A stretch of 64,000 nt of DNA. Origin: Paracoccus saliphilus (GTDB taxonomy: Bacteria > Pseudomonadota > Alphaproteobacteria > Rhodobacterales > Rhodobacteraceae). Numbering within the stretch: position 1 is the stretch's first letter; every line of letters starts with the position of its first letter. The position numbers and the translations under genes were made by a program. The notes under the pieces were generated by a model. The model searched no databases. It was given only the letters and a program-made list of their open reading frames with translations, and was not told where the DNA came from. Shown piece by piece: positions 1 through 64,000 of the stretch. The stretch covers positions 3,534,001 to 3,598,000 of the forward strand of contig NZ_CP067140.1 of NCBI RefSeq assembly GCF_028553805.1, in the 5' to 3' direction.

Positions 1-2
1 AA

Positions 3-167
3 GAAAACAGTGGCAAGATCACGGTGGCAGGTGCGCTGATTGCGGTGCTTTTGACGGTACCGGTGGTGAATATAATAGGCCCGCTTCTGGCGGCTGCGGC
101 CTTTACCCACCTCTTCCATCTTATCCGCGGAAGAACTGGTCAAAGCTCTCCAGTTCCTCGCGGCTGA
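3..167 (+). CDS. C-terminal end of an EI24 (CysZ-like) membrane protein, partial
   Basis: The window opens inside a forward reading frame with no start in view. It encodes about 54 residues: a hydrophobic run of about 30 residues with TVPVVNIIGPLLAAAAFTH near its end, then a short basic, polar tail and a TGA. This resembles the last membrane segment of EI24/CysZ-type proteins, which end in a similar IPIVNLL...AATFTHLFH block. Most of the protein lies upstream, so its length and start cannot be judged. Its 3' end overlaps the convergent DUF1467 gene by about 47 bases. The call rests on pattern memory of the family end; an unrelated membrane protein is possible. Confidence 0.55.
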   Translation, partial: ENSGKITVAGALIAVLLTVPVVNIIGPLLAAAAFTHLFHLIRGRTGQSSPVPRG

Positions 168-393
168 TCACGCCGCTGAGGATCACCCAGGCAATGGGAG
201 CCCAGATCACCGCCGCGATCACCGTCGTCCAGATCAGCTTGCGCCCGATCACGAAATTCGCGGGGGCGCCCGCTGGCGTGCCGGGAACGATCTCTCCGGC
301 ATCGGCTTGCGACCTCTGACCGAACAGCACGACGATGAACAATGTCAGAAACCACAGCACGGTATATAGAACGATCCCACCGGTCAGATTCAT
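121..393 (-). CDS. DUF1467 family membrane protein
   Basis: A small integral membrane protein of 90 residues. It has an N-terminal hydrophobic helix (about residues 5-25), a polar loop with EIVPGTPAGAPANF, and a second helix (about 50-72). This two-helix layout with the PGTP..APANF loop is typical of DUF1467, a family of unknown function common in Rhodobacteraceae next to methylmalonyl-CoA epimerase. I chose the ATG that overlaps the stop of mce (TGATG on the reverse strand), which implies translational coupling; an upstream in-frame start at 420 would lie within mce. Its 3' end overlaps the convergent EI24 gene. No function is inferred. Confidence 0.8.
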   Translation of the reverse strand: MNLTGGIVLYTVLWFLTLFIVVLFGQRSQADAGEIVPGTPAGAPANFVIGRKLIWTTVIAAVIWAPIAWVILSGVISREELESFDQFFRG

Positions 394-797
394 CAGATTT
401 GCTCCAACTCGATCAGGCAACCGTTGAAATCCTTGGGGTGCAGGAACAGCACCGGCTTGCCATGCGCGCCGATCTTTGGTTCGCCATTGCCAAGAACCCG
501 CGCCCCCTCGGCCTTGAGTTTGTCACGCGCGGCAAGAATATCCTCAACCTCGTAACACATGTGATGAATGCCGCCCGATGGATTCTTCTCGAGAAATCCC
601 TGGATCGGACTGTCATCGCCCAAGGGATAAAGCAGCTCGACCTTGGTATTCGGAAGCTCGATGAAAACGACGGTCACACCGTGATCGGGCTCGTCCTGCG
701 GAGGGCGGACATTCGCTCCGAGCGTGTCTCGATATTGGGCCGCCGCCGCCTGCAGGTCGGGCACGGCGATGGCAACATGGTTCAGGCGTCCGATCAT
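393..797 (-). CDS. mce: methylmalonyl-CoA epimerase
   Basis: A 134-residue protein of the vicinal-oxygen-chelate (glyoxalase) fold. It would interconvert (2R)- and (2S)-methylmalonyl-CoA in the propionyl-CoA to succinyl-CoA route in the cytoplasm. The N-terminus IGRLNHVAIAVPDL carries the first metal-ligand His. SGGIHHMCYEV in the middle and a Glu in LIELEQI at the C-terminus are further expected metal ligands. The length fits the family. The start is set by a GGAGGT site 7 bases upstream; a start six codons earlier would lack this. It is coupled to the downstream DUF1467 gene by a TGATG overlap. The mutase and carboxylase genes are not in the window. Confidence 0.92.
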   Translation of the reverse strand: MIGRLNHVAIAVPDLQAAAAQYRDTLGANVRPPQDEPDHGVTVVFIELPNTKVELLYPLGDDSPIQGFLEKNPSGGIHHMCYEVEDILAARDKLKAEGARVLGNGEPKIGAHGKPVLFLHPKDFNGCLIELEQI

Positions 798-929
798 ATC
801 AACCTCCGTTTGCACGTATTTCTAGGCCTTGTACGGCCTGAGTAAAAGCAAAACCCGTTGTGATTAACCCGGCGTTAGCATCCCGGAAGCAAACTCTTCC
901 TATCGTCAGAGAATCGCGGGGTAAAAGAA

Positions 930-1658
930 ATGTTGTCAGAAGTCACGATGGATCCGGTCGCTCCTTTACCGATGCGGATAATGGCGCAGCCTGGACGCCC
1001 TCTCGCCGGATTGACGGTGTTTGCGGTCGAGGATTCGCGCTATTCGAGCGAGGCCATGCGGCTTCTCTGTATGCGATCAGGCGCGCGTATCCGGCGGGCG
1101 GACTGTCTTCGTTCGGCCATCCGGCATTTGCAGAGCTATCGTCCGGACGTAGCGATCATCGATCTCGGCCTGCCTGATGGCGACGGGACGGGATTGATCC
1201 GCAACCTGGCCAACGCCACCCCCCGGCTTCCGGTGATTCTCGGCATCTCCGGCGATCCGGAACTACGCGACGAGGCAATCGCGGCCGGGGCGGATGGTTT
1301 CCTGTCAAAACCTGTGGAAAACCTCGCGATGTTTCAGCAGGCGATCATGTCGGCCCTGCCCGCGAACCTGCGACACTGGAGCCCGACCCCAGTCCCCAAT
1401 GACCTGATCATGCCCGACGGCACATCCTTGCGTGAAGATCTGACCCATGTAGCAGATATCCTCTCCACCGTCAGCGACACGTCTCGCATCGACTATATCG
1501 CCCGCTTTCTGGGAGGCGTGGCCCGCTCGGCGCATGACCAAACCCTGGAGGAGGCAGCCAACGCACTGGCCAAAGATCATCGGGCGGGGCGGGCAGTTGC
1601 GACCGAACTGGCGCGACTAAGCGCCATGGTGCAGGACAGGCTCACCCGAACCGCATAA
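930..1658 (+). CDS. response regulator receiver protein
   Basis: A 242-residue protein with one receiver domain (about residues 26-142). The acidic pair is E34-D35, the likely phospho-acceptor is D78 in AIIDLGLPDGDG, and the conserved Lys is K127 in FLSKPV. Beyond residue 150 there is no recognisable DNA-binding or enzymatic domain, only a helical segment of about 90 residues rich in Ala and Arg. It may act by protein-protein contact or by an output I do not recognise. No histidine kinase lies next to it. The start is the first ATG after a GGGG-containing leader; later in-frame ATGs (residues 7 and 15) would also keep the whole receiver domain. Confidence 0.8.
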   Translation: MLSEVTMDPVAPLPMRIMAQPGRPLAGLTVFAVEDSRYSSEAMRLLCMRSGARIRRADCLRSAIRHLQSYRPDVAIIDLGLPDGDGTGLIRNLANATPRLPVILGISGDPELRDEAIAAGADGFLSKPVENLAMFQQAIMSALPANLRHWSPTPVPNDLIMPDGTSLREDLTHVADILSTVSDTSRIDYIARFLGGVARSAHDQTLEEAANALAKDHRAGRAVATELARLSAMVQDRLTRTA

Positions 1659-1687
1659 TATCGGAACCAACCGCCCGCCAGTTTGCT

Positions 1688-2389
1688 TCAGTCACCGCTG
1701 CGGCCGGGTAACGCCTGAGCGGTCAGCGAGGACAGGCTTTGACGCTGCAATCCTTCGGCATCGAAATTACCCGGTGCCAACCACTGCCGGTAAGCGGCGT
1801 CCAGGGCAGGCCATTCGCCGTCAATGATCGAGAACCACGCCGTATCCCGGTTACAGTCCTTCACGATCATATGCTGGCGGAACACACCCTCGAAACGGAA
1901 CCCGAACCGCAGCGCTGCTCGGCGTGACGGGGCGTTCAGGGCGTTGCATTTCCATTCGACCCGGCGATACCCCGCTTCGAATGCCCACCGGATCATCGCC
2001 ATCAGGGCAGCGCTGCCGATCCGGTTGCGCTGCAGAGCGGGGCTCAACATGATATTGCCGATCTCGATCACACCATTGGCAGGATCTATGCGCATGAAAG
2101 ACGCCACGCCCATCGCCAACCCCGTCCGAGGATCGACAACGGCGTAGAAGCATGGATCAGAGGCTGCAGCCATCTGCGCCTGCCACTCACGATAGGCGTC
2201 AAGATCGGGAAACGGACCGATAGCCAGATAGTCCCAGACATGATCGGCACCCTGGACCGCCTCGAAAATCGGCTCGGCATGACGGCCGGGATCAAGCCGT
2301 TCAAGCCGCGCCCAGACCGCATCGATTTCCGGGTTGCCCGGCGCGGGCCGCGGCGTGAAACCCGAAATCGTCTTTCCTGCGCCGCTCAT
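1688..2389 (-). CDS. GNAT family N-acetyltransferase (RimJ/RimL-like)
   Basis: A 233-residue acyl-CoA-dependent N-acetyltransferase; the substrate is unknown. The acetyl-CoA binding core is visible in NIMLSPALQRNRIGSAAL, whose Q/RxxGxA-like loop binds the pyrophosphate, and in ALNAPSRRAALRFGFRFEG, the Asn-containing helix typical of RimJ/RimL-type enzymes. I chose an ATG with AGAGGG about five bases upstream. A GTG at 2407 that overlaps the aspS stop codon (GTGA) would add six residues and is a real alternative, since it would couple translation to aspS. The gene is probably co-transcribed with aspS. Confidence 0.85.
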   Translation of the reverse strand: MSGAGKTISGFTPRPAPGNPEIDAVWARLERLDPGRHAEPIFEAVQGADHVWDYLAIGPFPDLDAYREWQAQMAAASDPCFYAVVDPRTGLAMGVASFMRIDPANGVIEIGNIMLSPALQRNRIGSAALMAMIRWAFEAGYRRVEWKCNALNAPSRRAALRFGFRFEGVFRQHMIVKDCNRDTAWFSIIDGEWPALDAAYRQWLAPGNFDAEGLQRQSLSSLTAQALPGRSGD

Positions 2390-2403
2390 GCCATCCCTCT
2401 TAT

Positions 2404-4179
2404 TCACTCGCTTGGAAGCACCCGAAGGCGCAATTCGCGCAACTGCTCATTCGTCGGCTCGCTCGGCGCGCCCATCATCAGGTCCTCGGCGCGCTGGTTC
2501 ATCGGGAACATGATGACCTCACGGATATTCTGCTCATCCGCCAGCAACATCACGATCCGGTCGATCCCTGCCGCGCAGCCGCCATGCGGAGGCGCACCAT
2601 AGCGGAAAGCCTTGACCATGCCGCCGAAACGGTTCTCGACCTCAGAGGCCGGATAGCCAGCCAGTTCAAACGCCTTGAACATGATCTCGGGCTTGTGGTT
2701 TCGGATCGCCCCGGAAACCAGTTCGTAGCCATTGCAGGCAAGGTCATATTGATAGCCCTTGACCTGCAGAGGATCGCCTTCCAGCGCCTCCATCCCGCCC
2801 TGCGGCATGCTGAACGGGTTGTGGCTGAAGTCGATCTTGCCCTCGTCGGTCTTCTCATACATCGGAAAATCGACGATCCATGCGAATTTGAACTGGTTCT
2901 CGTCGGTCAGCCCCAATTCACGGCCAATCTCGTTCCGGGCCCGGCCCGCCACCGCCTCGAAGGAATCGGGCTTGCCGCCGAGGAAGAACGCCGCATCACC
3001 TTCGGCCAATCCAAGCTGCTGCCGGATTGCCTCGGTACGTTCGGGACCGATATTTTTCGCAATCGGGCCGGCGGCCTCGGTCTGACCATCCTCTCCCTTG
3101 CGCCAGAAGATATAACCCATGCCCGGCAGACCCTCTCGCTGCGCGAAGGCATTCATGCGGTCGGCGAATTTACGGCTGCCGCCACCCGGTGCAGGAATGG
3201 CGCGGACCTCGGTGCCGTTCTGCTCCAGCAGTTTGGCGAAAATCGCAAATCCCGAACCGCGGAAATGGTCACTCACCACCTGCATCTCGATCGGGTTGCG
3301 CAGGTCGGGCTTGTCGCTGCCATATTTCAGCATCGCCTCGGCAAAGGGAATGCGCGGCCAGTCGGCATCGACCGGGCGACCGTTGCCGAATTCTTCGAAC
3401 AGACCCTGAATGACCGGCTGAATGGCGGCGAAGACATCCTCTTGCTCGACGAAGGACATCTCGAGGTCGAGCTGGTAGAAGTCGGTCGGCGAACGGTCGG
3501 CGCGCGGATCTTCGTCGCGGAAACAGGGGGCGATCTGGAAATACTTGTCGAAGCCGGCAACCATGATCAGCTGCTTGAACTGCTGCGGAGCCTGCGGCAG
3601 CGCATAGAACCTGCCCGGATGCAGACGCGAGGGCACCAGGAAGTCCCGCGCGCCTTCAGGACTGGACGCGGTGATGATCGGGGTCTGGAATTCATTGAAA
3701 TCCTGGTCCCACATGCGATTGCGCAAGCTGCGGATCACCTTTGAGCGCAGCATGATATTCTCATGCAAGCTGTCGCGGCGCAGGTCCAGGAACCGATAGG
3801 CGAGGCGGGTTTCCTCTGGATAATCCTGATCGCCGAAGACCGGCAGCGGCAATTCCTCGGCAGGACCTAGTACCTCGAGTTCCGCCGCATAAACTTCGAT
3901 CTCGCCAGTGGGCAGCTTGGGGTTGACCAGTGACGCGTCACGCAGCTTCACCTTGCCATCGATGCGGATGACGGTTTCGGACCGCAACCGCTCCATCGCG
4001 GCGAAGGCGGGGCTGTCACTGTCGGCCAGCACCTGTGTCATACCGTAATGGTCGCGCAGATCGACGAAGAGGACACCCCCATGATCGCGAACGCGGTGCA
4101 CCCAACCCGACAGGCGGACGGTTTCCCCGGCATTGGCGGCAGTCAGATCGCCGCAGTTATGGCTGCGATAGGCGTGCAT
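2404..4179 (-). CDS. aspS: aspartyl-tRNA synthetase
   Basis: A 591-residue class IIb synthetase that charges tRNA with aspartate in the cytoplasm. In order: N-terminal OB-fold anticodon-binding domain (residues 20-105, [19 protein letters not shown]), catalytic core with class II motif 2 ([10 protein letters not shown], 220-229), the bacterial insertion domain (about 290-420), and motif 3 (GIDRIVMLL) near the C-terminus. Length is normal for bacterial AspRS. The loop RDHGG, with His at residue 33, resembles the non-discriminating AspRS type that also makes Asp-tRNA(Asn), rather than the RDLGS of E. coli. Transcribed toward the GNAT gene, which it overlaps or nearly abuts. Confidence 0.97.
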
Positions 4180-4240
4180 GATCGGTCCTCAGGTTGTTCA
4201 GCACCCGCATGAACCTTTTGGCGGCGGGGAAGTCAACCGT

Positions 4241-4900
4241 TCAGAAGGGCCGGACCACGTTGCCGGACCAGAAATAATAGCCCATTCCGACCGCGAAGAG
4301 GATATTTCCGGCCACCGCATGCAATATCCAGGCTGCGGGAAAGCCATGACGGAGATAGGCGCGGGCAAATACCCAACCGCCGATGAATGTCATCGCAGCC
4401 ACCACCCAGGACCAGTACATCAGGTGCGCAAAGGAAAATATGAGTGCATTGATCGCGATTGCGCCCTTACCCTCGGGCAATAGCGAGCCGTAGCGATGAA
4501 AGAACAGCGGGCGAAAGATTAGTTCTTGCGGCAGCGCCGAGAGGATCGGGTAGAAACACCAGATCACGATCAGGAATTCCGGGTTCGTCCGCAAGATTGC
4601 GAACAATGCCTCGGGGCGGGCCAGTGACAGGATCGCGATGCCTGAGATCGCGGTTGCAAGGGCAATGCCCAGAACCTCCCACCACGGGATACGCCGACCG
4701 CGTGCAAGATTGCGCCAGCGAAAGCCGCCCGTCCTCCAGAGCAAAAGCATCCCTGCGACGCTGAAGACGAACAGGGCGGTAAACATCCGCTGTGGAGGCA
4801 GGAACAGCGCAATCGCCAGCGGCGCCCCGATATAGAGCGCCGCAAATTCGGCCATCAGCCGTAGGCGCGGTCTTACCGCGTCAGACGTGTCTGCAACCAT
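4241..4900 (-). CDS. CPBP family intramembrane metalloprotease
   Basis: A 219-residue polytopic membrane protein with about six hydrophobic segments. It carries the CPBP (CaaX protease and bacteriocin-processing, Abi) motifs: PQELIFRPLFFHR, a variant of EExxxR in which the first Glu is Gln; FSFAHLMY (FxxxH); and HAVAGN at the C-terminal side. The missing first Glu is seen in some subfamilies, so activity is likely but not certain. The physiological substrate is unknown. Its start lies within the 3' end of the upstream lysozyme-like gene. An ATG at 4900 and a TTG at 4909 are both possible; neither has a strong ribosome site. Confidence 0.8.
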   Translation of the reverse strand: MVADTSDAVRPRLRLMAEFAALYIGAPLAIALFLPPQRMFTALFVFSVAGMLLLWRTGGFRWRNLARGRRIPWWEVLGIALATAISGIAILSLARPEALFAILRTNPEFLIVIWCFYPILSALPQELIFRPLFFHRYGSLLPEGKGAIAINALIFSFAHLMYWSWVVAAMTFIGGWVFARAYLRHGFPAAWILHAVAGNILFAVGMGYYFWSGNVVRPF

Positions 4901-5661
4901 CGTGACCAATCCGAAGCAGAGCCTGCAAAGGCGTTCAGATCCACATTCCCGTCAATTCCGGGAACGATTCCCGTACCAGTATACTGCCAGAAAGCCCAAC
5001 GCTGGCCCCGATAGATATTGCGCGGATGATCGGCGACCGAACGCAACCAGAATTCGGCCCTCAAATCGCCCAGATTATTATCTCGGTAAAAGTCGACGGT
5101 GGTGTAGACGATCGGCCGCTGCCCATAGTGACGCCCGACGATATCCAGGAAGATCGACGCCTCGCGCTTGACCTCGGATGCCGGGGGACGGCGCGGGCAG
5201 GTCTTGGAGTGGGTCCATTCGATATCCAGCACCGGCGGCAGCGAACCACGCTCTCGCGGGACATTGCGGATGAACCAGCGCGCTTGTTCAGCCCCGCTGC
5301 GGCAGAAATAATAATAGTGATAGGCGCCGCGTGGAATCCTCGCACCGGCGGCCTCGCGCCAATAACGGTTGAAATTGGGATCGAGATGGTCGCCGCCTTC
5401 GGTCGATTTGATGAAGGCAAAGCTGATCCCCGCGCCACGCACGCGCCGCCAGTCGATATCACCCTGCCAGCGGGAGATGTCGATGCCATGCACCTGATGA
5501 TTGTAAGGATGTCCGCTACCCCAGTCATGCGGCGCGCTGTCACCCAGCTGCGGATTGGCCCCCGGCCCCCGCGCGCCATATCCGCCACCTGACGGCGACC
5601 GCGAACAGGCCACTGCCAATACCAGCATGAGACCTAAAAGTACCTTGGTAAAATGGCGCAT
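4873..5661 (-). CDS. glycoside hydrolase family 25 lysozyme-like lipoprotein
   Basis: A 262-residue predicted lipoprotein. The N-terminus has a basic start, a hydrophobic stretch and a lipobox LAVAC (Cys at residue 19), so the mature enzyme would sit on the inner or outer membrane facing the periplasm. The GH25 domain (about 55-255) shows GIDISRWQGDIDW with the first catalytic Asp, FAFIKSTEGGDHLDPNF, PPVLDIEW with the DxE catalytic pair, and FWQYTGTG near the end. GH25 enzymes cleave the MurNAc-GlcNAc bond of peptidoglycan. GAGGG six bases upstream supports this ATG. It overlaps the CPBP protease gene by 28 bases and is probably co-transcribed with it. The lipoprotein signal argues for a cellular rather than a phage enzyme. 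Confidence 0.88.
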   Translation of the reverse strand: MRHFTKVLLGLMLVLAVACSRSPSGGGYGARGPGANPQLGDSAPHDWGSGHPYNHQVHGIDISRWQGDIDWRRVRGAGISFAFIKSTEGGDHLDPNFNRYWREAAGARIPRGAYHYYYFCRSGAEQARWFIRNVPRERGSLPPVLDIEWTHSKTCPRRPPASEVKREASIFLDIVGRHYGQRPIVYTTVDFYRDNNLGDLRAEFWLRSVADHPRNIYRGQRWAFWQYTGTGIVPGIDGNVDLNAFAGSASDWSRWLQTRLTR

Positions 5662-5769
5662 TGCTGCCCTCGCTCCTGCCTCTGTTACCACGCCGCGTTT
5701 GCCGCGACTTTTGCCTGTTATCGCAAACCCGTGAGATAAAGTCACCGGGCCGTGACGGTCACGAAAGCG

Positions 5770-7149
5770 TCAGTTACGATCCGGGACCAGTTTCCCGGGA
5801 TTCAGAATGTTATCAGGATCGAGCGCTGTCTTGATTGCTCCCATCACCTGCCAGCCCTCGCCATGTTCAGCCGCCATAAGCGGGCGCTTGCCGATGCCGA
5901 TACCATGCTCGCCGGTGATCGTGCCCCCGACTGCCAATGCGCGCTCGGCCATGCGGGTGGCGATGCGCTTGGCTGCGGCAAGCTCCACCTCATTGCCCGG
6001 CTCGACCAGCAGTTGCGAATGGAAATTACCATCCCCGACATGGCCGACAATCGGCCCGATCAACCCGGCCTCGCGGATATCCTCGGCTGCGGCACTGACT
6101 GCGGCGGGCAGATGCGACATCGGCACACAGACATCGGTGACAACGCCGGTTGCACCGGGCCGCAGGGCCAGGCAGGCGTGATATGCCCCGTGCCGCATAC
6201 GCCATAACCGGGTGCGGTCCTCGGGCGAGGTGGCCCAGTCAAAGCCCTGCGCTCCGAATTCGCGGGCCAGTTCGCCGAAACGCTCGGCATCTTCGCGCAC
6301 GGACGAGGGCGAGCCGTGGAACTCCACCATCAGATGCGGGGTCTCGGGCAGAGTTGTGCCAGCGTAAAGATTGAAGGCCCGGGCAGCGGCGGCATCCACG
6401 AACTCGATCCGCGCCATCGGAATTCCCGACTGGATCGTCGCACTGACGCATTCGACCGCATGTTCCAGGCTATCGAAGGCGCAGACTGCCGCGGCCACGT
6501 CCTCGGGCTGGCCATGCAGGCGCAGGGTCAGTTCGGTGATGATGCCAAGGGTTCCTTCCGAGCCCACGAACAGCCCGGTCAGGTCATATCCCGCGCTGGA
6601 TTTTGCCGCCCTTGTTCCGGTCCGGATGATGCGCCCATCCGCCAGCACGACCTGCAACCCCAGCACATTGTCCCGCATGGTTCCATAGCGCACTGCAGTC
6701 GTGCCGCTGGCACGGGTCGCCGCCATGCCGCCAAGGCTGGCATTGGCACCCGGATCGACCGGAAAGAACAGGCCCGTCGCCCGCAATTCGGTATTCAGCG
6801 CCTCGCGCGTGACACCGGGTTGGACGCTGACCTGCATATCCTCGGCCCGCGTCTCGACGACATTGTCCATCCGGGTCAGGTCGATCGTGACACCGCCGCG
6901 CGTCGCCAGCGCGTGCCCTTCCAGAGACGTCCCCATGCCCCACGGGACCACCGGTACGCCCGCATCCGCGCAGCCCCGGACGATTTGGGACACTTCTTCC
7001 GCGCTCTCAGGCCAGACGACCGCATCGGGAGGTGGCGCGCGATGGAAGCTCGCCGATTCCGCGTGGTGATCGCGATCGGCGGCGCCCTGCGACAGGCGCG
7101 AGCCCAAGAGCGATTCCAGCTTCTGGACGAGGTCAGGTGGTAATGTCAT
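5770..7149 (-). CDS. FAD-linked oxidase, D-lactate dehydrogenase (cytochrome)/GlcD type
   Basis: A 459-residue flavoprotein of the D-lactate dehydrogenase/D-2-hydroxyacid dehydrogenase/GlcD superfamily. The N-terminal PCMH-type FAD-binding domain (about 35-215) has VPWGMGTSLEGHA, PGANASLGGMAATRASGT for the diphosphate, and SSAGYDLTGLFVGSEGTLG. The C-terminal oxidase domain ends with VGHVGDGNFHSQL and ITGEHGIGIGKR, the metal/substrate His and Glu signatures. It would oxidise a 2-hydroxyacid such as D-lactate and pass electrons to a cytochrome or flavoprotein; the exact substrate cannot be read from sequence. GGAGG seven bases before the ATG fixes the start. It stands alone, divergent from the GT8 gene. 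Confidence 0.88.
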   Translation of the reverse strand: MTLPPDLVQKLESLLGSRLSQGAADRDHHAESASFHRAPPPDAVVWPESAEEVSQIVRGCADAGVPVVPWGMGTSLEGHALATRGGVTIDLTRMDNVVETRAEDMQVSVQPGVTREALNTELRATGLFFPVDPGANASLGGMAATRASGTTAVRYGTMRDNVLGLQVVLADGRIIRTGTRAAKSSAGYDLTGLFVGSEGTLGIITELTLRLHGQPEDVAAAVCAFDSLEHAVECVSATIQSGIPMARIEFVDAAAARAFNLYAGTTLPETPHLMVEFHGSPSSVREDAERFGELAREFGAQGFDWATSPEDRTRLWRMRHGAYHACLALRPGATGVVTDVCVPMSHLPAAVSAAAEDIREAGLIGPIVGHVGDGNFHSQLLVEPGNEVELAAAKRIATRMAERALAVGGTITGEHGIGIGKRPLMAAEHGEGWQVMGAIKTALDPDNILNPGKLVPDRN

Positions 7150-7291
7150 CGGCAATCCTCCGCTTGTCGCCGGGAGGTTAGCCTTATGATGAAACTTGGC
7201 AAACCCCCATATGTTCTGTCATCTACTGGTCATGGAATTGCCATAGCATGGCGCTCGCATTTGCAGGATCAAAGGCAGGACGCAGTTCTAC

Positions 7292-8185
7292 ATGGATACC
7301 ACCCGCATCTCTTCTTTTCGCCCGACCAGCCTGCAAAATGCAAGCCGGACACTGCCCGAGGGCCTGGTTGCAGAGACGCCACGGCAATCCGATCATGCCT
7401 ATGTGACATTGGTCAGCAATCCCGATTACCTGCCGGGAGCCGAGGCCTTGCTGCGATCCCTGCGGCTGACCGGAACAAAGGCCGATCTGGTGGTAATGCA
7501 TCGTGGCCTTTCCCCAGCGCATCTGGCGCGGCTGAGGGTTCATGGGGCACGGCTGATCGCCGCCGAATTGCTGCCGACATCCCACAGCTTCGATGCCACG
7601 CATGCCCGCGATGCCCTGCACAAGCGTGCCGCCTTCACCCGTGGCGGCAAGCCCGATTTTCACACCCCGCTGGACAATTTCGTCAAGCTGCGCCTGTGGC
7701 AGCTTGATTACGAGCGTTGCGTCTTCATTGATGCCGACGCCGTGGTCCTTCGCCCGGTGGACAAGCTCTTCGAACTGCCGGAGTTCTGCGCCGCACCCAA
7801 TGTCTATGACGGACTGGACGGGTTTCACAGGATGAATTCCGGCGTGTTCACCGCCCATCCGGATATCCGCTCCTATCGTGACATGCTGGCGCGGCTGGAC
7901 CAGCCCGGAGTCTTCTGGCGCAGGACCGACCAGACTTTCCTGCAGGACTACTTCCCCGACTGGCACGGGCTGTCGATTCATCACAACATGCTGCAATATG
8001 TCTGGTTCAACATGCCCGAGCTGTGGAGCTGGGACGATATTCGCATCCTCCATTTCCAATATGAAAAGCCGTGGCAGGATCACGACAAAGTGCATTTGCT
8101 GCGTCCCCTGATCGATCTGTGGCGCGCAATCGCCTCTGGCCAGCCTATGCCGGATCTTTCCGCCCAGGCCCGCCCTGCCGCCTGA
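7292..8185 (+). CDS. glycosyltransferase family 8 (glycogenin-like)
   Basis: A 297-residue glycosyltransferase of the GT-A fold. HAYVTLVSNPDYLPGAEAL (about residues 35-53) is the nucleotide-sugar-binding start of the GT8 domain. CVFIDADAVVLRP contains the metal-binding DxD, and FHRMNSGVFTAHP is the conserved acceptor-side block. HFQYEKPWQ near the end resembles the glycogenin-type His/Lys segment. These enzymes transfer glucose, galactose or glucuronate from a nucleotide sugar with retention. Donor and acceptor are unknown here. The stop overlaps the start of the next gene (TGATG), so the two are translationally coupled and may share a surface-glycan or glycoconjugate task. Confidence 0.88.
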   Translation: MDTTRISSFRPTSLQNASRTLPEGLVAETPRQSDHAYVTLVSNPDYLPGAEALLRSLRLTGTKADLVVMHRGLSPAHLARLRVHGARLIAAELLPTSHSFDATHARDALHKRAAFTRGGKPDFHTPLDNFVKLRLWQLDYERCVFIDADAVVLRPVDKLFELPEFCAAPNVYDGLDGFHRMNSGVFTAHPDIRSYRDMLARLDQPGVFWRRTDQTFLQDYFPDWHGLSIHHNMLQYVWFNMPELWSWDDIRILHFQYEKPWQDHDKVHLLRPLIDLWRAIASGQPMPDLSAQARPAA

Positions 8186-9009
8186 TGCGGATCGTGCTGA
8201 CCGGAGCAAGCGGAGTAGTCGGCGGCTTCGCATTGCACGCCGCGCGTGCTGCCGGGCATGATGTCACCATTCTGGACCGTCGCAACGGCTATACCCTTGG
8301 CGATACGCCCGACCTGTCGGGGCATCATGCCCTGATCCATTGCGCCTTCTCGCATCAGCCCGGTCGCTATCGCGGCGGCGAAGGCGACGATCCCGAAGGT
8401 TTTCGCCGGACGAATCTGGAAGGCTCGATCCGGTTATTCGATGCGGCCGCGGATTCGGGTGTAAAGCGCATCCTGTTCCTGTCCTCCCGCGCCGTTTATG
8501 ACGGCCATCCCCCGGATATCGAGTTGACCGATGACCTGCCCGCATCTCCGGCGAATCTCTATGGTGAGGTCAAGGCGCGGGCCGAAGATCATATGCACAG
8601 CCTCGATCTGCACGGTACGGCCATCCGTGCAACCGGCATCTATGGTCCTGGTCCCGCGCATAAATGGCGCGAACTGTTCACGGATTACCTGACCGGAAAG
8701 ACAATCGCCCCACGCGTCAGCACAGAGCTGCATGGCGACGATCTCGCTCACGCAATGCTGCTCTTGCTGGATCAGGACGCGCCACCACCAAGCGTGAATG
8801 CCAGTGACCTGATACTCGACCGTCATGATCTGCTGGCCGAGGTCCAGCGCCTGACCGGCAGCGACTCTCCCCTGCCCCCTCGAGCGGATGCCAACGCGCT
8901 GCGAGTGATGCGATGCGACAGGCTTGCCGCGATAGGCTGGCGTCCCGGAGGCATCGGCATGCTCCGCGCCAGTCTGCCCGCAATGCTGGACCCGGCCCCG
9001 CATTTGTGA
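8185..9009 (+). CDS. NAD(P)-dependent epimerase/dehydratase (extended SDR)
   Basis: A 274-residue extended short-chain dehydrogenase/reductase of the sugar epimerase type. MRIVLTGASGVVGGFAL carries the TGxxGxxG dinucleotide loop at the N-terminus. The active site appears as LSSRAVYDG with Tyr, and LYGEVKARAEDH with the YxxxK-like Lys-containing helix shifted: here YGEVKAR supplies Tyr and Lys. GIYGPG is the usual substrate-domain element. The protein is shorter than UDP-galactose epimerases. I set the start at the ATG overlapping the GT8 stop (TGATG); an open frame continues upstream but within that gene. A role in making or altering the sugar used by the GT8 partner is an inference. Confidence 0.85.
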   Translation: MRIVLTGASGVVGGFALHAARAAGHDVTILDRRNGYTLGDTPDLSGHHALIHCAFSHQPGRYRGGEGDDPEGFRRTNLEGSIRLFDAAADSGVKRILFLSSRAVYDGHPPDIELTDDLPASPANLYGEVKARAEDHMHSLDLHGTAIRATGIYGPGPAHKWRELFTDYLTGKTIAPRVSTELHGDDLAHAMLLLLDQDAPPPSVNASDLILDRHDLLAEVQRLTGSDSPLPPRADANALRVMRCDRLAAIGWRPGGIGMLRASLPAMLDPAPHL

Positions 9010-9046
9010 TTCGCTGTCCCGACAGGGGCAGATCGGCTAAACAGCA

Positions 9047-10792
9047 ATGGATAACGGGCCTTCCGACAGAAACGGCAGCGAGAAACGGCGTCGCCCGGCG
9101 TGGTGGAAACTGAATTGGCGCTATTTTCATGGCCGCTGCAGCCGGGCCACCCGAATCATGCGCGAACGCGGCCCAAGCCAGGTGCAATTCTGGCTTCTGG
9201 CACTGCTGATCGGCATCGGCGCGGGGTTTGCCGCCTTGGGTTTCCGACTTGGGATCGGCGCGCTGCAACGGCGGATCTATGGCGCCGACGATCTGACCCT
9301 GGCGACCATGGCCGAGCGGCTCCCCTGGTACTGGGTGCTGATCGTGCCGGTCATCGGCGGGTTGATCGTCGGGCTGATACTGGACCGCTTTACCCCCGAC
9401 GGGCGCGTCCGCGCCGTGGCCGATGTCATCGAAGGCGCGGCGCTGGAAGGGGGGCGGGTCGAAACGCGCGAGGGGCTTGCCTCGGCGGCGGCCTCCTTGA
9501 TCACCCTCGGAACGGGCGGAAGTTCGGGCCGCGAAGGACCGGTCGTGCATCTGGCAGGGGTCGTCTCGACCGCGGTCGCCCGCCGCATCAAGGCGAGCCC
9601 AATGACCGGGCGCGATCTGCTCGGCTGCGCGGTCGCGGGCGCGGTCGCCGCCAGCTTCAACGCCCCCATCGCCGGGGCGCTCTTCGCGCATGAGGTCGTG
9701 CTGCGTCATTTCGCCTTGCACGCCTTTGCCCCCATCGCCATATCCGCCGTGGCGGGAACCGTGATCAACCGCCTGCAATTCGGCGGACTGACCGAATTCG
9801 ACCTCCAGCAAGAGATCGACCTTGCCTTCTATGTCGAACTGCCCGCATTCATGTTGCTGGGGCTTGTCTCGGCACTGGTGGCGGCAGCGATGATGAAGGC
9901 AATCTTCCGGGCCGAGAAGATCGGAGACCGGGTCATGGGCCGGATCGGCTGGCCCCGCTGGTCACGCCCGGCCATCGCCGGATTGTTACTGGGTCTGATC
10001 GCCATCCCGTTCCCCCATATCATCGGGGTCGGCTATGAAACGACCGCGGCGGCGCTAGCCGGGCATATCGGATTGCTGGCCGCGATCAGTTTCGCCGTGG
10101 TCAAGGCCATTGCCGTGGCAATCACCTTCGGCGGTCGCATGGGCGGCGGCATATTCTCACCTGCGCTGGTCATGGGATCGCTGACGGGCCTGGCTTTCGG
10201 CATCATCGCGACATCGCTGCTGCCTGACATCTCCGGATCGGTCAATCTCTATGCCTTCGCAGGCATGGGCGCGGTCGGAGCCGCAGTCCTGGGGGCGCCA
10301 ATCTCGACTGCCCTGATCGTGTTCGAAATGACCGGAGACTGGCAGACAGGCATTGCCGTGATGACCGCCGTCTCGCTCAGTTCCGCATTGGCGTCACGGC
10401 TGGTTCACCGGTCCTTCTTCCTGACACAGCTTGAAAATCGCGGTGTCCATGTTGCCGAGGGGCCGCAAGTCTGGCTGCCGCACAAGATGCGGATCACCGC
10501 CATCCGGCGCCCGTTGGACGCCGAGAACGCCCCTTCGCCCGACTTGGTCCGCAACCTGCTGGCTGCCGGTCAGGCCCTGACCGAGGGAACCCGGCTCGAC
10601 GAGGCGCTGCGCGAATTCGATCGAACCGGTGCCGCATTCCTGCCGGTAATCCGCCCTCCGGAACCTTCGGAAACCGAGGAAGAGGCAAGCGATCTCCCCG
10701 ATCCCGAGATCATCGGCGTCGTGTATCATATTGACGCCCTGCGCGCGCTGAACCAGGCATTGGCCGAAACCGCCGCTGAGGAACACAGCTAA
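9047..10792 (+). CDS. ClC-type chloride channel or Cl-/H+ antiporter
   Basis: A 581-residue membrane protein of the ClC family, with a cytoplasmic basic N-terminus of about 45 residues and about ten or more hydrophobic segments. GTGGSSGREGPVVHLAG (residues 155-171) is the selectivity-filter signature, with gating Glu at E163. ASFNAPIAGALFAHE and GGRMGGGIFSPALVMG are the other filter loops. After the membrane part about 130 residues follow; TRLDEALREFDRTGAAFLPV and IIGVVYHIDALRAL look like one divergent CBS-type domain. It would move chloride across the inner membrane. Whether it is a channel or a proton-coupled exchanger is not decided by these motifs alone. Confidence 0.93.
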   Translation: MDNGPSDRNGSEKRRRPAWWKLNWRYFHGRCSRATRIMRERGPSQVQFWLLALLIGIGAGFAALGFRLGIGALQRRIYGADDLTLATMAERLPWYWVLIVPVIGGLIVGLILDRFTPDGRVRAVADVIEGAALEGGRVETREGLASAAASLITLGTGGSSGREGPVVHLAGVVSTAVARRIKASPMTGRDLLGCAVAGAVAASFNAPIAGALFAHEVVLRHFALHAFAPIAISAVAGTVINRLQFGGLTEFDLQQEIDLAFYVELPAFMLLGLVSALVAAAMMKAIFRAEKIGDRVMGRIGWPRWSRPAIAGLLLGLIAIPFPHIIGVGYETTAAALAGHIGLLAAISFAVVKAIAVAITFGGRMGGGIFSPALVMGSLTGLAFGIIATSLLPDISGSVNLYAFAGMGAVGAAVLGAPISTALIVFEMTGDWQTGIAVMTAVSLSSALASRLVHRSFFLTQLENRGVHVAEGPQVWLPHKMRITAIRRPLDAENAPSPDLVRNLLAAGQALTEGTRLDEALREFDRTGAAFLPVIRPPEPSETEEEASDLPDPEIIGVVYHIDALRALNQALAETAAEEHS

Positions 10793-10860
10793 AGCGCTAT
10801 CCTCGAAACCTGAATCGGGGGATTCCCGAACGAGGGGTTTCATGCTTTCATTCTTTCGGG

Positions 10861-11084
10861 AGCACGAATGGCGATGCTTTCGCCGCCTGCATCCGCAACG
10901 TGCTGGTGCCGGAACTCGCGCCCCGCACCGTTGTCATGCTCGACAACCTTGCCGCCCACCGTAATGTCGGGGCGGCGTGGACAGCTCTACCCAGGTCTTC
11001 GATGCCATCTCCGAAGTTTGCGACATGTTCTCGTCGCAACAATGCCGGAATTACTTCAAGACTGCTCGATATGTCGCAGGTTGA
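10861..11084 (+). pseudogene. decayed IS630-family transposase fragment
   Basis: Translation from 10861 gives TNGDAFAACIRNVLVPEL, then TVVMLDNLAAHRNVGAAW, which matches the C-terminal catalytic half of IS630/Tc1-type transposases, including the DNLxxH block. The segment that should follow (PPYSPDLNPIE with the last acidic residue) is missing: the frame jumps to WTAL. A frame change near 11,000 is then needed to read VFDAISEVCDMFSSQQCRNYF to the stop at 11,084, the usual IS630 tail. So at least one internal deletion and one frameshift are present. No N-terminal half or terminal repeats were found. It is a non-functional scar in the gap from 10,793 to 11,223, which otherwise shows nothing. Confidence 0.75.
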
Positions 11085-11223
11085 AGGCAAATGCTTTCGT
11101 CGCCTGGTATGCGATGGAAACGCAAGGAGCTGCTTGCCTGACACTTACTTTCGAGTTCGACCTCACCTCATGGAGTTAAAAAATCCACTTGGCCGGACCT
11201 ACAATCAATGAGCGATACGTCCT

Positions 11224-12048
11224 TCAGAGGCAGTCCTGGTTTTCCCAATCCCGCGCCTCGAAGCGGGTCAGTGCCGCGAGCCGCTGGTAATCCGCAACCG
11301 TCGTGCCCATGACGCCGAAGGGCGCCCCCTGCAGTGCCATAGGCGGGATGGGCAGCACCTTGCCGCCTGCAGCCTCGATCAGAGCATAGGCGGCGAGGCA
11401 ATCCCAAAGGCTCATCCGGGGTTCGCAATAGCCGACCAGCCGACCTGCGGCGACATAAGCCAGCATCAGCGCACCAGAGCCGTACCGCACCCAGGCTATC
11501 CCCTCGGCGGCCAATTCACCGTGAAGCTGCCCGAGACGAGCAGGCGGCACCCGGTCGTTGCCGCCCAGGCCGAGAAGACCCGAGGACAAGTCGAAACGTC
11601 GCGTAACCTGGATCGGCTGTCCGTTCAGCGATGCGCCATTTCCACGCGCGCCGAGGAACATCTCGCCAAGGACCGGGGCGAAGATGGCACCAAGCAGTGG
11701 CCCTTTATCATCCATCAGACCAATGGAAACGCACCAGCCCGGCAGGCCATTCAGGAAGGGAGCAGTTCCGTCGATGGGATCGACCACCCATGTCAGCCCG
11801 CTCTCTCCGGTTAGGTGGCCATATTCCTCCCCCAGCATCGCGTCAGCGGGAAAGGCGGATTGCAGTTCTTCGCGGATCAGGGTTTCGACCTCGCGATCGG
11901 CGATCGAGACCATGTCGGTCAGGCTGCGCTTGGTTTCGATGGCAAGGCTGTCGCGACTGCGGAAATGGTCGCATGCGCGAGCCCCTGCCAGCCGCGCAAT
12001 GGTTTCGGTTTGCGCCAACCGGGCTGTCAGATCAATGTCGGTCGTCAT
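11224..12048 (-). CDS. inositol monophosphatase family phosphatase
   Basis: A 274-residue magnesium-dependent phosphatase of the inositol monophosphatase/histidinol-phosphatase (HisN-like) superfamily. LGEEYG supplies the first metal-ligand Glu, WVVDPIDGT the DPxDGT core (Asp ligands), and MSLWDCLAA the C-terminal WDxAA-like motif with the third Asp. The length is usual. It is the last gene of a reverse-strand operon with an AfuABC/PotABCD-like importer, 22 bases from the ATPase gene. That context suggests it dephosphorylates a phosphorylated compound brought in by the transporter. Inositol phosphate, histidinol phosphate or another sugar phosphate cannot be separated by sequence. Confidence 0.85.
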   Translation of the reverse strand: MTTDIDLTARLAQTETIARLAGARACDHFRSRDSLAIETKRSLTDMVSIADREVETLIREELQSAFPADAMLGEEYGHLTGESGLTWVVDPIDGTAPFLNGLPGWCVSIGLMDDKGPLLGAIFAPVLGEMFLGARGNGASLNGQPIQVTRRFDLSSGLLGLGGNDRVPPARLGQLHGELAAEGIAWVRYGSGALMLAYVAAGRLVGYCEPRMSLWDCLAAYALIEAAGGKVLPIPPMALQGAPFGVMGTTVADYQRLAALTRFEARDWENQDCL

Positions 12049-12070
12049 CTTGCGGTGTCCTCTTCCAGCT

Positions 12071-13126
12071 TCATGCGATCAGCGCCGCTCCGCTGCCATG
12101 GAATCGTAGCCGCACCGATGTGCCGGGTGAAAACGCGTCGGTGCTGCTGCCATCGATGACGAAAAGACGACCAGCAGGGCCCTCGATCTCGTATTCGATA
12201 TGATCGCCCAGATAGGCGGCGCTGACGACGCGGCCCTCAATGCCCGAGCCGCCGAGATTGACGGTAAAGGCATTGGGGCGGACGGCCAGCCGGGCGGGGC
12301 CAGGGAGGATACCGCGGGCGGGAAGGGTCAACTCTTCGTCGCCCACCCAGATACGTGCCTGCCCTTCGGCCAGATCCCGAACCTCGCAATCGATGACATT
12401 CGCCTCGCCGATGAAATCCGCGATGAATTCCGAAGCCGGGGCCTCGTAAAGTTCCCGCGGACTGCCTGACTGGGCAATTTCTCCGTCCTTCATGACTACG
12501 ATGCGATCCGAGACGGCAAGCGCTTCGTCCTGATCATGGGTGACGTAAACCGCTGTAAAACCCAATCTTTGCTGAAGCTCGCGGATCTCCGTGCGAACGC
12601 GGCGGCGCAGCCGGGCGTCCAGATTGGACAGCGGCTCGTCCAGCAAAAGAACTTGCGGTTCCAGAACCAGTGCGCGGGCCACAGCAACCCGCTGTTGTTG
12701 TCCACCGGAAAGCTCCGAGGGCAGTCGGTCGCCAAGACCGGTGAGACCGACCAGGTCCAGCCCGGCATTTCCCGCATCGTGCGCCTCGGCAGGTTTCATC
12801 CCGCCCGATTCCAGCCCATAGGCGATATTCTCGGCCACGGTCATATGCGGAAACAGCGCATAGCTTTGGAACACCATCGTGACATCACGGCGATTGGGCG
12901 GCATGCGCGTCACATCCTGCCCGCCGATCAGAACCGAACCCTTCGTCGGCGTCTCCAGTCCAGCGAGCATTCGCAGGGTCGTGGTCTTACCGCAGCCGGA
13001 CGGACCAAGAAGTGTCACGAGTTCGCCGGGCTCGATCCGCAGATCGAGTTCGGGGATGGCGGTAAAGCCGCCGTAATCCTTGCGCACGGACCGGAACTCG
13101 ACCGCACCTCTTTCGGGATTGTTCAC
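12071..13126 (-). CDS. ABC transporter ATP-binding protein (Fe3+/spermidine/hexose-phosphate class)
   Basis: A 351-residue ATPase. Walker A is LLGPSGCGKTTTLRML (about residues 38-53), the Q-loop is VFQSYALFPHMT, the signature is LSGGQQQRVAVARA, Walker B is VLLLDEPLSNLD, and the switch His is in VTHDQDEA. About 110 C-terminal residues form a TOBE-type regulatory domain with RLAVRPNAF. This architecture is that of PotA, FbpC and AfuC. It overlaps the upstream permease gene (ATGA), so the two are coupled. It powers the importer made of the fused permease and the binding protein encoded just upstream. Confidence 0.93.
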   Translation of the reverse strand: MNNPERGAVEFRSVRKDYGGFTAIPELDLRIEPGELVTLLGPSGCGKTTTLRMLAGLETPTKGSVLIGGQDVTRMPPNRRDVTMVFQSYALFPHMTVAENIAYGLESGGMKPAEAHDAGNAGLDLVGLTGLGDRLPSELSGGQQQRVAVARALVLEPQVLLLDEPLSNLDARLRRRVRTEIRELQQRLGFTAVYVTHDQDEALAVSDRIVVMKDGEIAQSGSPRELYEAPASEFIADFIGEANVIDCEVRDLAEGQARIWVGDEELTLPARGILPGPARLAVRPNAFTVNLGGSGIEGRVVSAAYLGDHIEYEIEGPAGRLFVIDGSSTDAFSPGTSVRLRFHGSGAALIA

Positions 13127-15318
13127 GCTGCTGCCTCCTTGGAGACGGGGAGACTCGGCCTGCGGCGCAGGCGGCGATCTCCGACCAGAAGTTGAAAGCC
13201 GCCGATCACGGTGATCATCACCAGGATCAGGACCGAGGAATAGGCGATGGCCACCCCGTATTGGCCATTCTCGACCAGCCCGACGATATAGGCGGTCGCC
13301 ATGTTGTACTTGGCCGAGACAAGGAAGATCACCGCCGAGATCGAGGTGATGGCGCGCACGAAGCTGTAGACAAGTGCCGCCATGATCGCCGGGCGCAGAA
13401 GCGGCAAGATCACCCGTCTCAGCGTGCGACCGGAATTCGCGCCAAGGATCAGCGAGGCCTCGTCTAGACTCCCGTCAAGCTGGGCCATCGCGGCAACGCT
13501 GCCACGCACGCCGACCGGCATGTTGCGGAACACGAAACAGGCAACCAGGATCAGCGCGGTGCCGGTCATCTGGATCGGCGGCAAGTTGAAGGCCATGATA
13601 TAGCTGATCCCGATAACCGTGCCGGGAATGGCGAAGCTCATCATCAGGACGAACTCGAAAACGGCCTTGCCGGGAAAGCGCTGGCGCGAGATCAGCCAGC
13701 CTGTCAACAGCCCGACTATTGCCGTCAGCGGTGCCGCGATCAATGCGATCAGCATGGTGGTCCAGAAGCTGTTCCATGCCACGCCCGACCAGCGGAAACC
13801 ACCTTCGAAACTGACCCCGAAGGCGCGGATGTAGTGATCCAGCGTCAGCGTGTGATCCAGCCCCCACAGCTTGAAGAAACCGCCAAACAGGATCATCGCG
13901 TAGACGATCACGGTAAACAGGCTCCAGAGCGCCACGATGCCGATCACCGGAAAGGCGACGCGCGCCGGCAAGAGCGCATGTGCGCCGCCATCGCCTTTCC
14001 CGCCGACGGTCGCGAAGTTGCGACCGCTCAGCCAAAGCCGCTGCGCCAGAAAGGCCGACAATGTGAAGAACAGCAGGACCGCGGCCAGCACGGCGGCACG
14101 AGACGGATCGTTCTGGGCACCGACCACCGAGAAGAAGATCTCGGTCGACAGCACGCCACCCGAACCGCCCAACACCAGCGGGTTGCCGAAATCGGCCATG
14201 CTTTCGATGAAACCGATCAGAAAGGCATTGGCCAGTCCCGGTGCCATCAGGGGCAGTGAGACCTTGCGGAATGTCCGCCAGCGTCCGGCTCGCAGGGTTT
14301 GCGAGGCTTCCTCCATCGAAGGGCTCACCCCCTCGACCACTCCGATCAGGACAAGGAAGGAGATCGGCGTAAAGCTGAGAACCTGGGCCAGCCAGATCCC
14401 CGCGAGGCCGTAGAGCCACCGGCCCAGCTCCCATCCGGTCGCCGCTTCGATCAACTGCGTCAGCGTACCCGACCGGCCCAACAGCATGGTCAGCGCAAGG
14501 CCGACCACGAAAGGAGGCGTGATGATCGGCAGGATCGTCAGCAGGCGGAGACTTTTCTTGAAAGGAAAGCGGGTGCGCGTCGCCACCAATGCGAAGGCCA
14601 GCCCCAGCAAGGTCGTGGCGCTGGCCGTACAGATCGCCAGGAAAAGCGTCCGCCACGCAACTCCGCATCGCCCGCCGGTCAGGCAGGAGAGGCTCCAGAT
14701 CTTCGGATCATCGATATTGCGTAGCACGCCCTCGGTCGTGAAAGAGCCGTCGAAATCCTGGAAGGCGCCGGTGAAGATCGACAGGATCGGGTAAAAGACG
14801 AAGACCGTGACCAGCAGGATCAGAACGGCGATCGAGGTCAGCACGAATGCGTCGCCCTTCAACACGCCCCGCTCGGCGGCTCCAAACGAGATCAGGCAGG
14901 TGAAAACAAGCCCCAGAACAACCGCACCCGCGCCGAAAGCGGGCTGACCGGCAATCTCGCCAAAGAGCCCCTCTAGCAGGCCCCAGTTCCAGCCCCGCAT
15001 GCCGGAGGCGAGACCCTCGGCACTCAGCCAGATCAGGCCGATCACACCTATTCGGATCAGCCAGCGCCCTCGATGCGGCCCTGAGGGCATCGAAAAGCGC
15101 AACGCTGCCGCCACCACGACCAGCAACAGGACGGGCCAAAGCTGCCAGCGACCCGTGGCGGCCTGATAGGCGCCGGGCCACAGGTCGGGCTTGGTGAAGA
15201 TATCGCCAAGCCAGTCGAAACCGAAGAAACCGCCTCGGATCTTGTACCAGGGCAGAACCAGCAACGACAGAAACGCCATCGCAAGGGTCCGGTCCAGCCG
15301 CCTGTCGTCAGCATTCAT
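13123..15318 (-). CDS. ABC transporter permease, two fused membrane domains (AfuB/FbpB class)
   Basis: A 731-residue inner-membrane protein made of two BPD-type permease units in one chain, with many hydrophobic segments. Each half carries an EAA-type cytoplasmic loop that contacts the ATPase: EASQTLRAGRWRTFRKVSLP in the first half and EASLILGANSGRTLRRVILP in the second. The first 200 or so residues add extra membrane segments. A fused permease of this size is typical of FbpB and of AfuB, the hexose-phosphate permease once thought to be for iron. It therefore needs only one ATPase and one binding protein, both flanking it. The gene overlaps the ATPase gene by four bases. Confidence 0.92.
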   Translation of the reverse strand: MNADDRRLDRTLAMAFLSLLVLPWYKIRGGFFGFDWLGDIFTKPDLWPGAYQAATGRWQLWPVLLLVVVAAALRFSMPSGPHRGRWLIRIGVIGLIWLSAEGLASGMRGWNWGLLEGLFGEIAGQPAFGAGAVVLGLVFTCLISFGAAERGVLKGDAFVLTSIAVLILLVTVFVFYPILSIFTGAFQDFDGSFTTEGVLRNIDDPKIWSLSCLTGGRCGVAWRTLFLAICTASATTLLGLAFALVATRTRFPFKKSLRLLTILPIITPPFVVGLALTMLLGRSGTLTQLIEAATGWELGRWLYGLAGIWLAQVLSFTPISFLVLIGVVEGVSPSMEEASQTLRAGRWRTFRKVSLPLMAPGLANAFLIGFIESMADFGNPLVLGGSGGVLSTEIFFSVVGAQNDPSRAAVLAAVLLFFTLSAFLAQRLWLSGRNFATVGGKGDGGAHALLPARVAFPVIGIVALWSLFTVIVYAMILFGGFFKLWGLDHTLTLDHYIRAFGVSFEGGFRWSGVAWNSFWTTMLIALIAAPLTAIVGLLTGWLISRQRFPGKAVFEFVLMMSFAIPGTVIGISYIMAFNLPPIQMTGTALILVACFVFRNMPVGVRGSVAAMAQLDGSLDEASLILGANSGRTLRRVILPLLRPAIMAALVYSFVRAITSISAVIFLVSAKYNMATAYIVGLVENGQYGVAIAYSSVLILVMITVIGGFQLLVGDRRLRRRPSLPVSKEAAA

Positions 15319-15349
15319 CCGAGGTCATCCATTCACCTGTCGTAAAGTC

Positions 15350-15375
15350 GCCGGGACGGCATACGCCATCCCGGC
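15350..15375 (-). other. intra-operon hairpin between binding protein and permease genes
   Basis: An 11-bp inverted repeat (GCCGGGACGGC, four-base loop ATAC, GCCATCCCGGC) with one G-T type mismatch lies between the binding-protein stop and the permease start. There is no T-tract on the reverse strand, so it looks like an mRNA-processing or stabilising hairpin that would favour expression of the binding protein over the membrane components, not a terminator. Confidence 0.5.
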
Positions 15376-15381
15376 CCTTTT

Positions 15382-16410
15382 CTACTCGGAAGCTTGCCCA
15401 CCGATTTCGGCATCCCACCGAGCCAGCAGCGCCTTGCGACGCTCGGACGAACCGAACTCGGCAAAATCGTAATCGATCAGCTTGATCTGCGACAGGTCCG
15501 GGGAATGTTCCGACGCCACCGCCTCCTTGTTCGACGGGATCTGATAGGAACCCGCATCGGGCATCATGTTCTGCACATCCACGCCAAGCACCCAATCGTA
15601 GAAGATCTTGGCCTCGTCGGGGTTCATCGCGCCCTCGATCAGGGACATCGAGCCGACCTCATAGCCGGTGCCCTCGCAGGGTGCGATGGTCTTGATGGGG
15701 AAACCTTCAACACTTTGCGATACCGCGTCATGCATGAAGACGATACCCAGCCCCGTTTCTCCCCGCGCAGCCGACTTGACCGGGGCCGAGCCGGATTTCG
15801 TGTATTGCGAGACATTGGCATCCAGCTTCTTCAGGTATTCGAACGCCTCATCCTCGCCCATCAGCTGCACCAGCGTGGCCAGCGTCGTGTAGGCCGTACC
15901 GGACGAGTTGGGATCGGCGATCTGGATCTCGCCTTTCAGGCCCGGATCCAGCAGATCGGCCCAGCAAGCCGGTTCCTCCAATCCCTTCTCCTCGAAAAGC
16001 TGGGTGTTGTAACCCCAGCCAAGCGCGCCGCTATAGACCCCAACGGTGCGGTATTCCGAGATTTCAGCCTGCCTGACGGCCCAATCCCGTAACTCCGCCA
16101 GCATGGGCGATTCGTATTCCGCTGTCAGCCCATCCGCGGCGGCCTGCAAATGCGGATCGCCGGTGCCGCCCCACCACAGGTCGGTCTGCGGGTTACGTCC
16201 CTCGGCCCGGACCTTGGCGTAAGCCTCGCCGGACGACAGGCGGACCATGTTCACACCTATATCGGAATGCGATGCCTCGAATTCCGATACGAGCCGTTCA
16301 CAGATCACCACATCGGCGGAACAGATCAGGTTCAGCTCGGCGGCGCTGGCGGACCAGGCCGGGAGTGTCACGACAGCGCCAGCCGCAATGGCTGCGGTTC
16401 TGATATTCAT
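15382..16410 (-). CDS. periplasmic substrate-binding protein of AfuA/Fe3+-type ABC importer
   Basis: A 342-residue secreted binding protein. The N-terminus MNIRTAAIAAGAVVTLPAWSA is a signal peptide cut after SASA. The mature part belongs to the extracellular solute-binding family of AfuA/FbpA/PotD (LNLICSADVVICERLVSEFE; TDLWWGGTGDPHLQAA; WADLLDPGLKGEIQIADP). The two iron-binding Tyr residues of FbpA are not evident, and the start is Cys-rich (CSADVVIC), so iron is not obviously the ligand. A phosphorylated sugar or an organophosphonate is plausible. GGAGGAG five bases before the ATG sets the start. First gene of the importer operon; an operator-like palindrome lies 35 bases upstream. Confidence 0.9.
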   Translation of the reverse strand: MNIRTAAIAAGAVVTLPAWSASAAELNLICSADVVICERLVSEFEASHSDIGVNMVRLSSGEAYAKVRAEGRNPQTDLWWGGTGDPHLQAAADGLTAEYESPMLAELRDWAVRQAEISEYRTVGVYSGALGWGYNTQLFEEKGLEEPACWADLLDPGLKGEIQIADPNSSGTAYTTLATLVQLMGEDEAFEYLKKLDANVSQYTKSGSAPVKSAARGETGLGIVFMHDAVSQSVEGFPIKTIAPCEGTGYEVGSMSLIEGAMNPDEAKIFYDWVLGVDVQNMMPDAGSYQIPSNKEAVASEHSPDLSQIKLIDYDFAEFGSSERRKALLARWDAEIGGQASE

Positions 16411-16445
16411 CTCTTCTCCTCCCAATTCCCCCATAGGGATAGCTT

Positions 16446-16461
16446 TTGCAAAGCTGTGCAA
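16446..16461. promoter_or_regulatory. LacI-type operator-like palindrome upstream of the binding-protein gene
   Basis: TTGCAAAGCTGTGCAA is a 16-base near-perfect palindrome (14 of 16 positions symmetric) 35 bases before the binding-protein start. Its size, TTGCA ends and central C-T/A-G step fit LacI-family operators, and a LacI gene begins 113 bases away in the opposite direction. Binding by that regulator is inferred. Confidence 0.6.
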
Positions 16462-16544
16462 TAAATCTTGATCCGAATCGGAAACCTGTCAATAGAAAGC
16501 AGAATATTTTCTATTTTTCACTGAATAATATAATGCTAAGCAGT

Positions 16545-16560
16545 TTGAGAGGCTGTGCAA
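16545..16560. promoter_or_regulatory. second operator-like site in front of the LacI-family gene
   Basis: TTGAGAGGCTGTGCAA matches the site at 16,446 at 13 of 16 positions and shares GCTGTGCAA exactly. It ends 13 bases before the TTG start of the LacI gene, overlapping the likely transcript start, so autoregulation is plausible. The two sites are about 100 bases apart, which would allow looping. Confidence 0.5.
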
Positions 16561-16573
16561 TATGAGGTAAGTA

Positions 16574-17608
16574 TTGGCCAGGAAAGCCGCCAGCGCCAAG
16601 GATGTAGCAGAGCTTGCCGGGGTTTCACGGGCGGCGGTTTCGCGCTGTTTCACACCGGGAGCCAGTCTTTCACCCAAGACACGAGAACGGATCTTGCAGG
16701 CGGCCGATCAGCTTGGCTATCAGGTCAACCGCCTGGCCAGCGGATTGATCCGCAACGAGACCGGCATCGTTGCCCTGATCGCCGCCGAGATCTCGACGCC
16801 TTATCGTTCGCATTTGCTGTCGGCCCTTACCGAAAGGTTGCAGCAGGCTGGCAAAGTGGCGCTGATGATCAATACAGACCGCTCGGATGACAGTGTCGAA
16901 CAGGCATTGCGCCACGCGATCAGTTATCGCACCGATGCGGCGATCTTCCTGTCCGGAATGCCTGCGCGATCCCTGGCCGAGACTTGCCTGCGCAATGGCA
17001 TGCGGCTGGTATTGATCAACCGTGACGAGGAACGTCCCGGCTCTCTCAGGCTGCGACTGGACGACGCCGAGGCCGGACGGCGCGCGGTGGCGTTGTTGCT
17101 GGCTGCGGGATGCAAGAGGCTGGGGCTGGCCAGTTCCGCCGCCGATACGCCCAGCCTGACCGAACGCGAACGCGGGTTCCGCGAGGCTGCCACGGCGGCA
17201 GGGGCCGAGTTCATCGAAGAACGGCGTGGCCCGACATCCTATGAAACCGGGCAGGAGCTGGGCATGGCATTGCTCACGCAGCCCAACCGGCCCGATGGCA
17301 TCTTCTGTACGACGGACCTGATGGCTTGCGGGATTATCGATGTCGCACGCTGGCGGTTCGGTATCGCGATCCCGGATGATCTGTCACTGATCGGCTTCGA
17401 CGATATCGCACAGGCAGGATGGGAAGGATATGCCCTGACTACCTTTTCCCAACCTATCGAGGAGATCGCAGCAAAAAGCGTGGATTGGCTGATATCGGGT
17501 GAACAAAAGAACGAGGCGGAGGAAGTGCTCCTGGAGCCAAAGCTGATCATGCGGCGCACGGTTCGGCAAATATACGTCTCCGATACGGAAGATCGTCGCC
17601 AGCAGTAA
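16574..17608 (+). CDS. LacI family transcriptional regulator
   Basis: A 344-residue repressor-type regulator. The N-terminal helix-turn-helix with SAKDVAELAGVSRAAVSRCF (residues 7-26) is followed by a hinge helix (NRLASGLI) and a periplasmic-binding-protein-like effector domain (about 62-335) with GFDDIAQAGW near its end. Effectors of this family are mostly sugars or sugar phosphates. The start is a TTG preceded by GAGGT five bases upstream; no ATG in frame keeps the helix-turn-helix intact. It is divergent from the AfuABC-like operon and convergent with the phn operon. Operator-like words near both suggest it controls one or both. Confidence 0.92.
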   Translation: MARKAASAKDVAELAGVSRAAVSRCFTPGASLSPKTRERILQAADQLGYQVNRLASGLIRNETGIVALIAAEISTPYRSHLLSALTERLQQAGKVALMINTDRSDDSVEQALRHAISYRTDAAIFLSGMPARSLAETCLRNGMRLVLINRDEERPGSLRLRLDDAEAGRRAVALLLAAGCKRLGLASSAADTPSLTERERGFREAATAAGAEFIEERRGPTSYETGQELGMALLTQPNRPDGIFCTTDLMACGIIDVARWRFGIAIPDDLSLIGFDDIAQAGWEGYALTTFSQPIEEIAAKSVDWLISGEQKNEAEEVLLEPKLIMRRTVRQIYVSDTEDRRQQ

Positions 17609-17623
17609 ATGGTGGGCGGACAG

Positions 17624-18427
17624 TTACAGGATACGTCGCCGTAACATGGCCGAAACGATCTCGCCTAGGATGACAAGGGCAAGGATGGCCAGCAAGACCA
17701 TGGCCGCCTCGGGCCAGTTGAAAGTATCGATGGCGCCTTGCAGGATGATACCGATACCACCAGCCCCGACCAGCCCGAGCACGGTGGACTCGCGTAAATT
17801 GATGTCCCAACGCAAGATGCTCACCGCCCAGAAGGTCGGCATGATCTGCGGCACGATAGCATAGACGATGATCTTGAGGCGCGACGCGCCCGTGGCCTCC
17901 AGTGCTTCGACCGGGCGGCGGTCGATTTCCTCGATCGCCTCGCCCAGAAGCTTGCCGATGAAGCCGACCGAACGGAACATGATCGCCACGATGCCCGCCA
18001 CTACGCCGGGACCGAAAATGGCCACAAACAGCAGCGCCCAAATGATGGTGTTGATCGACCGGGACGATACCAGAATGAACCGGCCCAACCACAGCGTGGC
18101 CCGGTTGGGCGTGGTGTTCTGCGCTGCCAGATACGCAACGGGGAGCGAGATCAGCACCGCGAAGAAGGTCGCGATGGTGGCGATATTGACGGTTTCCCAC
18201 AAGACCTCGAGGATACTTGGCAGGTTGGAGGGATCGGGCGGAAACATCCGCGCCAGAAGATCCCCCATCTGACTCGGCGCGCCCCATACCCAGGCCCAGA
18301 TGACATCGATGCTGGTAACCGACCATGCAATGACCAGCAAGGTGACGATCAGGCTGCCATAGCGCGCCAGCCGCTGGCGCGGCGTAAATCGACTCCAGTC
18401 GTCGCGGTCCATGTCCGGCATATTCAT
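17624..18427 (-). CDS. phnE: phosphonate-type ABC transporter permease (second PhnE)
   Basis: A 267-residue inner-membrane permease with about six hydrophobic helices. The EAA loop reads EALEATGASRLKIIVYAIVP and is followed by WDINLRESTVLGLVGAGGIG, the PhnE-type end of the BPD domain. It is the distal gene of phnD-phnC-phnE-phnE and overlaps the preceding permease gene by four bases (ATGA). The two permeases would form a heterodimer. The transported compound could be a phosphonate, phosphite or a phosphate ester; no C-P lyase genes are in the window. A start two codons later (second Met) is equally possible. Confidence 0.92.
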   Translation of the reverse strand: MNMPDMDRDDWSRFTPRQRLARYGSLIVTLLVIAWSVTSIDVIWAWVWGAPSQMGDLLARMFPPDPSNLPSILEVLWETVNIATIATFFAVLISLPVAYLAAQNTTPNRATLWLGRFILVSSRSINTIIWALLFVAIFGPGVVAGIVAIMFRSVGFIGKLLGEAIEEIDRRPVEALEATGASRLKIIVYAIVPQIMPTFWAVSILRWDINLRESTVLGLVGAGGIGIILQGAIDTFNWPEAAMVLLAILALVILGEIVSAMLRRRIL

Positions 18428-19215
18428 ATCCGCTTCCTGATCTGGCCGCTGACGGCCTCGCTGACCAGGATCACGCCGATGATAACCATGGTGATAGCCA
18501 GTGCGAAATCGTAATCATAGCGCCCGAAAGCATTGGCCAACGTTGCGCCGATCCCCCCGGCCCCGACGATGCCGACAACGGCCGAGGCACGCAGATTGCT
18601 GTCGAGCTGATAGATTGTCAGCCCGATCTGACGCGGCAGGATCTGCGGAAAGATGGCATACCACAATGTCGGCAGAAACGACGCTCCGGCGGCGCGCATC
18701 GCCTCCACCTGCCCGAAATCGATCTCCTCGATCCGTTCGGCCAACATCTTCGCGACAAAGCCGATGGAATAGACGATCAGGGTCAGAACACCGGCCAGCG
18801 GACCGAAACCGACGGCCTTGACGAAGATGATGGCGACGATCACCGGGTGGAAACTACGGGCGATGATGATGATCGCCCGACCGAGATAGAAGATCGGGCG
18901 CGGGGCGATATTTCCCGCCGCCATGAAGGCAATCGGAATAGACAGCAATACACCGCCGAATGTCGCGAGAATGGCGATCTTCAGGCTTTCAAGGAAACCG
19001 TCGATCAGCAGTCCGCTCCGCTCGAAGCTGGGCGGGATCGCACCGTTGAAAATCCGTTGAGCCCGCACCAGCCCCTCGGCAACCCGTTGCCAGTCGATGG
19101 GAAGGGTTGCGACGGACCAGACGATATAAGCTGCGATCCCCAGGATCGTGACCCAACGCAGGACCGGATTGGCAATCATCGGAGGCTTGCGCCAGCTATC
19201 CCGCACGTCACTCAT
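18424..19215 (-). CDS. phnE: phosphonate-type ABC transporter permease (first PhnE)
   Basis: A 263-residue inner-membrane permease with about six hydrophobic helices. The EAA loop reads EAMRAAGASFLPTLWYAIFP, then LDSNLRASAVVGIVGAGGIG, the family signature shared with the adjacent paralogue. The gene overlaps phnC by four bases and the second phnE by four, so the three cistrons are tightly coupled. Two separate PhnE genes occur in many alphaproteobacterial phn-type transporters. Confidence 0.92.
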   Translation of the reverse strand: MSDVRDSWRKPPMIANPVLRWVTILGIAAYIVWSVATLPIDWQRVAEGLVRAQRIFNGAIPPSFERSGLLIDGFLESLKIAILATFGGVLLSIPIAFMAAGNIAPRPIFYLGRAIIIIARSFHPVIVAIIFVKAVGFGPLAGVLTLIVYSIGFVAKMLAERIEEIDFGQVEAMRAAGASFLPTLWYAIFPQILPRQIGLTIYQLDSNLRASAVVGIVGAGGIGATLANAFGRYDYDFALAITMVIIGVILVSEAVSGQIRKRI

Positions 19216-19997
19216 GCGACGCTCTCCGGCTCTCCAACGGCAACGGCCCTGTCCGCAGCCGGGCTGCCCGAATAGATCCGCTCCATGGCCTCTTCGTCCA
19301 GATCCGAGGGGAGGCCGTCGAAGATGATCCGGCCATAGCGCATGCCGACGATGCGATCCGTATACTGTCTCGCTTCCGTCACGTTATGAATGTTGATAAG
19401 CACCGGCAGCGACAGTTCCCGCGCCAGAGCGCGCAGCAACTGCATGATCTGTTCCGAGGTCTTGGGATCGAGCGAGGCGGTAGGCTCATCGGCCAGCAGG
19501 ATCTCGGGCTGCTGCATCAACGCACGCACCACACCGACGCGCTGGCGCTCTCCCCCTGAAAGTTCGTCGGCCCGCTTGTCGGCATAGTGGGCAATGCCAA
19601 CCCGTTCCATCAGCTCATAAGCGCGACGGATATCCTCTTTGGGATATCGTCGCGTGATCGCCGCCCAGGTCGAGATATAGCCAAGCCGCCCGGATTGCAC
19701 ATTCTCCATCACCGTCAGCCGGTCGACGAGGTTGAAGCCCTGAAACACCATGCCGATCTTGCGGCGAGCCTCGCGCAATTTGCGTCCCTTAAGGGCAGTC
19801 AGTTCCATGCCATTCAGGACGATGCTGCCCGAGCTTGGCTCGACCAGCTTATTGATGCAGCGCAAAAGCGTGCTTTTGCCGGCCCCGGACGAGCCGATGA
19901 TGGAAACGACGCTCTCGCCTTCCACCATCAGGTCGAGATTCCTGAGAACCGGGTCACCGCCTGCGTAACGTTTGACCAGATCGGTGATCTTGAGCAT
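19212..19997 (-). CDS. phnC: phosphonate-type ABC transporter ATP-binding protein
   Basis: A 261-residue ATPase. Walker A is IIGSSGAGKSTLLRCI (about residues 34-49), the Q-loop VFQGFNLVDRLTV, the signature LSGGERQRVGVVRAL, Walker B ILLADEPTASLD and the switch His in NIHNVTEA. GRLGYISTW after the Q-loop is characteristic of PhnC. GGAGGG about five bases before the ATG supports the start. It lies 60 bases downstream of phnD and overlaps the first permease gene. Confidence 0.94.
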   Translation of the reverse strand: MLKITDLVKRYAGGDPVLRNLDLMVEGESVVSIIGSSGAGKSTLLRCINKLVEPSSGSIVLNGMELTALKGRKLREARRKIGMVFQGFNLVDRLTVMENVQSGRLGYISTWAAITRRYPKEDIRRAYELMERVGIAHYADKRADELSGGERQRVGVVRALMQQPEILLADEPTASLDPKTSEQIMQLLRALARELSLPVLINIHNVTEARQYTDRIVGMRYGRIIFDGLPSDLDEEAMERIYSGSPAADRAVAVGEPESVA

Positions 19998-20057
19998 GGC
20001 AGCCCTCCGGAAAGGCCCGGCAATCGGCCGGACAGGGGAAAAATCCGACGAAAGGGC

Positions 20058-21038
20058 TTATTCCGCCGCGAGCCCCTCGGGCGTGTAGGAAACGCCATTG
20101 GCCTGCTGAATCTCGCGGATCACCGCCCATTGGTCCTTGTAGGTGATGGGGATGAACTTGCTGACCCCGTCGAATTCCTCGCCCAGGGCGGTGCCGGTGA
20201 AATCGAAGCTGAAGAACGCCTCTTCGATCTTCTCCTTCAACTCGGGCGCCAAGTTGTGAGCATAGGTATAGGAGGTGGTCGGGAACGGTTCACTTTCCCA
20301 GACAATGCGGACATCGGCGGGTTCGTAAAGTCCGCGCTCGGCCATCCGGTCCACGACTTCCGACGCCACGGGCGCGGCATCATAATCGCCCGCCACGACG
20401 CCAAGCATGGACTGGTCATGCGAACCGGAATAGGTCACTTCATAATCCTCGTCCGGCACGACACCGAGTGCAGGGAACAGCGCCCGAGGTGCCTGATTGC
20501 CGGAATTCGAGGTTGGCGACGTGTGGGCGATGCGTTTTCCTGCCAGATCAGGCATCTCCTGGATCTCGCTGTCAGCCTGTGTATAGACCTGCAAGGTGTA
20601 GCCGAAACGGCCGTCATCCGAGCCCATCAGTGCAAAAGGCACAGCGCCGGCAAGATTGACGGCAAAGGGTGTCGGACCAGTGGAAAAGCCCGCGATATGC
20701 AGGCGCCCCGAGCGCATTGCCTCCACCTCCGCCGAATTGGATTGCACGGCGAAGAACTGCACATCCTTGCCGGTCACATCGGACAGATGGGCGATGAAAG
20801 GTTCCCAGATATCCTCGTAGACCGCCGGGTCCTCGACCGGTGTATAGGCGAAGACCAACGTGTCCGGATCGACCAGTTCGCCCGCATCTGCCGGGGCGTC
20901 AGCCACCAGATCGCCATTGGCATCGCAATAGTTCGGGTCCAGGGCGCCGCGATCGGGGCAATCCTGCGCATGCGCCGCAGAGCCGAAAGTCAGGGCAACG
21001 GCAATCACGGCGCCAAAATATTTGTCGGGATTGGACAT
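20058..21038 (-). CDS. phnD: phosphate/phosphite/phosphonate-type substrate-binding protein
   Basis: A 326-residue periplasmic binding protein. The N-terminus MSNPDKYFGAVIAVALTFG leads to a cleavage site SAAHA. The mature protein has TLVFAYTPVEDPAVYEDIW and the ligand loop AHTSPTSNSGNQAPRAL, the Ser/Thr-rich anion pocket of PhnD/PtxB proteins. An N-terminal Cys-containing insert (DCPDRGALDPNYCDANGD) precedes the usual domain and resembles a small metal-binding loop. GGAGG upstream of this ATG sets the start; an open frame continues 22 codons upstream without a signal peptide. First gene of the phn operon, divergent from a DeoR regulator. Confidence 0.92.
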   Translation of the reverse strand: MSNPDKYFGAVIAVALTFGSAAHAQDCPDRGALDPNYCDANGDLVADAPADAGELVDPDTLVFAYTPVEDPAVYEDIWEPFIAHLSDVTGKDVQFFAVQSNSAEVEAMRSGRLHIAGFSTGPTPFAVNLAGAVPFALMGSDDGRFGYTLQVYTQADSEIQEMPDLAGKRIAHTSPTSNSGNQAPRALFPALGVVPDEDYEVTYSGSHDQSMLGVVAGDYDAAPVASEVVDRMAERGLYEPADVRIVWESEPFPTTSYTYAHNLAPELKEKIEEAFFSFDFTGTALGEEFDGVSKFIPITYKDQWAVIREIQQANGVSYTPEGLAAE

Positions 21039-21073
21039 GATGAAACCTCCTCCTCGGGCTGGCAAAGCCAGAG

Positions 21074-21089
21074 TTGCACAGCCTCTTAT
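21074..21089. promoter_or_regulatory. operator-like site upstream of phnD matching the LacI-locus sites
   Basis: On the reverse strand this site reads ATAAGAGGCTGTGCAA. It shares the 13-mer AGAGGCTGTGCAA exactly with the site in front of the LacI gene at 16,545. It lies 35 bases upstream of the phnD start, the same distance as the palindrome before the AfuA-like gene. This suggests that one regulator serves both transporter operons. Confidence 0.5.
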
Positions 21090-21101
21090 TGGAATTTCCA
21101 A
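21089..21101. promoter_or_regulatory. perfect palindrome in the phnD-DeoR intergenic region
   Basis: TTGGAATTTCCAA is an inverted repeat of six bases per arm around one central base. It overlaps the end of the operator-like site at 21,074 and lies between divergent phnD and the DeoR-type gene. It could be a DeoR-protein or other dimer site. Confidence 0.35.
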
Positions 21102-21182
21102 CATGAATATGTGGCTATTGCAACAAAATTGTCACATAAATCTGGAAACAAGCTACAAAACACCAATAGTGGGACTCACCGG

Positions 21183-21968
21183 ATGACTTCAGCGCCTGAT
21201 CGCATACGCAAATCGGAGCGCAGGGCGCAGATCCTGATGGAGTTGCGCTGGAAGCCGCATGTGCGCGTCGCGGAACTGGCCGAACAATTCGGCGTCTCGA
21301 CCGAGACTATCCGTCGCGATTTGCATGCGATGAACGAAGCGCGGGAACTCGACCGCGCCCATGGCGGTGCCTCGGCCCGCATGCCGGGCAGCCAGCCCAG
21401 CCTCGACGAACGGCAGAGATCACAGGTCGAAGAACGCGAGCGCATTGCCCGTTTCGCTGCCAGCCGCATCGCCGATGGCACTTCGCTGATGATCGACGCG
21501 GGCGCATCCACCATTGCGCTCGCCCTCAGGCTCGCCGTCGCGGATCTGAAGCTGAAGGTCGTCACCAATAGCCTGCCAGTGGCGATGATTCTCGGCCCCG
21601 TACCAAAGGTGTATCTGCGGCTCTGCCCAGGTGACATGCTTGCGCCCGAGGCAGCCGTGACCGGCCCGGACACATTGGCATATATCGCCCGGCACAATGT
21701 TGATTGCTGTTTTCTTGGCGCCTCCGCCGCGAGCGAGCAGGGGATCAGCGAAGCGGTGCCCGGATTTGCCGAAGTAAAGCGCGCCATGATGGCGCAGGCG
21801 ACGCGGACGGTATTCCTGATCGACCACAGCAAGCTCGGTCGGAACGACCTCGATCACGTTGCAGGACCCGCACCCGATCGGACCATCTATACCGACTGCT
21901 CACCGGATTCCGGCTTCGTGAACGCATGGCAGGCCGGAGGCGGTGAGCTGCAGGTGGTCGAGGCATAA
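21183..21968 (+). CDS. DeoR/GlpR family transcriptional regulator
   Basis: A 261-residue regulator. The N-terminal winged helix-turn-helix has RVAELAEQFGVSTETIRRDL (about residues 26-45) and AHGGASAR. The C-terminal DeoR sensor domain (about 80-255) has the phosphate-binding GAST segment in MIDAGASTIAL, VVTNSLPVA and LIDHSKLGR. Members usually sense phosphorylated sugars or related metabolites. It is divergent from phnD, 144 bases away, and probably controls the phn-type importer, which hints that the cargo may be a phosphorylated carbon compound. The ATG follows a weak ribosome site; an open frame continues upstream antisense to phnD and is not part of this gene. Confidence 0.9.
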   Translation: MTSAPDRIRKSERRAQILMELRWKPHVRVAELAEQFGVSTETIRRDLHAMNEARELDRAHGGASARMPGSQPSLDERQRSQVEERERIARFAASRIADGTSLMIDAGASTIALALRLAVADLKLKVVTNSLPVAMILGPVPKVYLRLCPGDMLAPEAAVTGPDTLAYIARHNVDCCFLGASAASEQGISEAVPGFAEVKRAMMAQATRTVFLIDHSKLGRNDLDHVAGPAPDRTIYTDCSPDSGFVNAWQAGGGELQVVEA

Positions 21969-22724
21969 CGTTTCAAATCAAACCGGCGGCGTTGATACCA
22001 GACCAATGCGTGGCATGAACTGCAACACCGATGCGGCCGCCAGTTTGTGCAGCGAGAAGCTTTGAGCCTGTCCTAAAATTTCCATTGAATCGCAGCGTGT
22101 TGAGTCATCCATGCTAGCCATGGGCAACAGAGACCAGCGATTTTTCCGGCTGTGTGTCCGGCAGATGCGGCGCATTCAGCCATTCGTTGGGAAAAACAGT
22201 TCCCGTGGAATCGTTTTCCTGACGGAGGTTTCTCCACAAGCGATCGGGCGTACTCGTGTTTCCGCGGTACTTGCTAACCGCCAAGCGAACCCTGGGCGTG
22301 TCTCCATTGGAACGCCACTGGTCCAAGTGAAAATGGTAACGCATGGGAGGGATGCCAATTGACTGCGCCATGTCCTCAATCAATGCGGTATCCGCCCCCG
22401 TGCCCCGGAAAAGCGCAAGATACCTGCCAATGCGGCCACAACTCGGGTGGCGGCCACCTGGATCGACTCGCTGCCGCCCCGGCGGATATTCCGGTGATTG
22501 CCTCGGAAGGCGAGGAATGAGCCGAGGCGCTGACCAGTTTGGACCTTTTGGCCACCACGGCGCTCGCGGACCGCATTGCAGCGAAGAAAGGCGGATATCA
22601 CTCGGCAGAAGAACCGCCTCCCCTGCAGGGTGATCTCAAGAACTTCTTAACTCGGATGGTTCAAATTCGGGTTCTCAAGTTCCGACCACTCAACCTGCTG
22701 GTACATCAACAAGGTCTTATTGAT
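21969..22724. other. gene-poor stretch with no confident coding region
   Basis: About 750 bases between the DeoR gene and the beta-barrel gene. Short frames exist on both strands but none has a start, ribosome site and protein pattern that I recognise. The base use looks less even than in neighbouring genes, and some segments resemble broken reading frames (for example a frame from about 22,539 with DLLATTALADRIAAKKGG, in phase with the downstream gene). This may be a site of past insertion and decay. I saw no terminal inverted repeats. Confidence 0.4.
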
Positions 22725-23276
22725 ATGAACGTAAAACCCTTTCTTCTCGCCGCAGCGCTGATAGCTGTCGCGCCACAGCTCGCCTCCGCTGGCACTATCA
22801 CTCGGGATGGTATCTATGCGGGGGTGGGCTGGGGACTCGGATCGAATATCAGCGACGATCAGAACCGTGACACCGGCCATGGCAGCTACAAAATCAATGG
22901 CGCCTATCTCGGATATGTCAAAAACCTCAACGCCCTGGGTGGCGAGATGGTTGTCCCAAATATTGGCGTGGAACTCGGCCGTGCGCAGCTCAAGCACAAG
23001 AATGGCGGTGAAAGACTCACGGGTTTCGATGTCACCAGCCTGCGGGCCATGGCCGGGTTTCAATTCGAGGAACGCCTCCGCCCTTATGTCTTCGCAGGGT
23101 CTGCGAAGCACGATGAGGAGAACGCGCGTTCCGGCATCACCTATGGCGCCGGCATCGAATTCAAGTACACGCCCCGCCTCAGTTCGGGCATTGAAATGGT
23201 GAAATATGATTTCGGTGATGACTCCTCGGTGCCAGACATCACGTCTCTCGGCCTGCGGCTTGGCTTCAGTTTTTGA
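22725..23276 (+). CDS. outer-membrane beta-barrel protein, small
   Basis: A 183-residue protein with a clear signal peptide (MNVKPFLLAAALIAVAP, cleaved after LASA). The mature part is built of alternating strands typical of an eight-stranded barrel: DGIYAGVGWGLGSNI, GAYLGYV, NIGVELGRAQL, RLRPYVFAGSA, GITYGAGIEFKY, and ends LGLRLGFSF with a terminal Phe, the signal for the BAM insertase. It resembles the OmpA/OmpW-like or Opa-type small porin-like proteins, without a peptidoglycan-binding domain. Function unknown. I chose the ATG that opens the signal peptide; the frame continues upstream for 62 codons without a plausible leader. Confidence 0.8.
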   Translation: MNVKPFLLAAALIAVAPQLASAGTITRDGIYAGVGWGLGSNISDDQNRDTGHGSYKINGAYLGYVKNLNALGGEMVVPNIGVELGRAQLKHKNGGERLTGFDVTSLRAMAGFQFEERLRPYVFAGSAKHDEENARSGITYGAGIEFKYTPRLSSGIEMVKYDFGDDSSVPDITSLGLRLGFSF

Positions 23277-23605
23277 GCAGGCTTCCCTGGAGGATTTCCG
23301 GAAAAACCGGTGGCATCCGCCACCCGATCTGCTCGTCGGCTCTTATTCATCATGGCGCTTCCAGGTGCTTGATCCCATGATCAGATGGAGCGATCCATTC
23401 GCGTGGATGAAAGGAGGCGCCAGGGATTGAGGTCCTCTATGCGGATCTCGGGATGACCTTCGAGGATGGCCCAGAGGGTGGTGGTAGTGGTAGTGGTATA
23501 GTCGGCCATGCGCGGCGTGAAGCAAGCGATCAAGCTACGCGTCACCTTCCCAACCACGCGTTGCGGAAAGCGTGGGTGGGGCAATAGCGAGGGCAGAAAA
23601 AACGA
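23277..23605. other. intergenic stretch with a short GGTAGT-like simple repeat
   Basis: No gene is supported here. A small hairpin (GGTGGCATCCGCCACC) lies about 35-50 bases after the beta-barrel stop but has no T-tract. Around 23,477-23,501 a purine-rich simple repeat (GGTGGTGGTAGTGGTAGTGG) occurs. Confidence 0.4.
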
Positions 23606-23637
23606 AAGCTGCGCAATTTACCGAAATTGCGCAGCTT
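23606..23637 (-). terminator. strong intrinsic terminator of tRNA-Leu
   Basis: A perfect 14-bp inverted repeat (AAGCTGCGCAATTT, loop ACCG, AAATTGCGCAGCTT). On the reverse strand it is followed by TTTCGTTTTTT-like sequence, 13 bases beyond the tRNA 3' end. The symmetric A/T flanks would let it also stop forward transcription. Confidence 0.85.
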
Positions 23638-23649
23638 TTCGAGTCTATT

Positions 23650-23734
23650 TGGTGCCCAGGAGAGGACTCGAACCTCCACGCCTTGCGGCACACGGACCTG
23701 AACCGTGCGCGTCTACCAATTCCGCCACCTGGGC
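23650..23734 (-). tRNA. tRNA-Leu (CAG)
   Basis: On the reverse strand the sequence runs from GCCCAGGTGGCGGAATTGG to the encoded CCA. The acceptor arms GCCCAGG and CCTGGGC pair fully. The D-arm has GGCGGAATTGGTAGACGC, the anticodon stem CACGG/CCGTG encloses TTCAGGT, giving anticodon CAG for leucine codon CUG. A long variable arm (TGCCGCAAGGCG) marks a class II tRNA, and GGTTCGAGTCC is the T-arm. Including CCA it is 85 nucleotides. Confidence 0.97.
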
Positions 23735-23753
23735 AGGTGGTGTGAGCGGGGTA

Positions 23754-23780
23754 ACTATAACCAGTCGATGGGGGCGTCAA
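23754..23780 (-). promoter_or_regulatory. probable promoter of tRNA-Leu
   Basis: Reverse strand: TTGACG and TATAGT separated by 15 bases, about 20 bases before the tRNA 5' end. The elements match the housekeeping consensus well; the spacer is short. Confidence 0.5.
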
Positions 23781-23968
23781 TGGGATGTCTGCAAAAAATT
23801 CGTTCCCGGAATAAAAGCCCGTGGGTGCGACGAATGTGCGGCCGTATTTGCACAAATTTTACCTGAAAATTGCAGCGCTGCGACGTTTGACCCCGGCGGG
23901 GCGGCTTGTCGCGCGACCTCGCCTTGAGTATTGAGGCTATGACGCGGCACGAAGGAGGCGAAGAGCCC

Positions 23969-24955
23969 ATGGCAAAACTGGTCACGATCTTTGGCGGCTC
24001 GGGATTCCTGGGGCGTCAGGTGGCACGGCTGATGGCCAAGCGCGGCTGGAGGGTGCGGATCGCTGTCCGCCGTCCGAACGAGGCGCTTTTCACGCGCACC
24101 TATGGCGCTGTGGGACAGGTCGTTCCGGTGCTCTGCAATGTCCGTGACGAGGAATCGGTTCGGGCGGCCATGTCCGAAGCCGATGCCGTCGTGAATTGTG
24201 TAAATATCCTGACAAAGCAGGGGAAAAGTACGTTCAAGACGGTTTTCGAGGATGGCGCACGCAATATTGCGCAGCTGTCGCAAGAGATGGGCATCCCGCA
24301 AGTCGTGCATATCTCGGGTCTCGGCGTCGATGCCGCTTCATCCAGCAAGTATATCGCCGCTAAAGCGCGGGGCGAAACCGCGATGTTGGAGAACCGTCCC
24401 GACGCGATCGTCCTGCGGCCCTCGGTGCTCTTCGGGACAGGCGACACCTTCTATAACCGTTTCGCAAGCCTGGCGCGATTCGGCCCTATCATGCCGGTCA
24501 TTGGTGGTCGCACCCGGTTGCAGCCGGTTCATGTGGATGACGTGGCGCTGGCCGCCGTTCTGGCTGCAGAGGGGCAGGTCACGCCCGGCATCTATGAACT
24601 GGGCGGACCCGACGTACTGACAGTGCGGGAAATCGTGGGACAGGTGCTGAAGGTGACCTACCGCCGCCGACTGGCACTCAACATGCCATTCTGGATGGCC
24701 AGTATCGGCGCAGGGATATTGGACACTGCCCAATACCTGACGGGCGGATTGTTCACCAACAAGATCCTGAGCAGCGATCAACTCGCGCTACTGCGCCAGG
24801 ACAATGTCGTCAGCGAAGATGCCCAAGGATTTGCGGCATTCGGGATTCATCCGAGCGCGGCCGAGGCCGTCATCGAGGACTATCTCTGGCGCTTCCGCCC
24901 ATCGGGGCAGTATGACGACATCAAGAATTCGGCCAAGAACCTGCGCACTCCCTGA
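23969..24955 (+). CDS. complex I NDUFA9-like SDR protein
   Basis: A 328-residue atypical extended SDR of the NDUFA9 subfamily, which in mitochondria is an accessory subunit of NADH dehydrogenase. [20 protein letters not shown] (residues 5-24) is the NAD(P)-binding loop. [17 protein letters not shown] carries the serine region, and the YxxxK has the atypical context [21 protein letters not shown] follows. The bacterial role may be quinone- or complex I-linked, or protein binding; it is not settled here. GGAGG 11 bases upstream supports this start. The stop overlaps the uppP start (TGATG). Confidence 0.88.
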
Positions 24956-25758
24956 TGGAAACCAACACGATTGTCGCCGCTGTCCTCGGCATTCTCGAGG
25001 GCCTGACCGAATTCATCCCGGTCTCTTCTACTGGCCATGTCCTGTTGGCCGGTCATTTCATGGGCTTCATCTCGCCCGGCCGGGCATTCGAGGTTGTCAT
25101 CCAGCTTGGCGCGGTGCTGGCAATCCTGGCAGTCTATGCCGAACGATTGTGGCATATTTTTTCCACCGCCCCCCATGATCCGCAATCACGACGCTTTATC
25201 ATGACGGTATTGCTGGCCTTCATGCCCGCGGTCGTGCTCGGCGTGTTGGCCCATGACATCATCAAGACGGTCCTGTTCGAGACGCCCGTGCTGATAGCGG
25301 TCATGCTGATCCTGGGGGGAATCGTCATCCTGTATGTGGATCGATGGGCGAAGAATCCAGTCTACCACCGGGCCGAGGATTTTCCCCTCGCAATGGCCTT
25401 CAAGATCGGCGTCATCCAATGCCTTGCAATGATACCCGGGGTATCCCGATCTGGCGCCACGATTGTCGGGGCATTGCTGCTAGGTTCCGACAAGCGATCG
25501 GCGGCGGAGTTCTCGTTTTTCCTGTCAATCCCGACGATGCTCGGCGCCTTCACCTATGACCTGTACAAGAATCGCGACGTTCTGGACGTCGCGGCACTGG
25601 GAAACATAGCGATCGGCTTTGTTTGTGCCATGATCACGGCGGTGTTCGTGGTGCGCTGGCTGTTGGGATATGTCTCGAAGCAGGGCTACGCGCTGTTTGG
25701 CTGGTGGCGAATCATTGCCGGAAGCCTTGTTTTGTTGGCTCTCGCAGCAGGTATGTAA
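24955..25758 (+). CDS. uppP: undecaprenyl-diphosphatase
   Basis: A 267-residue polytopic membrane protein that recycles the lipid carrier for peptidoglycan and O-antigen by removing a phosphate from undecaprenyl diphosphate on the periplasmic face. The two BacA/UppP signatures are present: [14 protein letters not shown] (residues 15-28), with the catalytic Glu and His, and [11 protein letters not shown] around residue 160. Length is standard. The start overlaps the NDUFA9-like stop codon, so the two are translationally coupled, an arrangement that I recall from other alphaproteobacteria. Confidence 0.96.
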
Positions 25759-25768
25759 GCACTAGTGA

Positions 25769-25843
25769 CCTAATTTAGGACTTAATTGGCAATTTTTTTC
25801 TTCGCCGCATTGAAAAATCTCTATTTAGGTCAGCACTGCTGAC
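25769..25843. promoter_or_regulatory. two inverted repeats upstream of gltD
   Basis: CCTAATTTAGG (25,769-25,779) and GTCAGCACTGCTGAC (25,829-25,843) are perfect palindromes around single central bases, in the 150-base AT-rich leader of gltD. The first contains a T/A-rich centre reminiscent of Lrp-type sites. A T-rich run (AATTTTTTTC) lies between them and may end uppP transcription. Roles are inferred. Confidence 0.4.
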
Positions 25844-25911
25844 TTTTCATTTGTAGCGCCTTGGCTTATCCGAATTGCGGGAGTTCCTGACATTCGGAAG
25901 GTTGCGCAGCC

Positions 25912-27396
25912 ATGGCCACGCAGAAAATGCTTAAATTCGTATCCACCCCGCGCGAGATGCCGGAGAAGCGCAGTGCCGCTGAGCGCAGCGAGGACTTCCA
26001 CGAGATTTACCGGGAATACGCCGGGCAAAAGGCGGCAGAACAGGCTGGTCGTTGCAGCCAATGCGGCGTGCCCTACTGCCAGACGCATTGTCCTTTGCAC
26101 AACAACATTCCGGACTGGCTGCATCTGACCGCCGAAGGGCGCCTGAAGGAAGCCTACGAGGTCAGCCAATCGACCAATACATTCCCGGAAATCTGCGGCC
26201 GGATCTGCCCGCAGGACCGGTTATGCGAAGGCAATTGCGTCATCGAACAATCCGGCCACGGCACCGTCACCATCGGCGCGGTCGAGAAATACATCACCGA
26301 CAGCGCATGGGAAAACGGTTGGGTCCAACCGGTCTCGCCCCGTCAGGAACGTGCCGAAAGCGTCGGGATCATCGGTGCCGGACCGGGAGGTCTGGCGGCG
26401 GCGGACGCGCTGCGCCGGATGGGTTTCCAGGTCACCGTCTATGACCGTTATGACCGCGCGGGCGGGCTGATGACCTATGGCATCCCCGGCTTCAAGCTGG
26501 AAAAAGACATCGTCATGCGCCGCAACAAGCTGCTTGAGGATGGCGGCGTCGAATTCGTGCTGAACTGCAATGTCGGCGAGGATATCAGCTTCGACGCGAT
26601 CCGGGGCAAGCATGACGCAGTGCTGATCGCCACCGGCGTCTACAAGACCCGCGATCTGGATATCGACAACGCAGAGGCCGGCGGCGTGGTCCGTGCCATC
26701 GACTACCTGACCGCATCGAACAGGGTCGATTTCGGCGATGACGTGCCTGACTTCGACGATGGCGAGCTGGACGCCAAGGGCAAACGCGTCGTCGTCATCG
26801 GCGGCGGCGATACCGCGATGGATTGCGTCCGCACCGCCATCCGGCAGGGCGCGCAATCAGTCAAATGCCTCTATCGCCGCGACCGCTCGAACATGCCGGG
26901 TTCTCAGCGCGAAGTTCAGAACGCCGAAGAGGAAGGCGTCGAATTCGTATGGCTCTCTGCCCCCGGCGCTTTTACCGGTCATGTCACCGGCGAGGCCGCC
27001 ACCGCGCAGGAACGCGATGTCGATGGTGCCGCCCAAGTCGGAGGCGTTCGGGTGCAGAAGATGCGGCTTGGCGCGCCCGATGTCACCGGCCGTCAATCAC
27101 CGGAACTGATCGAGGGCGCCGATTACGACGAGCCCGCCGAACTGGTCATCAAGGCTCTTGGCTTCGAACCCGAGGAGCTGCCGCGCCTCTGGGGCGTCGA
27201 CGGGCTGGAGGTGACACGTTGGGGCACGATCAAGGCCGATTTCCAGACTCATCGCACCTCTATCCCCGGCGTCTATGCGGTCGGGGATATCGTTCGCGGC
27301 GCCAGCCTCGTGGTCTGGGCGATCCGGGACGGGCGAGAGGCCGCTGAATCGATTTCCAACTTCCTGATCGGCGACGCACGCGTCGCCGCTGAATGA
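25912..27396 (+). CDS. gltD: glutamate synthase (NADPH) small subunit
   Basis: A 494-residue subunit that takes electrons from NADPH through FAD and hands them to the large subunit for making glutamate from glutamine and 2-oxoglutarate. The N-terminal domain carries Cys clusters for two [4Fe-4S] centres (CSQCGVPYCQTHC about residues 48-60; CGRICPQDRLCEGNC about 95-109). Two Rossmann folds follow: FAD loop GIIGAGPGGLAAADAL and NADPH loop VVIGGGDTAMDC. GVYAVGDIVRGASLVVWAI closes the FAD domain. It precedes gltB with one secreted-protein gene between. Confidence 0.96.
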   Translation: MATQKMLKFVSTPREMPEKRSAAERSEDFHEIYREYAGQKAAEQAGRCSQCGVPYCQTHCPLHNNIPDWLHLTAEGRLKEAYEVSQSTNTFPEICGRICPQDRLCEGNCVIEQSGHGTVTIGAVEKYITDSAWENGWVQPVSPRQERAESVGIIGAGPGGLAAADALRRMGFQVTVYDRYDRAGGLMTYGIPGFKLEKDIVMRRNKLLEDGGVEFVLNCNVGEDISFDAIRGKHDAVLIATGVYKTRDLDIDNAEAGGVVRAIDYLTASNRVDFGDDVPDFDDGELDAKGKRVVVIGGGDTAMDCVRTAIRQGAQSVKCLYRRDRSNMPGSQREVQNAEEEGVEFVWLSAPGAFTGHVTGEAATAQERDVDGAAQVGGVRVQKMRLGAPDVTGRQSPELIEGADYDEPAELVIKALGFEPEELPRLWGVDGLEVTRWGTIKADFQTHRTSIPGVYAVGDIVRGASLVVWAIRDGREAAESISNFLIGDARVAAE

Positions 27397-27406
27397 GGCT
27401 GTGACC

Positions 27407-28167
27407 ATGGAACACAAAGCCTGCGCCGATATCGCACAAGACTCGCGGCGGCCCCAGAAAGGGGTGCTTATACTGTCCCTTCTGACATTGGCCGCGGCAT
27501 TGCCTTTGGGTGCCCTGCCCGGCCATGCCGGCACCTTCACGCCGCCCCAAGGCTGCAAACTCGAGGTGACTGTGCAAAATCGCGGCTGCACGGTCAGCCA
27601 GATCTATCGCTGCGAAGCGGACCCGGATGGGCATCAGCGCAGCGCGATCTTCAACGAGGACGGGCCGACCCATATCTCGCGGATCGATTCCGAAACACGC
27701 TGGATCGAAAGCCGCGATCCGGATTCCGGCATCGAAGACCGGCTGGTCGACGAGGCCAAGGATCACGCCAGCTTCAGCACCCTGATCGAGACTGGCCATG
27801 ATGATTTCGACTTCTGGACAGAATCCAATACCGGGGAACGGTTGCATCATGTCGGCCATGACGAACTGACCGGCGAGACGGTTACCGTCGATGGGATCAA
27901 GCTGGAAAAGACCCGGTTCGAATTGACCACCACCGACGCCAATGGCGAGGTGCTGATCGAACGGTCGGGCCAGCAATTCATCAATCGCGCGATGGGCCGC
28001 TTTTTCGGCGGCATAGAGACACAAAGCGACTGGACCGGGCAGCGGCAGGAAACGAATGACAGCCCCGCCCTCTTCAGTTTCCCGGGGGAGAAAGGTTTCG
28101 GCGAAACCACCCCACAATTCGACTGCGGCCAGATATTGGCGCAGATCAATCATGAAAGGGCCCAGCT

Positions 28168-28171
<4 letters not shown>
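27407..28171 (+). CDS. conserved secreted protein between gltD and gltB, function unknown
   Basis: A 254-residue protein that I recognise only as a usual occupant of this position in Rhodobacteraceae. After about 20 polar residues a hydrophobic run (GVLILSLLTLAAALPLGAL) ends in GHA, a likely signal-peptidase site. The mature part is hydrophilic, rich in Asp and Thr, with four Cys (QGCKLE, NRGCTV, YRCEAD, FDCGQI) that could form two disulfides. No enzymatic motif is visible. GAGGC a few bases before the ATG supports this start over a GTG at 27,401. Its stop overlaps the gltB start (ATGA), so it is co-translated with a cytoplasmic enzyme, which is odd for an exported protein. Confidence 0.75.
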
Positions 28172-32706
<4,535 letters not shown>

Positions 32707-32729
32707 ATAGCGGAAATAACGCAAATCCT

Positions 32730-32754
32730 GAATGCGGCCTTCCCGGCCGCATTC
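32730..32754 (+). terminator. hairpin after gltB
   Basis: A perfect 10-bp stem (GAATGCGGCC, five-base loop, GGCCGCATTC) begins 24 bases after the gltB stop. The following bases (TTCAATC) are only modestly T-rich, so termination may be partial. Confidence 0.6.
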
Positions 32755-32810
32755 TTCAATCCGGAACCCGATGCTTGACTGCACGGCAAAGAGCGTGACA
32801 AAGCCCGATC

Positions 32811-33536
32811 ATGATCCTGCGCCTGCTGTTCAAAACCCCTGCGCCAGAAACCGCCGAAACGGGAGCCAAGCGCACGCGCTGGCGCCCCCTGCGCCGGCTA
32901 GCCATCTGGCTTCGCTGGTTTCTGTTGCGCGTTTTCCTGCTGATGGCAGTGCTGGTGGCGATCTATGGCCTGGTGAACCCGCCGACCACATGGACCATCG
33001 TGGCCGAGTCCCGCAGCCACCCGATCAAGCCCCGTGACTGGGCGGATATAGGGGAGATCGCGCCTGTCATGCGGCGCTCGGTCGTCGCGGCCGAGGACGC
33101 GAATTTCTGCCGGCATTGGGGTTTCGACATGACCGAAATTCGCAAAGTCGTCGCCTCTGGCAGCTCACGCGGAGCCTCGACCATTAGCCAGCAGACGGCC
33201 AAGAACGTATTCTTGTGGCAAAATCGAAGCTGGGCACGCAAACTGCTGGAAACCGCCTTTACACCGCTGATCGAGGCCCTCTGGTCCAAGCAGCGGATTC
33301 TCGAAGTCTATCTGAACATCGCCGAATTCGGGCCGGGCATCTTCGGCGTGGGGGCCGCGGCGCGTGAGTATTACGGCACGACGCCGGACAAGCTGACCCC
33401 CGTGCAGGCAGCAAGACTGTCCGCGATCCTGCCCGCCCCGAAATCCCGGAACCCGCATCAGGCGTCGCGCCGTTCGCGGTCGATTGCCGATGGCGCGGCC
33501 ACGATTGCCCGGGACGGGCGCGCCGATTGCCTTTAG
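32811..33536 (+). CDS. mtgA: monofunctional peptidoglycan glycosyltransferase
   Basis: A 241-residue membrane-anchored GT51 enzyme that polymerises lipid II into glycan strands. Residues 35-55 form the N-terminal membrane anchor. The catalytic Glu is E95 in VAAEDANFCRHWGFD (more often NHHGFD). RGASTISQQTAKNVFLW is motif 2 and LEVYLNIAEFGPGIFGVGAAA holds the second Glu. There is no transpeptidase domain. Slightly longer at the C-terminus than some homologues. No gene directly upstream shares its direction closely, but a GST-fold gene follows 77 bases later. Confidence 0.93.
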   Translation: MILRLLFKTPAPETAETGAKRTRWRPLRRLAIWLRWFLLRVFLLMAVLVAIYGLVNPPTTWTIVAESRSHPIKPRDWADIGEIAPVMRRSVVAAEDANFCRHWGFDMTEIRKVVASGSSRGASTISQQTAKNVFLWQNRSWARKLLETAFTPLIEALWSKQRILEVYLNIAEFGPGIFGVGAAAREYYGTTPDKLTPVQAARLSAILPAPKSRNPHQASRRSRSIADGAATIARDGRADCL

Positions 33537-33613
33537 ACGCTCATCAGGTTGAAACAACGCTGCCACAGCCTTATCAAGATGTCGTTGCGCAACAAAGAGG
33601 TCTCGAGCAGCCA

Positions 33614-34300
33614 ATGAACAACAATACGCAGACCACGCGACTTTACCATTCGATGCTGTCGCCCTTTTGCCGCAAGGTGCGGCTGGTTCTGGCAGAGAAG
33701 AAGATCGAGGTGGAACTGGTAGAGGAGCGGTATTGGGAAAGCCCCCCCGATCTGAAACGCCGCAACCCGGCAGGCAAGCTGCCCGTCCTGCGCTATCGCG
33801 GCAACATGTTGGCCGAAAGTCAGGCAATCATCGAATACCTGGACGAAACGGTGCCAAACCCGTCCCTGATGCCGCAGACCCCGATGGAACGGCACGAGGT
33901 GCGCAGGCTTTGCGCCTGGTTCGACGACAAGTTCAACGCCGAGGTGACGCGCCCCATCATGGAGGAGCGCGTCTGGAAGAAGATCATGCGGTCGGGATAT
34001 CCGGACAGTCGCGTGGTCAAGGATGGCCTCAGGGCCATCAAGGAGCATATCGATTACCTGACCAGCTTGCTGGAAGCGCGTCGCTGGCTGGCCGGAAACA
34101 CGCTCTCGCTTGCCGATTTCACAGCGGCGGCGCATTTTTCCTGCCTGGATTACATCTCGGACGTGGATTGGGACCGCTCAGAGATGGTGCGGGACTGGTA
34201 TGCGACGATCAAGTCGCGCCCGGCCTTCCGCCCGGTTCTGGCCGATCAAGTTCCGGGAATACATCCGTCTCCGCATTATGCCGAGCTGGACTTCGGATAA
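33614..34300 (+). CDS. glutathione S-transferase-fold protein (FzlA-like candidate)
   Basis: A 228-residue protein with an N-terminal thioredoxin-fold domain ([55 protein letters not shown]) and a C-terminal helical domain ending [16 protein letters not shown]. The position of the catalytic Ser/Cys is LSPFC. It resembles the GST-like group that includes FzlA, the FtsZ-binding division protein of Caulobacter, but typical GST function cannot be excluded. Its neighbours are a peptidoglycan polymerase and queG. I chose the ATG opening the fold; an in-frame ATG 29 codons upstream would overlap mtgA. The ribosome site is weak for either. Confidence 0.82.
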
Positions 34301-34397
34301 GCCCCAGGGACGCGGGGCGCGCCCCGCGACGGCCGGGGGGCAGCCCCGGTCGTCGGCCGGTTCCCGGACCGATAGCGCACCAACCGGCGACCCTCCG
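34301..34397 (+). repeat. GC-rich stem repeat, copy a (tail-less)
   Basis: Between the GST-fold gene and queG. The run CCGGGGGGCAGCCCCGGTCG then CCGGTTCCCGGACCG and CCAACCGGCGACCC aligns with the copy at 53,975. The CATGAAGAAGAAG-type tail seen in other copies is missing; the queG GTG start lies where it would be. A stem GGGGCGCGCCCC also occurs at its left end. Confidence 0.5.
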
Positions 34398-35444
34398 GTG
34401 ACTTCCACAAAGACGAAGATCAAGGCCGATCTCGCTGCCGAGGCCGAGGCAATCGGCTTTGCCAGGATGCGGGTGACAGCGCCAGATGCGGTGCCGGAAA
34501 TTGCTCAGCGATTACAATCGTTTCTTGAAGCTGGCAGGCACGGGCAGATGAACTGGATGGCCGAACGCACGCATTGGCGGGGCGATCCGGCGGCGCTTTG
34601 GCCCGAAGCGCGGTCGGTAATCATGCTGGCAGAGCTTTACACGCCGGATCACGATCCGCTGGCAGTCCTGGAGCAGCCGGACCGGGCCGCGATCAGTGTC
34701 TACGCGCAGGGCAAGGACTATCACGACCTGGTCAAGAAACGGCTCAAACGCTTGGGCAGATGGCTTCTGGAGCAAGAACAAGGCCATGAAATCAAGGTCT
34801 TCGTCGATACAGCCCCGGTGATGGAGAAGCCCCTGGCCGAGGCGGCGGGGTTGGGTTGGCAGGGCAAGCATACCAATCTGCTGTCGCGGGACCTGGGAAG
34901 CTGGTTCTTCCTCGGGGCGATCTTCACTACGCTGGAACTGCCCGTGGACGAGCCGGAAGCCGAGCATTGCGGGTCGTGCCGCGCCTGCCTGGACATCTGC
35001 CCGACAAACGCATTTCCCGCGCCATTTCAACTGGATGCGCGAAGGTGCATCTCTTACCTGACGATCGAGCACAAGGGGCCGGTGGACCTTGAGCTGCGGG
35101 AATTGATGGGCAACCGGATCTATGGCTGCGACGATTGCCTTGCCGTCTGCCCCTGGAACAAGTTCGCGCAGGCCGGAACCGAGATGCGATATCGCGGCAT
35201 TGTCGAGGCACCGCCGCTGGAAGAACTCGCCCTTCTGGACGATGCCGGGTTCCGGGCCCGGTTTTCCGGCAGTCCGATCAAGCGGATCGGGCGCGATCGC
35301 TTTGTCCGTAACGTCCTTTATGCAATAGGAAATTCCGAAGAGCCGAGATTGGCGGAGGCCGCAAGGCCACTCGTGAACGACCCCGATGAGGCGGTCGCGG
35401 ATGCCGCCCGTTGGGCTCTGCTTCGACTGGCACTGCAGCCATAG
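34398..35444 (+). CDS. queG: epoxyqueuosine reductase
   Basis: A 348-residue cobalamin-dependent iron-sulfur enzyme that reduces epoxyqueuosine to queuosine at tRNA position 34. The N-terminal half binds cobalamin ([42 protein letters not shown] are family signatures). Two ferredoxin-type clusters appear as [12 protein letters not shown] (about residue 191) and [11 protein letters not shown] (about 243). A HEAT-like C-terminus ends with [17 protein letters not shown]. The start is a GTG, the only start that gives the usual N-terminus; no good ribosome site precedes it, and the leader is a GC-rich repeat, so translation may depend on the upstream gene. Confidence 0.92.
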
Positions 35445-35487
35445 TCCGGCAACAATCCGAACAATGTGATCTCCCACAGGAAGCAGA

Positions 35488-35632
35488 TGCAACACTTGCG
35501 CGCGTTGCATCGGCACAGCCCACAACACGCAGGCGTTTTACCCAGCAAATGCTGGGAATCTGGCTGCACAACCCGTACACCGAATGTGCACAGTTCGTAC
35601 ACAGAACGTACACCGGCAGCGCGCGTTGCGCG
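35488..35632 (+). repeat. TACAC 11-bp array element, copy 1
   Basis: A modular intergenic element. An inverted repeat TGCAAC...GTTGCA (10-base spacer, 35,488-35,509) is followed by CGGCACAG, a hairpin CCCAGCAAATGCTGGG (35,541-35,556), then tandem units beginning at 35,576: TACACCGAATG, TGCACAGTTCG, TACACAGAACG, TACACCGGCAG. The first three are exactly 11 bases. The element closes with CGCGTTGCGCGG. Copies occur at 52,674 and 63,844. Function unknown. Confidence 0.8.
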
Positions 35633-35749
35633 GCGATTCACCCGCATTCGCGCGAAAGAAGAGACCTCGGCGACCCGAACCCAGAACCGGCGCGCCAAAT
35701 CCAGTACGAAAAACATACTAGATCGGACTGCGATGAAAATGACGCGCCC

Positions 35750-35812
35750 TCTCTTCTTCATGCAAATATCCTCGGGGGGTGCCGGGGGGCAGACAGCCCC
35801 CCGGCCATCGCG
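35750..35812 (-). repeat. GC-rich stem repeat, copy b (short form)
   Basis: Reverse strand: GGCCGGGGGGCTGTCTGCCC, then a C-rich arm, then CGAGGATATTTGCATGAAGA and AGAG. It has the first GC stem and the tail, without the GGTTCTC...GAACC stem of the copies at 40,473 and 53,975. It sits in the leader of the GntR gene, between that promoter and the array element upstream. Confidence 0.65.
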
Positions 35813-35835
35813 GGACGCAATCCCATCGCTCCCGA

Positions 35836-35862
35836 TTGACTTGTATGGAAGTATGGTATAAT
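35836..35862 (+). promoter_or_regulatory. probable promoter/operator of the GntR-TRAP operon
   Basis: TTGACT and TATAAT separated by 15 bases lie 22 bases before the GTG start of the GntR gene. TGGTATA within the -10 region resembles half of the TTGGTATACCAA-type sites of hexuronate GntR regulators, so the promoter may be autoregulated. The spacer is short. Confidence 0.5.
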
Positions 35863-35884
35863 AATGTTCACCAGGGAGGCCACC

Positions 35885-36565
35885 GTGGATCAGATCAACA
35901 TCGTCACATCGGGGAACTCGACGGCGCAGCAGGTCTATGCCTGGCTGCATGGCCGCATACTTCGCGGCGAACTGGAACCCGTCGCACGCCTCAGCGAGAC
36001 CGAGATCGCGCATCAGGCGGGGGTCAGCAGGCAGCCGGTGCGCGAAGCCTTTATTCGTCTGACCGCCACCGGGCTGGCCGAGGTGCGCCCACAGCGTGGC
36101 ACCTTCATCGACCGGATCTCGATCAAGGCCGTGCTCTCGGCACGATTGATCCGCGAGGCGGTGGAGAGCGACCTGATCCGCATGGTCTCGGCCCATCCCG
36201 GCGATGCCCTGCTTGACCAGTTGGACGAGCAGCTTGCCGCACAGCGGGACGCAAGCGAGAAACAGGATGTCGAAGCCTTCATCGCGCTGGACGACAGGTT
36301 CCATCACAGCCTCGCCGTTGCGGCGGGGCATGGCGATGTCTGGGATGTCCTGGAAGGGCTGAAATCCCAGATGAACCGGTTGCGCTATATCACCGCGCGG
36401 GTCTTTGATCACCAGAAGCTGATCGAGCAGCACGGGGCCATCGTGCAGGCGCTGCGCGAGGGCGACACGGATGCCGCGGAGCAGGCGATGCGCCTGCATC
36501 TGCGCGAAGTGCTGAACGACCTGCCCGAGATCGCTGCCGCCAAACCCGAATTCTTCACGGAATGA
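35885..36565 (+). CDS. GntR family regulator (FadR subfamily, FCD domain)
   Basis: A 226-residue regulator. The N-terminal winged helix has LSETEIAHQAGVSRQPVREAF (about residues 36-56) and PQRGTFI. The C-terminal FCD domain (about 75-215) contains the metal-site pattern Asp and His residues (ALDDRFHHSLA; QHGAIVQAL; MRLHLREVL). FCD-type GntR proteins often sense sugar acids or organic acids. The start is GTG with GGGAGG six bases upstream; an ATG seven codons earlier has no ribosome site and lies on the -10 element. It is the first gene of the TRAP/uxuA cluster. Confidence 0.88.
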   Translation: MDQINIVTSGNSTAQQVYAWLHGRILRGELEPVARLSETEIAHQAGVSRQPVREAFIRLTATGLAEVRPQRGTFIDRISIKAVLSARLIREAVESDLIRMVSAHPGDALLDQLDEQLAAQRDASEKQDVEAFIALDDRFHHSLAVAAGHGDVWDVLEGLKSQMNRLRYITARVFDHQKLIEQHGAIVQALREGDTDAAEQAMRLHLREVLNDLPEIAAAKPEFFTE

Positions 36566-36581
36566 AACAGGAGGAGTCCTC

Positions 36582-37565
36582 ATGAAACTGAACCGCCGTC
36601 AATTCACCGCCCTGGCCGGGGCCAGCCTGCTGGCCACGCCGGCGATCCGCGCCCATGCCGCCGATGTGACGATCAAGCTGGGTCACCTGGCGAACGAGGA
36701 AAACAGCTGGCACAAGGCGTCGCTGAAATTCGGCGAGGAAGTCGCCAGGCTGACCGAAGGCCGCGTCGAGGTCCAGGTTTTCCCCAATGAATCGCTTGGC
36801 AAGGAGATCGACTTGATCAACGGCATGCAGCTTGGCACCGCCGACATGACGATCACCGGCGAGAGCCTGCAGAACTGGGCGCCGATGGCGGCGCTGCTGG
36901 CGGTTCCCTATGCCTATCTGACGCTGGAGCAGATGGACGAGGTCGCGGCGGGTGATATCGGCACGCAGATCAAGGAAGAAATCCTTGCCAAGGCCCAGAT
37001 CCGTCCCATCGCCTATTTCGCGCGCGGGCCACGCAACCTGACCTCGAACCGCGAGGTGATGACGCCCGAGGATCTGAACGGGTTGAAGCTGCGCGTGCCG
37101 AATGTGCCGCTTTTCGTGAAAACATGGGAAGCGCTTGGCGCGCAGCCGACGCCGATGGCCTTCAGCGAAGTCTTCACTTCGCTGCAGAACGGCACGATCG
37201 ACGCGCAGGAGAACCCGCTGGCGCTGATCGAGTCGGCGAATTTCAACGAGGTGCAGAAATTCGTCAACAAGACCGAGCATGTGCGGTCATGGATCTACCT
37301 GACCATCTCGGAGATGACATGGGGCCGCCTGTCCGCCGAGGACCAGGAGGCCGTGACGCAGGCCGCCGAGACCGCGCAGCAATATGAGCGCGAGCTGTTC
37401 CTGGCCGACGAGGATCGTCTGACCAAGAGCTTGCAGGACAAGGGCATGACCTTCGTCGACAGCGACAAGGCAGCTTTTGCGGCTCAGGCCAAGGACGCCG
37501 TGCTGGCCAATGTCGGCGACGAGATCAAGCCGGTGGTCGAAGAGCTGTTCGCCGCCCAGAGCTGA
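36582..37565 (+). CDS. dctP: TRAP transporter substrate-binding protein, DctP family
   Basis: A 327-residue periplasmic binding protein with a twin-arginine-like signal (MKLNRRQFTALAGASLLATP, cleaved near AHA). The DctP fold is visible: IKLGHLANEENSWHKA at the start, GLKLRVPNVPLFVKTWEALG with the conserved Arg that binds the ligand carboxylate, and GTIDAQENPLALI. The ligand should be an organic acid; given the downstream dehydratase, a hexuronate or hexonate is likely. It follows the GntR gene after 16 bases and is separated from the membrane subunits by a hairpin. Confidence 0.94.
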   Translation: MKLNRRQFTALAGASLLATPAIRAHAADVTIKLGHLANEENSWHKASLKFGEEVARLTEGRVEVQVFPNESLGKEIDLINGMQLGTADMTITGESLQNWAPMAALLAVPYAYLTLEQMDEVAAGDIGTQIKEEILAKAQIRPIAYFARGPRNLTSNREVMTPEDLNGLKLRVPNVPLFVKTWEALGAQPTPMAFSEVFTSLQNGTIDAQENPLALIESANFNEVQKFVNKTEHVRSWIYLTISEMTWGRLSAEDQEAVTQAAETAQQYERELFLADEDRLTKSLQDKGMTFVDSDKAAFAAQAKDAVLANVGDEIKPVVEELFAAQS

Positions 37566-37571
37566 TCCTGC

Positions 37572-37607
37572 GGGCGGCCGGTATCGGAGCCGGCCGCCCG
37601 GATTTTT
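37572..37607 (+). terminator. attenuating terminator between dctP and dctQ
   Basis: A perfect 10-bp stem (GGGCGGCCGG, eight-base loop, CCGGCCGCCC) followed by GGATTTTTT. It lies directly after the dctP stop, inside an operon, and would raise the dctP to dctQM transcript ratio, as is common for binding proteins. Confidence 0.8.
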
Positions 37608-37650
37608 TCAAGCTTGACGATCCGAAGGCTAGATTTGCCATGGAGGAAGC

Positions 37651-38154
37651 ATGACCATCTTGATCCGCTGGATGCGGACCTTTTTGCGATTGGGCACCGG
37701 GGTTTCCTTCATGGTGCTGATCACCGCCGTCACCGTGCAGGTGGTCGGGCGCGGCTTTGTCGGCGCCTCGCCGGTCTGGACCGAGGAACTGACGCGGTTC
37801 GCCCTGCTCTATCTGGCGGGCTTCGGGACCGGGCTGGCGCTTTTGACCGGCGATCTGGTCAATGTCGACCTGGTCAGCGAGAGCTTGCCGGGGCGTCTGT
37901 CATGGCTTTCGCGGCTCATCTCGGCGGGACTGGTTCTGGTCTTCTGCCTGCTCGTGATCGGTCCTGCGATGCATTTTACCCGGATCGGCGCGATGCAGAC
38001 CTCTCCGGCCATGGGCATGCCGATGAATTACGCGCATGGCAGCGTGCTTTTGCTTTTGGCGGTGCTGGCGCTGGCGGCCTTGCTGCGCGGTGTCGGGATG
38101 CTGACCGGCGCGAGCGATGGGCGGCCTGAAAACCTGAAGGGAGAGTTCGAATGA
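37651..38154 (+). CDS. dctQ: TRAP transporter small permease, DctQ family
   Basis: A 167-residue membrane protein with four hydrophobic segments, including FLRLGTGVSFMVLITAVTVQVVG region, FALLYLAGFGTGLALL and LISAGLVLVFCLLVIG. VWTEELTRFALLYLAG is the characteristic DctQ motif. GGAGGAAGC immediately before the ATG fixes the start. It overlaps dctM by four bases (ATGA). Together with DctM it forms the sodium-coupled membrane part. Confidence 0.92.
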   Translation: MTILIRWMRTFLRLGTGVSFMVLITAVTVQVVGRGFVGASPVWTEELTRFALLYLAGFGTGLALLTGDLVNVDLVSESLPGRLSWLSRLISAGLVLVFCLLVIGPAMHFTRIGAMQTSPAMGMPMNYAHGSVLLLLAVLALAALLRGVGMLTGASDGRPENLKGEFE

Positions 38155-39428
38155 GCCTCGCGATCCTTGGACTGACATTTCTTCTGGGACTTGTCATCGG
38201 TCTGCCCGTGGCGATCACACTTGGACTTTCCTCGGCGGCTTACCTGTTGTGGAACGGCATGCCTTTGGTGGTGATCCCGCAAAAGATGTATGCGGGGATG
38301 GACAGCTTCGTGTTGCTGTGCATTCCGGGCTTCATCCTTGCGGGCAACCTGATGAATGGCGGCGGAATCACCGGGCGGATCATCCGTTTCGCACAGGCGC
38401 TGGTGGGCTGGATCCGCGGCGGGCTGGCGCAGACCAATGTCGCCTCGTCGATGCTGTTCGGGGGCATTTCCGGCACGGCGGTCGCGGATGCGGCCTCGAT
38501 CGGGGGGATGATGATCCCCGGCATGAAGAAGGCGGGCTATCCGGCGGATTTCTCGGCTGCGGTGACGGCGGCATCCTCGACCGTCGGGCCGATCATTCCG
38601 CCATCGGTGCCGATGATCATCGTGGGCTCGCTGGCCGGGATCTCGGTCGGCAAGATGTTCATCGCCGGGGCGGTGCCCGGCCTGATGCTGGGCGGCGCGA
38701 TGATGATCACCACCTATATCATCGCGGTGCGCCGCGATTTCCCGCGCCAGGCGTGGCAGGGATGGCGAGAATTGGGTATATCCTTCCTTGGCGCCTTCTG
38801 GGCACTGGCAATGACCGCGCTGATCGTGGGCGGGATGCTGTCGGGCTATGTCACGCCGACCGAGACCGCCGTCGTCGCCTCGATCTATGCCGTCGTCGTG
38901 GGTGCCTTCATCTATCGCGAATTGCCTCTGGTCCGGGTGCCGGGAATCCTGATCGACAGCGCGATCAGTTCGGCGGGAATCCTGGCGCTGGTGGGCACGG
39001 CCAATGTGTTTGGCTGGATCCTGGTCAGCGAGCAGATTCCGCAGATGATCGCGAACGGCGTATTGTCGGTGACAGACAACCGGTTCCTCGTGATCCTGCT
39101 GATCAATGTCGTGCTGCTGATCGTCGGCATGTTCATGGAGACCATCGCCGCCCTCATCATCCTGTTCGTGCCGCTGATGACACTGGCGCAGGCTGTCGGA
39201 GTCGATCCGCTGCATTTCGCGGTATTCGCGGTGCTGAACCTGATGATCGGGCTGACCACGCCTCCGGTCGGGGTCTGCATGTTCGTCTGCGCGAATATCG
39301 CACGGCTGCCGCTGGCACCGGTGATCCGGGCGCTGGTTCCCTATCTGATAACCAATATCCTCGTGCTGCTGCTGGTCTCTTATATCCCGGCAATCAGCAC
39401 CTGGCTGCCTTCCCTGATGGACAAATGA
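38151..39428 (+). CDS. dctM: TRAP transporter large permease, DctM family
   Basis: A 425-residue membrane protein with about a dozen hydrophobic helices, the ion-coupled translocator of the TRAP system. LLCIPGFILAGNLMNGGGIT and MLFGGISGTAVADAASIGGMM are the conserved re-entrant loop region, and TVGPIIPPSVPMIIVG the proline-rich block. LGLTTPPVG-like sequence (MIGLTTPPVGVCMFV) marks the second half. It overlaps dctQ by four bases; a zinc dehydrogenase gene begins two bases after its stop. Confidence 0.95.
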   Translation: MSLAILGLTFLLGLVIGLPVAITLGLSSAAYLLWNGMPLVVIPQKMYAGMDSFVLLCIPGFILAGNLMNGGGITGRIIRFAQALVGWIRGGLAQTNVASSMLFGGISGTAVADAASIGGMMIPGMKKAGYPADFSAAVTAASSTVGPIIPPSVPMIIVGSLAGISVGKMFIAGAVPGLMLGGAMMITTYIIAVRRDFPRQAWQGWRELGISFLGAFWALAMTALIVGGMLSGYVTPTETAVVASIYAVVVGAFIYRELPLVRVPGILIDSAISSAGILALVGTANVFGWILVSEQIPQMIANGVLSVTDNRFLVILLINVVLLIVGMFMETIAALIILFVPLMTLAQAVGVDPLHFAVFAVLNLMIGLTTPPVGVCMFVCANIARLPLAPVIRALVPYLITNILVLLLVSYIPAISTWLPSLMDK

Positions 39429-39429
39429 C

Positions 39430-40470
39430 ATGAACGACCTCGCCTGCCGCCTGCATGCGGCCCATGATCTGCGCATTGAAGATCTGCCCGAACCCGATGC
39501 CACGCCCGACATGGCGGTGGTCCGCGTGCTTCGGGGAGGCATCTGCGGATCGGACCTGCATTATTATCACGATGGTGGATTTGGCCCCGTCCGGGTCCGC
39601 GAACCGATCATCCTGGGCCACGAGGCCGCCGGGGTGATCGAGGCTGCACCTGCGGGTTCGCCGCTCAAGCCGGGGCAGTTGGTCGCGCTGTCGCCTTCGC
39701 GCCCTTGCGGAGAATGCGCATTCTGCCAGGCAGGACAGGAGCGGCATTGCATCGAGATGCGGTTTAACGGCTCTGCCATGCGGCTGCCGCATGAAAACGG
39801 ACTGTTCCGCACCCGGCTGGCCCATCCCGTGGCGCAGTGCCTGCCCTTGCCCGATCACGTCGAGGCAGAGGCCGCGGCAGGAGCGGAACCTCTGGCGGTC
39901 TGCCTGCACGCGCTGTCCCTGGCGCCTTCGCTGGAGGGGCAGCGCGTGCTGATCACCGGTGCCGGACCGATCGGGGCGATCTGTACCGCGTTGGCCCGCC
40001 TGCAAGGGGCGGAAGAGGTGATCGTGACCGATGTGCAGGATTTCACATTGGGGATTGCCGAAGAAATGGGAGCCCACCGGGTGGTAAACGTGGCGCGGAA
40101 ACCCGACGGGCTGGCCGAATACGCAACCGGCAAGGGCCGGATCGACGTGGTTCTGGAATGTTCCGCCAATCAGCACGCCATCGCGCAGGCGATCGGCGTT
40201 ACCCGTCCGCAGGGCAGCGTGGTGCAAATCGGCGTCGGCGGGACGGTTCCGCTGCCCCTCAACCTGATCGTCGGCAAGGAACTGCGGTTTTTCGGCACCC
40301 ATCGTTTCGACAGAGAATTTGCAGATGCCGTCGATATGATCTCCAAGGGTAGGATCGACCTGTCGCCGATGGTGACGAAGGTACTGCCCGCGCGCGAGGC
40401 TGTGCGGGCCTTCGACCTGGCCGGGGATCGGGCCCGGGCGGTCAAGGTGCAACTGGATTTCGCGGCATAA
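39430..40470 (+). CDS. zinc-dependent alcohol dehydrogenase, L-idonate/L-gulonate 5-dehydrogenase type
   Basis: A 346-residue medium-chain dehydrogenase. Catalytic zinc ligands appear in GGICGSDLHYYHDGG and LGHEAAG; the structural zinc loop is CGECAFCQAGQERHC. The NAD-binding loop is VLITGAGPIGAICTALA (about residue 174). ELRFFGTHRFDREFADAV resembles L-idonate 5-dehydrogenases, which oxidise the C5 hydroxyl of hexonates. Next to uxuA, oxidation of L-gulonate to fructuronate, or of L-idonate to 5-ketogluconate, are both plausible; sequence alone does not choose. Starts one base after the dctM stop and is in the same operon. Confidence 0.85.
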   Translation: MNDLACRLHAAHDLRIEDLPEPDATPDMAVVRVLRGGICGSDLHYYHDGGFGPVRVREPIILGHEAAGVIEAAPAGSPLKPGQLVALSPSRPCGECAFCQAGQERHCIEMRFNGSAMRLPHENGLFRTRLAHPVAQCLPLPDHVEAEAAAGAEPLAVCLHALSLAPSLEGQRVLITGAGPIGAICTALARLQGAEEVIVTDVQDFTLGIAEEMGAHRVVNVARKPDGLAEYATGKGRIDVVLECSANQHAIAQAIGVTRPQGSVVQIGVGGTVPLPLNLIVGKELRFFGTHRFDREFADAVDMISKGRIDLSPMVTKVLPAREAVRAFDLAGDRARAVKVQLDFAA

Positions 40471-40472
40471 AA

Positions 40473-40568
40473 CGGCCGGGGGCTGTCTGCCCCCGTCGCC
40501 GGTGGTTCTCTAGAACCGGCGGCGCGCCTGACGGCAACCCCGGAAGGTATTTGGGCAAAGAAGAAGAG
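40473..40568 (+). repeat. GC-rich stem repeat, copy c
   Basis: Between the dehydrogenase and uxuA. GGCCGGGGGCTGTCTGCCCC, a second stem CCGGTGGTTCTCTAGAACCG, then CCCCGGAAGGTATTTGGGCA and AAGAAGAAG. Two stems plus tail, as in the copy at 53,975. It separates two genes of one operon. Confidence 0.65.
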
Positions 40569-40609
40569 CGGATCCGGCATCTGCGATCCGCTGCGTTGAG
40601 GAGAATGAG

Positions 40610-41818
40610 ATGAGACATGTTTGGCGGTGGTTCGGACCGAATGATCGGGTATCCATCGATGACATGATGCAGACCGGGGTGCAGGGCGTGGTGACCGCGC
40701 TGCATCATGTTCAAAGCGGCGCGCTCTGGACGCCCGAGGAAATCGCAATGCGGCAAGGGCAGATCGCCGCGATGAAGGATGGCACGCCATCCGGCCTGAA
40801 ATGGGAGGTGGTCGAGAGCCTGCCGGTCAGCGAGGCGATCAAGACGCAAAGCGGAGACTGGCGCGCGCATGTCGAGAACTGGATCGCCTCGATGCGGAAC
40901 CTGAAGGCGGCGGGCATCGAGGTGATCTGCTACAACTTCATGCCGGTGCTGGACTGGACCCGCACGGACCTGGCATGGCGGCGGCCAAATGGTGCGACCT
41001 GCATGCGCTTCGATTTCACCGATTTCGCGGCTTTCGACATCCATATCCTCAAGCGCGCAGGCGCCGCCGAGGATTTCCCCGAGGATATCCGCGACGAGGC
41101 TGCCCGCCGGTTTGCTGCCATGGACGAAGCGCGGCGCGAGCAATTGGCCGGGAATGTGGTCTTCGGTCTACCCGGAGCGGCGGAGAATTTCAGCCTGCAG
41201 GATGTGCGTGATCTTCTGGACAGCTATGCGCCCGTAACCGACGAGGTGCTGCGCCGGAATTTCCATGATTTTCTCGAACAGGTCGCCCCCGTCGCGCAAG
41301 AGATTGGCGTGCGGCTGTGCTGTCATCCCGACGATCCGCCCTTCGGCCTGCTCGGCCTGCCCCGCGTCATGTCCACCGAGGCCGATTACGCCGAGCGCCT
41401 TGCCGCCGTCGATCTGTCCGCGAACGGGATCACGCTCTGCTCGGGTTCACTGGGCGCGCGTCCCGATAACGACCTTCCCGGCATGATGGAGCGCTTTGGC
41501 GCGCGGGTGCATTTCCTGCATCTGCGCAATGTCCGGCGCGATGGCGATGCGATCCGCGGCTCTTTCTTCGAGGACGAACATCTGGGTGGTCAGACCGACA
41601 TGGTGGCGCTGGTCGCCTCGGTTCTGCGCGAGGAGGAACGGCGGCGCAAGACCGGCCGCGCGGATGCGGCGATCCCGATGCGGCCAGATCACGGGCAGGA
41701 CATTCTTGACGATATCGGCCGCGGGGGGCAGCCGGGATACCCGGCCATCGGGCGCCTCAAGGGGCTGGCCGAACTGCGCGGGGTCGAGGCGGCGCTGACC
41801 CATCGGGGGACCGCCTGA
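40610..41818 (+). CDS. uxuA: mannonate dehydratase
   Basis: A 402-residue TIM-barrel enzyme that dehydrates D-mannonate to 2-keto-3-deoxygluconate, which enters the Entner-Doudoroff route. MRHVWRWFGPNDRVSIDDM is the family start; GIEVICYNFMPVLDWTRTDL, RLCCHPDDPPFGLLGLPR (metal-ligand Cys/His) and FLHLRNVRR (His) hold active-site residues; IPMRPDHGQDIL near the C-terminus completes the site. Length is typical. GAGGAGAATGAG precedes the ATG. Fructuronate reductase (uxuB) is absent from the window, so it must be encoded elsewhere or replaced. Confidence 0.95.
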   Translation: MRHVWRWFGPNDRVSIDDMMQTGVQGVVTALHHVQSGALWTPEEIAMRQGQIAAMKDGTPSGLKWEVVESLPVSEAIKTQSGDWRAHVENWIASMRNLKAAGIEVICYNFMPVLDWTRTDLAWRRPNGATCMRFDFTDFAAFDIHILKRAGAAEDFPEDIRDEAARRFAAMDEARREQLAGNVVFGLPGAAENFSLQDVRDLLDSYAPVTDEVLRRNFHDFLEQVAPVAQEIGVRLCCHPDDPPFGLLGLPRVMSTEADYAERLAAVDLSANGITLCSGSLGARPDNDLPGMMERFGARVHFLHLRNVRRDGDAIRGSFFEDEHLGGQTDMVALVASVLREEERRRKTGRADAAIPMRPDHGQDILDDIGRGGQPGYPAIGRLKGLAELRGVEAALTHRGTA

Positions 41819-41842
41819 CGCGGTCTTGTCGAACGCGCCGGG

Positions 41843-42691
41843 TCAACCGGTGCGTTCGGGGCTGGCCAGCATCACATCGATATCCCGCGATTTCATCTGT
41901 TCGATCAGCGCCGGGGGCGTGCCGTCGTCCACGATGACCAGATCGAATTTTTCCAACGGCTCCATGGCATGGAGGGCGCGGCGCTCGAATTTCGTGTGAT
42001 CGGCCAGCAGCACGCGCTTGGCGGCGCTGTCAAACATGGCGCGCTTGGTTTCGACCATGTCCGGGCTTTGATGGAAAACCATTCCATCGGTAATCGCGGA
42101 CATCGACAGGAAGACCAGATCGGCCCGCAGGCGGCGGATCTCGGCAGTGGTGCCGGGCCCCATGAATGCGTTGCACCAATGATGGAACTGTCCGCCCAGC
42201 CCCAGCAAGGTGAGATCACGAATATCCTTGAGCGCGTTCATCAGGGCGATGGAATTGGTGATGGCAGTCAGCGGCACCTTGGCGGCCAGATGCGGGACCA
42301 TGCGGAACACGGTGGTGGAATCGTCGAAGAACACCGCCTGCCCTGGCTCGATGATCCGGGCGGCGGCGGCGGCGATGGCGGATTTCTCGGCGGCCTGCCT
42401 CGTGTCGCGATAGGCGTCGCTGGCCTCGATCAGGCTGGTGGGGGCGGCAGAGACGATGCCGCGCGTCTTGCGCAAGAGCCCCCGGCTGGCGAGGTCGTCC
42501 AGGTCGCGATGGGCGGTCATCAGGCTGATGCCGAAACGCTCGGTCAGGTCCTCGATCCGCATCGTGCCCTCGGCCATGACCGCCTCGGCGATCATCTGGC
42601 GACGGGCGATCTGGCGGGCCTGGCGGCTGTCACTGGGCAGGTCATCAGTGACAAGCCGTTCTATCGGGGCCTGATCCGGGCTGTCTGTCAT
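41843..42691 (-). CDS. DeoR family transcriptional regulator next to the erythritol importer
   Basis: A 282-residue regulator with an unusually long polar N-terminus of about 27 residues. The winged helix has RIEDLTERFGISLMTAHRDL and LLRKTRG; the sensor domain has FFDDSTTVF, AITNSIALM and LLADHTKFERRAL. The recognition helix (TAHRDLDDL) is very like that of the DeoR gene at 56,334 (TIHRDLDDL), so the two are paralogues that flank the erythritol region. It is last in the reverse-strand importer operon and convergent with uxuA. The sensed molecule is unknown. Confidence 0.88.
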   Translation of the reverse strand: MTDSPDQAPIERLVTDDLPSDSRQARQIARRQMIAEAVMAEGTMRIEDLTERFGISLMTAHRDLDDLASRGLLRKTRGIVSAAPTSLIEASDAYRDTRQAAEKSAIAAAAARIIEPGQAVFFDDSTTVFRMVPHLAAKVPLTAITNSIALMNALKDIRDLTLLGLGGQFHHWCNAFMGPGTTAEIRRLRADLVFLSMSAITDGMVFHQSPDMVETKRAMFDSAAKRVLLADHTKFERRALHAMEPLEKFDLVIVDDGTPPALIEQMKSRDIDVMLASPERTG

Positions 42692-42760
42692 GCGTCTTTC
42701 TCCTGCCCGTCATCCGGTGGCAATGCCATAACAGGATAGCCTGACCCGCCGGAAGGGAAA

Positions 42761-42782
42761 GGGGCGCAGCTAACCGCGCCCC
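42761..42782 (-). terminator. possible terminator after the importer binding-protein gene
   Basis: Reverse strand: GGGGCGC, eight-base loop, GCGCCCC, then TTTCCCTTCC. The stem is short and the T-tract interrupted, so readthrough into the DeoR gene is likely. Confidence 0.45.
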
Positions 42783-42789
42783 CTGCCCG

Positions 42790-43737
42790 TCACTGTTCAA
42801 GCACGAAGGGCGAAGTCATCTGATCGACATTGTCTGCGGTGATCAGGATACAGTCGAAAAGCTGCTTCTCCATCTCGACGCCGGTTTCACCGTTCTTGAT
42901 GAAATTGTCGGCCTGGCGGACCGCCTCTTCGGAAAAGACCGCAACGGGCTGCAGGACGGTATATTGCATCTCGCCGGCCTTGACCGCCTCGACCGCATCG
43001 GGAGAGCCGTCAAAACCGCCGACCTTGACCTGATCCAGCTTGCCCGCCTCTTTCAGCGCGGCGATGGCGCCAAGCGCCATCTCGTCATTGCCCGAGATCA
43101 CCCCGATGATGTCGGGATTAGCCTGCAGCATGGATTGCATCTTCTGATAGCCCTGGGTGCGATCCCAGTTGGCGACCTCCTGATCGGCCTTTTCCAGGTC
43201 CGGATACTGGGTCAGCACCGTCTCGAAACCGTTCGAGCGAGTCGCGGCGTTGTTGTCCGAAGGCGCGCCGAACAGTTCGACATAGCTGCCACTGTCACCC
43301 ACAGCCTCGACCCATGCCTGCGCGCCAAGTGCCGCACCCTGCGCATTGTTCGAGACAAGCTGCGCCTCGGCGAGACCTTCCTGGTTGATCTCGGCATTGA
43401 CGAGGAAGACAGGGATGCCCGCATCGACGGCCTTCTTGACCGCACCGACCGAGCCATCGGCATTGGCCGGATCGAGGATGATCGCCGCCGACTGGTTGGT
43501 GATCGCGGTGTCGATCAAGGTGCTTTCGGTATTGGTATCGCCTTTATGCGCGGCGACATTGGCCTCATAGCCCAGTTCTTCGGCGGTCGCCTTTGCGACC
43601 TCGCCCTCGGTGAACCAATAGGGGTTTGCCGGATCGTTGACGATAATCGTCATCAGTCCTTCGGCCCATGCCGAGCCTGCCATCAGCGGCAGGCTTGCGG
43701 TGGCGGCCAGCATAAGGCGGCGCGTCATCTTCATCAT
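42790..43737 (-). CDS. eryG: sugar/polyol ABC transporter substrate-binding protein
   Basis: A 315-residue periplasmic binding protein of the ribose/LacI-like class. The signal peptide runs MMKMTRRLMLAATASLPLMA and is cleaved after SAWA. The mature part has MTIIVNDPANPYWFTEGEVA, IILDPANADGSVGAVKKA, VISGNDEMALGAIAAL and VGGFDGSPDAVEAV, the two-lobed fold signatures. Sited in the erythritol locus, it probably binds erythritol or a related tetritol; the symbol follows Rhizobium leguminosarum usage as I remember it. GGGAGAGAG precedes the ATG. The gene follows the permease after a stable hairpin. Confidence 0.85.
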   Translation of the reverse strand: MMKMTRRLMLAATASLPLMAGSAWAEGLMTIIVNDPANPYWFTEGEVAKATAEELGYEANVAAHKGDTNTESTLIDTAITNQSAAIILDPANADGSVGAVKKAVDAGIPVFLVNAEINQEGLAEAQLVSNNAQGAALGAQAWVEAVGDSGSYVELFGAPSDNNAATRSNGFETVLTQYPDLEKADQEVANWDRTQGYQKMQSMLQANPDIIGVISGNDEMALGAIAALKEAGKLDQVKVGGFDGSPDAVEAVKAGEMQYTVLQPVAVFSEEAVRQADNFIKNGETGVEMEKQLFDCILITADNVDQMTSPFVLEQ

Positions 43738-43790
43738 TGTCTCTCTCCCTTCGGGTTGGTGGTTCTGCCGTTTTACCGGACAGGGGGTGG

Positions 43791-43816
43791 CGCCCGGGCT
43801 TGCCATTGCCCGGGCG
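43791..43816 (-). other. intergenic hairpin between permease and binding-protein genes
   Basis: A perfect 9-bp stem (CGCCCGGGC, loop TTGCCATT, GCCCGGGCG) without T-tract. It probably protects or processes the mRNA so that the binding protein downstream is made in excess. Confidence 0.5.
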
Positions 43817-43831
43817 ATGATTCCCGGAGCG

Positions 43832-44875
43832 TCAGCTCTTGCGGCCGCCGCGCCCGTATTGCAGCGAGTTCATCAGCACGGCCAGCACGATCACGGCGCC
43901 GGTAAAGACGGTCTGCCAATAGGAGGACACGCCGATGATCACGAGCCCGTCCGACAGGAAACCGATCACGAAAGCCCCCAGCATGGTGCCGCGCACGGTG
44001 CCACGGCCACCGGTCAGGGCCGCACCCCCGATCACCACGGCGGCTATGGCCGTCAGCTCATAGGTGGTGCCCGCAGTGGGTCCAGCCGAGGTAAGTTGCG
44101 AGGACAGGACCAGCCCGGCAATGGCCGAAAGGACGCCCGACAGCGTATAGACGGTGATCTTGACCCGGCGGGTCGGCACGCCCGACAGTTCGGCGGCGCG
44201 TTCATTGCCGCCCGAGGCATAGAGCCAGCGCCCGAAGGACGACCGCGACAGCATCAACCCGGCGATGATCGCCATCGCCGCCAGCACCAGCACCGAAATC
44301 GGGATGCCCGCGATGCGGTTGAAGCCGAGCCAGTCGAAGCCTGTATTACCCAGTTCTGGCCGCCCCGACAGGTTGTTATAGGTCAGGCCGTTGGTCATCA
44401 GCAGCGCGATGCCGCGGGCCACATACATGACGCCAAGCGTGGCGACGAAGGCCGGGACCTTGAAGATCGAGACCAGCACACCGTTGACCGCCCCGACCAG
44501 CGCCCCCAGCACGCAGGTCAGCACGACGACGGCCCAGACCGGCGGATAGAAGATCACGCCCATAGCCTGCAACTCGATCCCCTGCATCATCGCGCCGGCG
44601 CTGACGCCCGCCAATGCGAGGATCGAGCCCACGGACAGGTCGATGCCGCCGCTCAGGATGACCAGAAGCATGCCGATGGCAAGCAGACCATAGATCGCCA
44701 CATGGCTGGACATGATCAGGAAGTTGCCGATGGTGAAGTAATTCGGCGACATCAGCGAAAACACCGCGATGATCAGGATCAGCGCGAAGAAGGCCCGCCC
44801 CTCCAGCAGCAGGCGGGCGATATCGAGTTTCTTCGCCTGTCCGTCCGAGGCGCGGTTCGTTGTGGTATCCGACAT
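43832..44875 (-). CDS. eryF: sugar/polyol ABC transporter permease (RbsC-like)
   Basis: A 347-residue inner-membrane permease of the BPD_transp_2 (RbsC/AraH) family with eight to ten hydrophobic helices. ILSGGIDLSVGSILALAGV is the conserved RbsC loop, and GNERAAELSGVPTRRVKITVY the EAA-like ATPase contact. GGAALTGGRGTVRGTMLGA is also diagnostic. Encoded between the ATPase and binding-protein genes in the erythritol importer operon. The symbol follows Rhizobium leguminosarum eryEFG, from memory. Confidence 0.87.
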   Translation of the reverse strand: MSDTTTNRASDGQAKKLDIARLLLEGRAFFALILIIAVFSLMSPNYFTIGNFLIMSSHVAIYGLLAIGMLLVILSGGIDLSVGSILALAGVSAGAMMQGIELQAMGVIFYPPVWAVVVLTCVLGALVGAVNGVLVSIFKVPAFVATLGVMYVARGIALLMTNGLTYNNLSGRPELGNTGFDWLGFNRIAGIPISVLVLAAMAIIAGLMLSRSSFGRWLYASGGNERAAELSGVPTRRVKITVYTLSGVLSAIAGLVLSSQLTSAGPTAGTTYELTAIAAVVIGGAALTGGRGTVRGTMLGAFVIGFLSDGLVIIGVSSYWQTVFTGAVIVLAVLMNSLQYGRGGRKS

Positions 44876-44902
44876 GGGGTAATTCCCTCTCGCTCTCGTT
44901 CT

Positions 44903-46447
44903 TCAGGCGGCCACGGACTCGCCCGAGGCGGCCATGATCTCTTCCTTGGTGACGGTGGAATCGAATTCGGCCGAGACATGGCCCTTGTGCATGACGATGA
45001 TCCGATGCGCGACCGACAGGCACTCGCCGACCTCCGAGGTCGAGTAGAGCACCGCAAGCCCTTGTTTCGCCCCCTCGGCCAGCAGTCTGAACACCTCGGC
45101 CTTGGCACCGATGTCGATGCCACGCGACGGTTCGTCCAGCATGATGACGCGGGGTTTCGTGGCCAGTATCTTGCCGATCACCACCTTCTGCTGGTTGCCG
45201 CCCGACAGCGAACCTATAGACGCGTCAGGGCCATCGGTCTTGACGGTCACCTCGCGGATGCTGTCGCCGATCAGCGCCTTCTCGGCGCGGGTCTGCGTGA
45301 ACAGCCCACGGGTGAAGCTGCGGATCGAGGCAAGCGACAGGTTCTGCCCGACGCTCATGGTCTGCACGAGCCCGTCGCGCTGGCGATCCTCGGGCACCAG
45401 TGCCAGACCGCGCGCGATCCGCTCGCCGATGGACAGATGCGACACTTCGCGGCCTTCCAGCACGATCTCGCCGCTGGTGGCCTTCAATCGCCCGGCGACA
45501 GCCTCCAGCAATTCGGTCCGCCCCGCCCCCATCAGTCCATAGATGCAAACGATCTCGCCCGCGCGGACATCCAGGGACATCCCGTCCACCAGATCGACAC
45601 CAGAAGCGTCCGGGACCGACAGGTTGCGGATCGACAATGCGACCTCGCCCTTGTCATAGCCTTCTGGCGGGGAACCCAGATCGTAATTCTCGCCCACCAT
45701 GTTGCGAACGATCCATTCCAGGTCGATCTCGGCGCGCGGCGCATAGGCCGTCATGTTGCCGTCGCGCAGTACCACCGCGTGATCGGTGATGGTCAGCGCT
45801 TCTTCCAGGTGATGCGAGATATAGACGATCGACACGCCCTTTGCGGTCAGATCGCGGATCACCTTGAACAGCACCTCGACCTCGCTGGCCGAAAGCGCCG
45901 AGGTCGGCTCGTCCATGATCAGGATGCGGCTATTGACCGACAGGGCGCGGGCGATCTCGACGATCTGCTGCTGACCGAGGCGCAGTTCCTCAACCGGAGT
46001 CAGCGGGTCGATATCCTCTTCAAGCTCTTCCATCAGCTTTCGGGTCTGCCGTTCTTCCTCGGAGAAATCGACGCCGGTGGTGGTTCTGATCTCGCGCCCC
46101 ATGAAGATATTGTCGCGCACCGTCATGTTCGGAGCCAGCGACAGTTCCTGGTGGATGATCGAGATGCCGAGGTCGCGGGCACCGGCTGCATTGCCGAAAG
46201 TTACGGGCTGGCCATCAAGGATGATTTCGCCGGAAGTCGGCTGGATCACACCTGAAAGGACCTTCATCAGCGTCGATTTACCGGCACCGTTTTCACCGAA
46301 CAGCGTGGTGACCTGGCCGCGATGGATGTCGAAGTTCACACCTTTCAGCGCGTGGACATTGCCATAGGACTTGGCGACATTGCGGGCGGCAAGCACGACC
46401 TCCTGCAGGTCGGGGCGCGCGTCGGGGATGGGGGCTTCGGGGCTCAT
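44903..46447 (-). CDS. eryE: sugar/polyol ABC transporter ATP-binding protein, double domain (RbsA-like)
   Basis: A 514-residue ATPase with two nucleotide-binding domains in one chain, as in RbsA/MglA. Domain 1: Walker A LFGENGAGKSTLMKVL, then LGISIIHQELSLAP, the signature LRLGQQQIVEIARAL (degenerate, as in the family) and LIMDEPTSAL. Domain 2: CIYGLMGAGRTELLEAV, LSGGNQQKVVIGKIL and VIMLDEPSRGID. It overlaps the DUF2291 gene by four bases and lies 27 bases before the permease gene. With EryF-like permease and EryG-like binding protein it forms the importer. Confidence 0.88.
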   Translation of the reverse strand: MSPEAPIPDARPDLQEVVLAARNVAKSYGNVHALKGVNFDIHRGQVTTLFGENGAGKSTLMKVLSGVIQPTSGEIILDGQPVTFGNAAGARDLGISIIHQELSLAPNMTVRDNIFMGREIRTTTGVDFSEEERQTRKLMEELEEDIDPLTPVEELRLGQQQIVEIARALSVNSRILIMDEPTSALSASEVEVLFKVIRDLTAKGVSIVYISHHLEEALTITDHAVVLRDGNMTAYAPRAEIDLEWIVRNMVGENYDLGSPPEGYDKGEVALSIRNLSVPDASGVDLVDGMSLDVRAGEIVCIYGLMGAGRTELLEAVAGRLKATSGEIVLEGREVSHLSIGERIARGLALVPEDRQRDGLVQTMSVGQNLSLASIRSFTRGLFTQTRAEKALIGDSIREVTVKTDGPDASIGSLSGGNQQKVVIGKILATKPRVIMLDEPSRGIDIGAKAEVFRLLAEGAKQGLAVLYSTSEVGECLSVAHRIIVMHKGHVSAEFDSTVTKEEIMAASGESVAA

Positions 46448-47115
46448 TTTACCTCCAGCGCGACGGGGGTGATCATCCAGTTCTTTGGGTTGATCAACCG
46501 GAATGCACCGGTGACGGTGATGGTCTTACCCGACAGGCCGGCAGTATCGATCCCGTCCAGAACGGCAGCTTTCATGGCGCGGTTGATGGCAGAGCCCGCG
46601 TCCTGGTATTCGATCTGGTTCTTGAACTGGCCAAAGGCGATATCGCCCGGCGCGTCGCGCAACTCGGTGCCGTTGATGGCCGGGCCGGTCTGGACGCGGA
46701 CGGTGATCTCTTCGGACACCCCTTCGGCGGTCAGCGTATACACCCCGGACTTGCCCTCACCCACAACGCCCGTCACCGTGACTGGCAAGATCGCCCCGGT
46801 CGAGGCGGGGGTGCCGTATTCTTCGGCGGCCGCGTTCTTGTCGGCCAGCACGGCAGGGGCCAAGGTGGCGGCATCGACGGCATTTTCCTGTACGAAAGCC
46901 TGAATGCGCGGGAACTCCCCTTCTCCATAGCTATCGGGCGAGAAGGCCTGCTGACGGGCATCGGCTTCGGAACCGATCTGTACGACAGTTGTGTCGACTA
47001 CGATGCCAACGGCTACAGCAGCGGCGAACGCAAGGCTGACGATCAACCCGCGCCGCGAGGACGCCGGAGCTTTCGGGGCCGGGGTGGACGAGGTCGGGGC
47101 GGTGCTCTGGGTCAT
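46444..47115 (-). CDS. DUF2291 family membrane-anchored periplasmic protein
   Basis: A 223-residue protein with a Pro/Ala-rich cytoplasmic N-terminus of about 22 residues, one membrane segment (GLIVSLAFAAAVAVGIVV, about 23-40) and a periplasmic domain. The domain contains VTGVVGEGKSGVYTLTAEG, RVQTGPAINGTELRDAPG, FGQFKNQIEYQDAGSAINR and GAFRLINPKNWMITPVAL, the DUF2291 pattern, which I recall beside RbsABC-type and erythritol transporters. Function unknown; its position as first gene, coupled to the ATPase gene by ATGA, suggests a transporter accessory. GAGGC eight bases before the ATG sets the start. Confidence 0.82.
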   Translation of the reverse strand: MTQSTAPTSSTPAPKAPASSRRGLIVSLAFAAAVAVGIVVDTTVVQIGSEADARQQAFSPDSYGEGEFPRIQAFVQENAVDAATLAPAVLADKNAAAEEYGTPASTGAILPVTVTGVVGEGKSGVYTLTAEGVSEEITVRVQTGPAINGTELRDAPGDIAFGQFKNQIEYQDAGSAINRAMKAAVLDGIDTAGLSGKTITVTGAFRLINPKNWMITPVALEVK

Positions 47116-47648
47116 GATACAGCCTCGGAATGATTGGGGGCGGAGACGGCGCGGCAAGCGCAGAACCGGTTGGCACGGGATATTCTGGGCATACGCATGA
47201 TCTCCTCCCTACAAGCCGGATGCGGCACCCTCCTCGGCGCACGCGAACCGGCATTCATGCTATAACAATGATATAATCACAGTCAATAGAGATAAATATA
47301 CCCCAGAAATCGGCCGCACTCGAGAAGCAGCCATCGATCGCAAAACCGGCAACCACGGAACCGCTACCCACCGGCCCCTCCCTCACATACAATGCAATAT
47401 TCGGTAAATTTTGCATAGCACCTTATCCCTCCAGGGCAGGCGGCATTCCCCTCGAATCACGCCACACCCCTCCTTGATACGAGATTACCTGAAATTAATT
47501 TCTAGGTCTGCAAAATAATACATTCACTGTGAGATAATTATGATATATAAATATCCGCAAGCCTAGCGGGCCGCCAAGAACTCGGCGACGCCCAAGCGGA
47601 GGGGAAGAGCAATGAATGGCAAAGCCAGGGAAACGGCAGAGGAATCCC
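47116..47648. promoter_or_regulatory. divergent control region between importer operon and eryA
   Basis: About 530 bases without a gene, with AT-rich islands at 47,255-47,300 and 47,390-47,560 in otherwise GC-rich DNA. It holds the promoters of both divergent operons. On the reverse strand CTGTGATTATATCATTGT occurs at about 47,266-47,283, and on the forward strand CTGTGAGATAATTATGAT at 47,527-47,544. Both begin CTGTGA and are AT-rich behind it, so they may be related regulator sites. EryD is the obvious candidate ligand; this is inference. Confidence 0.55.
47392..47416. promoter_or_regulatory. dyad in the eryA/importer control region
   Basis: ATGCAA and TTGCAT, an exact inverted pair separated by 13 bases of AT-rich sequence, centred midway between the two divergent operons. 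Plausible site for a dimeric regulator. Confidence 0.4.
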
Positions 47649-49223
47649 ATGCCCGGCACTGATATTCTGATCGGCATCGACGCAGGCACCTCGGTCATCA
47701 AGGCCGTGGGCTTCGACTTGCAAGGACGGCAACTTGCGACAACCTCCGTTCCGAATCGCTATGTGACGGGAGCGGACGGCTCGGCCACGCAGAATCTTGA
47801 TCAGACATGGGAGGATTGCGCCGCCGCCTTGCGACAGCTTGGCGATCGGATCGACAATCTCGCCGCCCGCACCGCCGCATTGTCGGTTACCGCGCAGGGG
47901 GATGGCACATGGCTGGTGGGCCGGGACGGCCCGGTGGGCGACGCATGGATCTGGCTGGATGCCCGTGCCGCGCCCACAGTCGAGCGACTGGCGGGCAGCG
48001 CTGCCAACCGCGCGCGATTCGAGGCGACCGGAACCGGGCTGAACACCTGCCAGCAGGGCAGCCAGATGGCGCATATGGACCTCCACGCGCCCGAATTGCT
48101 GGACCGGGCCGAGGTCGCGCTACATTGCAAGGACTGGCTTTACCTGAACCTGACCGGCATCCGGGCGACCGACCCATCAGAGGCCAGCTTCACCTTCGGC
48201 AATTTCCGCAACCGCCGATATGACGACACAGTGATTGCCGCGCTTGGCCTGACCCACCGCCGCAACCTGTTGCCCGAGATCGTGGATGGCAGCCAGATCA
48301 CCCATCCGCTGACCAAAGAAGCCGCCGCCCGGACCGGGCTGCGCGCCGGAACGCCTGTCAGCCTTGGCTATGTCGACATGGTCATGACCGCGCTCGGCGC
48401 CGGGGTTCATGGCGGAGCGGGTGACGTGGCCTGTTCGACCGTCGGCTCGACCGGCGTGCATCTGCGTGCGGTAGCGGCCTCGGATGTGCATCTGAACGTC
48501 GAGGGCACCGGTTACGTCATCTGCCTTCCGGTCCCCGGAATCGTGACGCAGGTCCAGACCAATATGGCGGCGACGCTGAACCTTGATTGGGCATTGGGAA
48601 TGGCTGCCGGAATCATGTCGGATATGGGCCGATCCGTCAGCCATCGCGACCTTGTCGATCATATCGAGGGCTGGCTGGCCGCAAGCCGTCCCGGCCAGAT
48701 CGTCTATCATCCCTATATCTCTGATGCCGGAGAACGCGGCCCCTTCGTCAATGCCAATGCGCGGGCTAGCTTTGTCGGGCTTGCGCAGCATCACCGTTAT
48801 CCTGACCTGCTGCGCGCCGTGGCCGAAGGATTGGGGATGGCGATGCGCGACTGTTACGCCGCGATGGGCTCCCTGCCCTCGGAACTGCGCCTGACGGGCG
48901 GCGCGACACGCTCTCCGGGGTTGCGCGGCATCCTGTCAGCCTCGCTGAACGCGCCGGTGCGTGTCTCTGATCGCGACGAGGCGGGTGCAGCCGGGGCGGC
49001 GATGATGGCCGCAGTGGCGATCGGCGCATACCCCGACATGGAGGCCTGCATCAGCGAATGGGTCACCCCGCTTCTGGGCGAAGCCGAGCCACCCGACCCC
49101 GAGCTGGTCACCGCCTATGCGCGGCTCTTTCCCGCATTCACCGCATCACGACAGGCGCTCCCCCCGGCATGGGATGCGCTTGCAAGCGCCCGCGCCGCAC
49201 AGACGACCCCGAAAGGAGACTGA
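47649..49223 (+). CDS. eryA: erythritol kinase
   Basis: A 524-residue FGGY-family carbohydrate kinase. It would phosphorylate erythritol to L-erythritol 4-phosphate, the first step of the pathway. The phosphate loop ILIGIDAGTSVIKAVGFD is at residues 6-23, with WIWLDARAAP and CKDWLYLNLTG as sugar-domain blocks and ELRLTGGATRSPGLRGIL as the FGGY C-terminal signature. Within FGGY kinases the call to EryA rests on gene order eryABCD. AGAGG eight bases before the ATG fixes the start. Its stop lies one base before the eryB ATG. Confidence 0.9.
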   Translation: MPGTDILIGIDAGTSVIKAVGFDLQGRQLATTSVPNRYVTGADGSATQNLDQTWEDCAAALRQLGDRIDNLAARTAALSVTAQGDGTWLVGRDGPVGDAWIWLDARAAPTVERLAGSAANRARFEATGTGLNTCQQGSQMAHMDLHAPELLDRAEVALHCKDWLYLNLTGIRATDPSEASFTFGNFRNRRYDDTVIAALGLTHRRNLLPEIVDGSQITHPLTKEAAARTGLRAGTPVSLGYVDMVMTALGAGVHGGAGDVACSTVGSTGVHLRAVAASDVHLNVEGTGYVICLPVPGIVTQVQTNMAATLNLDWALGMAAGIMSDMGRSVSHRDLVDHIEGWLAASRPGQIVYHPYISDAGERGPFVNANARASFVGLAQHHRYPDLLRAVAEGLGMAMRDCYAAMGSLPSELRLTGGATRSPGLRGILSASLNAPVRVSDRDEAGAAGAAMMAAVAIGAYPDMEACISEWVTPLLGEAEPPDPELVTAYARLFPAFTASRQALPPAWDALASARAAQTTPKGD

Positions 49224-49224
49224 T

Positions 49225-50742
49225 ATGACGACCGACAGCGAGATGATCGACCTTTTCGTGATCGGCGGCGGGATCAATGGCGCGGGCATGGCCCGTGACG
49301 CCGCCGGCCGAGGGCTGACGGTCGTGCTGTGCGAGAAGGGCGATTTGGCCGAGGGCACATCGTCCCGCTCGGGCAAGTTGGTGCATGGCGGGCTGCGCTA
49401 TCTTGAATATTACGAGTTCCGGCTGGTCCGCGAAGCCCTGATCGAGCGCGAGGTGCTGATGCGCTCTGCCCCGCATATCATCTGGCCGATGCGTTTCGTG
49501 CTGCCCCACAGCCCGCAGGACCGCCCGGCATGGCTGGTCCGGCTTGGCCTGTTCCTTTACGACAACCTGGGCGGGCGCAGGAAACTGCCGGGCACCCGCA
49601 CGCTGGATCTGCGCCGCGACCCCGAGGGCGCCCCCCTGCTGGATCGATATGCCAAGGGCTTCGAATATTCCGATTGCTGGGTGGACGATGCCCGCCTTGT
49701 GGTGCTGAACGCCGTCGATGCAGCCGAGAAAGGGGCCGAGATCCTGACCCGCAGCCCCTGCATCTCGGCCCGGCGCGAGGATGGCGCATGGACGGTGCAG
49801 ACCCGCAGCGAGATCACCGGCGAAACCCGCAGCTTCCGCGCCCGCTGCGTGGTGAACTGCGCAGGCCCCTGGGTCAGCGACGTCATCGGGCGCGTGGCCG
49901 GTGCGAATTCCAGCCGCAATGTCCGGCTGGTCAAGGGCAGCCATATCATCGTGCCGAAATTCTGGCAGGGCAGTAACGCCTATCTCGTCCAGAACCACGA
50001 CAGGCGGGTGATCTTCATCAACCCCTACGAGGGCGACAAGGCGCTGATCGGCACCACCGATATCGCCTATGATGGCCGGGCCGAGGAGGTGCAGGCCGAC
50101 GAGTCCGAGATCGAATACCTGTTGGCCGCCGTGAACCGCTATTTCAAGGAAAAGCTGCGCCGCTCGGACGTTCTGGAAACATTTTCCGGGGTTCGCCCCC
50201 TGTTTGACGATGGACAGGGCAACCCTTCGGCAGTGACGCGGGATTATGTCTTTGACCTTGACCGGAACGGTGGCGCACCGCTTCTGAACGTGTTCGGCGG
50301 CAAGATCACCACCTTCCGCGAACTGGCAGAGCGCGGCATGCATCGGTTGAAAGAGGTCTTCCCGGATATGGGACCGAACTGGACCGAAACCGCACCGCTG
50401 CCGGGCGGCGAGATCGCCAATGCCGATTATGAAAGCTATGCCAACCTGTTACGCGAACTGCACCCGTGGATGCCACGCAAACTGGTGCATCATTACGGGA
50501 GGCTTTACGGCGCGCGCACCAAGGAGGTGGTCGCAGGGGCGCTGAGCGTTGAGGATCTGGGCCGGCACTTTGGCGGTCTGCTTTACGAGGCCGAGGCGCG
50601 TTACCTAGTCCGCAAGGAATGGGCGCTGACCGCCGAGGATATCCTCTGGCGGCGGACCAAGCATTACCTGCATCTGAGCAAGGCCGAACGCGCGGCATTC
50701 ACCGAATGGTTCGAACAATCCGGCCTGTCTCGGGCGGCATAA
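49225..50742 (+). CDS. eryB: L-erythritol-4-phosphate dehydrogenase (GlpD-like)
   Basis: A 505-residue FAD-dependent dehydrogenase of the GlpD family. It would oxidise L-erythritol 4-phosphate to L-3-tetrulose 4-phosphate and feed electrons to the quinone pool at the inner membrane. FVIGGGINGAGMARDAAGRG (about residues 11-30) is the FAD loop; GTSSRSGKLVHGGLRYLE is the GlpD signature; FGGKITTFRELAE lies near the C-terminal domain (about 400 onward). An ordinary glycerol-3-phosphate dehydrogenase is the alternative, but the neighbours favour EryB. GAAAGGAG stands directly upstream, and the gene starts one base after eryA stops. Confidence 0.9.
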   Translation: MTTDSEMIDLFVIGGGINGAGMARDAAGRGLTVVLCEKGDLAEGTSSRSGKLVHGGLRYLEYYEFRLVREALIEREVLMRSAPHIIWPMRFVLPHSPQDRPAWLVRLGLFLYDNLGGRRKLPGTRTLDLRRDPEGAPLLDRYAKGFEYSDCWVDDARLVVLNAVDAAEKGAEILTRSPCISARREDGAWTVQTRSEITGETRSFRARCVVNCAGPWVSDVIGRVAGANSSRNVRLVKGSHIIVPKFWQGSNAYLVQNHDRRVIFINPYEGDKALIGTTDIAYDGRAEEVQADESEIEYLLAAVNRYFKEKLRRSDVLETFSGVRPLFDDGQGNPSAVTRDYVFDLDRNGGAPLLNVFGGKITTFRELAERGMHRLKEVFPDMGPNWTETAPLPGGEIANADYESYANLLRELHPWMPRKLVHHYGRLYGARTKEVVAGALSVEDLGRHFGGLLYEAEARYLVRKEWALTAEDILWRRTKHYLHLSKAERAAFTEWFEQSGLSRAA

Positions 50743-50752
50743 GGAGATCACC

Positions 50753-51685
50753 GTGTCCCTGACCCTGTCGCTGAACACCAACCCGCTGGTCAATCGCTTT
50801 GCCGAATCGGATGATCTGATCGACACCGTCGCCCGCGATCTTCGCATCCGCGACCTGCAACTGACGCACGAATTCATCAACCCGTCATGGCCCGCCCCGG
50901 TGACACGCCGCCTGACCCGCCAGATGGGCCGCGCGCTTGACCGCACCGGGGTCCGCGTGACTAGCGGCATGACCGGACCCTATGGGCGGCTCAATCACTT
51001 TGGGCATCCCGACCGCGATGTGCGGCGCTATTACGTGAATTGGTTCAAGGGTTTTGCCGATATCATCGCGGATCTTGGCGGGCATTCCGTCGGCACGCAA
51101 TTCGCGATCTTCACCTATCGCGACTATGACGACCCGGCACGGCGCGAGGAGCTGATCCGGATCGCCATCGATTGCTGGGCAGAGGTGGCAGAACATGCCA
51201 AGGCTGCGGGTCTCGATTATGTTTTCTGGGAGCCAATGAGCATCGGGCGTGAATTCGGCGAGACCATCGCCGCAAGCATGGAGTTGCAGGATCGATTGAG
51301 TGCCGCCGGGATGGCCGTGCCCATGTGGATGATGGCCGATATCGATCATGGCAATGTCACCAGCGACAATCCCGACGATCACGACCCCTATGCCTGGGCT
51401 CGGGCGGTGCCGCCGGTGTCTCCGATCATCCATATAAAGCAATCTCTTATGGACAAGGGCGGGCATCGCCCATTCACCGCCGAATTCAACGCCAAGGGTA
51501 ATATCCAGCCCGAACCGCTGCTGCGGGCATTCGCCGAGGGCGGGGCGGTGGATAACGAGATTTGCCTTGAACTGAGTTTCAAGGAACGCGAACCGAATGA
51601 CCGCGAGGTGATCGGGCAAATCGCCGAAAGCGTGGCCTTCTGGACGCCGCATCTGGACAGCGGCGCCGACAAGCTGAAAATATAA
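50753..51685 (+). CDS. eryC: L-3-tetrulose-4-phosphate racemase (TIM-barrel epimerase)
   Basis: A 310-residue sugar-phosphate isomerase/epimerase-like TIM-barrel protein of the AP-endonuclease-2 fold. In Brucella EryC racemises L- to D-3-tetrulose 4-phosphate. Metal-site candidates are DYVFWEPMS (Glu), MMADIDHGN (Asp/His), IIHIKQSL (His) and CLELSFKERE (Glu). LTHEFINPSWP is characteristic of the EryC group as I remember it. The start is GTG preceded by AAGGAG. It lies between eryB (10 bases) and eryD (20 bases). Confidence 0.87.
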   Translation: MSLTLSLNTNPLVNRFAESDDLIDTVARDLRIRDLQLTHEFINPSWPAPVTRRLTRQMGRALDRTGVRVTSGMTGPYGRLNHFGHPDRDVRRYYVNWFKGFADIIADLGGHSVGTQFAIFTYRDYDDPARREELIRIAIDCWAEVAEHAKAAGLDYVFWEPMSIGREFGETIAASMELQDRLSAAGMAVPMWMMADIDHGNVTSDNPDDHDPYAWARAVPPVSPIIHIKQSLMDKGGHRPFTAEFNAKGNIQPEPLLRAFAEGGAVDNEICLELSFKEREPNDREVIGQIAESVAFWTPHLDSGADKLKI

Positions 51686-51705
51686 CAAAAAGAAAGTCTT
51701 ACTCC

Positions 51706-52656
51706 ATGCCAAAACAAGGCGGGACCGATCCCGACGAAAGCATCGCGATACGGGCTGCATGGCTGCATTATGTCGGCGGATTGACGCAGGCGGCAGTGGC
51801 CAAGCGGCTAGGGCTGACCTCGGTCAAGACGCACCGGCTGATCACACGGGCCGTGGCGGATGGGGTGGTGAAGGTCTCGATCGACGGTGAGATCGTCGAA
51901 TGCGCCATGTTGGAAAACCAGCTAAGTGACAGATACAAATTGGATTATTGCGAAGTCGCACCCGATTTGGGAGAAGCCGGGCTACCGCTGCGAGCGCTAG
52001 GGCTGGCCGGGGCGGGTTTCTTGCGGCGCGAGATCGAGCGTGGCGGAAACGAGGTGATCGGGCTTGGTCATGGGCGCACCCTGGCGGCGGCGGTGCATCA
52101 ATTGCCGCGCTTCGGTGCGGTGGGGATACGCTTCGTGTCCCTGTTGGGCGGGTTGACCCGGCATTACGCGGCCAATCCGCATGACGTGATGCATAGCCTC
52201 GCCTACAAGACCGGTGCGCAGGCGCATGTGCTTCCGGTGCCGTTTTTCGCCAATTCCGAGAAGGACCGCGAGATCCTGCTGGCCCAGCCCGGCGTAGGCG
52301 AGATCTTCGATCTGTCCAACGGCGCGGCGCTGAAGATCGCGGGTATAGGGACGACGGATGCGGATGCTCAGCTCGTGGCTTCCGGGATGATCGAACAGCA
52401 TGAAATCGAAGAGATAAATTCCGTCGGCGCCGTAGGCGAAATGATGGGACATTTCTTTGACGCGAAGGGCCGGGTGCTGGAAACCACGCTGAGCCTGCGT
52501 ACCCTTTCCGCCGGGTTGGAGGGGCCGAAAGGCAGCCGGATCGTCGCCATCGCGGGCGGAACGGACAAGGTTCCGGCGATCCGGGCGGTGCTGAACAGCG
52601 GGCGCCTGTCGGGGCTGATCACGGATGAGATGACCGCCCGCGCGCTGCTGGACTAA
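51706..52656 (+). CDS. eryD: erythritol operon regulator, SorC/DeoR-like sugar-binding family
   Basis: A 316-residue regulator of the SorC family. The N-terminal helix-turn-helix has YVGGLTQAAVAKRLGLTSVKT (about residues 23-43). The effector domain (about 60-310) has VIGLGHGRTLAAAV, FVSLLGGLTRH, SVGAVGEMMGHFFDA and IAGGTDKVPAIRAVL, the phosphosugar-isomerase-like core. In Brucella EryD represses the ery operon and erythritol relieves it. It is last in eryABCD, which fits autoregulation. Convergent with the aldolase gene across repeat copy 2. Confidence 0.9.
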   Translation: MPKQGGTDPDESIAIRAAWLHYVGGLTQAAVAKRLGLTSVKTHRLITRAVADGVVKVSIDGEIVECAMLENQLSDRYKLDYCEVAPDLGEAGLPLRALGLAGAGFLRREIERGGNEVIGLGHGRTLAAAVHQLPRFGAVGIRFVSLLGGLTRHYAANPHDVMHSLAYKTGAQAHVLPVPFFANSEKDREILLAQPGVGEIFDLSNGAALKIAGIGTTDADAQLVASGMIEQHEIEEINSVGAVGEMMGHFFDAKGRVLETTLSLRTLSAGLEGPKGSRIVAIAGGTDKVPAIRAVLNSGRLSGLITDEMTARALLD

Positions 52657-52673
52657 GATAGGTCAAGGGCACG

Positions 52674-52820
52674 TGCAACGGCACCGAACGCCGCACCCTG
52701 CCCCGCCGCAACAGGGGCACGGCAGAACGTTGAAAATGCCGGGTTTTCCGCTGCACAAACCGTACACAGAACGTGCACAGCCTGTACACAGGCCGTACAC
52801 AGCTTGTACGCGTTGCGCGG
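52674..52820 (+). repeat. TACAC 11-bp array element, copy 2 (longest array)
   Basis: Five consecutive units start at 52,763: TACACAGAACG, TGCACAGCCTG, TACACAGGCCG, TACACAGCTTG, then TACGCGTTGCG, all in strict 11-base phase. TGCAACGGCAC at the left end is a remnant of the first module. The CCCAGCAAATGCTGGG hairpin is reduced to AAAATGCCGGG. CGTTGCGCGG closes it, as in copy 1. It lies between convergent eryD and the aldolase gene, and no other gene is visible in that gap. Confidence 0.75.
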
Positions 52821-52897
52821 AAACCGTGATGAGCCGGTAAAACTTTTCCTGCAGCAACGGAGATGCCGGAGCGGGGCGCAAGAATGTCCTGGAAAGC

Positions 52898-53932
52898 TCA
52901 ATACCGCCGCGCCATTGCCGCCAGAGGCAGGGGGCGGATGCGTGACGCGTGACCGGCTGTGCCAAAGGCCTCGAACCGGGCCTTGCAGACCTCTGCCATC
53001 ATCGCCATCGCCGGTTTGAGATATTTGCGCGGGTCGAATTCCGAGGGATCCGTCGCCAAGGTCTTGCGGATCGCGGCGGTCATGGCCAGCCGGTTATCGG
53101 TGTCGATATTCACCTTGCGCACGCCAGACCTGATGCCGCGCTGGATTTCCTCGACCGGGACGCCCCATGTCGGGCGGATATCGCCGCCATGATCATTGAT
53201 GATGCGCTGTAAATCCTCGGGGACCGAGGATGAGCCATGCATGACCAGATGCGTGTTCGGCAAGCGGCGATGGATCTCTTCGATCACATGCATGGCGAGG
53301 ATATCGCCATCGGGCTGGCGGGTGAACTTGTAGGCACCGTGGCTGGTGCCCATCGCCACTGCCAAGGCATCGACCCCGGTATCGGTCACGAAACGCTCTG
53401 CCTCGGCGGGATCGGTGAGAAGCTGGTCCTCTTCCAGCTTTTCGGTGGCACCATGGCCGTCCTCCTGATCGCCCATGCCGGTTTCCAGGCTGCCCAGCAC
53501 GCCCAGTTCCCCCTCGACCGAGACGCCGCAGGCATGGGCCATCCGCACCACCTCGGCGGTGATGCCGGAATTATAGGCGTAATCGGCGGGGGTCGAGCCA
53601 TCCTCGCGCAGCGAGCCATCCATCATCACGCTGGTGAAGCCGTTCTGGATCGCGGTGGCGCAGGTCGCCAGGTTGTTGCCGTGATCCAGATGCATGCAGA
53701 CCGGGATATCGGGGAAAGCGCGGGCGAAACCGTCGATCAGACCGGCCAACACCAGGTCATTGGCATAGGCGCGCGCGCCCCGGCTGGCCTGCAGGATGAC
53801 CGGCGAGTCGGTGGCCTGAGCGGCGGTCATCACCGCCAGCCCCTGTTCCATGTTATTGATATTGAAGGCGGGAACCGCGTAGCCGTGCTCGGCTGCGTGA
53901 TCGAGAAGCTGGCGGAGGGTGATCATGGCCAT
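52898..53932 (-). CDS. fba: class II fructose/sedoheptulose-bisphosphate aldolase
   Basis: A 344-residue zinc-dependent aldolase of the type found with Calvin-cycle genes. [11 protein letters not shown] is the family start, VCMHLDHGN the zinc/catalytic Asp site, TSVMMDGSL and [12 protein letters not shown] the next strands, and LVMHGSSSV the zinc His and phosphate loop. It joins dihydroxyacetone phosphate with glyceraldehyde 3-phosphate, or with erythrose 4-phosphate to give sedoheptulose 1,7-bisphosphate. Last gene of the reverse-strand operon DeoR-tpiA-rpiB-fbp-fba, so the second reaction is a reasonable local role. AAGGA eight bases upstream supports the first ATG. Confidence 0.93.
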
Positions 53933-53974
53933 TGGGTTTATCCTTGAAACATGAAGGGGGGTCTTTCGAGCGAA

Positions 53975-54080
53975 GGCAGGTCTGCGGCCGAACCGGGGTC
54001 CAGCCCCGTCGCCGACTGGTTCTCGAACCAGTGGCGCGACCTGCCGGCGACCCCCGGGATATTTTCATGAAGAAGAAGGG
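53975..54080 (+). repeat. GC-rich stem repeat, copy d (complete form)
   Basis: Between fbp and fba. An outer stem GGCAGGTC...GACCTGCC encloses CCGGGGTCCAGCCCCG and a second stem ACTGGTTCTCGAACCAGT. The tail reads CCCCCGGGATATTTTCATGA and AGAAGAAGG. Of the four copies this is the most complete and can serve as the reference. Confidence 0.7.
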
Positions 54081-54092
54081 AGGCGGACAAGG

Positions 54093-55082
54093 TCAGGTTT
54101 TTTCCGCGGGTTCGCGTGAGAGATAGAAGAGGATGGTTTCGACCTCTTCGCGGCTGCCGAAGATCAGCGGGCTCAGGCCGTGATGACTGTCGGGGAGGCG
54201 GTCGAGGACCGGGCCCTGCCCGTCCGAGGCAGTTCCGCCCGCCTGTTCGATCAGGAAGGCGATGGGGGTGCATTCATAGATCAGACGCAGCCTGCCGTCC
54301 TGATAGCCGGGGCGGCGATCGGCGGGATAGAGGAAGGCGCCACCCTGCAGCAGGATGCGGTGCAATTCGCCGACGGCGGCGGCCAGCCAGCGCATGTTGA
54401 AATCGCGTCTCAGCGGGCCGTCTTTCCCCGCCCGGACATCGCGCAGCCATGTCTGCAATCCCTCGGGCCAGTTGCGCTCGTTCGAGGCGTTATAGGCCAG
54501 CACAGGGGCGGAGGGTTTCAGCGTCACGCTTTCTCGCGCGATGCGGAAGCCGCTGATCTCGGCGTCGAAAGTGGCGATGCTGACGCCGTGGCCCAGTGAG
54601 AAGCCGATATCGACGGAATGGCCGAAAGACGCATAGCCAGCCGCGACCGCCGCCCGTCCGGGGCGCAGGAAGCCTTCGGGCGCGGCGGGCAGGATGCTGA
54701 ACAGCATGCCCAGGGGCGCGCCGATGCCGATGCTGCCCGAGCCGTCGATGGGGTCCATCGCGACATCATAGGCACCATCGGGATTCAGCAGCGCGACATC
54801 CTCGGCCTCTTCGGACAGGACCTGCCGCACGCCCGCCGCGCGCAGGGCGGCGATCATGTGGTCATGGGCGGCGACATCGAGCGCCTTCTGCCGGTCCCCG
54901 CTGTCATTGGTGCCGACGATGGCATCGGGATCGCCATGCAGCCTGCCCGCCGCGAGGCGCGCTGCAAGCGGCGGCAGGGCGCGAAAGATCGCCTTGGCGA
55001 TGGCGCCGGGGCCATCGTCCGGCAGCACCTCTTCCAGCGGGCGACCCCGCGCGGGGCCGTCATCGGGCAGTTTCAGCATCAT
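54093..55082 (-). CDS. fbp: class 1 fructose-bisphosphatase (possibly sedoheptulose-bisphosphatase)
   Basis: A 329-residue class 1 FBPase. LSEEAEDVA carries the metal Glu pair, VAMDPIDGSGSIGIG the DPxDGSxN-like metal and phosphate site, and FNMRWLAAAVGELHRILLQG with GAFLYPADRR the substrate phosphate region. YECTPIAFLIEQAGG is the usual C-terminal block. It hydrolyses the 1-phosphate of fructose 1,6-bisphosphate; bacterial members linked to aldolase often also take sedoheptulose 1,7-bisphosphate. Sits 12 bases after rpiB and before fba in the erythritol operon, pointing to use of erythrose 4-phosphate. Confidence 0.88.
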   Translation of the reverse strand: MMLKLPDDGPARGRPLEEVLPDDGPGAIAKAIFRALPPLAARLAAGRLHGDPDAIVGTNDSGDRQKALDVAAHDHMIAALRAAGVRQVLSEEAEDVALLNPDGAYDVAMDPIDGSGSIGIGAPLGMLFSILPAAPEGFLRPGRAAVAAGYASFGHSVDIGFSLGHGVSIATFDAEISGFRIARESVTLKPSAPVLAYNASNERNWPEGLQTWLRDVRAGKDGPLRRDFNMRWLAAAVGELHRILLQGGAFLYPADRRPGYQDGRLRLIYECTPIAFLIEQAGGTASDGQGPVLDRLPDSHHGLSPLIFGSREEVETILFYLSREPAEKT

Positions 55083-55094
55083 GACATCATCCGA

Positions 55095-55556
55095 TCAGGC
55101 CTTGTTATATTTCGCATCGACCTGATCGATGGCGTCGACATTGCCGGCAGAGCGGCCATTCGCGTCGAAATTCATCGTCTCGGCCAGCCATGCATCGGCG
55201 ATGCTCTTGGCCAGCTCGGTCCCGATGACCCGCGCGCCCATGGTGATGATCTGCGCATTGTTCGACAGCGCCGCGCGGGTAGCGGAATAGCTGTCATGGG
55301 TCAGCGCGGCACGGATGCCCGGCACCTTGTTGGCCGAGATGCAGACGCCGATGCCAGTGCCGCAGACCAGGATGGCGCGGTCATAGGTGCCGGCCAGAAC
55401 CTCGCTCGCCACGCGGTCCGAAAGATTGGCATAGAAGGTGTCCGGCCCCGCATCGGTGCGTGAAATCTCGGCTACCTCGTGCTTGTCCTTCAAATGATCG
55501 GCCAGGATCTTGGCCAGCCCTTCGCCCGCGCTGTCGCCTGCGATTGCCAGTTTCAT
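55095..55556 (-). CDS. eryI: D-erythrulose-4-phosphate isomerase (RpiB-like)
   Basis: A 153-residue RpiB/LacAB-type isomerase. [16 protein letters not shown] is the start of the fold, [22 protein letters not shown] the active-site loop with the catalytic Cys before GTGIG, and [14 protein letters not shown] the phosphate-binding strand. In Brucella the equivalent EryI converts D-erythrulose 4-phosphate to D-erythrose 4-phosphate. Ribose-5-phosphate isomerase is the alternative if the context misleads. AAGGAGAG precedes the ATG; the gene lies 11 bases after the TpiA-like gene. Confidence 0.9.
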
Positions 55557-55567
55557 GTCGCTCTCCT

Positions 55568-56329
55568 TCACAATTTGGCGGCGCAACGGGCGAGGATGTC
55601 GAGATAACCTTCGACCTTCCACGCCGAGCGCCCGATGAACAGCCCGTCGATATGCGGGCAGGTGATCAGTTCCTCGCAGTTCCCCGGATTGACCGAGCCG
55701 CCATAGAGGCAGGGGATGCGCCGCCCCAGCATATCCTGCGCCACGGCGATGATCTCGGCCTGCCTTGCATCGGCATAGTCCGATGTCGCCGGGATGCCGT
55801 TTTCCCCGATGGCCCAGACAGGTTCATAGGCCAGCAGGATCTCGGCAGTTTTCTGGTCCCCGGAGAGTTTCCCGAGCGCGCCCCGGACCTGCGTTTCCAG
55901 CACCTCTTGCGCCCTGCCCGCTTCGCGTTCGTCCATGGTCTCGCCAATGCAGATCAGCGGGATCAGGCCGTGGCGGATGGCGGCCTCGGTTTTCAGGCCG
56001 ACGGTCTCGTCGGTTTCGCCGAAATGTTTGCGGCGCTCGGAATGGCCCAGCTCGACGATATCGAGGCCGCAATCGGTCAGCATCGGGGGCGAGACCTCGC
56101 CCGTCCATGCGCCCTCATCCGCCCAATGCATGTTCTGCGCACCGACCTTGACGCTGGTATCCGCCAGCATCGCCTTGACCTCGCGGATAGCGGTGAAGGG
56201 CGGGATGACAAAGCGCTGGATGCGGGGGTCGCGGCTGCCATCCGCCGCGGCCAGTGCGGCGGCAAAGCTGCGCGCCTCGGCCAGCGTCTTGTTCATCTTC
56301 CAGCTGGTGCCGATCCAGAATTTCGTCAT
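55568..56329 (-). CDS. eryH: D-3-tetrulose-4-phosphate isomerase (TpiA-like)
   Basis: A 253-residue triosephosphate-isomerase homologue. The Asn/Lys pair is in GTSWKMNKT, the electrophilic His in [13 protein letters not shown], the catalytic Glu in AYEPVWAIG, and the phosphate loop in [10 protein letters not shown]. The TpiA2/EryH group isomerises D-3-tetrulose 4-phosphate to D-erythrulose 4-phosphate. The assignment rests on the operon (DeoR-tpiA-rpiB beside eryABCD). AAGGA before the ATG fixes the start; a longer start would overlap the DeoR gene by 14 bases. Confidence 0.9.
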
Positions 56330-56333
56330 ATTA

Positions 56334-57098
56334 TCAGTCCTTGGCAATGGTCAGCCTGATTCCTGCCCGGTCGATCGCGGCGCGATCCTGTGAGGCGGGG
56401 TCGGCATCGGTGATGATCGCGGAAAATTCCGCCAGATCGGCGAGCACATGCAGGGCCGAGCGACCGAAGCGGTGATGATTGACCAGCAGCACGCTGCGTT
56501 CGGCGGCGGATATCATGGCGCGTTTGGCCCGCATCACGGCATCATCCATGTGGAAGGCCTGCAGCCCCGCGAGCGCCGGGGTCGAGATGAAGGCCAAATC
56601 GGCACGCAGACGGGACAGCGCCGCCTCTGTCACGACGCCGAAGAAGCCGTTGAACTTGGCGCTGAACACGCCGCCAAGCGCGATCAAGGTCACGCGCGGC
56701 GTATCCTTGAGCCGCTCGATCACGGCGGCGTTGTTGGTGATGACCGTCAGCGGGGCTTTGTCGGGCAGGCAAGCCCCCAGGAGGGCCGCCATGGAGCCGT
56801 CATTGATCATCACGGTCATGCCCGGCTCGACCAGATCAAGCGCCGCCCGTGCCATCCGGGTCTTGGCGTCGGAATCCTGCAATTCGCGGATGCGGAAATC
56901 GCTTTCAAACTGGGTCCCCGTCTCGATGGTCGCGCCGCCGCGCACCTTCCGCAGCAGCCCGGCCTGTTCCAGATCGTCAAGATCACGGTGGATGGTCATT
57001 TTCGAAACCGTGAAACGCCCAGCCAGATCGTCCAAATCCACCGCCCGAGCCTCGATCACAAGATCCATGATCGCCTGCCTGCGTTCATCCCGTTTCAC
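56334..57098 (-). CDS. DeoR family transcriptional regulator of the eryH/eryI operon
   Basis: A 254-residue DeoR protein. The winged helix is VDLDDLAGRFTVSKMTIHRDL (about residues 20-40) with LLRKVRGGA. The sensor domain shows MINDGSMAALL, VITNNAAVI and LLVNHHRFGRSAL. The start is GTG preceded by AGAGG six bases upstream; the open frame continues far upstream on this strand but without protein-like sequence. It is the first gene of the operon with eryH, eryI, fbp and fba. In Brucella and rhizobia a deoR gene occupies the same place. It likely senses a phosphorylated tetrose. Confidence 0.88.
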   Translation of the reverse strand: MKRDERRQAIMDLVIEARAVDLDDLAGRFTVSKMTIHRDLDDLEQAGLLRKVRGGATIETGTQFESDFRIRELQDSDAKTRMARAALDLVEPGMTVMINDGSMAALLGACLPDKAPLTVITNNAAVIERLKDTPRVTLIALGGVFSAKFNGFFGVVTEAALSRLRADLAFISTPALAGLQAFHMDDAVMRAKRAMISAAERSVLLVNHHRFGRSALHVLADLAEFSAIITDADPASQDRAAIDRAGIRLTIAKD

Positions 57099-57358
57099 AT
57101 CGCACCTCTTCAACTGATTCCGCTTTGACGCGATGGTATTATAACAGTCGCTCACAATTATCAACATTATATCTGTGATTTTGTGATTTATAAATGTGAT
57201 AATCTTATTGCGACAAGAGCCTCCCAATCGCAGCGGATACGAATACCAGGTCCATTCCCTCGCATTGGCACGGGGAATGTCGACATCACCCGAAAGGGCG
57301 GCAAACAAGGAAAGATCGGGTAGCGGATCCTGCGAAAGCCCGGCAAGCGGGCGATGTG
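57099..57358. promoter_or_regulatory. AT-rich promoter region of the DeoR-eryH-eryI-fbp-fba operon
   Basis: About 110 AT-rich bases (57,119-57,215) precede the DeoR gene. They hold repeated TGTGAT words (CTGTGATTTTGTGATTTATA at 57,173-57,192 and a further TGTGATAAT) and TATAACAG, which also recall the eryA control region. A weak hairpin (GCCCG...CGGGC at 57,338-57,352) lies just after the RND permease stop and may terminate it. Nothing else is evident. Confidence 0.5.
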
Positions 57359-60300
57359 CTATTCGGCCGGCAGAGAGGTCGGCTTTCCCTCGCCCTCGGC
57401 TTGCTCGCCAGGGCTGCGGCGCAGGTTCTCGATCAACACATAGATGACCGGGGTCAGAAGCAGGGTCAGAATGAAGGCCAGGCTGAGGCCGCCCACGATC
57501 ACCGCGCCGATGGCCCGGCGGCTTTCGGCGCCCGCACCCGAAGCCAGGGCCAACGGCACTGCGCCCAGAACGGTGGCAATAGTCGTCATCATGACCGGAC
57601 GCAGCCGGGTGACTGCGCCTTCGCGGGCGGCATCGGAGATCGAGCGGCCTTCGGCCCGCAACTGATTTGCGAATTCGACGATCAGGATGCCGTTCTTGGC
57701 CATGATCCCGATGAGCAGGATCATCCCCACCTGCGAAAAGATATTTACCGACGCGCCAGTGATCAGAAGCGTAACCGCCGCGCCACCCAGCCCGAGAGGC
57801 ACGGTCAGCATGATCGTCAGGGGCGACCGGAAGCTTTCGAATTGCGCGGCAAGCACAAGGAAGACGATCGCCAGCGCCATCGCGAAGACCATGGCAAGCC
57901 CACCCGAGGATTCCAGGTAATCCGCCGCCTGTCCCTGCCATGCCAATGTCGCCCCGACCGGCAATTCCCCGACCGCGTCCCGCACCGCCTCCATCGCGGT
58001 CGCGAGATCGGTCCCTTCGCTCAGATCGGCCTCCATCTCGACCGAGATGAGCCGGTCATAGCGATTGATCTCGGGGGCGGTTGCGCCGGTCCGGATCGAC
58101 GCGAAGGCCGAGAGCGGGATCAGGTCCCCCCGGTCATTGCGCAACAGCACCGACAACATGTCCTCGACGGAATCGCGATCCTCCGGGGCAGCCTGAAGGA
58201 CGACGGGATATTGACGGCCATCCGTGCTGTATTCACCGACGCTGCGCGAGGCGAACAGAACCTGCAGGGTCTGGGCGATCGTATCGGATGCAAGCCCCAG
58301 GTCCTGCGCACGGGCCCGATCTATCGACAGGGTCGCGCCCGGCTGGTTGGCCGAATAATTGACCTCGACCGCGGCCAGTCCCGGATAATCCTCCAGCGAA
58401 CTCGCCAACTGGTCGGCCCAATCCACGCCACGCTCGATATCGGGGGCACCCAGCATCCAGCGGACACTTCCCTGCGCACCGCCAATGCCCAGCCCTCCGG
58501 ATGGCCGGAGGAATGTGGCCACTTCGGTGACCTGTTCAAGCTGGGGCCGCAGTTCCGAGATCACGTCCTCGACGCTGCGCGTACGCTGATCCCATGGGCT
58601 GAGCGTGACGAACATGATCGCCCGGCGCAGCTCTCCCCAGGTGCCGACGATGGCGGTCACATTGTCGACGATGCCATCCTCTCGCATCGGCTCCAGCATC
58701 GCCTCGATCCGTCTTGTGGCGGCGTCGGTATAGGCGAGGTTCGAACCCTGCGGCGCCGAGACATAGATGCGGAACTGGCCGCGATCCTCGTCCGGGGTCA
58801 GTTGCCGTGGCAGGTTCTGATAGATCGCGAAGGCAGAGGCGACGGCGAAGGCGCAGATGGCGAGGATCGGGATGGGTCGGGCAATCATCCGGCCAAGCAA
58901 CGCGCCGTAGCCTCGTTCCAGCCAGTGAATGAACCGGTCGACGCCGCGAGTCAGCAGGCCCGGACGATCTTCGCGCGGCATCACCTTGGATGCCAGCACC
59001 GGGGAAATCGTCAATGCGACGAAGCCCGACACGGCCACGGCAACGGCCAGAACGATGCCGAATTCCGCGAATAGCTGGCCGATCTGGCCTTCCATGAAGC
59101 TGATCGGCAGGAAAACCGCGATCAGGACGGCGGTGGTCGCGATGACCGCGAAACTGACCTGCCCCGCACCGCGCCGGGCGGCCTCGGCCCGGCTTGCGCC
59201 CATCGCGCGGTGGCGCTGGATGTTTTCCAGCACGACGATGGCGTCATCCACCACCAGCCCGATGGCCAAGATCAGCGCAAAGAGCGTCAGGATGTTGATC
59301 GAAAAGCCCAGCAGCATCATCGCAAGCCCGGCCCCGAAGGCGGAAATCGGGATCGTCACGACCGGCACCAGTGACAGCCGCGCCGATCCCAGGAACAGGA
59401 AGATCACCGCCGTGACCAGCAGCACCGCCTCGGTGAACACCTTGACCACCTGCTTGATCGAGCTTTCGATGAACACCGCCTCGTCGGAGGTGATTCCAAG
59501 CTCCATTCCGTCGGGCAAGGTCGGGCGGATACGCTCCAGCTCGGCCCGGACGGCGTTCGAGATGGCGACCGTGTTGGCCTGCGCCTGAGGCTGAACCCCC
59601 ATGCCAAGGGCGGTCACCCCGTTCGTGCGGAAATTCGACTCGGTCTGCTGCGCCCCCTGATCGATTTTCGCGACATCGCCCAAGCGCAGGGGCCTGACGC
59701 CGTCATCGCGGACGACCATCTGCCGGAACGCGTCGGGCGAGGTGAAGCGCGTTTGCGCAAGCACCTGCAACTGACGAGCGCCGGTTTCGATCTCTCCGGC
59801 GGGCAATTCGACATTGTTGGCCTGCAGGGCGGATATGATGTCCGAAGTCGTGATCCCATGCGCCGCCATGCGCGCCTGGTCCAGCCAGATCCGCATGGAG
59901 GGCGCGCGCTCGCCATATATCACGGTATTGGCCACGTTCGGCAGCCGCGCCAGACGGTCCTTGATATAGCGATCGGCATAATCCGACAGTTCAAGCGAGG
60001 TCATGTTCGGGCTGGAAAGGCTGAGCCGCAGGACCGGGTCACCCTCGCTGTCATTCTTGTCGATCCGGGGTCGGTCTGCCTCGTCAGGCAAATTGTTGAC
60101 CACCCGTTCCACCGCGTTCCGAACGTCATTGGTAGCGGAATCGATGTCGCGCGAAGGATTGAATTCCAACACCGTGCGCATGCTCCCACGCTCGGATTCG
60201 GTCGACATCGAGGTGACCCCGGACACTCCGGCCAGCGCGCCTTCGATCACCGTCGCGACCTGGCTGTCCACGACATCCGGGGCCGCTCCGGTGTAATTCA

Positions 60301-60445
60301 CCCGCACAGTCACCTGCGCAGCCTCGACCTGCGGAAGTTCCCGCACGGGCAGTCGCGTCATCGCCACTGCACCGATCAGCACGATCAACAGGTTCAACAC
60401 CGTGACCAGGACCGGGCGACGCAATGACAGGTTGGGCAGGCTCAT
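57359..60445 (-). CDS. RND family efflux permease
   Basis: A 1,028-residue inner-membrane pump of the AcrB/MexB (HAE1) superfamily. The first helix follows MSLPNLSLRRPVLVTVLNLL. Two large periplasmic loops lie after helices 1 and 7. The proton-relay Asp pair is in LAIGLVVDDAIVVLEN (helix 4) and the Lys in GIMAKNGILIVEFANQL (helix 10). Full length, without visible damage. It exports drugs, dyes or lipophilic metabolites with the adaptor encoded upstream (ATGA overlap). No outer-membrane TolC-like gene and no TetR regulator are adjacent, so it probably uses a channel encoded elsewhere. Substrate unknown. Confidence 0.95.
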   Translation of the reverse strand: MSLPNLSLRRPVLVTVLNLLIVLIGAVAMTRLPVRELPQVEAAQVTVRVNYTGAAPDVVDSQVATVIEGALAGVSGVTSMSTESERGSMRTVLEFNPSRDIDSATNDVRNAVERVVNNLPDEADRPRIDKNDSEGDPVLRLSLSSPNMTSLELSDYADRYIKDRLARLPNVANTVIYGERAPSMRIWLDQARMAAHGITTSDIISALQANNVELPAGEIETGARQLQVLAQTRFTSPDAFRQMVVRDDGVRPLRLGDVAKIDQGAQQTESNFRTNGVTALGMGVQPQAQANTVAISNAVRAELERIRPTLPDGMELGITSDEAVFIESSIKQVVKVFTEAVLLVTAVIFLFLGSARLSLVPVVTIPISAFGAGLAMMLLGFSINILTLFALILAIGLVVDDAIVVLENIQRHRAMGASRAEAARRGAGQVSFAVIATTAVLIAVFLPISFMEGQIGQLFAEFGIVLAVAVAVSGFVALTISPVLASKVMPREDRPGLLTRGVDRFIHWLERGYGALLGRMIARPIPILAICAFAVASAFAIYQNLPRQLTPDEDRGQFRIYVSAPQGSNLAYTDAATRRIEAMLEPMREDGIVDNVTAIVGTWGELRRAIMFVTLSPWDQRTRSVEDVISELRPQLEQVTEVATFLRPSGGLGIGGAQGSVRWMLGAPDIERGVDWADQLASSLEDYPGLAAVEVNYSANQPGATLSIDRARAQDLGLASDTIAQTLQVLFASRSVGEYSTDGRQYPVVLQAAPEDRDSVEDMLSVLLRNDRGDLIPLSAFASIRTGATAPEINRYDRLISVEMEADLSEGTDLATAMEAVRDAVGELPVGATLAWQGQAADYLESSGGLAMVFAMALAIVFLVLAAQFESFRSPLTIMLTVPLGLGGAAVTLLITGASVNIFSQVGMILLIGIMAKNGILIVEFANQLRAEGRSISDAAREGAVTRLRPVMMTTIATVLGAVPLALASGAGAESRRAIGAVIVGGLSLAFILTLLLTPVIYVLIENLRRSPGEQAEGEGKPTSLPAE

Positions 60446-61548
60446 CCCTCGTCACCGGCGGGTAGCGGGCTCTGGGCATGGCGGTCGCGGGCTGTTGCCT
60501 CGACCTCCATTCCCGGCGAGACGCGATGCAGGTTCGTCACGATGATCCGGGCATCCGCTGCCAGTCCCGAGACCACCTCGACCATTCCGTTCGATTGCTG
60601 GCCAATCTCGATCTCGGCTTGTTCCGCAACACCGTCCCTGGCCAGCAGCACCAGGTTCCGATCACCATCGACGCTAAGCACCTGTTCGGGAATCGCGAGT
60701 TGCCGGCGTTCGTCCAGCACCAGTTCCACCTGCAGGAACATTCCCCCGGTCAAGGCGCGATCATCATTGGGAATCTCGGCGCGCAATGCGATGGACCGGG
60801 TTGCCGCATCCACGCGTGTATCGATCCGGCTGATCTCGCCCTCGAAGATCCGGTCGGGCCATGCCGCCGAGGTCAGCTTGACCTGCTGCCCCGTTTCCAG
60901 CCGCGACAGCAGGGTTTCCGATATGCTGAAATCGACCTCGATCACGGACAGATCGTCCAGGGTGGCAATCGCGGTCGATGCATCCACCATCTGTCCCTCG
61001 ACCAGATCGGTCAGCCCGACCACGCCCGCGAATGGTGCACGGATATGCCGATCATCCAGCAGTGCGGCCGCGCGATCAAGCTCTGCCTCGGCCCGCAAGA
61101 GCGCCCCCTTGGCGGTCTGATATGCAGCATCCGAGGCATTACCTGTCCTGTTCAATTGCTCCTGGCGCGCGAATGCGGCCTGAGCTTCGGTCAATGTCGC
61201 TTCTGCGGCCTTGAGATCAGCCTGTTCGGCCCTGTCGTCCAGTTCCAGCAGAATATCCCCTTTCGCGACCTCGGCGCCGGGGTGAAATGCGATGCGGGTG
61301 ATGCGGCCGCTGGCTTCTGCCACCAGATCGACAGCCTTGCGCGCGCGCGCTGTGCCCACAGCCCTGACTGTCTCCGAGAAGGCCAGAGTCTCGACCGGGA
61401 TGGTTTCCACGGCAAGCGGCGCAGCCGACCTGCCGCCGGACGGTCCGGTCGCATCGGGCGAAGCCAGCAGCCGATCGGTCACGTATAGCCCACCCGCCGC
61501 CGCGGCAAGGACGACCAATAATCCAAGGACAGCCTTGAGGGCTCGCAT
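60442..61548 (-). CDS. RND efflux periplasmic adaptor (membrane fusion protein)
   Basis: A 368-residue adaptor with an N-terminal membrane anchor or signal (ALKAVLGLLVVLAAAAGGLYV). Then a lipoyl-like half (DLVAEASGRITRIAFHPGAEVAKGDILLELDD split across the two halves), an alpha-hairpin rich in Ala and Glu (about 110-180), HIRAPFAGVVGLTDLVEGQ closing the lipoyl domain, a beta-barrel (DFSISETLLSRLETGQQVK) and a membrane-proximal domain. GGAGAGGAAG directly before the ATG fixes the start. Operon with the RND permease by four-base overlap. Confidence 0.92.
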   Translation of the reverse strand: MRALKAVLGLLVVLAAAAGGLYVTDRLLASPDATGPSGGRSAAPLAVETIPVETLAFSETVRAVGTARARKAVDLVAEASGRITRIAFHPGAEVAKGDILLELDDRAEQADLKAAEATLTEAQAAFARQEQLNRTGNASDAAYQTAKGALLRAEAELDRAAALLDDRHIRAPFAGVVGLTDLVEGQMVDASTAIATLDDLSVIEVDFSISETLLSRLETGQQVKLTSAAWPDRIFEGEISRIDTRVDAATRSIALRAEIPNDDRALTGGMFLQVELVLDERRQLAIPEQVLSVDGDRNLVLLARDGVAEQAEIEIGQQSNGMVEVVSGLAADARIIVTNLHRVSPGMEVEATARDRHAQSPLPAGDEG

Positions 61549-61723
61549 CTTCCTCTCCTGGTGGCGCGGGTGCGGCAACGCCGGCGACGGTTGCGCTCTA
61601 TTCATCGTGCATGAAAGCGCATTCACAAAATCGCGCAATTCACCCCAAGCGGCAACTGATAATCGCGTGTGCAAGCATATTGGCTGATGGGAAAGCCGGG
61701 ATATCGCCCCTGCATGCCCCCGA

Positions 61724-62554
61724 TCAGTGCAGTCTGCCCTTGGGAGGAACCTCCGCCAGCGTCTTCCATGCCCCATGCAGCCCGGCCAGCAAGGCCGCAT
61801 CGGGCTCCGGACGCTGGACGGAAACACCCTGACGCTGCAGCGCGACAGAATAGAGATCGGCGAGTGGCGCGTGACCGGTCACCGCGACCATCTCGCCGAG
61901 CCAGTAGGGCTTTGCGTCTGCCAGTTCGCAGCCGATCAGCAGACCGGCAAGCTGCGACATCCCTGCCCCCGCTGCGCCGCGCAGGGCAAGCAACCGGCCA
62001 TAGGCGCGATGCGGACGGCTGAGCGCATCCTCCAGCGCCGCGATGAACGCATCGGGATCGGTGGTTGCGTCTGTCAAGCCCGTGGTGCCGGAAAGCTGTT
62101 CCAGCAATTCACCCGTCAGATACCCTTGGAAATGGCAAATCTCGCCCGCCGAAATCCGCGCCCAGTGGCTCTGACGACCCGGGAGACAGATCACCCCGTC
62201 GAATTGCGGCTCTGCCGCGAGAAGCCCGGCGATTGCCGCCGTCTGACCGCGCAGCGCAGCATTTGGGGTTGTCTGAGTGACTCCCTGCGCCACCCAAATC
62301 TGCAGGGCGCTGCCATTATCCCGCGTCACCTGAAGATTTGCCGGAGCGGGGGCGGCAGCCCCACCGGCAGAAAATTCGCCGGTCAGATCGGCTAGGAGCA
62401 CCGGAAGATCGGATCGATCCCGCAAGGTTTCGATCAGCGCGGATCGCGAACCGCATGGAAGCTCTTGCCGCGCGGATATCTCGGCCCCTTGCATGGACCA
62501 GATACGCAGGCGTTTACCGTCATATTCGGCGGCAATCCAGTTCGCGGCGCTCAT
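61724..62554 (-). CDS. 2-dehydro-3-deoxygalactonokinase (DgoK) family protein, possibly inactive
   Basis: A 276-residue protein of the DgoK family, which phosphorylates 2-keto-3-deoxygalactonate. CLPGRQSHWARISAGEICHF, YLTGELLEQLSGTTGL and LAGLLIGCELADA are family blocks. The N-terminal ATP-binding strand, usually DWGTTxLRAW, reads AAEYDGKRLRIWSM, so the Asp and the Gly-Thr pair that bind phosphate are missing. It is also a little shorter than typical DgoK (about 300). It may have lost kinase activity or have a changed role. No dgoA, dgoD or other galactonate genes are adjacent. Confidence 0.72.
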   Translation of the reverse strand: MSAANWIAAEYDGKRLRIWSMQGAEISARQELPCGSRSALIETLRDRSDLPVLLADLTGEFSAGGAAAPAPANLQVTRDNGSALQIWVAQGVTQTTPNAALRGQTAAIAGLLAAEPQFDGVICLPGRQSHWARISAGEICHFQGYLTGELLEQLSGTTGLTDATTDPDAFIAALEDALSRPHRAYGRLLALRGAAGAGMSQLAGLLIGCELADAKPYWLGEMVAVTGHAPLADLYSVALQRQGVSVQRPEPDAALLAGLHGAWKTLAEVPPKGRLH

Positions 62555-62605
62555 TCGGCTCTCCTTTGGCGGGGACTGCCTGTTTGTGGCACCAGACCCG
62601 GCCCG

Positions 62606-62896
62606 TCAACCGGTGGCGCTGCTCCAGTCGAGCGGTTGCGGGTCCTCGCGATGTGCAAAGCGCAATAGATGGCTTTCCAGCACGTTGCGAAGCAGGTCCA
62701 TGCCTCCCTCTTCCGGGGCTTCGGCGGTCAGGCGCAAGCCCTCGGCTGTCGTCTCGATCTCTGCCTCGCCCATCTCGAAATGGAAGCGCGAGCGGTCATC
62801 CTGCATGTCAACGCCGATCTTGTTGGCGAAATGCTTGGACATGGTGGCCAGCAATTGCGGGCCGCGGGCCGTCGGAAATTCTGCAGTCTGACGCAT
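62606..62896 (-). CDS. DUF2218 domain protein
   Basis: A 96-residue cytoplasmic protein. ARGPQLLATMSKHFANKIGVDM, then FHFEMGEAEIETTAEGLRLTAEA and LLRNVLESHLLRFAHRE, fit the DUF2218 family, small single-domain proteins of unknown function often found near iron- or siderophore-related genes. AGAGGATAGCC before the ATG fixes the start. It stands 51 bases after the DgoK-like gene start side and in the same direction, so both may be co-transcribed. Confidence 0.8.
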   Translation of the reverse strand: MRQTAEFPTARGPQLLATMSKHFANKIGVDMQDDRSRFHFEMGEAEIETTAEGLRLTAEAPEEGGMDLLRNVLESHLLRFAHREDPQPLDWSSATG

Positions 62897-63115
62897 GGCT
62901 ATCCTCTTTACATGGTCCCGTGTCGAGCCCGACCTAAGCATTCGGGAATTCGGGGTCAATTCCCGACTAAATTGCATGGATACTTTCCGCCTACCGCAAG
63001 CCGTAACATGCGACATCGGGATCGCCCTCCAATGCAATAGCCGTGGCTTGCCTCGCGCCCAGATCGAGGCTAGGCCCGGCGGCGAGTTCCGGAGACGATC
63101 AGAAGAGGGCGCGAG

Positions 63116-63340
63116 ATGGACATTTTCGATATGCTGGTCTGGGGCGGCGCTGCATTGACGCTGCTAGGGCTTGCCGCGCTGCTCTGGTGCATCGTCACCG
63201 TCATCCGCATCCGGCGTGCCGGGCTGGACGAGAACGCCTTTCGCGCACGAATGCAGGGCATTCTGGCCGTCAATATGGGCGCGCTGGTGATTTCTGCGCT
63301 TGGATTGATGGCGGTGGTGCTGGGGATCATCCTTGGATGA
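63116..63340 (+). CDS. small two-helix membrane protein upstream of dtd
   Basis: A 74-residue protein with two hydrophobic helices (about residues 8-29 and 50-72) joined by a basic loop ([18 protein letters not shown]). I do not recognise a family function; similar small proteins often precede dtd in Rhodobacteraceae as far as I recall. Its stop overlaps the dtd start (ATGA), which supports it as a real gene with coupled translation. The leader GAGATG context gives a usable ribosome site (GAGGGCGCGAG). Confidence 0.75.
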
Positions 63341-63786
63341 GGGCGCTGGTTCAGCGGGTTGGCGAGGCGTCGGTCGAGGTCGAGGGGCGGGTCATCGGTC
63401 AGATCGGGCCGGGGCTTGTGGTGCTGGTCTGCGCGATGCGGGGCGATGACGAAAGCGCCGCCGAGAAGCTTGCCGCCCGCATCACCAAACTGCGCATCTT
63501 CCGGGACGATCAGGGACGGATGAACCGCTCGCTTGCGGATGTCTCGGGCGGGGCGCTGGTGGTCAGCCAGTTCACGCTGGCCGCCGATACAAGTAGCGGA
63601 AATCGCCCGGGTTTTTCTACGGCAGCACCGCCTGAGGACGGAGAGCGCCTGTATCTGCATTTCGCCGAGAGCCTGCGCGATCTGGGCATATCCGTCGAGA
63701 CGGGCAGCTTCGGCGCGGACATGAAGGTTCGCCTGCTGAATGACGGGCCGGTGACGATCTGGCTGGACACGGCGGACCGGGCCTGA
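63337..63786 (+). CDS. dtd: D-aminoacyl-tRNA deacylase
   Basis: A 149-residue homodimeric enzyme that removes D-amino acids (and glycine) wrongly attached to t[20 protein letters not shown] is the family start, [23 protein letters not shown] holds the SQFTL motif of the active site, and [12 protein letters not shown] the Gly-cisPro motif that rejects L-amino acids. Length is standard. The ATG overlaps the stop of the small membrane protein gene. The gene is followed by array element copy 3. Confidence 0.96.
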
Positions 63787-63843
63787 TCCGGATGGCGGGG
63801 CAGCACTGAAACACCGCCTTTCCGGTTGCCGCGCAGCCACGAA

Positions 63844-63991
63844 TGCAACAGCAGCGTGCGTTGCAACGGCACAGGTGACAACAGCAAGTTAATCTTGACC
63901 CAGCAAATGCTGGGTTTTTGGCTTCACAGAGCATACACTGGGCGTACACAACCTGTACACAGAACATACACAGCCAGCGTACGTTGCACGG
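63844..63991 (+). repeat. TACAC 11-bp array element, copy 3
   Basis: Same modules as copy 1: TGCAAC...GTTGCA (63,844-63,865), CGGCACAG, hairpin CCCAGCAAATGCTGGG (63,899-63,914, identical to copy 1), then units from 63,934: TACACTGGGCG, TACACAACCTG, TACACAGAACA, TACACAGCCAG, and the closing TACGTTGCACGG. The first three units are exactly 11 bases. It lies 58 bases after the dtd stop and ends nine bases before the window end. Confidence 0.8.
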
Positions 63992-64000
63992 GATATCATG

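Follow-up and report, generated by a model that had tools for sequence, protein, structure and literature searches.

MatP is a ribbon-helix-helix (RHH)-type chromosomal DNA-binding protein with dispersed sites, and each of these matS sites is a single palindrome, found nowhere but in the terminus region. REP/BIME repeats with their RAYT transposases offer a second comparison among dispersed repeats, and the parC repeats of plasmid R1 are 11 bp long. ParR/parC (R1, pSK41) and omega/parS (pSM19035) are described as combining an RHH binder with tandem direct repeats that lie at the system's own promoters, with one ParR dimer per repeat (PMC5016525). The window analysed here is a 64,000-nt stretch of Paracoccus saliphilus DNA (G000:C1:3534001-3598000) from a source genome of 4.62 Mb in two contigs, C1 (4,378,448 bp) and C2. 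Like ParR/parC and omega/parS, the intergenic element that recurs in it goes with an RHH-family protein (PF14384, 13/13 homologs) and with tandem repeats at that protein's own promoter (35/42 homologs; 5/10 others). Unlike them, it comprises about 70 dispersed chromosomal arrays with a genome-varying word; the protein has no match in 72,556 plasmid records, and its gene is solitary, a ParA-like neighbour having been noticed at one locus only (L428). The sites are dispersed over a chromosome as in MatP/matS (70 on C1, 0 on C2), but they are phased arrays spread over its whole length rather than confined to the terminus (43/70 in the dnaA-side half). The protein carries the BrnA (antitoxin, PF14384) domain of BrnTA toxin-antitoxin systems, but a toxin gene directly upstream was not seen (0/37 called loci with a same-strand gene within 60 bp), and the arrays are dispersed. 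Finally, the elements lie beside 3' gene ends and in mosaics with other repeats as REP/BIME do, but are set apart from these by the 11-bp phase of their array and by the RHH protein that is its likely cognate. We prefer a model in which the proposed complex would work like ParR/parC or omega/parS in DNA contact and like MatP/matS in dispersal.

A sequence-only reading of the window had described three copies of one ordered design, consisting of an inverted repeat, a hairpin, short words in strict 11-base phase and a closing motif. All three copies were present as described, apart from a degenerate hairpin in copy 2. The features are as follows.

35486..35636, + strand: copy 1, whole element (profile R1, E 9.2e-34), beginning 41 bp past the stop codon of the upstream plus-strand gene
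35488..35509, + strand: copy 1 inverted repeat TGCAAC...GTTGCA, a module found in the genus only
35541..35556, no strand assigned: copy 1 hairpin, near-palindrome CCCAGCAAATGCTGGG, a module found in the genus only
35564..35613, + strand: copy 1 array, five words in 11-bp phase, CTGCAC, GTACAC, GTGCAC, GTACAC and GTACAC (starts 35564, 35575, 35586, 35597 and 35608), the proposed binding site of the BrnA-domain protein
35625..35633, + strand: copy 1 closing motif GTTGCGCGG
35702..35720, + strand: module B (AGTAYGAAAAACATACT), downstream of copy 1
35750..35820, + strand: module C (CTTCTTCTTCATGCAAATATCC...CGGGGG...CCATCGCGGGACGCAA), a separate dispersed repeat adjoining copy 1
52672..52822, + strand: copy 2, whole element (profile E 1.8e-26), 15 bp past the stop codon of the upstream plus-strand gene; TGCAAC starts at 52674
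52728-52743: copy 2 degenerate hairpin CGTTGAAAATGCCGGG
52751..52811, + strand: copy 2 array, six words in 11-bp phase, CTGCAC, GTACAC, GTGCAC, GTACAC, GTACAC and GTACGC (starts 52751 to 52806 in 11-bp steps)
63843..63994, + strand: copy 3, whole element (profile E 1.2e-27), 56 bp past the stop codon of the upstream plus-strand gene; TGCAAC starts at 63844
63899..63914, no strand assigned: copy 3 hairpin, near-palindrome CCCAGCAAATGCTGGG
63922..63971, + strand: copy 3 array, five words in 11-bp phase, CTTCAC, ATACAC, GTACAC, GTACAC and ATACAC (starts 63922 to 63966)

Two-word matches with up to three mismatches numbered 27 in the window, against a shuffle mean of 13.5 and maximum of 26, and none of 100 shuffles equalled the observed count. 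A profile built from 24 copies, using sequence and no structure, revealed 70 element copies in the source genome, all on C1 and none on C2. Genome-wide, with up to two mismatches allowed, the hairpin gave 82 strand hits where its reversed control gave 1; for the three-word array the figures were 329 and 0. Counted with the word pattern [GAC]T[AG]CAC, 229 of the 234 successive words across the 70 copies lie 11 bp apart; the longest in-phase chain was two words in 1 copy, three in 5, four in 38 and five in 26. The sequence-only reading had proposed this phase and a profile search of Paracoccus and other Rhodobacteraceae genomes: further copies were indeed found in the source genome and in genus relatives, and the 11-base phase persisted as more copies were aligned. 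Consistently, copies picked by the hairpin alone also carry the words, and the shorter copies among 30 aligned (3/30) are shorter by 11 or 22 bp. From left to right, the element consists of a GCAAC...GTTGC inverted repeat, a CGCAAC word, CCCAGCAAATGCTGGG, two to five phased words and a closing GTTGC; the hairpin is present at up to two mismatches in 54 of the 70 copies, the GCAAC repeat in 63 and a closing GTTGC-type word in 44. The copies are old, with a mean pairwise identity of 56% and a maximum of 75%, and a recent MITE burst was rejected, no pair of copies being more than 75% identical.

The copies sit in mosaics with other dispersed repeats. Module B occurs at 18 places in the genome (up to two mismatches), 16 of which stand downstream of an array element, at 66-71 bp, and share its orientation, and in some other elements its place is taken by a TTCCAT...ATGGAATAA module. 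The end of module C has 81 matches at up to one mismatch, on both contigs, often but not always beside an array element and sometimes inverted.

The first reading had also raised a structured RNA as an alternative. That the elements usually begin just past a stop codon, and that some copies (e.g. copy 3) have T runs after a GC-rich hairpin, would suit an RNA structure or an intrinsic terminator read from the element. However, the alignment fold gave this alternative no support, since RNAalifold on 30 copies returned -5.9 kcal/mol (covariation term -0.22), and only 1 of 12 pairs showed a two-sided change. Rfam, too, had no match in the window except one tRNA elsewhere, and the contexts listed from outside the genus showed no such hairpin. 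An intrinsic terminator was rejected separately, as the T run that follows the hairpin is not conserved among the copies. We therefore consider an RNA role very improbable; with no conserved RNA fold found, the arrays look like DNA sites.

The full element and the phased array differ in their distribution. A stricter profile search of 61 genomes, in which at most 48 candidates were scored per genome, matched 19, all in the genus (the source genome and 18 of 36 others; 0 of 24 outside it), with 0 to 37 copies per relative among the candidates scored. Likewise, when 80 of at least 119 named loci were scored, the 7 profile matches above 33 bits were all from Paracoccus records. The array alone has a wider range: GTACAC-N5-GTRCAC-N5-GTACAC occurs in at least 119 stretches of named genomes, and among the 119 matches listed 21 belong, by title, to other groups, one is unassigned and the remainder come from Rhodobacteraceae/Rhodobacterales of many genera, with no hairpin or GCAAC modules apparent around arrays outside Paracoccus among the contexts listed. 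Exact threefold GTRCAC was found in 12 of 199 Rhodobacteraceae genomes (nearly all one per genus), and the reversed control in 2 others, once each. The earlier family view was thus too narrow: matches to the full element among the 61 genomes and 80 loci stayed within the genus, while the phased array spans many Rhodobacteraceae genera. The array was not, however, taken for a feature of bacteria at large. Several of the non-Rhodobacteraceae matches resemble other 11-bp tandem repeats; Bacteroidota, for example, carry 11-bp phased GTACAC-type tandem repeats of different make-up, such as GTACACACAAG (L115, L150, L185, L196, L202). In viral contigs, 74 stretches fit the three-word array pattern (L207-L280).

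Clustering of the genes that adjoin arrays identified a candidate binder, encoded outside the window at G000:C1:675773-676297, with a product of 175 aa. It contains a BrnA_antitoxin domain (PF14384, E 5.5e-14), which was present in all 13 homologs scanned and which we take to have the RHH fold. PHROGs assigned the protein to an antitoxin family (E 1.4e-10); NCBIfam gave no match for it and a weak one to the segregation protein PrgO for the Paracoccus xiamenensis homolog (E 0.044). A sequence search of solved structures, by single sequence and by profile, returned no relative, and the AlphaFold model is of low confidence (mean pLDDT 57), with an extended segment followed by two helices. An array lies 58-70 bp upstream of the gene in the source genome (60 bp), in G019 and in P. 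xiamenensis, behind three different upstream genes. Apparently the gene is solitary: at the 37 of 42 loci that were called with a purpose-written script (5 were not), none had a same-strand gene within 60 bp upstream, so that no brnT-brnA arrangement was seen, and 2 had one downstream. In tblastn searches the protein matched none of 72,556 plasmid records (E 1e-5) and none of 50,697 phage records.

At E 1e-10, homologs are present in 15 of 61 relatives and 38 of 199 family genomes, 52 genomes together. Within the genus, 11 of the 14 genomes that carry seven or more elements have the protein, versus 4 of the 23 with none to two (Fisher 4e-4), where the cut of seven was chosen after the counts were seen and one of the 4 is a partial match. 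Across the family, 7 of the 12 genomes that carry GTRCAC arrays have it, versus 31 of the 187 that do not (Fisher 0.002), and these 31 would be expected to bear other words. The protein was not detected in the element-rich genus genomes G006, G018 and G029 (the last 84% complete), nor in 4 of the 12 GTRCAC family genomes (G077, G105, G120, G186), G232 being counted as having one. No homolog adjoined the arrays examined in G077 (11 arrays), G120 (4), G186 (3), G105 (1) or G167 (3).

We examined the upstream regions of 42 homologs from the 52 genomes with a protein match, the other 10, more divergent, being tested separately. All 42 were read for phased arrays, and their words differ: GTACAC/GTGCAC, ATGCAC, GTTCAT, GTATGG, GTCTGG and a few others. 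Autocorrelation at -150 to -50 over the 42 homologs peaked at lag 11 (0.433, z 21) and lag 22 (z 15), the next being lag 9 (z 4.4), and the signal remained after removal of the 13 GTRCAC genomes (lag 11 z 17.5, lag 22 z 9.6). In the control region from -400 to -250, lag 11 had z 0.5 and the other peaks were of the coding type; in the first 150 coding bases it had z 3.6, with similar or larger values at other lags. A three-unit 11-bp array was significant (shuffle p<=0.02) in 35 of the 42 promoters and not in G007, G015, G075, G144, G155, G182 and G190. Five of the ten divergent homologs passed the same test (G127, G147, G211, G237, G247) and five failed it (G063, G093, G118, G124, G148).

The word at the promoter pointed to the genomes in which that word also recurs in dispersed arrays. 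Threefold GTATGG was found in all five genomes labelled with this word by their promoters (strand hits: G122 125, G191 69, G156 16, G104 9, G182 7) and elsewhere only in G128 (8) and G167 (3), with none in the 192 others of the 199 genomes; the association (5/5 versus 2/194) gave Fisher 8e-9, the reversed control matched once, in G156, and the words had been read from promoters before the search, without a written prediction list. Threefold GTCTGG gave 24 strand hits in G215 and 6 in G230, both named beforehand, and was absent as a dispersed array from G094 and G075, which carry the same label (2/4 labelled versus 4/195 others of the 199 genomes, Fisher 0.004); the other matches were one each in G096, G178 and G231, and four in a single tandem run in G179, where the control also gave four. 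G125, whose promoter word is the related GTATGAC, has no dispersed GTATGG arrays.

We aligned 41 homologs over 118 columns, with the words entered before the alignment was seen and the four word classes grouped afterwards, and tested each column for association with the word; 11 of the 41 rows, with unclear, mixed or other words (including G125, G190, G170 and G131), were left out of the test. Residue 56 was lysine in 9 of 9 GTATGG/GTCTGG rows and arginine in 21 of 21 rows of the other three classes (z 12.4). Residue 60 was arginine in 12 of 12 GTRCAN rows, alanine, glycine or serine in 7 of 7 ATGC rows and leucine or methionine in 2 of 2 GTTCAT rows, and was mixed in GTATGG/GTCTGG (z 8.3). 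These two residues, which we take to be alternate-face positions of the base-contacting strand of RHH proteins, ranked first and second of the 118 columns by permutation z, and 0 of 500 permutations reached either. Columns 31, 76, 85 and 86 likewise were reached by 0 of 500 permutations, because relatedness among the rows inflates such a test. A tree built from the other columns, with the strand left out, requires at least 12 changes of word class and at least 7 of K56; independent pairs on supported branches agree for K56 and word in 4 of 4 cases, too few for significance. Outside the four classes the correspondence is looser: G125 (GTATGAC) and G190 (GTATG, 12-bp spacing) carry R56, the two GTCTT genomes disagree (G170 K56, G131 R56), and K56 also occurs with GGCTGC (G247) and TCGGAC (G211). 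Outside the sample, two genomes without a protein match at E 1e-10 have a divergent homolog next to an array, and its residues are those that the code expects, lysine at the code position in G128 and R,T,R in G232. In G127, G237 and G147, a GTRCAC array lies upstream of an R,T,R homolog.

Taken together, the BrnA-domain protein very probably binds the arrays and regulates its own gene. The array would be a multi-copy DNA site for a solitary RHH protein of the BrnA-antitoxin domain family, each six-letter word being contacted by the paired beta-strands of a single dimer. With words 11 bp apart, neighbouring dimers would line up along the same face of the DNA and could cooperate, so that each array would hold a nucleoprotein patch of three to five dimers; the array copy upstream of the protein's own gene suggests self-regulation. 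The other 69 copies may be chromosomal anchor sites of the same complex, intergenic and mostly beside 3' ends, and the recognition word would have switched repeatedly between lineages together with the strand residues, with the dispersed arrays following. The sequence-only reading had envisaged a cooperatively binding protein or a nucleoid factor. It has gained a candidate with an array at its own promoter, co-occurrence with the arrays and strand residues that follow the word; cooperativity and a nucleoid role, like binding and autoregulation themselves, are what we infer from this pattern.

With gene calls from a purpose-written codon-score script rather than a standard gene finder, 53 of the 70 copies have a same-strand upstream neighbour, and 42 of these 53 start within 50 bp past its stop codon. 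Sixty-eight elements lie in 33 convergent, 29 co-directional and 6 divergent gaps, compared with 15, 86 and 58 among 159 element-free gaps of at least 50 bp, an enrichment of convergent (Fisher 3e-10) and a depletion of divergent gaps (Fisher 1e-5). Such placement beside stop codons and in convergent gaps is consistent with a transcription insulator, in which the array-bound protein would be a roadblock to transcription, halting or punctuating it where genes end, above all between convergent genes, and would repress its own gene likewise. However, promoter avoidance alone would produce the same gap bias, and the orientation of elements in co-directional gaps is not clearly fixed (19 with versus 11 against). 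Moreover, Rhodobacteraceae arrays from named records are mostly co-directional among the matches listed (52 of 86, with 25 convergent and 9 divergent), as are 31 of 40 arrays in further genomes, some of them counted more than once. We consider an insulator role unlikely, though still a live reading. Operators of particular genes, as in an ordinary transcription-factor regulon, are an improbable explanation: one array does lie at the gene's own promoter and others lie close upstream of some genes, but divergent gaps hold only 6 of the 68 elements, flanking genes mostly differ between species, and the word switches often.

On the scale of the whole chromosome, 43 of the 70 copies lie in the dnaA-side half (dnaA at C1:349), a weak bias (p 0.03), and the longest stretch without elements (444 kb, 2.12-2.56 Mb) is roughly opposite dnaA. 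A replication-directional element was rejected, the strands being balanced (33 leading versus 37 lagging, direction taken from dnaA). Even spacing was rejected too, because the gaps have a CV of 1.14 versus 0.98 for random positions.

Element positions are mostly not shared between species. A flanking gene (at least 57% identity) common with a copy in the source genome was found for 4 of 19 elements in G023 and 3 of 20 in G019, comparisons that covered 19 of 30 and 20 of 37 elements, respectively, and left out lower-identity paralogous matches; of the 4 shared places in G023, 3 are on the same side at near-identical distance. This turnover, the variation from 0 to 37 copies among relatives (at most 48 candidates scored per genome) and the company of other dispersed repeats would all be accounted for if the elements were multiplying operator copies, like REP or MITE sequences, that have no cellular role and titrate a protein that only regulates itself. 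In the source genome, G014 and G019, moreover, the gene's upstream region is itself a full element, with GCAAC repeat, hairpin and array; in seven other Paracoccus genomes shown it has the array only. Turnover and the identity of element and operator region in those three genomes keep such spreading a live explanation, but we regard it as doubtful. There are no recent copies (identity at most 75%, mean 56%), yet copies picked by their hairpin keep the words; in several genera, arrays made of the word proper to the genome occur again without any of the other modules; and some places are shared. Among the matches listed, arrays recur 20-24 bp after a gene presumed to be gltD in four records, two of them Paracoccus, and 25-36 bp before a presumed lpd in three. 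These sites recur across records and genera (L109, L137, L156, L168; L097, L144, L164).

For the cellular role of the array-bound protein we tentatively prefer, given binding, chromosome (nucleoid) organisation, a judgement that falls a little short of an even one. The preference is based on a gene that looks chromosomal and solitary and on sites that are many, multi-word and mostly off promoters; the turnover of positions between species would be odd for a fixed chromosomal role. A possible variant, offered with reserve, is chromosome-wide labelling, in which a solitary RHH protein would coat tens to more than 100 phased arrays that mark a lineage's own chromosome, the word being recoded repeatedly together with two residues and the dispersed sites. 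Such recoding can be likened to PRDM9 or centromere turnover in eukaryotes, and we know of no bacterial chromosome-labelling system of this kind. Titles and the opening parts of abstracts, mostly of open-access papers, mention nothing on such arrays or this protein in Rhodobacteraceae. For dispersed intergenic arrays in an abundant bacterial family, the present analysis proposes a probable binding partner, along with a protein-DNA code that can be read, and it gives an orphan 'antitoxin' family what looks like a function on the chromosome. A site set that has been recoded repeatedly together with its binder brings an old question directly within reach of testing, namely how specificity changes when dozens of sites must follow. 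If the complexes do organise the nucleoid, they would constitute a sequence-specific chromosome-organising system beside ParB/parS and MatP/matS.

Two loci have neighbours of interest. In G215 (L428 357-1329), a ParA-like gene and a small lipoprotein-like gene are divergent from the BrnA-domain gene; tblastn of the ParA-like gene against other RHH loci gave no match, and the small lipoprotein-like gene has matches in L429, L432, L434 and L438. In G023 (L418), the BrnA-domain gene lies beside a gene that we take to be serB, and in the source genome the place 101 bp before serB (C1:4209523) is taken by an element that lacks the gene, perhaps a former place of the BrnA-domain gene.
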